Positions 1 through 25,559 of a stretch of 25,559 nucleotides of DNA are shown here, one piece after another. The DNA comes from a virus. Where the stretch lies: positions 1 to 25,559 of the IMG/VR virus record IMGVR_UViG_3300006350_000018; one strand, written 5' to 3'. Below the pieces are notes generated by a model that was not told the DNA's origin, did not search any database, and saw only the letters and a list, made by a program, of their open reading frames with translations. The translations under genes were made by a program, and so were the position numbers. Position 1 is the first letter of the stretch. Each line of letters opens with the position of its first letter.

Positions 1-90
1 AATAAGGAATGGACGCCAGAGCATATAAATAAGTTAGTGATTAAAGTTAAATATAAACAAAAATTTTTCAACCAATTTGTGGGGCTGTAA
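1..90 (+). CDS. Possible 3' end of a plus-strand gene (partial)
   Basis: An open frame runs from the window edge for 29 codons to a TAA at 88-90. The residues (beginning [13 protein letters not shown]) look protein-like, with mixed charged and hydrophobic positions and many lysines. If real it converges on psbA and overlaps its last 23 bases. I do not recognise the family, and a 29-codon frame in AT-rich DNA can arise by chance. The stretch 1-67 otherwise shows nothing: no terminator hairpin is visible after psbA. Confidence 0.35.
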
Positions 91-1150
91 GTGCAACTTG
101 TGTTGACTCAGCAGAAGCCAAGTCAAGTGGGAAGTTGTGAGCATTACGCTCATGCATAACTTCAAATCCGAGGTTAGCTCTATTTAATACATCAGCCCAT
201 GTTGGAATAATCTTTCCGTTTGCATCAACAACTGACTGGTTGAAGTTGAAACCGTTAAGGTTAAATGCCATTGTGCAGATACCCATTGAAGTTAACCATA
301 CACAAACAACTGGGAATACAGCTAGGAAGAAGTGAAGACTTCTGCTGTTGTTGAATGAAGCATATTGGAAGATCAAACGACCGAAGTAGCCATGAGCTGC
401 AACGATGTTATATGTTTCTTCTTCTTGTCCGAACTTGTAACCATAGTTCTGAGACTCTGTCTCAGTTGTTTCTCTGATTAGAGAAGAAGTAACAAGTGAA
501 CCATGCATAGCTGAGAATAAAGATCCTCCGAACATACCAGCAACACCAGCCATATGGAATGGGTGCATAAGAATGTTGTGCTCTGCCTGGAAAACAAACA
601 TGAAGTTGAATGTTCCAGAGATACCTAGAGGCATTCCGTCAGAGAATGAACCTTGACCGAATGGGTATACAAGGAATACTGCGAAAGCTGCTGAAACTGG
701 TGCAGAGTATGCAACGCAGATCCAAGGACGCATACCTAAACGGTATGAAAGTTCCCACTGTCTTCCCATGTATGCTGAGATACCAATAAGGAAGTGGAAG
801 ATTACTAACTGGTAAGGACCACCGTTGTATAACCACTCGTCTACAGTGGCAGCTTCCCATATAGGGTAGAAGTGTAGTCCAATTGCGTTAGAACTAGGTA
901 CAACAGCACCAGAGATGATGTTGTTACCAAATAAAAGAGATCCTGCAACAGGTTCTCTGATCCCGTCAATATCAACGGGAGGTGCAGCGATGAATGCTAC
1001 GATAAAACAAGCAGCTGCAGTTAGAAGACATGGAATCATTAAGACACCAAACCAACCAACATATAAGCGATTGTTAGTGGAAGTAACCCACTCACAAAAC
1101 TCGTCCCATCCAGATAGCAGACCACCACGCTTGCGTGAAATAGTTGTCAT
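68..1150 (-). CDS. psbA: Photosystem II reaction centre D1 protein
   Basis: This encodes D1, the photosystem II core subunit that binds P680, pheophytin, QB and the Mn cluster in the thylakoid. The ATG at 1150 gives 360 residues starting [10 protein letters not shown]; an upstream in-frame start would add 33 residues unlike any D1. Numbering runs one ahead of the usual D1 numbering. Visible key residues are H119, Y162 (tyrosine Z), D171, E190 and H191, S265 in the QB pocket, H273, H333, E334, D343 and A345. The tail after A345 ([15 protein letters not shown]) is the normal C-terminal extension removed by CtpA. The GRQWEL motif carries Gln at the usual position 130, as in low-light D1 forms. 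Phage psbA replaces D1 lost during infection and is typical of cyanomyoviruses. It has its own promoter about 105-135 bases upstream. No intron is present. Confidence 0.98.
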
Positions 1151-1232
1151 TTGAAATAAGTGCGGTATATGAAGGGTAAAAAAGAGACGTAATTTATCCT
1201 CCCATAGGTCTCGGTTAACGGGAGCATGATTG

Positions 1233-1250
1233 AGTGAGGAAATCCTCACT
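1233..1250 (-). other. Hairpin at the 5' end of the psbA leader
   Basis: The sequence AGTGAGGAAATCCTCACT is a perfect inverted repeat: a 7-bp stem with a 4-base loop. On the minus strand the predicted transcription start (about 1249) falls at its first bases, so the psbA mRNA would begin with this stem-loop followed by a leader of about 80 bases. A 5'-terminal hairpin of this kind can protect mRNA or control translation. Its presence is seen directly; its role is inferred. Confidence 0.6.
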
Positions 1251-1255
1251 GTTAT

Positions 1256-1285
1256 ATTATATATGAAGAAATGTTACCTTGTCAA
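1256..1285 (-). promoter_or_regulatory. Sigma70-type promoter of psbA
   Basis: On the minus strand a perfect -35 box TTGACA (1285-1280) is followed after 18 bases by a perfect -10 box TATAAT (1261-1256). This lies in the gap between the 31-residue gene ending at 1341 and psbA. It matches host vegetative sigma factor consensus and explains independent early expression of psbA. Bases 1286-1340 hold nothing else I can identify. Confidence 0.85.
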
Positions 1286-1340
1286 GGGGGTAAGTACATT
1301 ACATTTCTTAATGATTGTTATAAGATATTCTTATTGAGTA

Positions 1341-1436
1341 CTATTGCTCATCTGCCATGTACATCATGGTCAAAAATAATGCCATTGACACTACTGTGCC
1401 ACTTAAACCCATGATTGTCCAGTCTACTACTGTCAT
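1341..1436 (-). CDS. 31-residue single-span membrane protein, unknown
   Basis: ATG at 1436 to TAG at 1341 encodes 31 residues beginning MTVVDWTIMGLSGTVVSMAL, with one hydrophobic segment at about residues 7-27 and a short acidic tail (ADEQ). The start lies one base after the stop of the 95-residue gene (TAAAATG), so translation is probably coupled. It is the last gene of the operon that begins with the Hlip genes. Size and shape resemble the tiny single-helix subunits of photosynthetic complexes, but it matches none that I recognise. Function unknown. Confidence 0.65.
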   Translation of the reverse strand: MTVVDWTIMGLSGTVVSMALFLTMMYMADEQ

Positions 1437-1437
1437 T

Positions 1438-1725
1438 TTACATACCCTGCCAGAATGTATCACCTACAGGTTGTAGGTTTCTTGAGAGGAAATATAATCC
1501 TAAGTTACATACGAACCAGTTGATGTTGACAACCCATGTCTCTCTCCATAGGTACTTCCTGTTTGTCTGTACAATATACATGTTTCTCTCATTCATTGTT
1601 GAGTCAACAGAAAGTGGTCTGAACTTTAAGTATTGCTCTAGTCCTAGTGCGATTATGAATCCAATAGCATAGATGTAGAATACGAAGTTAAGTAATGCTG
1701 ATGCTGATATTAATAGTGGAATCAT
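1438..1725 (-). CDS. 95-residue membrane protein, two hydrophobic segments
   Basis: Unrecognised protein. The first hydrophobic segment spans about residues 3-28 (rich in Leu, Ile, Phe) and a second, weaker one spans about 64-80. Between them lies a polar loop with NERN and TNRK. Trp and Tyr cluster near the membrane boundaries, and there is one Cys at 73. The ATG overlaps the upstream stop codon as ATGA, so it is coupled to the 123-residue gene. Membership of the Hlip-led operon next to psbA suggests a thylakoid or cytoplasmic membrane role during infection; this is inference from position only. Confidence 0.75.
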   Translation of the reverse strand: MIPLLISASALLNFVFYIYAIGFIIALGLEQYLKFRPLSVDSTMNERNMYIVQTNRKYLWRETWVVNINWFVCNLGLYFLSRNLQPVGDTFWQGM

Positions 1726-2093
1726 TTTATCTCTTGTAATTTTTGTACTGCTGTTGATGCTTGTATTGCGGGTACATCATTTAGACCATTGACATCAAAC
1801 CATGGTGCGTTCTCCCAATCAAATCCCTCGCCAAATGTATTGTCTGCCTGTTGTACATACCAATGACATTGTGCGTCAGGTATATCTACTGCACATACTG
1901 CCCAGTCATCTGTCCACTGTGGAACCTGTACATACAATACTGGTACATCGGCACGAGTAATTGTAGGAAATGCTAAAGACAATGATACCACAGATACTAT
2001 TGCCCAGAAAAATGTGGGTATGTATCTGACGCTCATTGGTCTTCTGTATACTTCCATGACATCATGGTAAGATTGTGACATGTAATCGCTCAT
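1722..2093 (-). CDS. 123-residue membrane-anchored protein, probable lumenal domain
   Basis: Unrecognised protein. A basic N-terminal part (RR at 17-18, R23) is followed by one hydrophobic segment at about 26-43 ending in TITRADVP. It could be an uncleaved anchor or a signal peptide cut after TRA. The remaining 75 residues are acidic and rich in Trp (six in all), with two cysteines (C67 and C76) that could form a disulfide if exported. Its ATG overlaps the stop of the 37-residue gene as TAATG, and its stop overlaps the next start as ATGA. It is the only gene of this operon with a sizeable soluble domain. Confidence 0.78.
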   Translation of the reverse strand: MSDYMSQSYHDVMEVYRRPMSVRYIPTFFWAIVSVVSLSLAFPTITRADVPVLYVQVPQWTDDWAVCAVDIPDAQCHWYVQQADNTFGEGFDWENAPWFDVNGLNDVPAIQASTAVQKLQEIK

Positions 2094-2206
2094 TAAATTA
2101 ATCCTAGTGATCCTGCTGTGATCCCTACTGCTAAGAATAGAGAGAATTCCAGTAGGGCATGTGCACCCACTGGAATATCTAGCAACCTAGTTTGTAACTG
2201 TATCAT
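2093..2206 (-). CDS. 37-residue single-span membrane protein, unknown
   Basis: ATG at 2206 to TAA at 2093 encodes 37 residues beginning MIQLQTRLLDIPVGAHALLE, with a hydrophobic helix at about 15-36 rich in Gly, Ala and Leu. Both ends overlap the neighbouring genes as TAATG, which strongly supports it as a real cistron despite its size. It does not match a named small photosystem subunit that I can recall. It was identified by hand translation of the gap between the 58- and 123-residue genes. Confidence 0.7.
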   Translation of the reverse strand: MIQLQTRLLDIPVGAHALLEFSLFLAVGITAGSLGLI

Positions 2207-2382
2207 TACGCTCCCTGATATACTGGGGTCATAACTCCACCTCCCTCATCATCATCGTCGTCATCATCGTCCCATGGAAGATCACCAAGCATGATGATAC
2301 TTGCCACAAACACACAGATGACTGGCATGAATGGGAACAGAAGTGTATTAACCCATGTGTTATAGTCTGCCTCTAATGGCAT
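2206..2382 (-). CDS. 58-residue membrane protein with oligo-aspartate tail
   Basis: The start is ATG 2382 (MPLEADYNTWVNTLLFPFMP), chosen because it overlaps the upstream stop as TAATG; a longer in-frame start would add 20 unlikely residues. One hydrophobic helix (about 12-32) is followed by LPW, eight consecutive aspartates written with both GAT and GAC, then EGGG and a short tail. Trp followed by an Asp run also occurs in the unrelated-looking 60-residue protein at 15091-15273. Function unknown; the acidic tail could bind cations or a basic partner. Confidence 0.75.
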   Translation of the reverse strand: MPLEADYNTWVNTLLFPFMPVICVFVASIIMLGDLPWDDDDDDDDEGGGVMTPVYQGA

Positions 2383-2474
2383 TATCCTAAACCTACTGCG
2401 TAAACTGGTAATCCAACTGTTGCTGTAAAACCTGTAACACATAAGAAAGTAATGAATGGTGCTATTTTTTTCAT
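2382..2474 (-). CDS. 30-residue hydrophobic peptide, unknown
   Basis: ATG at 2474 to TAA at 2382 encodes 30 residues beginning MKKIAPFITFLCVTGFTATV and ending VYAVGLG. Two lysines precede a single hydrophobic segment. It looks like a minimal single-helix membrane protein or a signal peptide with almost nothing after it. The start follows the third hli stop by one base (TAAAATG) and its own stop overlaps the next start as TAATG. I do not recognise it. Confidence 0.65.
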   Translation of the reverse strand: MKKIAPFITFLCVTGFTATVGLPVYAVGLG

Positions 2475-2475
2475 T

Positions 2476-2616
2476 TTATACGAAACCTGGTATAAGTTGT
2501 CCTGTTGTTAGGTAAGCACCAATCCCTGCAATGATGCCAAGCATTGCTAATCTACCGTTAAGTTTCTCAGCAACTACCTTTTGTGCTTCTATTTCCTTAT
2601 TGTTTGATGGGTACAT
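2476..2616 (-). CDS. hli: High-light-inducible protein (Hlip), 46 residues
   Basis: Single-helix chlorophyll-binding Hlip, which protects photosystem II and its assembly intermediates from excess light. The signature AEKLNGRLAMLG followed by a Gly/Ala-rich helix and TTGQLIPG is complete, including the Glu and Arg that pair two helices. The start is ATG 2616 (MYPSNNKEIEAQ), overlapping the preceding hli stop as TAATG. A longer in-frame reading runs back through the neighbouring hli gene and is not credible. Second and third hli genes in direct tandem suggest duplication. Confidence 0.93.
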   Translation of the reverse strand: MYPSNNKEIEAQKVVAEKLNGRLAMLGIIAGIGAYLTTGQLIPGFV

Positions 2617-2723
2617 TAGAAGATACCTGGTATGATATTTCCTGTAGTTGCGTATGCTCCTACTGCTGCAACGAATCCAATCATTGCTGCCCATCCATTA
2701 AATCTCTCTGCTTCTGGTGTCAT
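2616..2723 (-). CDS. hli: Minimal Hlip, 35 residues
   Basis: ATG at 2723 to TAA at 2616 encodes 35 residues beginning MTPEAERFNGWAAMIGFVAA and ending in TTGNIIPGIF, an Hlip reduced to little more than the chlorophyll-binding helix. A good ribosome site (AGAGGA) lies seven bases before the start. The Arg of the usual ExxNGR motif is replaced by Trp (NGW), removing one side of the Glu-Arg pair seen in the two sister genes. Such short forms occur in cyanophages and marine cyanobacteria. It overlaps the next hli gene by TAATG. Confidence 0.92.
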   Translation of the reverse strand: MTPEAERFNGWAAMIGFVAAVGAYATTGNIIPGIF

Positions 2724-2775
2724 GATAGTGTCCTCTTAAAAATAATAGTGCGTTAAATTTGTTAAATCGTAAGTC

Positions 2776-2976
2776 TTAAAATCCTGCTAGACCAAAGAAG
2801 AAAAAGTTCCCTGTGGTAGCGTAGGATATCACTCCTGCTACTAGTCCAAGCATTGCAAGTCTGCCATTAAGCTTTTCTGCATTAGGTCCATATCCCTCAT
2901 AGTTTTCTACAAGTTGTGGTCGCACCTCTGTTGGAAATGCATTTTGGCGTCCGCCACTCTCAGTTGTAACAGTCAT
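2776..2976 (-). CDS. hli: High-light-inducible protein (Hlip), 66 residues
   Basis: First gene of the operon. A polar N-terminal part of about 30 residues precedes the Hlip signature AEKLNGRLAMLG and the membrane helix, ending with a phenylalanine run and GLAGF. Hlips bind chlorophyll and carotenoid in the thylakoid and dissipate energy around photosystem II; phage copies are thought to keep photosynthesis running in infected cells. A strong sigma70-type promoter lies 29-57 bases upstream, so this operon should be expressed early. The gap 2724-2775 holds only the ribosome site of the next hli gene. Confidence 0.95.
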   Translation of the reverse strand: MTVTTESGGRQNAFPTEVRPQLVENYEGYGPNAEKLNGRLAMLGLVAGVISYATTGNFFFFGLAGF

Positions 2977-3004
2977 GTGAAGTTTTGTAAAGAATTACTA
3001 CAAT

Positions 3005-3033
3005 ACTATATAGCAAATGTTAAGTTTTGTCAA
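3005..3033 (-). promoter_or_regulatory. Sigma70-type promoter of the hli operon
   Basis: On the minus strand TTGACA (3033-3028) is followed after exactly 17 bases by TATAGT (3010-3005). It sits in the intergenic region 2977-3123, which fires minus-strand genes from this promoter and plus-strand genes from the late promoter at 3089. The predicted transcript starts near 2998, giving a leader of about 22 bases. Confidence 0.85.
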
Positions 3034-3088
3034 GCGGAAATCTAAAATTGATTTAAAAAACAGTATTTTCTGATACTTTTCGTTCTTC

Positions 3089-3099
3089 CTAAATAAATA
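3089..3099 (+). promoter_or_regulatory. Late promoter CTAAATAAATA of the secreted-protein genes
   Basis: The plus-strand sequence CTAAATAAATA lies 24 bases before the ATG at 3124. The same CTAAATA core precedes several head and tail genes here on the minus strand, so this is the gp55-dependent late class. It is the only clear plus-strand copy and it heads the only plus-strand gene block. Confidence 0.75.
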
Positions 3100-3123
3100 C
3101 AGAACTTATACCCATAGGGTGAT

Positions 3124-3621
3124 ATGAAAAAATTAATTCCCCTTGTTATGGTAGCAGGATTTAGTTCTCCTGCTTTTGCGGACATCACTCATAAGATGAC
3201 GTCCTCGTTTCAGTTGACCACAAATGCAGCTGCAACACAGGTTGAGCGAATTGGATCAACATACACGGTTTCTGGATCTGGTGTGACCATGGATGTTGGC
3301 GGTGGTAACTCTGCTGATAATGCAGTCGGTGGCATCGGTAGTCTCTCAGCAGGCGTTGGTCAAGGATCAATCGCTTCAGCGACACAGACAAGTGCAGGTG
3401 GGGCGTTCAGCTTTAGCCAATCATTCATTCAAGGTGACGTAATTGAAACTACAGCACCAGCAGTAGGTGCAGTTAGTGACTACTCTAGTCAGGTATCTAC
3501 TGGTGTAGGTAGTGGAACTGGTACAGGTACTGTAACATCAGCACATGCTGTAACAGCAGTTGGTGGTGGAAGTGGTACATCAAGTATAGGTCAGTTCGTA
3601 ACTGAATTAAATATCAACTGA
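3124..3621 (+). CDS. Secreted Gly/Ser/Thr-rich protein, paralogue 1
   Basis: Encodes 165 residues with a clear signal peptide (MKKLIPLVMVAGFSSPAFA, cut before DITHK). The mature part is rich in Gly, Ser, Thr, Val and Ala and has no cysteines, the composition of a repetitive beta-rich secreted or fibre-like protein. The motif TYTVSGSGV and the later SAGGAFSFSQSF recur in the next gene as TYSVSGSGV and EAGAAFQFTEHY, so the two are paralogues. The final third carries short GTG/GSGT repeats. The ribosome site is weak. A late promoter just upstream implies expression with virion genes. Function unknown: virion surface, envelope or lysis roles are all possible. Confidence 0.85.
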   Translation: MKKLIPLVMVAGFSSPAFADITHKMTSSFQLTTNAAATQVERIGSTYTVSGSGVTMDVGGGNSADNAVGGIGSLSAGVGQGSIASATQTSAGGAFSFSQSFIQGDVIETTAPAVGAVSDYSSQVSTGVGSGTGTGTVTSAHAVTAVGGGSGTSSIGQFVTELNIN

Positions 3622-3764
3622 TGAGTAATGAAAAGGATACTTGTCATGGTTGTGGGTGCATATGTCCTTGCGAGTGCGAGGACTGCATCAGCTGTGCCTG
3701 TGGTCCCAAATTTCACTCAAGGCAGCATGACTTCGGTGACAACCCAGACTGTCACTACAAATGA
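3621..3764 (+). CDS. Overlapping cysteine-rich 47-codon frame, metallothionein-like
   Basis: An ATG at 3621 overlaps the stop of the preceding gene as TGATG and opens 47 codons to TGA at 3762-3764. The peptide begins MSNEKDTCHGCGCICPCECE and has ten cysteines, nine of them spaced C-x2-C-x-C-x-C-x-C-x-C-x2-C-x2-C-x-C, like a metallothionein or metal-binding knuckle. It lies in another frame over the signal-peptide region of the 151-residue gene, whose ATG is only seven bases further on. The signal-peptide reading is well supported by homology to paralogue 1, so this frame may be a by-product of a TGT/TGC-rich stretch. It is listed because of its regular spacing and coupled start. Confidence 0.35.
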   Translation: MSNEKDTCHGCGCICPCECEDCISCACGPKFHSRQHDFGDNPDCHYK

Positions 3765-4083
3765 GACCATAAATAGTATGGATTATGCTACAGGCTGGAC
3801 GTATTCGGTCAGTGGCTCAGGAGTAGAACTTGAATCAGGTAGTACTAACGTAGCACCTGATGTGACAACAACACAAACTAATACCGTAGACGGTGTGACT
3901 TCAACATGGACTGGACTAAATTTATCAGAAGCAAACAAACCAAATTGGGTGCAATCAGAGGCAGGAGCAGCCTTCCAATTTACAGAGCATTACAGCGGAC
4001 CAGGTCTTCAGACTCATACAATAATACAGAGAGAAACCACCGTCCAAAGCGTCACAGAATCAACCAGTATATTCTCAAACTGA
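3628..4083 (+). CDS. Secreted protein, paralogue 2
   Basis: Encodes 151 residues with a signal peptide (MKRILVMVVG to A22, cut before VPVVPNF). The mature protein is Thr/Ser-rich and shares with the preceding gene TY-x-VSGSGV near its start and AG-x-AF-x-F in its second half, so the pair arose by duplication. The start lies six bases after the upstream stop with no good ribosome site, implying translational coupling. Its 3' end overlaps the open frame of the next gene by up to 178 bases. Unknown function; late expression is inferred from the shared promoter at 3089. Confidence 0.82.
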   Translation: MKRILVMVVGAYVLASARTASAVPVVPNFTQGSMTSVTTQTVTTNETINSMDYATGWTYSVSGSGVELESGSTNVAPDVTTTQTNTVDGVTSTWTGLNLSEANKPNWVQSEAGAAFQFTEHYSGPGLQTHTIIQRETTVQSVTESTSIFSN

Positions 4084-4772
4084 CTGCTATCACTGCACTT
4101 TCTACATGTGTACCTGTGTATGCTACAGATGTGGGAGGTGTTTCTGCTACAGCAAATCCAGTCGCTAATTCTAGTGGCTCAGTGACCAACCAGGCAATAC
4201 AAGTTTTACAAGGACCGTATATTACTAATCAATATGGTGATGGTATATCATGTCAAACTGCTACCGCTAATTTTACACCATACATCACCAGAACAGGAAC
4301 ATGGCAAGATCCTTACGAAGAAATCTTTATGGATCCTGTATACAACAACGCTGACAATAATGATGACAACATACCTGACAATCCAGGTGAGATACTCTAC
4401 TATATTCCCACACGTACAGGTCAGAAGTCCACACAGAATATTAACTTAGGTTTTAGTGCAACGATATCAATACCATTAGATAAAGAAGCAAGAGACAAAT
4501 GTATGGAAGCAGTTGCTTTACATAATGAATATCGCACACAACTTACTGCCAATAAACGCCTTGACTTTGAGATAGCCAGGTTAAAAAATTGTGGAGAATT
4601 GAAAAAACAGGGTATAGTATTCCATCCTAAGTCACCATACCATGCAGTATGTGCTGATGTTATGTTAATCAATGCACCTAATGTAGTAGGTGAACACACA
4701 CATAAAATTACACCTAACGGTAATGCTAGTGATCTAAAAGAAATTTCTATAGGAAATAATTCTAAGTTATGA
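3906..4772 (+). CDS. Secreted protein with helical C-terminal half; start uncertain
   Basis: The frame is open from ATG 3906 for 288 residues. A signal peptide (ILKLTAITALSTCVPVYA, cut before TDVGG) sits at residues 56-73, far inside, preceded by a very basic stretch (RPKRHR) that overlaps the previous gene. Either the protein has a long basic leader, or it starts at a rare codon near the upstream stop; ATT 4071 would give a compact signal peptide and CTG 4080 overlaps the stop. The mature part has a polar N-terminal domain and a predicted helical region at about 197-225 (EARDKCMEAVALHNEYRT), with cysteines nearby. The end overlaps the convergent minus-strand gene by six bases. Function unknown, probably a virion or envelope protein. 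Confidence 0.75.
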   Translation: MDWTKFIRSKQTKLGAIRGRSSLPIYRALQRTRSSDSYNNTERNHRPKRHRINQYILKLTAITALSTCVPVYATDVGGVSATANPVANSSGSVTNQAIQVLQGPYITNQYGDGISCQTATANFTPYITRTGTWQDPYEEIFMDPVYNNADNNDDNIPDNPGEILYYIPTRTGQKSTQNINLGFSATISIPLDKEARDKCMEAVALHNEYRTQLTANKRLDFEIARLKNCGELKKQGIVFHPKSPYHAVCADVMLINAPNVVGEHTHKITPNGNASDLKEISIGNNSKL

Positions 4773-5519
4773 TTTCTTCTTTTTAATTTTTAAAGGAGGT
4801 AGTCCTTTCTTTTCACGATACTTATTTGCTATTATCTCACTCTTAGATAACCCACGGTGAGTACCTATTTTCTTTTGAATAGTAGAGATAGCTTTCTTTA
4901 CAGCGGGTTTAATTAATCTCAATAGTAATGGTGTTGCAGCAGCTCCTGCTGTTGCAATTACTGCGATTGCTAATGTCGTAGATGCTTGATTTGTAGAAGG
5001 TAAAAATTTCTCTACTGGTGTGGTTGGTTCGTATAATGTTATACAGGTTTTACCATCAGCACTAAGTTCATGACCAGTTACTTTCTCATCACCAGACTGT
5101 GTAATGTCACCAACTCTTAAGTTACCAGGACCAGGACATTCAACATTACCTGTAGGTATGTCACCTGTATCAGGTAATGGTGGTGGTTCTACTTCTGGTG
5201 GTGGTTCTACAACAGGTGGTGGTGTATCTACTTGTATTAATAAATCTTCTGGTGTGTAATCCATCGCATCATACGTTGGATAGTCTGCATCACAAAGAAC
5301 CCTAGTCCCATTGGAATCTTCTTCCTTTAGGTTAGGGGTTTCTCTATTGTCTGCTGCATCAGGGTGAAACTTTACACAACCTGGCATGTTCACAACAGGT
5401 GAACCTATGTTTAATATAAAAGGATATACCTTTGTATGTGGAACATAGTTGTATATGCCAGGTGCTTCTATGCTAGGTATGTTTATATTTTGTACCCCGA
5501 TTTCGGGTATCTCACTCAT
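4767..5519 (-). CDS. 250-residue proline-rich protein with C-terminal membrane span
   Basis: Unrecognised. In order: a polar N-terminal domain of about 95 residues, a proline-rich linker (99-118, with PPP repeats alternating with Val and Glu), a small domain with cysteines at 128 and 159, a hydrophobic segment at about 181-202 rich in Ala and Leu, and a strongly basic C-terminal tail ending KIKKKKS. This is the layout of a membrane-anchored structural protein or a protein that crosses the periplasm. The start overlaps the upstream stop as TAATG. It belongs to a three-gene unit behind the late promoter at 6167. A virion or lysis-related role is possible but unproven. Confidence 0.8.
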   Translation of the reverse strand: MSEIPEIGVQNINIPSIEAPGIYNYVPHTKVYPFILNIGSPVVNMPGCVKFHPDAADNRETPNLKEEDSNGTRVLCDADYPTYDAMDYTPEDLLIQVDTPPPVVEPPPEVEPPPLPDTGDIPTGNVECPGPGNLRVGDITQSGDEKVTGHELSADGKTCITLYEPTTPVEKFLPSTNQASTTLAIAVIATAGAAATPLLLRLIKPAVKKAISTIQKKIGTHRGLSKSEIIANKYREKKGLPPLKIKKKKS

Positions 5520-5743
5520 TATAATGGAAGTCCAGTGCTTGGAGATGGTAATGCAGGACCTGTAGTTTTTGGTATAGCGTCAGTAATACCGCCACCTATA
5601 CTAGGCATGACAGATTTCATTACTTTACTTTTAACATTCTCTATGATGGCATCCTTTTGAGTATAAAGATACACGCCACCGCCAACAGCGGAAAGACATA
5701 TAACGAAAGACGAAATAGCAAGTACATTAATAATTTTTTGCAT
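5519..5743 (-). CDS. 74-residue protein with N-terminal membrane span
   Basis: Unrecognised small protein. An N-terminal hydrophobic segment (about 5-27, including VGGGVYLY) could be an anchor or uncleaved signal. It is followed by a Lys-rich helix and a Pro/Gly/Ser-rich tail ending LPSPSTGLPL. It starts five bases after the stop of the holin-like gene and its stop overlaps the next start as TAATG. The position between a holin-like protein and a proline-rich membrane protein would suit a late lysis or virion module; this is inference. Confidence 0.75.
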   Translation of the reverse strand: MQKIINVLAISSFVICLSAVGGGVYLYTQKDAIIENVKSKVMKSVMPSIGGGITDAIPKTTGPALPSPSTGLPL

Positions 5744-5748
5744 GATGT

Positions 5749-6147
5749 TTATTTGTCGTTTGGAACAATTTTTACAGGAGCTGATTCAATCCTGATAGTT
5801 TGTGCGGGTGCAGTCTCTGATGCCTTAGCAATAAGAAACTCCATATCCTTTTTAGATATGTTAGCACTGCCAGGATCACTATCACCTTTCTTCTTTTTAC
5901 CTCCCGCTTGGACGCCAAAGGTAGCTAAAGTTCCTGTGAAGACCGAAGCTATAAAAGTTGGATCAATTCTCTCTCCTCTCTCGTAGCCTGGTATTTTAAC
6001 GTAGTTCAAAGTTAAAATTCCTGCGGACCACACGAGGACTATCACTCTTATGAGTGTTGCTAGGTATTGCAGTTGCTCTTCTTTATCATCAACTGCTTCT
6101 TTAAGTTTACCTAGAGGACCTTTCGGTTTCTCTTTTACTTCTGCCAT
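5749..6147 (-). CDS. Holin-like membrane protein
   Basis: Encodes 132 residues: a charged N-terminal region (KEKPKG to KEEQ), a first membrane segment at about 29-49, a second hydrophobic stretch at about 64-81 (FIASVFTGTLATFGVQA), a KKKK patch and a polar C-terminal domain. Two short helices followed by a basic cluster resemble class II or III phage holins and related small inner-membrane phage proteins. It is the first gene after a TATAAATA late promoter 20 bases upstream, which fits a lysis role. No endolysin gene is visible nearby, so the name is tentative. It could equally be a membrane-associated virion protein. Confidence 0.6.
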   Translation of the reverse strand: MAEVKEKPKGPLGKLKEAVDDKEEQLQYLATLIRVIVLVWSAGILTLNYVKIPGYERGERIDPTFIASVFTGTLATFGVQAGGKKKKGDSDPGSANISKKDMEFLIAKASETAPAQTIRIESAPVKIVPNDK

Positions 6148-6166
6148 AACACAACGATATCTGCCT

Positions 6167-6174
6167 TATTTATA
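6167..6174 (-). promoter_or_regulatory. Late promoter TATAAATA of the holin-like gene
   Basis: The minus-strand sequence TATAAATA, identical to the T4 late -10 consensus, lies 19 bases before the ATG at 6147, in the 22-base gap after regA. It would let the last three genes of the chain be transcribed late, apart from the regA/gp62 genes upstream. Confidence 0.6.
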
Positions 6175-6601
6175 CAACTGCAGGTGTCGTTTTCTTTTTG
6201 CCTATATTATATTTTGATTCTAATTCCCACTCACCCTTCTCTTTGTACGCCAGCACTTTGATTTGGTTCAATGGTGCAATGTCTGTAATTGTTTCATCGT
6301 TTACAATAGTTATAAGACCCCAATCAGATAACAACTGAGTAATACGATTACGACGTTGTACATCATTCTGAGTTAAGTTTGCTGTCTTACCATCTAAAGC
6401 AAATAATTCTTTAAAGTGTACGATATAGTATCTACCTTGCTTGTGTAGTATATGACAAGATTGATATAACTTCTTTTCTTTACGAGAAGCAACACCTATC
6501 CTAGATAATGTTTCTCTTACTTTTAGAAAGTCGTCTGGTTGAGAAAGTTTCACCTCTACCATACTATCACGAGTCCACTGAACTTCAGCTACTTGGGACA
6601 T
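6170..6601 (-). CDS. regA: RegA translational repressor of early mRNAs
   Basis: RegA binds ribosome sites of early phage mRNAs and blocks their translation, including its own and clamp-loader messages in T4. The segment QPDDFLKVRETLSRIG and the following LYQSCHILHKQGRYYIVHFK match T4 RegA almost position for position, and LLSDWGLITIV and WELESKYNIG also fit. The start chosen is ATG 6601, preceded by a strong GGAGG five bases away; an in-frame GTG at 6613 would add four residues. That gives 143 residues, slightly above T4's 122. It overlaps gp62 by 17 bases, the same gp62-regA order as T4. A CTAAATAAAG sequence inside gp62 could be an extra late promoter. Confidence 0.93.
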   Translation of the reverse strand: MSQVAEVQWTRDSMVEVKLSQPDDFLKVRETLSRIGVASRKEKKLYQSCHILHKQGRYYIVHFKELFALDGKTANLTQNDVQRRNRITQLLSDWGLITIVNDETITDIAPLNQIKVLAYKEKGEWELESKYNIGKKKTTPAVV

Positions 6602-6992
6602 TTTTTCCTCCACGGTTTAATTTCGATTTCAAATGATCAAGTTGATCTTTATTTAGGATTTTAAGGATTGCTTGTGCCTTTTGGGTACTGTAGTTATAGT
6701 ACGTTTTGACTGTCTCCAAGTCCTCTAACTTCACTTTCTTCTCCCAAGGAGAAAAACGCTTTCTTTTCCTAACCGTATTTATATAAAAATCGTACTGAAG
6801 CTTGTTTGGAAGGTCATAATATATGTTCATTTCATTAGCAAGTAACACAGTGTCATAATGAGATGCCATACACTTAGTTACTACCCATGCAGGATATTCC
6901 TTCTCCCAACTAGTATCTTCACTATCCAGTAAGTTCTGCTTTGTCTCGTTGATTGTCTTCAAATAGTCCGATAAGAGATGTTTGTTGTTCAT
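6585..6992 (-). CDS. gp62: Sliding clamp loader small subunit gp62
   Basis: gp62 is the non-ATPase subunit that with four gp44 subunits loads the gp45 clamp for the phage DNA polymerase. This 135-residue protein has the cyanophage gp62 pattern: DTVLLANEMNIYYDLPNKLQ, then QYDFYINTVRKRKRFSPWEKK, then a helical C-terminal part with YYNYSTQKAQAIL. It is shorter than T4 gp62. It directly precedes regA, as in T4. Unusually, gp44 and gp45 are not upstream; instead the gene overlaps dam by 71 bases. Confidence 0.85.
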   Translation of the reverse strand: MNNKHLLSDYLKTINETKQNLLDSEDTSWEKEYPAWVVTKCMASHYDTVLLANEMNIYYDLPNKLQYDFYINTVRKRKRFSPWEKKVKLEDLETVKTYYNYSTQKAQAILKILNKDQLDHLKSKLNRGGKNVPSS

Positions 6993-7788
6993 AATTTAGT
7001 AGGAGAAGTTCTTTTCTTTTCTTTTGATCTTTGGTATATGTACCAGAGGATCTCATAGTATAGGTTAGATCCCAATCTTTTTGATACCAATCAGGAAATC
7101 TATCCTTAATAAACAATTCTGAATTATAAGTTATCATACATTTATTGTCTGAAGCACATGCTTGAGCAGCAAACCATTCATGATCAAATGATTTATGCAT
7201 ATCACCTTTATTACCATACAAGTTATCCTTAATAGCATATGGTGGATCTAGAAATACAAAAGCATTCCTACCATACAACAATTCTTCATAAGATTGATTA
7301 GTAATTCTCCATCCTTGAATCAATTCACTCAATGCAGGAAGTTTATCTATACCTCTGAAGGTAAAGTTTGCTCTAGATGCTTGCTTACTGAAAGAACTGT
7401 TAGCAGTTAGACCACTAAAAGAACATTTGTTTGCCACATAGAAATTAAATCCTGACTCATAGATATCATTGTTTAATTTATCCTTAGCATCATCAAATGC
7501 CATCTTGTGTGCATCGTAACTCTCACCGAGTTCTGTCTTCAATTCCCTTAGATCATCACACAACTGCTGTCCGTGGTCTCTGAGGGTCACCCAGAAGGCA
7601 TACAGAGGGTAATAGAGGTCATTTACCCACACATCTGTATTAGGATAAGTTTGGGTAACGTACAGTGCCATAGAACCGCCCCCTAGGAAAGGTTCTCTAT
7701 AACTTTCTATCTTAGGTAAATGTTGTGATAGAAATTTAATTGCTCTGGACTTTCCACCAGGATATCTTAAAGGTGTGGTGTACTTCAT
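6922..7788 (-). CDS. dam: DNA adenine methylase (Dam type)
   Basis: N6-adenine DNA methyltransferase of the D12/Dam class, expected to use S-adenosylmethionine and probably to methylate GATC. The 288-residue protein has, in order, PLRYPGGKS (6-14), the SAM-binding EPFLGGGS (32-39), and the catalytic DPPY (181-184), matching the T4 and E. coli Dam layout and length. The start overlaps the upstream stop as ATGA, and the last 71 bases overlap gp62, an unusually long overlap. Phage Dam usually protects against host restriction or marks phage DNA. The recognition sequence is inferred from the family. Confidence 0.93.
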   Translation of the reverse strand: MKYTTPLRYPGGKSRAIKFLSQHLPKIESYREPFLGGGSMALYVTQTYPNTDVWVNDLYYPLYAFWVTLRDHGQQLCDDLRELKTELGESYDAHKMAFDDAKDKLNNDIYESGFNFYVANKCSFSGLTANSSFSKQASRANFTFRGIDKLPALSELIQGWRITNQSYEELLYGRNAFVFLDPPYAIKDNLYGNKGDMHKSFDHEWFAAQACASDNKCMITYNSELFIKDRFPDWYQKDWDLTYTMRSSGTYTKDQKKRKELLLLNYEQQTSLIGLFEDNQRDKAELTG

Positions 7789-8054
7789 TTAGATAGGAAT
7801 ACAACTCCATTATCATAGTTACCAAAATCTCCTGATGGGGGAGGAATGATAGGTTGGTATATACCTCTAGGTTGGTAGTCCTCAATTAGTGCTTCTATTG
7901 CTGTATCAAACCATCTATTCATTGACTTTGCCATAGCACGATAAGATGTACCAACATAGATTTGACCTGCAACTACTGCTACAGTTGCTGCACCCCAGAA
8001 TGAATAGTACCATCTGGATTTTACTTGTGCTCTCACACGATCTCGTTTGTTCAT
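7785..8054 (-). CDS. 89-residue membrane protein, unknown
   Basis: Unrecognised. A basic N-terminal region (KRDRVRAQVKSR) precedes one hydrophobic segment at about 17-36 (FWGAATVAVVAGQIYVG), then a soluble part with a PRGIYQPIIPPPSGDFG linker. The topology, with positive residues first, suggests the N terminus stays in the cytoplasm. Both ends overlap neighbours as ATGA, so it is translated as part of the long gp55-led chain. Function unknown. Confidence 0.75.
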   Translation of the reverse strand: MNKRDRVRAQVKSRWYYSFWGAATVAVVAGQIYVGTSYRAMAKSMNRWFDTAIEALIEDYQPRGIYQPIIPPPSGDFGNYDNGVVFLSK

Positions 8055-8650
8055 AATAATAATTTAGATTTAAATTTAGAGCTTGGTCTCATTGAATCAA
8101 TAAGATCATCTAATTTATCTGATAACACATAAGAAAAACCAATAGAAGTTCTGAGGTTATCAGTAAGAGAATTAGGAGAAGATCCATAATGATCCCAATT
8201 AGATGGAACTAATACACCACGATTCGGTATGTATGGAACGTAGTTATATTTATTAGTGTTTGTATTATAGCATACAAACTCACCACCCCACTCTGTATTC
8301 CATTTTAGGTTAGTGAAAAGTACGAATGTCCATACCCAAGGTTGTAAGAAATCCTTATGAAAAGGTGCTACTTGATTTGTAGTTTGTCCATTAACATGGA
8401 TCTTACAAAGTTGGATGGGGTTACGTATGTACTTTTGAATCTTTAACTTGATGTGAATTGCTGCATCATAGAAGGCAATTCTATCATGTTCATATTCAAA
8501 ACCCCAAGATAATTTATTGGAATCTTGATTAACATATTTAGGATTATAGGAATAATTAATTAAAGACCATCCACTAAAAAGTTCATCACGCAATGCAAGG
8601 AAATTCTTTGCGGGTAATACTTCATCATCAAATGAAATACAATCCTTCAT
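8051..8650 (-). CDS. 2-oxoglutarate/Fe(II)-dependent oxygenase
   Basis: Probable 2OG-Fe(II) dioxygenase of the prolyl-4-hydroxylase type, a family very common in cyanophages. The Fe(II) ligands are visible as H98-x-D100 (in PFHKDFLQPW) and H154 (in NWDHYGSSP), and R167 (LRTSIGFSYV) would bind 2-oxoglutarate. The core WTFVLFTN and WGGEFVCYN strands fit the double-stranded beta-helix. The 199-residue length is normal for the family. The substrate is unknown and could be a protein residue, a nucleobase or a metabolite. Start and stop overlap the neighbouring genes (TAATG and ATGA). Confidence 0.82.
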   Translation of the reverse strand: MKDCISFDDEVLPAKNFLALRDELFSGWSLINYSYNPKYVNQDSNKLSWGFEYEHDRIAFYDAAIHIKLKIQKYIRNPIQLCKIHVNGQTTNQVAPFHKDFLQPWVWTFVLFTNLKWNTEWGGEFVCYNTNTNKYNYVPYIPNRGVLVPSNWDHYGSSPNSLTDNLRTSIGFSYVLSDKLDDLIDSMRPSSKFKSKLLL

Positions 8651-8886
8651 TAGTCCTCATGGTCATCCCATTGATCGGTAAGACCTTCATTGTTAAAGAA
8701 TGCTCTGTATATACCAAACCCTGATAGTAATACTAAGATTACTAAGATTGATATACCAAAGGTGATGTTTGGATTTGCATTGTAATGTGGTATGATTGCA
8801 TTACATTTAGTCCATGTACCTGGTAGTGTATACACAGGTGGACAAGAGAGTAATAGATCTCTTATAGCTAACATTTCAGTTCCCAT
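8650..8886 (-). CDS. PsbN-like membrane protein with N-terminal extension
   Basis: The ATG at 8886 overlaps the upstream stop as TAATG; MLAIRD at 8874 is an alternative. The C-terminal half has one membrane helix followed by GFGIYRAF, then LTDQWDDHED at the end. This closely follows PsbN, whose helix is followed by TGFGVYxAFGPPS and ends L-x-DPF(D/E)(D/E)HED. PsbN is a thylakoid protein needed for assembly and repair of photosystem II reaction centres. The phage protein adds about 40 residues in front, including two cysteines, and lacks the GPPSK segment (here FNNEG). The assignment rests on this motif and the phage's other PSII genes (psbA, hli). It is transcribed with gp55, not with psbA. 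Confidence 0.6.
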   Translation of the reverse strand: MGTEMLAIRDLLLSCPPVYTLPGTWTKCNAIIPHYNANPNITFGISILVILVLLSGFGIYRAFFNNEGLTDQWDDHED

Positions 8887-9386
8887 TATTGTACCCAATT
8901 TGGTTTTCTGGATTCGTCACGAAGATAATTAGATGCAACCCAAGGTTTGCTGCTAATGTAATTCTTGTAAGCAGTAAAAGTGTCAATGCTTGTGTCATAT
9001 TTAAACTCATCTGGCATAGCTCTTGTAAATGATGTGGGTGGTGGGCAAGATGGAAACATAATATCAGCACACTCAATAGTATGCTGACAACTATGGACTT
9101 TGTTATATCTATGAGTATACTCTGCACATAGTGCAAGACCATGTTCTATTAACCAATAGAAGTTAGTCTGTGCCCAGATAGTACAAGGATGATTACGAAA
9201 TGCACCTTTGTCTGTTTTGTATGGTTCGCCATTAAGTTTAGGTAATGTGCCAAAACCATGACCCCACTTCTCTGATGCAACAATAGATAACATTTGACAT
9301 GTCTCTAGTGGCATCTTGACAATATGCTTATCAGGTAGCACCTGTGCAGATTTATAGGGTGATGGGTCAGTTACAAAAATATTCAT
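8886..9386 (-). CDS. Conserved phage protein, paralogue A (166 residues)
   Basis: The start at ATG 9386 (MNIFVTDPSP) overlaps the upstream stop as ATGA and matches the start of the paralogue at 10672-11187. Shared blocks are VTDP...KSAQVLPDKHIVKMPLE, TCQMLSIVAS, KTDKGAFRNHPCTIWAQ, HGLAL, EYTHRY and KVHS, and a C-terminal FKYDTSID and KPWVA-NYLRD. Proteins starting MNIFVxDxDP with DKH are widespread in T4-like phages with no function I can name. The order DKH near the start, then HPCT followed by an aromatic-rich helix, loosely resembles T4 endonuclease V, but this is weak. Conserved His, Cys and Trp residues suggest an enzyme or metal site. Confidence 0.82.
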   Translation of the reverse strand: MNIFVTDPSPYKSAQVLPDKHIVKMPLETCQMLSIVASEKWGHGFGTLPKLNGEPYKTDKGAFRNHPCTIWAQTNFYWLIEHGLALCAEYTHRYNKVHSCQHTIECADIMFPSCPPPTSFTRAMPDEFKYDTSIDTFTAYKNYISSKPWVASNYLRDESRKPNWVQ

Positions 9387-9847
9387 TCGGATGCTCGCCA
9401 TTCTTTCCTCATTCTAACATAATCTGCACTTTTGGCAACTATGTCCCGAACCTTCTTAAACACTTTAGCTGATTGAGCATATTTACTCGTTGCATGATCT
9501 GGTTCTTGTGGTAGTATTTCTTTTGTACCTTGTTTGTACTTCCTACCTGTATTGTGATTAGCATAACGTCTTGCTCTAGTAAATCCCATTTCAAGGAACT
9601 TACGACACATATCCATACCAATAAAATCTCTCTGATCACGATAGTCTAAGTACATATCATAAATGTGATTAGATGATTTTACTGCAATCTCTGGTGTCTT
9701 AAATCTCCAATGATTACATATAGTGTTAGTATAAGGGCGAACCAGTAGAACTCCTTGCTCTCCCCTTCCAATACGATAAAGTTTGCGAGTTTCCTCGTCT
9801 GTAAAATCAAGTTCTTTATAGTTGAGGTCATAATCAAATTCTTTCAT
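9383..9847 (-). CDS. DUF4385-type conserved cyanophage protein
   Basis: Encodes 154 residues with the features I associate with DUF4385: an N-terminal FDYDLNYKELDF, then LYRIGRGEQGVLLVRPY, HWRFKTPEIA, and the block FIGMDMCRKFLEMGFTRARRYANH followed by a Lys-rich C-terminal part. It is common in cyanophages and some bacteria and its biochemical role is unknown. Many Arg and Lys residues in the C-terminal half would suit nucleic-acid binding. Both ends overlap neighbours as ATGA. Confidence 0.8.
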   Translation of the reverse strand: MKEFDYDLNYKELDFTDEETRKLYRIGRGEQGVLLVRPYTNTICNHWRFKTPEIAVKSSNHIYDMYLDYRDQRDFIGMDMCRKFLEMGFTRARRYANHNTGRKYKQGTKEILPQEPDHATSKYAQSAKVFKKVRDIVAKSADYVRMRKEWRASE

Positions 9848-10317
9848 TCGCCTATAGTATGGATAACAGGGTTTTCATTCTTTAGTATATCATATAATTT
9901 TTTATCTTCTGCTGAAGACACAGGGATAAACTCTGTCTCAGCATTAAAACCTTCATATCTATGTGCCTGATTGATTACAATAGAACCATTCTCTCCTGAT
10001 GTAGACCTGTGATATGTACCTCTTGGTAAAAATAATGCACCACTCTGTCTTCTTAAATGTATTATATGATAGGGACATTTAAAATCATAGTTCACTATCT
10101 CAAAAGTTCTCTCACCATTAATGACTCTGTTGTAATCATCTTGATAATGATGTATATAAAATTGCTTACCTCCTACACAATCAGGTGGAGGTGAGACAGC
10201 AGCACCTTCATGCACCACAAGATCTGTAGCATTACATTCTTCTACAGATATGTCATAGAAGGTAACATCATCTGTTTCTTTAAACACACGATGCTTTCTA
10301 AAAATTATACTACTCAT
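9844..10317 (-). CDS. Cupin-fold protein
   Basis: Encodes 157 residues with a cupin-like pattern. QFYIHHYQDDYNRVINGE carries a His pair and an acidic/Gly turn, and after further strands ALFLPRGTYHRSTSGENG gives the second motif (P-x-G-x2-H), followed by SIVINQAHRYEG. This suits a single-domain RmlC-like cupin, possibly metal-binding through the His residues. Cupins range from isomerases to dioxygenases and sugar-binding proteins, so the substrate cannot be named. It sits in the small-gene chain between gp55 and dam, overlapping its neighbours by TAATG and ATGA. Confidence 0.65.
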   Translation of the reverse strand: MSSIIFRKHRVFKETDDVTFYDISVEECNATDLVVHEGAAVSPPPDCVGGKQFYIHHYQDDYNRVINGERTFEIVNYDFKCPYHIIHLRRQSGALFLPRGTYHRSTSGENGSIVINQAHRYEGFNAETEFIPVSSAEDKKLYDILKNENPVIHTIGE

Positions 10318-10514
10318 TAAAATCCTTTAGGTTTTTTCTTTGGTTTATCCAATACATGTACAACTGCATCAAATTTTGGTAAATGATTATTATTCCACCA
10401 CCACTCTTGAACCTCGTCATATGATTCTACCACAAAAGATTTGTTTTGACAAACAATTTTATAATGATGACGATCATAAGGTTCGTTACTTGTTTGTCTA
10501 AAAAATTTAGTCAT
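10317..10514 (-). CDS. 65-residue conserved protein, unknown
   Basis: Unrecognised soluble protein beginning MTKFFRQTSNEPYDRHHYKI. A predicted strand-rich core (HYKIVCQNKSFVVESYDEV) is followed by a Trp cluster (EWWWNN) and a basic tail KPKKKPKGF. It has no membrane segment. Both ends overlap neighbouring genes (ATGA with the 54-residue gene, TAATG with the cupin gene), supporting translation as part of the chain. Such small basic proteins may bind nucleic acid or a host protein, but nothing in the sequence fixes this. Confidence 0.72.
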   Translation of the reverse strand: MTKFFRQTSNEPYDRHHYKIVCQNKSFVVESYDEVQEWWWNNNHLPKFDAVVHVLDKPKKKPKGF

Positions 10515-10675
10515 GGTAGTTCTATTTGTCTACACACCAAATACTCTCTGGCAGTTTTACATGAGAACGCTTTGTCTCTGTTGAGTCTTGCCAATAAAAA
10601 AGTTATTGAAATAAGTTGGATTACTATGACAAGTGGTATTCCTACTTTTAATAATGTTTTTGCTTTGTTAGTCAT
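10511..10675 (-). CDS. 54-residue single-span membrane protein
   Basis: ATG at 10675 to TGA at 10511, found by hand translation. The protein begins MTNKAKTLLKVGIPLVIVIQ and has one hydrophobic helix at about 8-28, then a basic region with two cysteines (FSCKTAREYLVC). It overlaps both neighbours as ATGA, filling the gap between paralogue B and the 65-residue gene exactly. Unrecognised. Confidence 0.72.
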   Translation of the reverse strand: MTNKAKTLLKVGIPLVIVIQLISITFLLARLNRDKAFSCKTAREYLVCRQIELP

Positions 10676-11187
10676 ATCCATTCTGGTTTGCGTGATGGGT
10701 CACGAAGATAGTTAGTAGCAACCCAAGGTTTAGATGCAATGTAGCGTTTGTATGCAGTGAAGATGTCAATACTTGTATCGTACTTGAACTCGTCAGGACC
10801 TGCAAATACAAACATGTCAGAATGCTCTCTGATATGTCTGATGTATTGAAATGGAAAAATCTTTTCTGCATGTAGAATAGTAGATTCACAACTATGAACC
10901 TTACCATACCTGTGTGTATACTCTTTACACAATGCTAGACCATGACGTATTAACCACGACCAATTCTGTTGTGCCCAGATAGTACAAGGATGATTGCGGA
11001 ACGCACCCTTGTCTGTTTTGTATGGTGTACCATCTAACTTAGGTAACTCGCCAATACCATGACCCCACTTCTTAGATGCTACGATAGATAACATCTGACA
11101 TGTCTCTAGTGGCATCTTGACAATATGTTTGTCAGGTAATACTTGTGCTGACTTGATAGGATCAGGGTCAGTAACAAAAATGTTCAT
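10672..11187 (-). CDS. Conserved phage protein, paralogue B (171 residues)
   Basis: Paralogue of the gene at 8886-9386 with the same start (MNIFVTDPDPIKSAQVLPDK) and the same series of conserved blocks: HIVKMPLETCQML, KTDKGAFRNHPCTIWAQ, HGLALCKEYTHRYGKVHSCE and FKYDTSID. The least similar part lies at about residues 103-130 (FPFQYIRHIREHSDMF here, a Pro/Ser/Thr-rich stretch in copy A), perhaps a specificity loop. DNA identity between the copies is visibly high, so duplication is fairly recent or maintained by conversion. Four other genes separate the copies. The start overlaps the upstream stop as ATGA. Confidence 0.85.
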   Translation of the reverse strand: MNIFVTDPDPIKSAQVLPDKHIVKMPLETCQMLSIVASKKWGHGIGELPKLDGTPYKTDKGAFRNHPCTIWAQQNWSWLIRHGLALCKEYTHRYGKVHSCESTILHAEKIFPFQYIRHIREHSDMFVFAGPDEFKYDTSIDIFTAYKRYIASKPWVATNYLRDPSRKPEWI

Positions 11188-11291
11188 AATATAATAGGTC
11201 TTGTCTTAATAAAATATGCTGCCCTAATACTAGGATAGCATTCTCTCATCTTTTTGACAACAGCTAATTGTATTTCAATCACAGAGTTCAT
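11184..11291 (-). CDS. 35-residue basic peptide, unknown
   Basis: ATG at 11291 to TGA at 11184 encodes 35 residues beginning MNSVIEIQLAVVKKMRECYP. It overlaps the end of the 52-residue gene by 17 bases and the start of paralogue B as ATGA. It is the weakest of the three small genes that fill 11188-11605, but the end-to-end overlap makes it plausible. No motif recognised. Confidence 0.5.
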   Translation of the reverse strand: MNSVIEIQLAVVKKMRECYPSIRAAYFIKTRPIIL

Positions 11292-11433
11292 CTTTATCGC
11301 TTGTATCATCATATGTAAGAGTGCTTCCTCCATATGTTTTATATGCTTCTAAATCTGAGTAGACCTCAGATTCCAACTCGGCGGTTATGTCTTTGAGTTG
11401 TGTTATAATTTCTTTTAATCTTTCTTTGTTCAT
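11275..11433 (-). CDS. 52-residue acidic helical protein, unknown
   Basis: ATG at 11433 to TGA at 11275. The protein begins MNKERLKEIITQLKDITAEL, a heptad-like amphipathic helix of about 25 residues, and ends in an acidic tail (YDDTSDKDELCD). The start overlaps the upstream stop as ATGA. A short coiled coil with an acidic tail could act as a binding peptide or an anti-factor next to gp55, but nothing proves this. Confidence 0.62.
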   Translation of the reverse strand: MNKERLKEIITQLKDITAELESEVYSDLEAYKTYGGSTLTYDDTSDKDELCD

Positions 11434-11606
11434 CTTCCCTCTCTAGATCTATTTCTTATTGTAATATGATTTCCTTCAATTGCAAACTCTAGATAATCTA
11501 TATGATCCCATCCAAGTTCATCATATAATTGATTTAGTTTATCCATATCGTTCCAAAGATCAGTGGGAGTAGGTTCACCCCAAAATGGATTCTCGTCAGG
11601 ATTCAT
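11430..11606 (-). CDS. 58-residue acidic protein directly after gp55
   Basis: ATG at 11606 to TGA at 11430; the start overlaps the gp55 stop as TAATG. The protein begins MNPDENPFWGEPTPTDLWND, is rich in Asp, Glu and Trp in its first 40 residues, and ends with a basic NRSREGR. No membrane segment is present. Tight coupling to the late sigma factor makes it a candidate partner or modulator of gp55, an inference from position. I do not recognise the family. Confidence 0.68.
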   Translation of the reverse strand: MNPDENPFWGEPTPTDLWNDMDKLNQLYDELGWDHIDYLEFAIEGNHITIRNRSREGR

Positions 11607-12103
11607 TAGCGATTCATCTTGATTTCTATGTTCTCTTTAATACTTCCCATATCAGATGAGGAAGCATTCATTCCTTGCATGTCACCAGTATATGAATCAG
11701 TATGCATTACCTCATCATAACCTGACTTCTCAAGAATCTTATTTTTAATTTCCATTTGCTTTTTCTCTTTCTGAATACGTCTGAGAAAAGCATAGTATAT
11801 AATTTGCGTAAAGTAAGCAAATGGATTGGAGGATTTTTCTGGATTGAAATTATCTATGTATTGTAAACAATTCTCTATACCATCACATATCATATCTTCA
11901 CGAAACATATAGTTTACAAAATTTGGTTTGTATGATAAGTGTGTAGCAATCTTCAAGAAACATTCTCCTATGTAATTAGGAACACGAGGTCTTGCTGCTC
12001 CATCGTCACGTGCCTTTAAGACAGAATTACGATAGACAGTAATTGCTGCTAGAAACTCTTTGTTATTGACATAATATTCTGTCTTCTTTCTCATTCTAGG
12101 CAT
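11606..12103 (-). CDS. gp55: Late-transcription sigma factor gp55
   Basis: gp55 is the phage sigma subunit that binds host RNA polymerase core and recognises the late promoter -10 element. The segment from FREDMICDGIENCLQYIDNF through NPEKSSNPFAYFTQIIYYAF to RIQKEKKQ is sigma region 2 in the form typical of T4-like gp55. The ATG at 12103 (MPRMRKKTEYY) gives 165 residues; T4 gp55 has 185. A TTG frame extending to 12145 runs into the promoter -35 box and is not the start. AAGGA lies eight bases before the ATG. It heads the long overlapping gene chain. UvsW lies nearby as in other cyanomyoviruses. Confidence 0.92.
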   Translation of the reverse strand: MPRMRKKTEYYVNNKEFLAAITVYRNSVLKARDDGAARPRVPNYIGECFLKIATHLSYKPNFVNYMFREDMICDGIENCLQYIDNFNPEKSSNPFAYFTQIIYYAFLRRIQKEKKQMEIKNKILEKSGYDEVMHTDSYTGDMQGMNASSSDMGSIKENIEIKMNR

Positions 12104-12116
12104 TTCTGTTATCCTT

Positions 12117-12145
12117 ATTGTAGGGGAAATGAACACAATTGTCAA
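12117..12145 (-). promoter_or_regulatory. Sigma70-type promoter of gp55
   Basis: On the minus strand TTGACA (12145-12140) and TACAAT (12122-12117) are separated by exactly 17 bases. Transcription should begin near 12110, only about 7 bases before the gp55 ATG at 12103, so the AAGGA ribosome site would be left out of the transcript. The gap 12104-12206 also holds a second minus-strand TTGACA (12192-12187) with a poor -10, and a plus-strand TTGACA at 12153. Confidence 0.75.
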
Positions 12146-12159
12146 GAGGGGGTTGACAA
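12139..12159. repeat. Inverted repeat TTGTCAA/TTGACAA around the gp55 -35 box
   Basis: Arms of seven bases (12139-12145 and 12153-12159) flank GAGGGGG. The left arm contains the minus-strand -35 box of gp55 and the right arm a plus-strand TTGACA. It may be an operator or simply back-to-back -35 elements. Confidence 0.5.
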
Positions 12160-12206
12160 ATGTTTAAAAAAGCAGTAGACTAACTCTGTCAAGGGTTAAA
12201 GGGGGT

Positions 12207-12617
12207 CTAGCTTCTTTTATATAATTTTTCTAGAGTCTCTTTAGTTTTATTCACGGAACCTAAACGACCCATATCTCGTGTAAACTGCTGAGGATTAGCA
12301 GCTTGTTTAAATTGATTTAATTCAATCTGTTGTCTCTGTACAGAAATGTTATAAAAATTTTTTATATTATTGTCTTCAACTTCAGTCATTGTAATAATAT
12401 GTTTTTTAGGAAGAACAAATGTATGATCAAAAGTAGAAGTAATCCACTCAGTTAAAGAAAAACCTCCGATCTTAATATTTTTGTTAGAAACATCTATCTT
12501 ATTAACTTCCATAGGACTATCAAGTACTAGACTATCATCGTCAGGCATGTAAGAAACTTTTGATATAAGTTCCTCTCCAGTAGTAAGTTTAATTGTAGCG
12601 ATAAAATCTTCTTCCAT
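12207..12617 (-). CDS. Sm-like (LSm/Hfq-type) conserved cyanophage protein
   Basis: Encodes 136 residues. The first 85 follow the Sm-fold pattern: IKLTTGEELISKVSYMPDDD resembles the Sm1 motif (strand, then xGxxxxGx and an acidic turn) followed by LVLDSPMEV, and VLPKKHIITMTEV resembles Sm2. A helical, Gln-rich C-terminal region follows (RQQIELNQFKQAANPQQF). Sm-like proteins form rings that bind RNA, and a phage version could act in RNA handling or translational control. The start overlaps the uvsW stop as TAATG and gp55 lies downstream after a promoter region. The assignment is from motif reading only. Confidence 0.6.
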   Translation of the reverse strand: MEEDFIATIKLTTGEELISKVSYMPDDDSLVLDSPMEVNKIDVSNKNIKIGGFSLTEWITSTFDHTFVLPKKHIITMTEVEDNNIKNFYNISVQRQQIELNQFKQAANPQQFTRDMGRLGSVNKTKETLEKLYKRS

Positions 12618-14080
12618 TAACTTGCTTTTAAATTTATCTTAATGACTTCATATTTAAAATTCTCTTCGTTGTATATAGTTACCCTTTCGTTGAGATGTTT
12701 TATAGTATAATTTTGACCTCCGATGTCATCAGCAATATCATATAGTGTTGCTATACTCTTTCCTTCTCCCTTACGTAATACTCTGCCAATTGATTGTAGG
12801 TTTCGGATACGGGATTTGGAGGGCGACGCAAAGATGATGTTATGAAGACGCTTAATGTTAATTCCAGTTGAGAATGTGCCGTAACTGGCAACAATGACTG
12901 CATTGTCTTCCTCCTCTGTAATAAGACGAACTTCTTCACGGTCTACAACTTCAGTACCACCATGAACAAAGAAAACTTTTCTATCTTCTTTGACATTACT
13001 ATTTATTAGATCGTATAAAGGTTCTCCATGCTTTTCAACGTAGTTAAATAGTACTAGGGTGTTACCTTCTAGGTCTTTAACCAAATTTTTAATAAGGTTA
13101 TTACGACCACGATGCTCAACTAAGTAATCTATCTCATCATGATATGTTTCAAAATGTTGAGAAGAGTGTTTACACAGCAGTATTTTAATCCTAAATTTAG
13201 ATAGGTAACCTGACTTGATAAGATCATCTGTCTTAGTTACTTGATCGCAAGATCCAAACAGACCTTCTAATACCCACTTATGAGTCTTAGATCCGTCTAG
13301 TGTACCAGTAAATCCAAATCTATACTTAGCATTATGCAACTTAGTCATGATGCCTGTGAGTGATTTACTCTTAAATAGATGTGCTTCATCACCAATTACA
13401 CAATCTATGTCATCAAAATACCTTTTAGGAAACTTGTAAATAGATTGCCAAGTAGATATAATAATATCTTTATCCGTATTTTTATCCTTACCACCATAAA
13501 TCTTATGAACAAAGTCGTCAGCATTCCACCCGTAAGAAATAAAATCATTGACCATCTGCTCAACGAGGGATGTAGTTGGGACGACTATAAGTATCTTCTT
13601 TGCGGTGGCAGCATAGTATCTGACTATGGAGTAGATCATAAGAGACTTCCCAGATCCCGTAGGAGAAAGTAACAACTTACGATTATTTTTTATAGCCTCG
13701 TAGACTGCCTTGTATTGGTAAGTACGAGGTTTTATATTACAAACCTTATCCATAAAGGTTTTAACACCTGCTGGTGATACAAACTTATTCTCTTCATTTA
13801 TATCACCATACCATTCACTACTCTCATACTCTATCTGGTATTGTTTCTCATGTGCCCATGTATGAAGATGCTCTGTTAGACCATGATACAATGCACCAGT
13901 AGCGGGTGAATATAATTGTATAGTACCATCCCAATGTCTATACCTAGGATTCTTTTTTAAATATTTTGCTTCGGGAACTTCAAACGTAAAGTAATCTGCT
14001 AGTTCTCTATGAACATATTCTTCTGGAGAATGAACAGTAACGTATACTTCATTCTTCTTTTTGACTAGGAGGTGTGTCAT
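12617..14080 (-). CDS. uvsW: UvsW DNA/RNA helicase
   Basis: UvsW is the superfamily 2 helicase that unwinds R-loops and branched DNA and shifts T4-like replication from origin-dependent to recombination-dependent. ATG 14080 overlaps the uvsY stop as TAATG; a GTG at 14107 would add nine residues and a longer overlap. In the 487-residue protein an N-terminal domain (about 1-110) precedes Walker A SPTGSGKS (139-146), DEAH (231-234), FTGT (257-260) and motif VI QSIGRVLRKGEG. T4 UvsW has 503 residues. All ATPase residues are intact. Confidence 0.95.
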   Translation of the reverse strand: MTHLLVKKKNEVYVTVHSPEEYVHRELADYFTFEVPEAKYLKKNPRYRHWDGTIQLYSPATGALYHGLTEHLHTWAHEKQYQIEYESSEWYGDINEENKFVSPAGVKTFMDKVCNIKPRTYQYKAVYEAIKNNRKLLLSPTGSGKSLMIYSIVRYYAATAKKILIVVPTTSLVEQMVNDFISYGWNADDFVHKIYGGKDKNTDKDIIISTWQSIYKFPKRYFDDIDCVIGDEAHLFKSKSLTGIMTKLHNAKYRFGFTGTLDGSKTHKWVLEGLFGSCDQVTKTDDLIKSGYLSKFRIKILLCKHSSQHFETYHDEIDYLVEHRGRNNLIKNLVKDLEGNTLVLFNYVEKHGEPLYDLINSNVKEDRKVFFVHGGTEVVDREEVRLITEEEDNAVIVASYGTFSTGINIKRLHNIIFASPSKSRIRNLQSIGRVLRKGEGKSIATLYDIADDIGGQNYTIKHLNERVTIYNEENFKYEVIKINLKAS

Positions 14081-14553
14081 TACTGTCCATTGATAAATTT
14101 CTCCCACTCAATAGCACTCTTGACTTGGAATCCTCTGTTTGATATTTGTTTCATTACCTGATCTAACCAGTAAAGCATTTGATCTAGGTATTTAATTTTC
14201 GCTTCTAGATTAATGATTTCATCATCAGACTCTAGATATACTTTCATCTTTTCAGATGTTTTAATACTATTGCCAAAAGGTTTTTCGGCATATACTCTTG
14301 CGTCAGCTTCTCCTCCATAGTACTCACGCTTTTCTTTTACAAGTTTGCGAACTTCAAATTCAAGTGAGGTTTTAATCTGAGATATATCGGTATAGTGGTT
14401 TAAGTATTTATTATGGCAGAAAGGAATGTCTAATGCGATCTGTCCTAGATCAGCACTATATTGTTTATTCTTAAATTGAAAATCTACGTGACTATCTTCT
14501 GTCCAATCTTCTCTCAGTTTTTCAAATTTATTACGAAGGGTTTCAAAATTCAT
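14080..14553 (-). CDS. uvsY: UvsY recombination mediator
   Basis: UvsY loads UvsX recombinase on gp32-covered single-stranded DNA. The 157-residue protein ends with RGFQVKSAIEWEKFINGQ, the characteristic C-terminal signature of T4 UvsY, preceded by a long helix (LEAKIKYLDQMLYWLDQVMK) suited to hexamer formation. T4 UvsY has 137 residues. Its start overlaps the gp3 stop as ATGA and its stop overlaps uvsW, preserving the uvsY-uvsW neighbourhood of T4. Confidence 0.92.
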   Translation of the reverse strand: MNFETLRNKFEKLREDWTEDSHVDFQFKNKQYSADLGQIALDIPFCHNKYLNHYTDISQIKTSLEFEVRKLVKEKREYYGGEADARVYAEKPFGNSIKTSEKMKVYLESDDEIINLEAKIKYLDQMLYWLDQVMKQISNRGFQVKSAIEWEKFINGQ

Positions 14554-15071
14554 GCAAATGGTCTCATTCTTTCATCAAGTATATCGTACCTTTCATACTT
14601 AAACGTAACGTCAGCAAGTAAGTAGTCTACATCTCCTACTGTAGCATCAAATGGTACTCCTGACAAGCTTATTGGAAATAAATTTACAAATTCTACTACG
14701 TGATTTACATTGGAATGAGAGGTAAGAATAAATAACCTACCATTAGAATATAAATCTGGAGTGCCTTCAGCAGTTCTGGAATCAGCAAGTCCATAAGTTC
14801 TGATCCAATTATGAATAGAGTAATAATTTTTTAACTCTTCGTCTATCATAAAACGAACAGATAGATCACCAAAAGATACTCCACCACTAGCAGCAATAGG
14901 CACACCTCTGAAAGGTGTTTGTACCTCAGCAAATGGCATGGATATATCTGGTATGGAAGCAGACTGACAAAAGAAATCTACACCATGAAATAACTGTAGA
15001 TCTAATTTAAAACCTACAGGTATCAAAAAATTTCTATTTTTAGGTTGCTCGTTATACCATTCAGCAGCCAT
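14550..15071 (-). CDS. gp3: Tail completion and sheath stabiliser protein gp3
   Basis: Called gp3, which caps the head-proximal end of the tail tube and stabilises the sheath, from length (173 residues; T4 gp3 has 176) and position between gp23 and uvsY, as in other cyanomyoviruses. It has a tail-tube type core: CQSASIPDI, TPFRGVPIA, then SFGDLSVRFMID and an IHNWI helix. The tube protein gp19 here has CKSAALPGS, VPFRG, FDTWTATFFAD and LFEDWA in the same order. This fits the known relation of tail terminators and tube proteins. A late promoter lies 20 bases before the start. Confidence 0.78.
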   Translation of the reverse strand: MAAEWYNEQPKNRNFLIPVGFKLDLQLFHGVDFFCQSASIPDISMPFAEVQTPFRGVPIAASGGVSFGDLSVRFMIDEELKNYYSIHNWIRTYGLADSRTAEGTPDLYSNGRLFILTSHSNVNHVVEFVNLFPISLSGVPFDATVGDVDYLLADVTFKYERYDILDERMRPFA

Positions 15072-15090
15072 GATTACTTCCTAGTTACTA

Positions 15091-15273
15091 TTATTTAGTG
15101 TACCACCAGTAAGGACCTTCGCCAGGACCTCCTGTATAATCATCGTCATCATCATCCCACGTAATATTAATGTTTGGTGGTCTTCTTTTCTTCCAAGTCT
15201 TTACTGTAATAATTGTAGCAACTGTTGCAGCAGATACTATGGGTGAAGCAAAGAGTAGTATCTTTTGTAACAT
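15091..15273 (-). CDS. 60-residue membrane protein with WD(6) tail
   Basis: The start is ATG 15273 because it overlaps the upstream stop as TGATG and has GGAG close before it; a TTG at 15282 is also in frame. One hydrophobic segment (about 3-24), a basic KTWKKRRPP, then INITW followed by six aspartates and a Gly/Tyr/Trp-rich end (GPYWWYTK). The Trp-Asp run recalls the tail of the 58-residue protein at 2206-2382. It is unrecognised and lies within the head/tail gene region, so it may be a minor virion or membrane assembly protein. Confidence 0.7.
   Translation of the reverse strand: MLQKILLFASPIVSAATVATIITVKTWKKRRPPNINITWDDDDDDYTGGPGEGPYWWYTK
15092..15098 (-). promoter_or_regulatory. Late promoter CTAAATA of gp3
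   Basis: The minus-strand CTAAATAAT core overlaps the end of the 60-residue gene and lies 20 bases before the gp3 ATG at 15071. A second copy (15308-15314) lies 34 bases before the 60-residue gene. Confidence 0.65.
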
Positions 15274-15437
15274 CAGCTCCAATATTCGTCTAATATGTCC
15301 AGTACATTATTTAGTATCATCTGTGCAGCTGCCCTTTCGTTTTCATCCCAATGTGGATACCATTGATGTTTATGTAATCCGTCTTTCATACGCATTATCT
15401 TCGCAGTCATTTGCACTTTATCTAATCTACCATTCAT
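15273..15437 (-). CDS. 54-residue conserved-looking helical protein
   Basis: ATG at 15437 to TGA at 15273, found by hand translation of the region after the gp23 terminator. The protein begins MNGRLDKVQMTAKIMRMKDG, then has HKHQWYPHWDENERAAAQMI and a Leu/Ile-rich helix ending DEYWS. It is soluble and mostly helical. Its stop overlaps the next start as TGATG. A TATAAT-like sequence at 15463-15458 could be a weak -10 for this gene. Function unknown. Confidence 0.7.
   Translation of the reverse strand: MNGRLDKVQMTAKIMRMKDGLHKHQWYPHWDENERAAAQMILNNVLDILDEYWS
15308..15314 (-). promoter_or_regulatory. Possible late promoter CTAAATA of the 60-residue gene
   Basis: Minus-strand CTAAATAAT lies inside the 54-residue gene, 34 bases before the ATG at 15273. 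The spacing is like the other late promoters here, but it is within coding sequence. Confidence 0.45.
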
Positions 15438-15474
15438 ACCATACTAGAGTTTGTATTATTATATCATACCCAAT

Positions 15475-15503
15475 AAAAAAAGGGAACCCGTAGGTTCCCT
15501 TTT
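15475..15503 (-). terminator. Strong intrinsic terminator after gp23
   Basis: AAAAGGGAACC (15478-15488) pairs perfectly with GGTTCCCTTTT (15493-15503) around a CGTA loop. On the minus strand the stem is followed by a run of T, the classic rho-independent form, 20 bases after the gp23 stop. The A/T symmetry may let it act on the plus strand as well. It limits read-through from the very highly expressed capsid gene. Confidence 0.92.
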
Positions 15504-15523
15504 GATAACATATGTAGTCTGTA

Positions 15524-16966
15524 TTACATAAGGTTCGCAACACGAACACGTCTGTAGTACTGGTTAAGACCTGCACCGAGTGCTTCAGCATCAGGTGTAC
15601 CGTTCGCTTTAACAACGAATGGGTTAGCAACCATACCATAACGTGTCTTAAATCCAATTTTTGGCTGGAATGTGTCAGGACCAATTGATCTGACCATTTG
15701 TAGGGGAACGTAAGGACAATAGAAGAGTCCAGCGTCATAAGGTGATGTACCTTTGTATCCTACAACGTAGTAGTGAGTGTCACTTACGTTAGCAGAGAAA
15801 GGATCAACAAATACCTTAATACGTCCGTTGATTGTTCCAACAAGTAGATTACCTGTGTCATCAACTTCACCGATGGAAGGACCACCAGCACCAGTTAAAC
15901 CAGAAGAGTAGTCTAGAGTACCAGACATAGCAAGAGCACTAGCAACATCAGCAGATGTGATGATGAAGTTACCCTTTCCTCTACGAGTTTGCTGTGCGAT
16001 TGCGTTAGCATCTCTTTCGATTTGGAACATAAGTCCTTTGAATTTCTCAACTGACCATCTTCCATTACTGTCTACGTCAAGGTCAAACACACCAGCGTTA
16101 GCAACGTTGTTTTGTGCACCTGATTTTGCAATTGTGTAAACAGTTCTAACAACCTCACGGTTGATTTCTGCAAGGATCTCACTAGAAAGTAAGTTAGCAA
16201 GTTCCTGTTCTGCATCAAGACCGTGAATTGCTTTTAAGTCTTGTGCTAGTTCTAGAGTGTACTCTGCCTTTAGTGCTCTTGTCTTAGCAGTAACAGCAGT
16301 CTTCTCTATACTGAAACTCATCTCGTTAAAGAGAGTAGATCCAGAACCTAGAACTTCAGCATCTTCTCTAGCTATTTTAGCGGTACCTTTCTCGTAGTTA
16401 CCACTTGTAGTACCACCACCAGATGTATCGTTAAGTAAACCTGGGTTAGCGTCTGTTGTACCACCGTCTCCAAGAGGATTTACGTCGTCACTTCCAAGAG
16501 GAGTGTTGTCGTATGCACCAGGACCTGCAGTAGAAGCAGAGAAGTTTACATCAGGTTCGTTGTAAAGTGCTTCCTTACCTGCACGAAGTGCTGAATCTTT
16601 ATCTTGATATTGTGATTTCATCGCAAAGATTAGTCCTGTAGGACCGCTCATTGGTTGAACACCACAGATGTCGTATGCTACCAAGTTTGGCATAGCACGA
16701 CGGATGAGGTTAATCATCACTGGATCGAAACCAGCTAGACCACCTGTTTTAGTTGTAAGTCCAGAACCTGAGAGACCGTCTGCACCAATGGCACCAACTG
16801 TGTTGGATGCTTCATTGATCATACCACGCTCTTCTCTAAGTTGAGACTCTGTATTTTCTAACAAAACAGCGGTAACTGCCTTTCTATAATTGTCTTTGAT
16901 GGCACCTGCGCCTTCATGACTTAGAACAGGGTTCCACTTTTCTGTTAGAGCTTTTGAGTTAAACAT
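15524..16966 (-). CDS. gp23: Major capsid protein gp23
   Basis: Main head shell protein, made as a precursor and cut by gp21. The 480-residue sequence has the cyanophage gp23 layout: an N-terminal region ending INEASNTVGAIG, where cleavage after INE would fit the gp21 consensus, then DPVMINLIRRAMPNLVAYDI, GPTGLIFAMKSQY, a variable Gly/Thr-rich loop (about 145-195) and the C-terminal YGMVANPFV. The ribosome site is AAGAG. No clear CTAAATA precedes it, only an AATAAAATA-like stretch in the 36-base gap, so it may be transcribed with gp22. A strong terminator follows. Confidence 0.96.
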   Translation of the reverse strand: MFNSKALTEKWNPVLSHEGAGAIKDNYRKAVTAVLLENTESQLREERGMINEASNTVGAIGADGLSGSGLTTKTGGLAGFDPVMINLIRRAMPNLVAYDICGVQPMSGPTGLIFAMKSQYQDKDSALRAGKEALYNEPDVNFSASTAGPGAYDNTPLGSDDVNPLGDGGTTDANPGLLNDTSGGGTTSGNYEKGTAKIAREDAEVLGSGSTLFNEMSFSIEKTAVTAKTRALKAEYTLELAQDLKAIHGLDAEQELANLLSSEILAEINREVVRTVYTIAKSGAQNNVANAGVFDLDVDSNGRWSVEKFKGLMFQIERDANAIAQQTRRGKGNFIITSADVASALAMSGTLDYSSGLTGAGGPSIGEVDDTGNLLVGTINGRIKVFVDPFSANVSDTHYYVVGYKGTSPYDAGLFYCPYVPLQMVRSIGPDTFQPKIGFKTRYGMVANPFVVKANGTPDAEALGAGLNQYYRRVRVANLM

Positions 16967-17002
16967 TTGCTCTTATGAGAAAAATTAGGGGATATTTTAT
17001 TA

Positions 17003-18178
17003 TCAGGAATTCCAGCGATTTAGCGCATCAAGGTACTGTGCCATTGCTGGAGTTACCTCATCTGATGCTCCTTCTACTGGAGTTTCATCTGCAACCTCAC
17101 TTTGAGGTGCGGCTGTTTCTTTGAAATATGCTTCCTTGATGGTAGTAACCTTCTTGGAGAATGATTCTTCAGAAACGAACTCTAGACCCTCAGCGAGTGC
17201 TGCGAGTTTTTCTTTTTGAGTATCTGCCAATCCTTCTGAAACATTGTTCAGAATATTTTTTCTTGCAGTCTCATTAAGATTATTTTGTAATTTCACATTT
17301 GCTTTGACCTGTTCGTCAAGGCGTGCTTCCATTTCACGAATAGATTCAGCCATACCTTCTACCACGTCAACTTTCTCGTCGGGGATAGAGATATAGTGCT
17401 CTTCAAAGAGACCTTTAAGACCTGCAATGAAGTCTTCAGTAATCTCATTTCTTATTCCACGGTCAATAGCAACTTGATTTTGCTCTACCCATTGACCAAT
17501 GGCGTAGTTAACTGTACCATTAACTTCCTCGGATAGTTCTGCCTTAGCAGCTTCTACTTGCTTATCCAATTCGTTGGCAAAGTGTTCTACAAGCTTGTCA
17601 TACTCTGAAGAAATTTTTGCTTTTACAGCAGATTCAAAAATGATCTTCGCTTTTTCAGCAAATTTCTCAGAGAGTTCTGTGCCCTCTACTAGGGCTTTGA
17701 TGTCATCGGAAACGTCAAGATCTTCAAACGAAGGTTTGATAGGATATGTAACTGAACCACCTACCTTAGTTCCGTATGCCACTTCAGCACCGACTGTAGG
17801 TTGTTTACCCATATCACCAGCATCACTAATGCTAGATGTTTGAGCAGATCCATCGCTTTGTGCTGCTTTATCTCCTACAGGAGCAGCTGCCTTAGCGCCA
17901 GGATTTTCCTCTCCATCTTCGTCGTGCTCATGCGGAGCAGTGGATGTTCCACCAAGATCAGTTACTGACTGACCTGCTGGAGCAGCATTAGTACCTACTG
18001 TAGGCATAGGATCTTTGCCGCTACCAGATGATGTCTGGGCGTCAGAGACCTGAGTGGGTTCACTACCAGTGCCAGGTATAACGTTTGCAGATACAGTTGG
18101 CATTGGGTCGCCAGCTTCTACAATCACCTTTTGCTCGGTAACGAGTTCCTCAAACTTTTCGTTTAGCTTGTCTGACAT
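17003..18178 (-). CDS. gp22: Prohead scaffold (core) protein gp22
   Basis: Internal scaffold around which gp23 assembles, later degraded by gp21. Identified from its place between gp21 and gp23 and its composition: an acidic, low-complexity N-terminal part (about 1-145, rich in Ala, Gly, Ser, Asp) and a helical coiled-coil part (about 150-340). The N-terminal part contains imperfect repeats with PMPTVSAN, PMPTVGTN and QPTVGAEV. The 391 residues exceed the 269 of T4 gp22, as is usual for cyanophage forms. The C-terminal end YLDALNRWNS resembles other cyanophage gp22. A TATAAATA late promoter and GAGG ribosome site precede it. Confidence 0.9.
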   Translation of the reverse strand: MSDKLNEKFEELVTEQKVIVEAGDPMPTVSANVIPGTGSEPTQVSDAQTSSGSGKDPMPTVGTNAAPAGQSVTDLGGTSTAPHEHDEDGEENPGAKAAAPVGDKAAQSDGSAQTSSISDAGDMGKQPTVGAEVAYGTKVGGSVTYPIKPSFEDLDVSDDIKALVEGTELSEKFAEKAKIIFESAVKAKISSEYDKLVEHFANELDKQVEAAKAELSEEVNGTVNYAIGQWVEQNQVAIDRGIRNEITEDFIAGLKGLFEEHYISIPDEKVDVVEGMAESIREMEARLDEQVKANVKLQNNLNETARKNILNNVSEGLADTQKEKLAALAEGLEFVSEESFSKKVTTIKEAYFKETAAPQSEVADETPVEGASDEVTPAMAQYLDALNRWNS

Positions 18179-18218
18179 CTGAGTTTTCCTCTTAATTTCC
18201 GTATAATTAATCTAAGTT

Positions 18219-18226
18219 TATTTATA
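18219..18226 (-). promoter_or_regulatory. Late promoter TATAAATA of gp22
   Basis: Minus-strand TATAAATAAA sits in the 50-base gap between gp21 and gp22, 40 bases before the ATG at 18178. It is identical to the T4 late consensus and the only TATAAATA in this capsid cluster. Confidence 0.75.
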
Positions 18227-18228
18227 AA

Positions 18229-18873
18229 TCAAAGTTTTCCGAGGAAATCCTCAAACACTTTGAGGGTCTTCTCTTCCAATTCCTGACGCGCTGAGGCATC
18301 CATGATTCCTTTATATTTAGCAACTTCAGTTTCCTTTAGTATACCATTACACCAAACCCATTCTTTTCCTTCCATGATGCCATTGACGAATGCATCTGGT
18401 GCGGAAGGATCTGCTACTATATCAGCAGCAGTGGTGAGCATGAAGTCATCTGCAACAACGTTACAGTCTTCACTTTTTTGAATGCTTCCCATACCACGAG
18501 AGGAAACACCCAACTGAACACCTTCGCCTAGTAAGTTCTTTGCGATGTTACCCATTGGTGTATCTAAGATCTGTGCTTTGCCAATAAAGTTATTACCTTC
18601 AGCGCGGAGATCTGTAATTCTATGAGACACTCTATCAAGGTTGATAGTAGGACCATCTGGATGACCGAGTTCACCTAGAGCACGTTTTGATTTTACGTAT
18701 TCTTCATTGTATCTCTTAACCTCACGGTCAAGAACACTAAAAGGATACATACGACCATTACGGTTCTTTAGTTCTGATTGTAAGAAAACACCTTCAATGT
18801 AGAGAAGTTTTTTTCCATTCTTCTCTTCAGTAATTAGTTTGACGTTTTCAATCGTTTCCGTTATCAGTTTCAT
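18229..18873 (-). CDS. gp21: Prohead core protease gp21
   Basis: Serine protease that matures the T4-type prohead by cutting gp23 and the core proteins. The 214-residue protein has the family pattern: NRNGRMYP (38-44), the catalytic-His segment ELGHPDG (His71), and the nucleophile segment LGVSSRGMG (Ser124/125). T4 gp21 has 212 residues. The start overlaps the upstream gp67/68-position gene by 26 bases. Head genes run gp23-gp22-gp21-core-gp20 on this strand, the standard T4 order. Confidence 0.95.
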   Translation of the reverse strand: MKLITETIENVKLITEEKNGKKLLYIEGVFLQSELKNRNGRMYPFSVLDREVKRYNEEYVKSKRALGELGHPDGPTINLDRVSHRITDLRAEGNNFIGKAQILDTPMGNIAKNLLGEGVQLGVSSRGMGSIQKSEDCNVVADDFMLTTAADIVADPSAPDAFVNGIMEGKEWVWCNGILKETEVAKYKGIMDASARQELEEKTLKVFEDFLGKL

Positions 18874-19075
18874 CGGTTACTTCCGTTTCTGTTTCTGTGG
18901 GTTCATCAAAATATGTATTCGCAACAGACTTTTTATAATCTGCCATAGCATCAGATGCTTTAGCAAATAACATGTCATGAATCGCATTGATTGCATCAGA
19001 GCGTTTGTTATCGGCAATTTTATTGACGATATTTACTTCTCCTTGAAATGGATCAGCTTCAGTATGTTCTGCCAT
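18848..19075 (-). CDS. Probable prohead core protein (gp67/gp68 position)
   Basis: A small acidic 75-residue protein between portal gp20 and protease gp21, where T4 has core proteins gp67 and gp68. It begins MAEHTEADPFQGEVNIVNKI, has a helical middle (AINAIHDMLFAKASDAMADY) and ends in a Thr/Glu/Asp-rich tail (TETETEVTDETD). Position and acidity support a core role; sequence similarity to T4 gp67 or gp68 is not obvious by eye. It has its own late promoter 20 bases upstream. Confidence 0.7.
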   Translation of the reverse strand: MAEHTEADPFQGEVNIVNKIADNKRSDAINAIHDMLFAKASDAMADYKKSVANTYFDEPTETETEVTDETDNGND

Positions 19076-19094
19076 AATATGAGTTCAGTATATT

Positions 19095-20801
19095 CTATTT
19101 AGTATTTGTTGTTGGTTTAGGTGCGGACTTTGCTCTTTTAAGGTCTCTTGCGAGAGCGTCATCAGCAGCTGCAGTCTCTCTTTCTGCAGCATCATCTGCT
19201 TGCATTGCCTGTATTTCAGGAGCGAGTGCCTGATTTGCTTGAGCAAGTTGATCCAAAGTATTTGTTTCTGCTGGATCAAGTGCAAGACCAGAAGATATAT
19301 CTCCTTTCATTTGCTTATCAATCTCACGCATATCTTTGTTAGTTTGTCCGAGAATTTCTTTACGAACATACTCCACAGAAAAATACTTTCCAACAAAAGG
19401 ATCCATCTGTGTGACAGTCATCATTCTTTGGTTCATCATCTCAATATTTTTTAATTCATTGAAATGATTATCAAACAGAAAGTCATATTGCATATGCTCT
19501 TTCATGTCTTCCCAATCTTCAGGAGCAATTACTCCTTTCAGGATGAGTTGAGTCTTAAGCATATCTTGGAACATCTCACTAAATCTTTTGCGGAGACGAC
19601 CAATGAACTTAGTAAACTTAAGTTCGTCACGGAGAACCTCTGTTGTCTTACCTAGATTAAATCCTTTGTTGTCATCTGTAAGACGAGATGGAGGTAAGTT
19701 TAAACTGTTGTATAATTTCTTTTTAAAATACTCAACATCCTTTAACTCACCTAGGTTCTGACCACCTGGCAATGTAGTAATTTCTGTTCCTCTACCACCT
19801 TCTCTACGTGGTAACCAGAAGTCTTCAAGCATACTCATATGCTTTTTGTCGTCTCTCATCTCTCCTGTATTAGCATCATATACTAACTTGTTTCTATAAC
19901 GAGACATGACGTCACGGAGATATTGTTCTGCCTTTACCTTAGGTAGATTACCTACGTCAATGTAGAATATTCTACGCTCTGGTGCACGAGAAAGTCTGTA
20001 TATAACTAGAGAGTCTTCAATCATTCTAAGTTGATTGAGTGACTTGATTGCCTTGTGTAGGAAACCAAGAGTCATTCTTTTGTTTAAATCTTGTAGTCCA
20101 GAAGGACAAAATGTGATAGAATCTACTGCCATCTTGACACCTTGTGACAATGACATGTCACCAATAGGTCCTAAAACACCACCTTTATAAAAACCTTTTA
20201 CATTGTAAAGATAATAGTCAACAAATGTTCCGTACTCGTACTCTAATGCTGTGCCTTTCATTGCTTGTCTCTGCAATGAATCCATGTTCTTCTTATTATC
20301 AATCTTCTGACGAACTTTCTTGATCTTCATCGGATCAATATAACGAAGTTCTGTAATACCTTTTTTTGGATTTTCTAGGTCAATGACCTTATGATAAAAC
20401 AATCTTCCATCAATATACCAAGATCTGACAATCTCATGTGCACGATTGTCAAAGTTTAAAAGACGTTTAATATATTCAAATTCATCTCTGATCTTTCTCT
20501 TAATACTCATGCCAGCATCTAGATTATCTAGATTAATTTCTACAGGAGTGTCGTGAGAATCACTTACAACAAATTCATTTACAACTTCGTCAACTGCACT
20601 GTCAACCTCAGGGTGTAGTGCCATGTCACGATAACGACGGATCATCTCAAACTCATTACGAGCTTGATTATCCGTGTCTACATATGTCCCATAATAACCA
20701 CCAGCTGCTACGGCGATTGCCTCATCAGCATTAGGAGGGACAGGGGACTGACCCTTCTGACCCTCCTTGCGATTTATCTGGAAGCCAAATAATTGACTCA
20801 T
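19095..20801 (-). CDS. gp20: Portal vertex protein gp20
   Basis: Dodecameric portal through which DNA is packaged and to which the neck attaches. The 568-residue protein has typical gp20 blocks: EFEMIRRYRDMALHPEVDSA near the start, the D-E-V-V-N-E acidic helix, LRYIDPMKIKKVR, MRMIEDSLVIYRLSRAPERR and the C-terminal MQYDFLFDNHF. T4 gp20 has 524 residues. It carries the CPS-type region widely used as a cyanophage marker. A late promoter precedes it by 29 bases, and its stop codon is part of the late promoter of the following gene. Confidence 0.96.
   Translation of the reverse strand: MSQLFGFQINRKEGQKGQSPVPPNADEAIAVAAGGYYGTYVDTDNQARNEFEMIRRYRDMALHPEVDSAVDEVVNEFVVSDSHDTPVEINLDNLDAGMSIKRKIRDEFEYIKRLLNFDNRAHEIVRSWYIDGRLFYHKVIDLENPKKGITELRYIDPMKIKKVRQKIDNKKNMDSLQRQAMKGTALEYEYGTFVDYYLYNVKGFYKGGVLGPIGDMSLSQGVKMAVDSITFCPSGLQDLNKRMTLGFLHKAIKSLNQLRMIEDSLVIYRLSRAPERRIFYIDVGNLPKVKAEQYLRDVMSRYRNKLVYDANTGEMRDDKKHMSMLEDFWLPRREGGRGTEITTLPGGQNLGELKDVEYFKKKLYNSLNLPPSRLTDDNKGFNLGKTTEVLRDELKFTKFIGRLRKRFSEMFQDMLKTQLILKGVIAPEDWEDMKEHMQYDFLFDNHFNELKNIEMMNQRMMTVTQMDPFVGKYFSVEYVRKEILGQTNKDMREIDKQMKGDISSGLALDPAETNTLDQLAQANQALAPEIQAMQADDAAERETAAADDALARDLKRAKSAPKPTTNTK
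19096..19102 (-). promoter_or_regulatory. Late promoter CTAAATA of the gp67/68-position gene
   Basis: Minus-strand CTAAATAGA overlaps the last codons and stop of gp20 and lies 20 bases before the ATG at 19075. Confidence 0.7.
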
Positions 20802-20830
20802 TTACCTAGTGATAATAGTTCTCTTACTTA

Positions 20831-20837
20831 TATTTAG
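20831..20837 (-). promoter_or_regulatory. Late promoter CTAAATA of gp20
   Basis: Minus-strand CTAAATATAAG lies in the 45-base gap after gp19, 29 bases before the gp20 ATG at 20801. Confidence 0.75.
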
Positions 20838-20846
20838 CAGAGTTAA

Positions 20847-21464
20847 TTATACGACATCACGAGTGCTTGCGCCCTCACTGAGTTTAGTTCCAGTTGCTTT
20901 TGATGTTAATCCTACACCAGCGGTGAAGAATGAGTACTGCCATTCAACTGTAAACTCAGAGACCTGATCATTGCTGTCATAAGCAAGATCAATTGCGGAG
21001 ACGTTAGTTGGGAAACAGTGATGTAACTGATAAGTTCTAATTACAGAACCTCCCACCTGATCATCTTTCTCTAATTGAGAAACAAAAAGATCTGCCATGT
21101 ATCCAGTAGTACCTTGATTAGGTAGGAATCTTTCAGCAGTATTGCCCTCATGACTGTTGATACTATTTGCCCAATCTTCAAACAGACCACGGACTTCCAT
21201 GTTACTGTCTGCAAAGAATGTTGCAGTCCAAGTATCAAAGGTGCGATCACCTGCGATCTTAACTGTTCTTCCTCTGAAAGGAACTTCAATCACACCCAAG
21301 TTAGAACCTGGTAGTGCAGCAGACTTACAAAGAATGTTTGTAAGACTTTTGTCTGTAGTTCCGAAGTCTCCTCCAGCTGGAAAACTGATATCAACCGCAA
21401 ACATATTAGGCTTAATGCCTTGGTTGATAGTGGATAGAAACGTTGATACGTTATTTGTTGCCAT
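20847..21464 (-). CDS. gp19: Tail tube protein gp19
   Basis: Subunit of the inner tail tube of the contractile tail. The 205-residue protein begins MATNNVSTFLSTINQGIKPN and has CKSAALPGSNLG, EVPFRGRTVKIAGDRTFDTW and FTVEWQYSFF near the end, as in T4-like gp19. T4 gp19 is 163 residues, so this form has an extended C-terminal part. It follows the sheath gene by 19 bases with a GAGG ribosome site and no promoter of its own, so sheath and tube are probably co-transcribed. It shares a core pattern with gp3. Confidence 0.94.
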   Translation of the reverse strand: MATNNVSTFLSTINQGIKPNMFAVDISFPAGGDFGTTDKSLTNILCKSAALPGSNLGVIEVPFRGRTVKIAGDRTFDTWTATFFADSNMEVRGLFEDWANSINSHEGNTAERFLPNQGTTGYMADLFVSQLEKDDQVGGSVIRTYQLHHCFPTNVSAIDLAYDSNDQVSEFTVEWQYSFFTAGVGLTSKATGTKLSEGASTRDVV

Positions 21465-21483
21465 TGTTTTTTACCTCGTTTTT

Positions 21484-23397
21484 TTAGCGACCTACAACTT
21501 CTTGGAATGAAACTCCAGTCTTAGTTGCTGTTACCGTAACTGTGACATAGTTGATAGAACGAGTTGGTTTTACAAAAATTTCAGCAACGAATTCATTTCT
21601 ATCAATAACTTCACCTGTGTTATTTGAATCATCACAAACAACTAAGTAATCTGTGACTCCTCTACGTGCTTGTACTTCACTTAAGTATCCACTTAGTGCA
21701 GCGTTGAAACCAGAACGAGTTACAGCATCGTTCTGTTCAAATAGTACGCCTTCAGCAAGTCCTCTTGCTCTCTTCTCAATGTTGAGGAAGAGACGACGAA
21801 CGTTGATTCTGTCAAATGCGGATGGAGATGCAAGAGCAGTCTTGTCACCGAATAGTACAGGACCTGAACCAGGAAATGCAACAACAGGATTTATTGCAGC
21901 AGTGTAGAGATCATCTCTAGCTGCTTTGTTAGGATTGAAAGCAAGTTTCACAACGTTCTGTAAACCACCTCTTGAAGTTCCTGCTGGAGAAATCCAGTCG
22001 TCACTAATAGCAGAAGTAGAAACACAGAGACCAGCGATATCACCATTACAACCGATGTAACGATACTTATCGTTAAAACGATCATAAACATATTTGATTC
22101 CGCTATCCTTAACAACGTAAGAACTAGAACCAATACTAGAGAAGAAGTCAACAGTATTTTCTAGTTGTTGTGCGGGAGTCAACGCAGAATTACCAGATGT
22201 AGCAATTTGGTTGCCATTGTAAGGAGAAACAAATGCGATGCAATCTTTTCTTCCGTTAGCAACACCAGCGACTACTCCTGCTTTAGAAAGAGTATCAGAC
22301 TCATTTCCCATAGAACCACCCATAAGAACAAAGTCAATTTCGGTGTCCTCAGTATCTGAGAATAAGTTATATGCTGCTTGGATTTCACCAGCAGTATATG
22401 CATAGTCATCAACACCACCAGATAAAGTTCCACCAACAGTGGTTAGAATATATGCTAGTGTAAGAGGTGCAGCTGAAGTAGCACCATAAGATGCAGCAGT
22501 TCCGCCAGGTGCTTCACCAACTGGAGAATAATCACTAGCACCTAGAGCAGCTGCGTAGATATACTGAGAAAATTCATTTACATAACTTACCCAGTATGTG
22601 CTAGCTCCCTCAGGAGATTTTCCATCAGATAGTTTAGAAAGATATGTCATTCTTTCTACAACTGTATTTGTGCTCTCATCAATAACTGCAACATGAACTT
22701 CGTCACCAGATAGATAACGCTCAGATGCAAAAGCAGAAGTGCCAGGACGAGGAGCAATATTTTTATATGTTAATCCAGTAGATCCAATTGGAATAGCGTT
22801 CCAATCAGAGTTTGTAAATGAAGATTTTGTAAATCCGTTACCAGATATAGCACCAGCAGCACCATGTTTAATACCAACTGTGTTAGCATCAATAACAACT
22901 GTAACTTCATGATCTGTTGTTGCACCGTCACTAAGTGCAGAACCAACAGAAAGACCATGACCAGTTTTAGTCATTTTACTGTCAGCAACTATATCAGCAA
23001 CTACTACACGAAGATTGTTACCAGCAGCACCAGCATCTCTTGCAACAAATGCTTCTGATGAACCAGCACCAGCTTCGTAATCTTCTTTTGATCCAATCAA
23101 TACTGCTGAACCATCTTTAGTTGCGTTTAGTACACCAGTTGCTGCACGAACAACAGCGAGTTGACCACCGTAACGTAGAAACTCAGATGCTACTAACCAG
23201 TCCGATGCGTTTGCCTCAGCTGGTGCTCCGAAAGTGTCAATAAGTTCTTTTTCGGATCCAATATTTACAATTTTGCCTACAGGTCCCTTGGTGAACGTAG
23301 AAGCAATAGCACCTCTAAGTGCAGATACTCCCGTGATAACACCAGTGGACAAATCACGTTCTCTAATAACAACACCAGGCGAGACTTGACTTGCCAT
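21484..23397 (-). CDS. gp18: Tail sheath protein gp18
   Basis: Contractile sheath subunit. The 637-residue protein starts MASQVSPGVVIRERDLSTGV, the standard sheath N terminus (PGVxxxExD), and has the conserved C-terminal domain with RINVRRLFLNIEKRARGLAE, VFEQNDAVTRSGF-like sequence and the closing VKPTRSINYVTVTVTAT. T4 gp18 has 659 residues. The middle (about 120-330) is Gly/Ala/Thr/Ser-rich and probably the variable surface domain. A late promoter and an AGAGGT ribosome site lie upstream. Confidence 0.97.
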   Translation of the reverse strand: MASQVSPGVVIRERDLSTGVITGVSALRGAIASTFTKGPVGKIVNIGSEKELIDTFGAPAEANASDWLVASEFLRYGGQLAVVRAATGVLNATKDGSAVLIGSKEDYEAGAGSSEAFVARDAGAAGNNLRVVVADIVADSKMTKTGHGLSVGSALSDGATTDHEVTVVIDANTVGIKHGAAGAISGNGFTKSSFTNSDWNAIPIGSTGLTYKNIAPRPGTSAFASERYLSGDEVHVAVIDESTNTVVERMTYLSKLSDGKSPEGASTYWVSYVNEFSQYIYAAALGASDYSPVGEAPGGTAASYGATSAAPLTLAYILTTVGGTLSGGVDDYAYTAGEIQAAYNLFSDTEDTEIDFVLMGGSMGNESDTLSKAGVVAGVANGRKDCIAFVSPYNGNQIATSGNSALTPAQQLENTVDFFSSIGSSSYVVKDSGIKYVYDRFNDKYRYIGCNGDIAGLCVSTSAISDDWISPAGTSRGGLQNVVKLAFNPNKAARDDLYTAAINPVVAFPGSGPVLFGDKTALASPSAFDRINVRRLFLNIEKRARGLAEGVLFEQNDAVTRSGFNAALSGYLSEVQARRGVTDYLVVCDDSNNTGEVIDRNEFVAEIFVKPTRSINYVTVTVTATKTGVSFQEVVGR

Positions 23398-23434
23398 TTA
23401 ATTTTACCTCTTAGATATCAATTTTATCTAAAAG

Positions 23435-23441
23435 TATTTAG
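23435..23441 (-). promoter_or_regulatory. Late promoter CTAAATA of gp18
   Basis: Minus-strand CTAAATACTTTT in the 85-base gap before gp18, 37 bases from the ATG at 23397. A second CTAAATA (23533-23539) lies inside the upstream gene and is less likely. Confidence 0.75.
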
Positions 23442-23482
23442 AATTTCTAATGTCTCAAGAGGGGAAACAATGCATGAACTCT

Positions 23483-23716
23483 TTACCAGTCTGGATATTG
23501 CCAATCAGACATTGGTGCTCTTTTCTTTCTATTATTTAGAATTCTGTTGATCGTACAGTCCTTGCATTCGTATGAATATGCTGACGGTAATCCTCTCTTA
23601 GACTTCCTAGTCATATAGAAATCTTCAATTAAATTCTTACTTTTTCTACAAGATCTACATTTCCTTTCTTTGAAAAGAAGATGTTCCAGACTGAACTGAT
23701 CCCCAATATCCATCAT
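23483..23716 (-). CDS. Zinc-ribbon protein between gp17 and gp18
   Basis: Encodes 77 residues with two CxxC pairs (CRSC and CKDC) about 30 residues apart, a likely zinc-binding fold, plus a basic middle (TRKSKRG) and RNNRKKR-like stretch (ILNNRKKR). The layout, K-x-C-x2-C ... C-x2-C, resembles the zinc-binding part of T4 endonuclease VII-type and HNH proteins, but the catalytic half is missing. It could bind DNA or help packaging or terminase function. The start overlaps the terminase stop as ATGA. Confidence 0.75.
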   Translation of the reverse strand: MMDIGDQFSLEHLLFKERKCRSCRKSKNLIEDFYMTRKSKRGLPSAYSYECKDCTINRILNNRKKRAPMSDWQYPDW

Positions 23717-25362
23717 AAATCGGGCAACATGTATCCAACTTCTGTTTGTTTGTCTCCGTACCAGAATGATCCTTCTGCGTCCACGAAGGTATCATCACCC
23801 AAACCGTCATCAACAAAACCAAAGGGAGCCATATCTTGCTCAATTTGATTACGTTGTTCATCATAGATCCTCCTTCTAATATCTTGATCTGTCATTTCTT
23901 TGAAGTAGTCTTGCATAACTAACCATGCAAACAATACCATACACATAACAAGATCATCATGGTAACCTTCGTCTGCCTCCCATGCTTGTTTTCTTTGTAT
24001 GAATGTAGTAAGTTCTTGAAGAATATCGAAATCGGTAAATGTTAATTTATCTTCTTCTATAATTGCTTTTAAATTGGCACACCCAATTTTCTTGACAGTG
24101 ATACTCATCTTAACACCTAACTGTGTCTTTGTTCCTGAGAATCCTTGTCCGACTATCTGCCCTGCCCTACCTCTCATAGCACACATGAGTACGTTAGGAT
24201 ATTCTAGATCATAGTTAAGTGTTGCTGCTATCGAGTCTCCTATGTCATTTACCTCAACAAGTATATAAGGATTGTTATATTCCTTTGCTACTTGAAAGAT
24301 GACCGAGGGAAACAGTACAGGTTTAATCTCATTATTTCTGTACTTCGCAACGATCTTGTACGGGAGAGTGGTGATATCAAACACGATGAAAGCACTATAG
24401 TCGCCACCAATTCCTCTGGCAACATCGACAGTAATAATATATTCGTGATCTTCTTCTGCTCTCGCAAAAACGTCAAGTCCTGCATTTGAATTAATTGGGT
24501 CATTGAACGGAATGCATTGTAATTTTGCTGGACTGATAAGTGTATCAGCAGACCCCAAGAAGTCGCATTCAAACTCTTGTGCAAATTGTCTCTTAGATGT
24601 ATTCTTTATCGTCTCTTCTTTCCACTTCTTATCTCTGCCAGGTACTTGTGACCAATGAACTTCGTTTGTTATGTAACCGTTCTTATCGTTTCTAGCATCC
24701 TCCCACATCTTATAGAAGTGGTTCATGCCATTAGGAGTGGATATGATTATGACTTTAGTTGATTTACCAGAAGTAATAGTAGGATATACCGATGCAAAGA
24801 ATTGTTCTGCGACGTGGTTAGGGACGAATGCAAACTCGTCAAGGAATAGAATGTTGAAGGACATACCTCTAACTGCACTAGCAGACGTAGAAGCAGCCAA
24901 TATCTTTGATCCGTTTTCGAGTTCGACATTACCCTTGTTCCATACTAAAATACCGTGTTGCATCCACTTCGGTAGATTTTCGTATGCTAGTTGGAGTCTT
25001 CCGAGTAGTTCCCTTGCAGTTGAAGCTTTGTTAGCGAGTATACCAATATTAACACTGTCAAAGAAGATAGCGTAATATAAAAGGTAGGCCACAACAGTAG
25101 TACTTTTACCTGTTTGCCTAGGAAGTTTAGCAATGTTAAATCTATTTTCATGAAAGTCCTGTAGGATTCTTCTTTGAAAATCATACATGTCAAAAGGAAC
25201 TAAACCTTCATCAAGTGAGATGATTTTTATATAATGGGTAGCAAAATATATTGGATCTTTTTTACATTTGACCCATTCTTGTATTTGCTTCTTTGTGAAT
25301 TGTATAGGTGTACCCGCCTTCTTTAGGTTGGGGTTACCTAGATATACATCATTAGTTGCCAT
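23713..25362 (-). CDS. gp17: Terminase large subunit gp17
   Basis: ATPase-nuclease motor that packages DNA into the prohead. The 549-residue protein has the Walker A-like PRQTGKST (81-88), Walker B ILFLDEF (171-177), coupling motif STPNG (209-213) and the RNase H-like nuclease start VDVARGIGGDYSA with metal-binding Asp313. T4 gp17 has 610 residues. The N-terminal CKKDPIYFATHYIKI is characteristic of T4-type terminases. A GATAAATAAA sequence just upstream, in the end of the preceding gene, may be its late promoter. Confidence 0.97.
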   Translation of the reverse strand: MATNDVYLGNPNLKKAGTPIQFTKKQIQEWVKCKKDPIYFATHYIKIISLDEGLVPFDMYDFQRRILQDFHENRFNIAKLPRQTGKSTTVVAYLLYYAIFFDSVNIGILANKASTARELLGRLQLAYENLPKWMQHGILVWNKGNVELENGSKILAASTSASAVRGMSFNILFLDEFAFVPNHVAEQFFASVYPTITSGKSTKVIIISTPNGMNHFYKMWEDARNDKNGYITNEVHWSQVPGRDKKWKEETIKNTSKRQFAQEFECDFLGSADTLISPAKLQCIPFNDPINSNAGLDVFARAEEDHEYIITVDVARGIGGDYSAFIVFDITTLPYKIVAKYRNNEIKPVLFPSVIFQVAKEYNNPYILVEVNDIGDSIAATLNYDLEYPNVLMCAMRGRAGQIVGQGFSGTKTQLGVKMSITVKKIGCANLKAIIEEDKLTFTDFDILQELTTFIQRKQAWEADEGYHDDLVMCMVLFAWLVMQDYFKEMTDQDIRRRIYDEQRNQIEQDMAPFGFVDDGLGDDTFVDAEGSFWYGDKQTEVGYMLPDL

Positions 25363-25365
25363 ACT

Positions 25366-25559
25366 TTATTTATCGTCAGGGTCTTCTAACCCTTTAAAGA
25401 CTAGCAATTCATCGCCATCTTGCACCTCTTTCATCTCAGGATGCATTGTTCTCCGTGGTTTCTTCACGTCTTCTAATACAGCACCTGTCATCTTCCACAT
25501 GAATGCGAACGTTGCACCTGTTATTGATGCAAACATAATACCAAATATGAATATGGTTA
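25366..25559 (-). CDS. Small membrane protein, 5' end outside window
   Basis: The frame enters from the window edge and runs 63 codons to TAA at 25366. It has a hydrophobic helix (IFIFGIMFASITGATFAFMW) at the visible start, then a polar, charged C-terminal part (KKPRRTMHPEMKEVQDGDEL) ending EDPDDK. It lies directly before gp17, where small terminase gp16 is expected further up; this is not gp16. Single-helix proteins at this place occur in other cyanomyoviruses. Probably only one or a few residues are missing. Confidence 0.78.
   Translation of the reverse strand, partial: TIFIFGIMFASITGATFAFMWKMTGAVLEDVKKPRRTMHPEMKEVQDGDELLVFKGLEDPDDK

Follow-up and report, generated by a model that had tools for sequence, protein, structure and literature searches.

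A small-gene hli cassette beside psbA in a T4-like cyanophage and its counterpart in Prochlorococcus chromosomes

Organization and conservation of the cassette

The window, the whole stretch of viral DNA analysed here, is a record of 25,559 bases and is a fragment of a T4-like cyanophage near P-HM1 and P-HM2. These two phages are the nearest annotated relatives for the first 4.2 kb, with a DNA identity of about 78-79% over 76-80%. The first-pass annotation had placed nine small genes between positions 2976 and 1341 of the minus strand, three for high-light-inducible proteins (Hlips) and six for proteins of 30, 58, 37, 123, 95 and 31 residues, and all nine frames were confirmed there with these lengths. 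Leftwards from 2976 the order is hli66, hli35, hli46, p30, p58, p37, p123, p95 and p31, and psbA is the downstream neighbour, as had been described (Table 1). One-base overlaps of the type TAATG connect hli35 with hli46, p30 with p58, p58 with p37 and p37 with p123; p123 and p95 overlap by four bases (ATGA), and the spacing of hli46/p30 and p95/p31 is one base. The tight coupling proposed for all nine genes holds for eight, but not for hli66, which is separated from hli35 by 52 bp.

Table 1. Genes and predicted promoters of the cassette region and the PsbN-like gene of the window.
Feature	Positions	Strand	Match or basis
psbA (PSII D1), next gene after the cassette	68..1150	-	
Sigma70-type promoter TTGACA-18-TATAAT ahead of psbA	1256..1285	-	predicted; consensus scan, 12/12
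p31, one-span 31-aa peptide	1341..1436	-	
p95, T4-GC285, two-helix membrane hairpin (modelled)	1438..1725	-	PHROG 10609, E=1e-48
p123, T4-GC438, mis-named carboxylesterase	1722..2093	-	PHROG 14182, E=2e-48; PHROG 1187, E=6e-32
p37, one TM span, invariant E-F and G...AG..G	2093..2206	-	PHROG 17067, E=2e-10
p58, T4-GC437 family, 'type B'	2206..2382	-	PHROG 7843, E=3e-21
p30, 30-aa hydrophobic peptide, motif TGFTATxGLPV	2382..2474	-	
hli46, Hlip, 46 aa	2476..2616	-	PHROG 20629, E=5e-25
hli35, Hlip, 35 aa	2616..2723	-	PHROG 178, E=2e-19
hli66, high-light-inducible protein, 66 aa	2776..2976	-	PHROG 178, E=7e-24; motif EKLNGRLAMLG
Sigma70-type promoter TTGACA-17-TATAGT of the hli cassette	3005..3033	-	predicted; consensus scan, 11/12
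PsbN-like protein ending in DHED (T4-GC163)	8650-8880	-	PF02468, E 2e-7

The near-perfect sigma70 promoter reported for the cassette was found again, 29 bp ahead of hli66. Shuffled sequence of 25.5 kb contains 0-4 matches of 11/12, so that the position of this promoter weighs more than its rarity. The psbA gene has a 12/12 promoter of its own and therefore need not rely on the cassette transcript. A few bases past the -10 box of the psbA promoter lies a perfect 7-bp inverted repeat (AGTGAGGATTTCCTCACT, 1233-1250, minus strand), so that the psbA mRNA probably starts with a 5' hairpin. Terminator-like sites in the window were no more frequent than expected by chance. Early timing of the transcript, as anticipated in the first pass, does not agree with the published expression classes: during infection with P-HM2, hli and psbA are middle and not early genes and are strongly light-dependent, and the hli genes of the host respond to infection in the light with induction (PMC5082946).

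Hlips were assigned by the ExxNGRxAMxG-type motif of the chlorophyll-binding helix in combination with a family profile. The three products P0007-P0009 match PHROG 178 or 20629 with E<=2e-19 (P0008 with NGWAAM) and belong with the high-light-inducible proteins of cyanophages and cyanobacteria, whereas the other six are not Hlips. The Pfam profile Chloroa_b-bind scored under the cut-off on the cassette Hlips. The non-Hlip proteins gave no convincing match to Pfam, NCBIfam or PDB profiles, and the PHROG families matched by p95, p123, p58 and p37 are all of unknown function, save for an 'esterase' label on PHROG 14182. A literature search on membrane micro-genes found nothing.

Homologues in dozens of contigs keep the gene order and the sequence, and the median pairwise dN/dS was 0.137 for p95, 0.195 for p123, 0.264 for p58 and 0.467 for p37, rough figures because synonymous sites are near saturation. 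With order and sequence kept and dN/dS low (0.14-0.47), these ORFs do not arise by chance, and the four unknowns are real conserved families under protein-level selection. For p31 and p30, selection could not be assessed in this way owing to their small size and rarity, with three distinct sequences each among close relatives. As proposed, the unknowns are one- or two-span membrane proteins by prediction: each has one TM-like segment, and p95 is modelled as a two-helix hairpin. Their description as unrecognised has to be given up for p95, which is T4-GC285, and for p58, p37, p123 and probably p30, which have relatives in Prochlorococcus chromosomes.

The design of p58 comprises one TM span, a poly-Asp stretch and a C-terminal GGGxMxPVYQGA. 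As whole proteins, p30 and p31 have close relatives only; PHM2_207 looks similar to p31 by eye. A TGFTATxGLPV tail like that of p30 is fused to the N-terminal module of p123 in P-RSM4, and a p30-like peptide was found 1.1 kb from one host cassette (L318), the host-chromosome relatives of p30 being weak matches to a short motif. Elsewhere in the window (15091-15282, minus strand) a small one-span protein with poly-Asp (WDDDDDDYTGGPGEGPYWWYTK) has a p58-like design and no family match.

A Hlip cassette common to phages and Prochlorococcus

Profile searches with p58, p37 and p95 covered 150 genomes of the picocyanobacterial order. Proteins like p58 were present in 148 of them, with strong matches (1e-16 to 1e-24) only in genomes of 1.5-2.0 Mb, the size of Prochlorococcus; the remaining matches, near 1e-5, depend mostly on the acidic tail, and low complexity may be their cause. 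Further host proteins (L304:7354-7530, L320-L322) combine a TM span and poly-Asp with GG(G)xxxPxxQG/MMMR tails, and weak hits in genomes of Synechococcus size point to a broader family with acidic tails. The p37 family was detected in 56 of the 150 genomes, all of Prochlorococcus size. In 11 genomes p58 and p37 adjoin directly behind hli in the order hli35-hli46-p58-p37, usually continuing after p37 with a 42-aa Hlip, and a twelfth genome has hli-p58 with no p37 detected.

The window shares with these chromosomal loci (L293-L295, L311-L319) the order hli35, hli46, p58, p37 and the TAATG junctions that were inspected; in the L316 cassette, hli35/hli46 and hli46/p58 are joined by the same type of overlap as in the phage. 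Protein identities between the window and L316 are 89% for hli35, 67% for hli46, 68% for p58 and 43% for p37. Unlike the window, where p30 is inserted between hli46 and p58, the chromosomal cassette is without internal p30, p123 and p95, and it carries the extra 42-aa Hlip. Another copy of p58 lies directly upstream of PTOX in low-light-type Prochlorococcus genomes of about 1.9 Mb (L290, L291/L304, L325-L329). Integration of the host cassettes at tRNA genes was unsupported, as a tRNA, taken as an island landmark, was found at only 1 of 12 loci.

In a tree of concatenated hli, p58 and p37 from 59 distinct cassettes, midpoint-rooted and with weak deep nodes, ten host cassettes formed one clade (UFBoot 100). 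This clade was sister to the window (L004) and its two nearest relatives (UFBoot 99), followed by S-SSM4 (100). By collinearity of hli-p58-p37 on both sides and by the common clade, the hli cassette is shared between phage and host. With weak deep nodes and midpoint rooting, the tree makes a transfer of the cassette from phage to host likely, short of proof. The common gene order suggests that a small set of light-protection genes is exchanged between the virus and Prochlorococcus, the most abundant photosynthetic microbe of the ocean.

Part of this picture had been published. The hli-GC437-GC438-GC285-psbA region of P-HM1/P-HM2 and P-SSM4 (Sullivan 2010, PMC3037559) contains the same families in the same order by psbA. 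The window differs from these regions in its type-B p58 and separate p30, it lacks the DoxX and heme oxygenase insertion of P-HM2, and it is nearer to the host cassette. According to the accessible part of Steglich 2008 (PMC2518516), the small MED4 ORF PMED4_15491 is homologous to PSSM4_181 and common to MED4 and two cyanophages; since PSSM4_181 is a member of the p58 family, PMED4_15491 is a host member of this family. That part of the report deals with one small ORF near island 5 and describes no hli-p58-p37 cassette or PTOX neighbour. Phage hli-psbA regions, most of the gene clusters and, since 2008, one phage-host pair (p58) are therefore already known. Within a mainly open-access literature we found nothing earlier on a cassette of four genes that is collinear between phage and host, on the sister relation of the window lineage to the host cassette, on the p58-PTOX neighbourhood or on T4-GC438 as a picocyanobacterial exported domain.

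The p123 and p95 families

The p123 protein consists of a phage-specific N-module (YHDVMEVYxRPMSVRYIP), a signal/TM segment and a Trp-rich domain that is common to picocyanobacteria and has the invariant residues C67 and C76-H77-W78-Y79. The Trp-rich domain with two cysteines mentioned in the first-pass annotation is thus present, and it is conserved as C-x8-CH; the last 70 residues follow the pattern WVQVPQWxDDWxxCAVDxPDxxCHWY...DNTxGxGFxW..APW. The N-module was found in none of 101 host genomes, in a search run without a positive control. As a short protein, the domain occurs in 211 of 299 picocyanobacterial genomes, often in two copies in genomes of 1.4-1.8 Mb, and one host copy adjoins pheT. 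In the host copy L168 the domain follows a textbook signal peptide (FPTFSLA/YDQNP, judged by eye), which makes a periplasmic or lumenal location probable; in most other host copies only a short hydrophobic N-terminus is present.

A tree of p123 placed a 47-sequence phage clade with the window (0.98) among Prochlorococcus copies (placement 0.75-0.85) and a second phage clade near Synechococcus copies, so that phages acquired the domain at least two times. With a host homologue and with phage sequences nested among those of the host, p123 qualifies as a phage auxiliary metabolic gene of host origin. The annotation as carboxylesterase or esterase was ruled out by the lack of GxSxG, of any serine among the 31 invariant residues and of a Pfam or NCBIfam match. 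A 'PsaX' annotation was likewise rejected, as it belongs to the neighbouring frame in S-SCSM2R. The AlphaFold2 model of p123 was unusable (pLDDT 55, pTM 0.24).

The model of p95 is a helical hairpin (pLDDT 84) whose loop carries positive charge and, by the positive-inside rule, would face the cytoplasm. A Foldseek search with this model against the PDB returned generic helical hairpins only (best E 0.26). Identity to the homologues in P-HM1/2, P-SSM2, P-SSM4, P-RSM4 and other phages ranges from 38 to 88%, and the only named Synechococcus-isolated phage with p95 is S-TIM4, which is near-identical to P-RSM4. Both this homology and the restriction to Prochlorococcus T4-like phages identify p95 as T4-GC285. 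Two genes, T4-GC285 and the PsbN-like T4-GC163, have been reported to occur in every T4-like phage isolated on Prochlorococcus and in no other phages (PMC3037559), and the window has both. Two similar 171-aa proteins (MNIFVTDP...KSAQVLPDKHIVKMPLETCQMLS) are encoded on the minus strand of the window at 8886-9401 and 10672-11187, about 1.3 kb apart, a recent-looking duplication.

The p95 profile matched none of the 150 host chromosomes. The search itself works, as it hit a phage contig in one single-cell genome, which served as positive control. This contig, QCLS01000003.1 (189 kb; L167, L247, L248), carries hli-p123-p95 and is binned into the Prochlorococcus genome AG-418-C09; it reflects either an infected cell or contamination of the species genome set. 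In other phages a different one-span peptide, of 34-36 aa and ending in YYIxRYDxYxP, precedes p95 in coupled frames (L119:1052-1159, L121:1260-1364, L123:4897-5001, L164:2915-3025).

Gene neighbourhoods and proposed role

Linkage was scored in distinct contexts that extend 2.5 kb or more to either side, using hli, psbA, PTOX, psbN, DoxX and heme oxygenase as photosynthesis-type genes. Such a gene lay within 2.5 kb in 20 of 22 contexts of p123 and in 14 of 19 of p95 (none near in 5 of 19), in loci collected by similarity and hence not sampled independently, compared with about 10% expected for a random site as estimated from gene positions in two long phage records and the hli-psbA region. These counts support the association with photosynthesis proposed for the unknowns. 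Their conserved linkage to hli holds in most lineages, but p123 and p95 also occur apart from hli, where they sit by PTOX, psbN, DoxX or heme oxygenase, and p95 also by gp17. Direct neighbours of PTOX are p123 in L040, L058 and L079 and p95 in L119, L120 and L123-L125, and p95 adjoins psbN in L136 and L148. The unit hli-p58-p37 was found in 71 of 90 phage p58 loci, a redundant set, and in 10-11 host genomes. The idea that the whole set forms subunits of one complex found no support: only hli-p58-p37 is fixed, p123 and p95 move independently, and co-occurrence in a fixed set was seen neither for p95 and p123 nor for p31 and p30. Between p95 or psbD and genes of the p123 family, a DoxX/DoxD-like membrane protein (TQO small subunit; L001:5539-5913, L161:2526-2936) recurs in Prochlorococcus and Synechococcus phages, and is a possible quinone-linked partner.

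It is established that Hlips, which bind chlorophyll as well as carotenoid, protect the repair of PSII, that PTOX takes electrons out of plastoquinol and that phage psbA supplies D1. With moderate confidence, we read the nine genes as a photoprotection-type (PSII/plastoquinone) auxiliary cassette of a Prochlorococcus-infecting T4-like phage, made partly from host-shared micro-genes. The front half hli35-hli46-p58-p37 is the unit common to phage and Prochlorococcus chromosomes, to which the back half adds the phage-only two-helix membrane protein p95 and p123, in which the exported Trp-rich domain of the host is joined to an N-terminus and membrane segment made by the phage. Gene reality, order, host sharing, protein-level selection and linkage to hli, PTOX, PsbN and DoxX have been demonstrated, and the location, partners and biochemical role that follow are proposals. 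During infection the cassette peptides would enter the thylakoid, where the Hlips may bind pigment on intermediates of PSII repair or assembly with p58 and p37 as putative one-span helpers, while the p123 domain would act on the lumenal side and p95 may adapt the set to Prochlorococcus photosystems. The set would then limit photodamage and keep the plastoquinone pool from becoming over-reduced, as new D1 is made from phage psbA. A bolder form of this reading, which we consider doubtful, takes hli, p58 and p37 to encode an as yet undescribed Hlip-helper complex in the thylakoid of Prochlorococcus, spread between hosts by phages, which the lumenal Trp-rich domain of p123 (C-x8-CH) and the phage-only p95 would extend into a virus-specific regulator of PSII repair and the plastoquinone pool.

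Association in the genome does not tell a working complex apart from co-timed cargo, that is, small host-derived and phage genes that pile up where expression is strong in the light and share the promoter and the psbA 'hot-spot', a term used for this region by Sullivan 2010 (PMC3037559), but no function. The independent movement of p123 and p95, the presence of p95 beside gp17 and other non-photosynthetic genes, and shuffled modules such as the P-RSM4 fusion all agree with cargo; we nevertheless regard it as somewhat unlikely, given that the order hli-p58-p37 is kept across diverse phages and host chromosomes and that three unrelated families (p58, p123, p95) each recur by hli and PTOX.

It is also conceivable, if quite improbable, that only hli-p58-p37 is photoprotective and that p95 (and p31) shares the transcript but serves a phage-specific membrane function such as superinfection exclusion or lysis timing. 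T4 Imm, a small two-span superinfection-exclusion protein, resembles p95 in size and topology only, and p95 is phage-only, two-span, mobile and, according to the published report, present in all T4-like phages of Prochlorococcus and only there; on the other hand, p95 recurs by psbN, PTOX, heme oxygenase and hli, and its sequence connects it to no protein of exclusion or lysis. An origin of the small frames in annotation noise or ORF decay could be argued from the very short and rare p31 and p30, but this is refuted for p58, p37, p123 and p95, four families with dN/dS well under 1, conserved order and overlaps and existing host homologues, and we see hardly any chance for it in general.

That cyanophages carry psbA and hli is familiar; at issue are the role of the 'hypothetical' micro-genes between them and the universality of GC285. 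The unit exchanged is probably a multi-gene Hlip cassette that is present in host chromosomes too, and genes long labelled 'hypothetical' or wrongly 'esterase' become testable. Exchange of the cassette may explain part of the many hli genes of Prochlorococcus chromosomes, and the cassette and the misnamed T4-GC438 are concrete targets for the biology of light stress in both phage and host.
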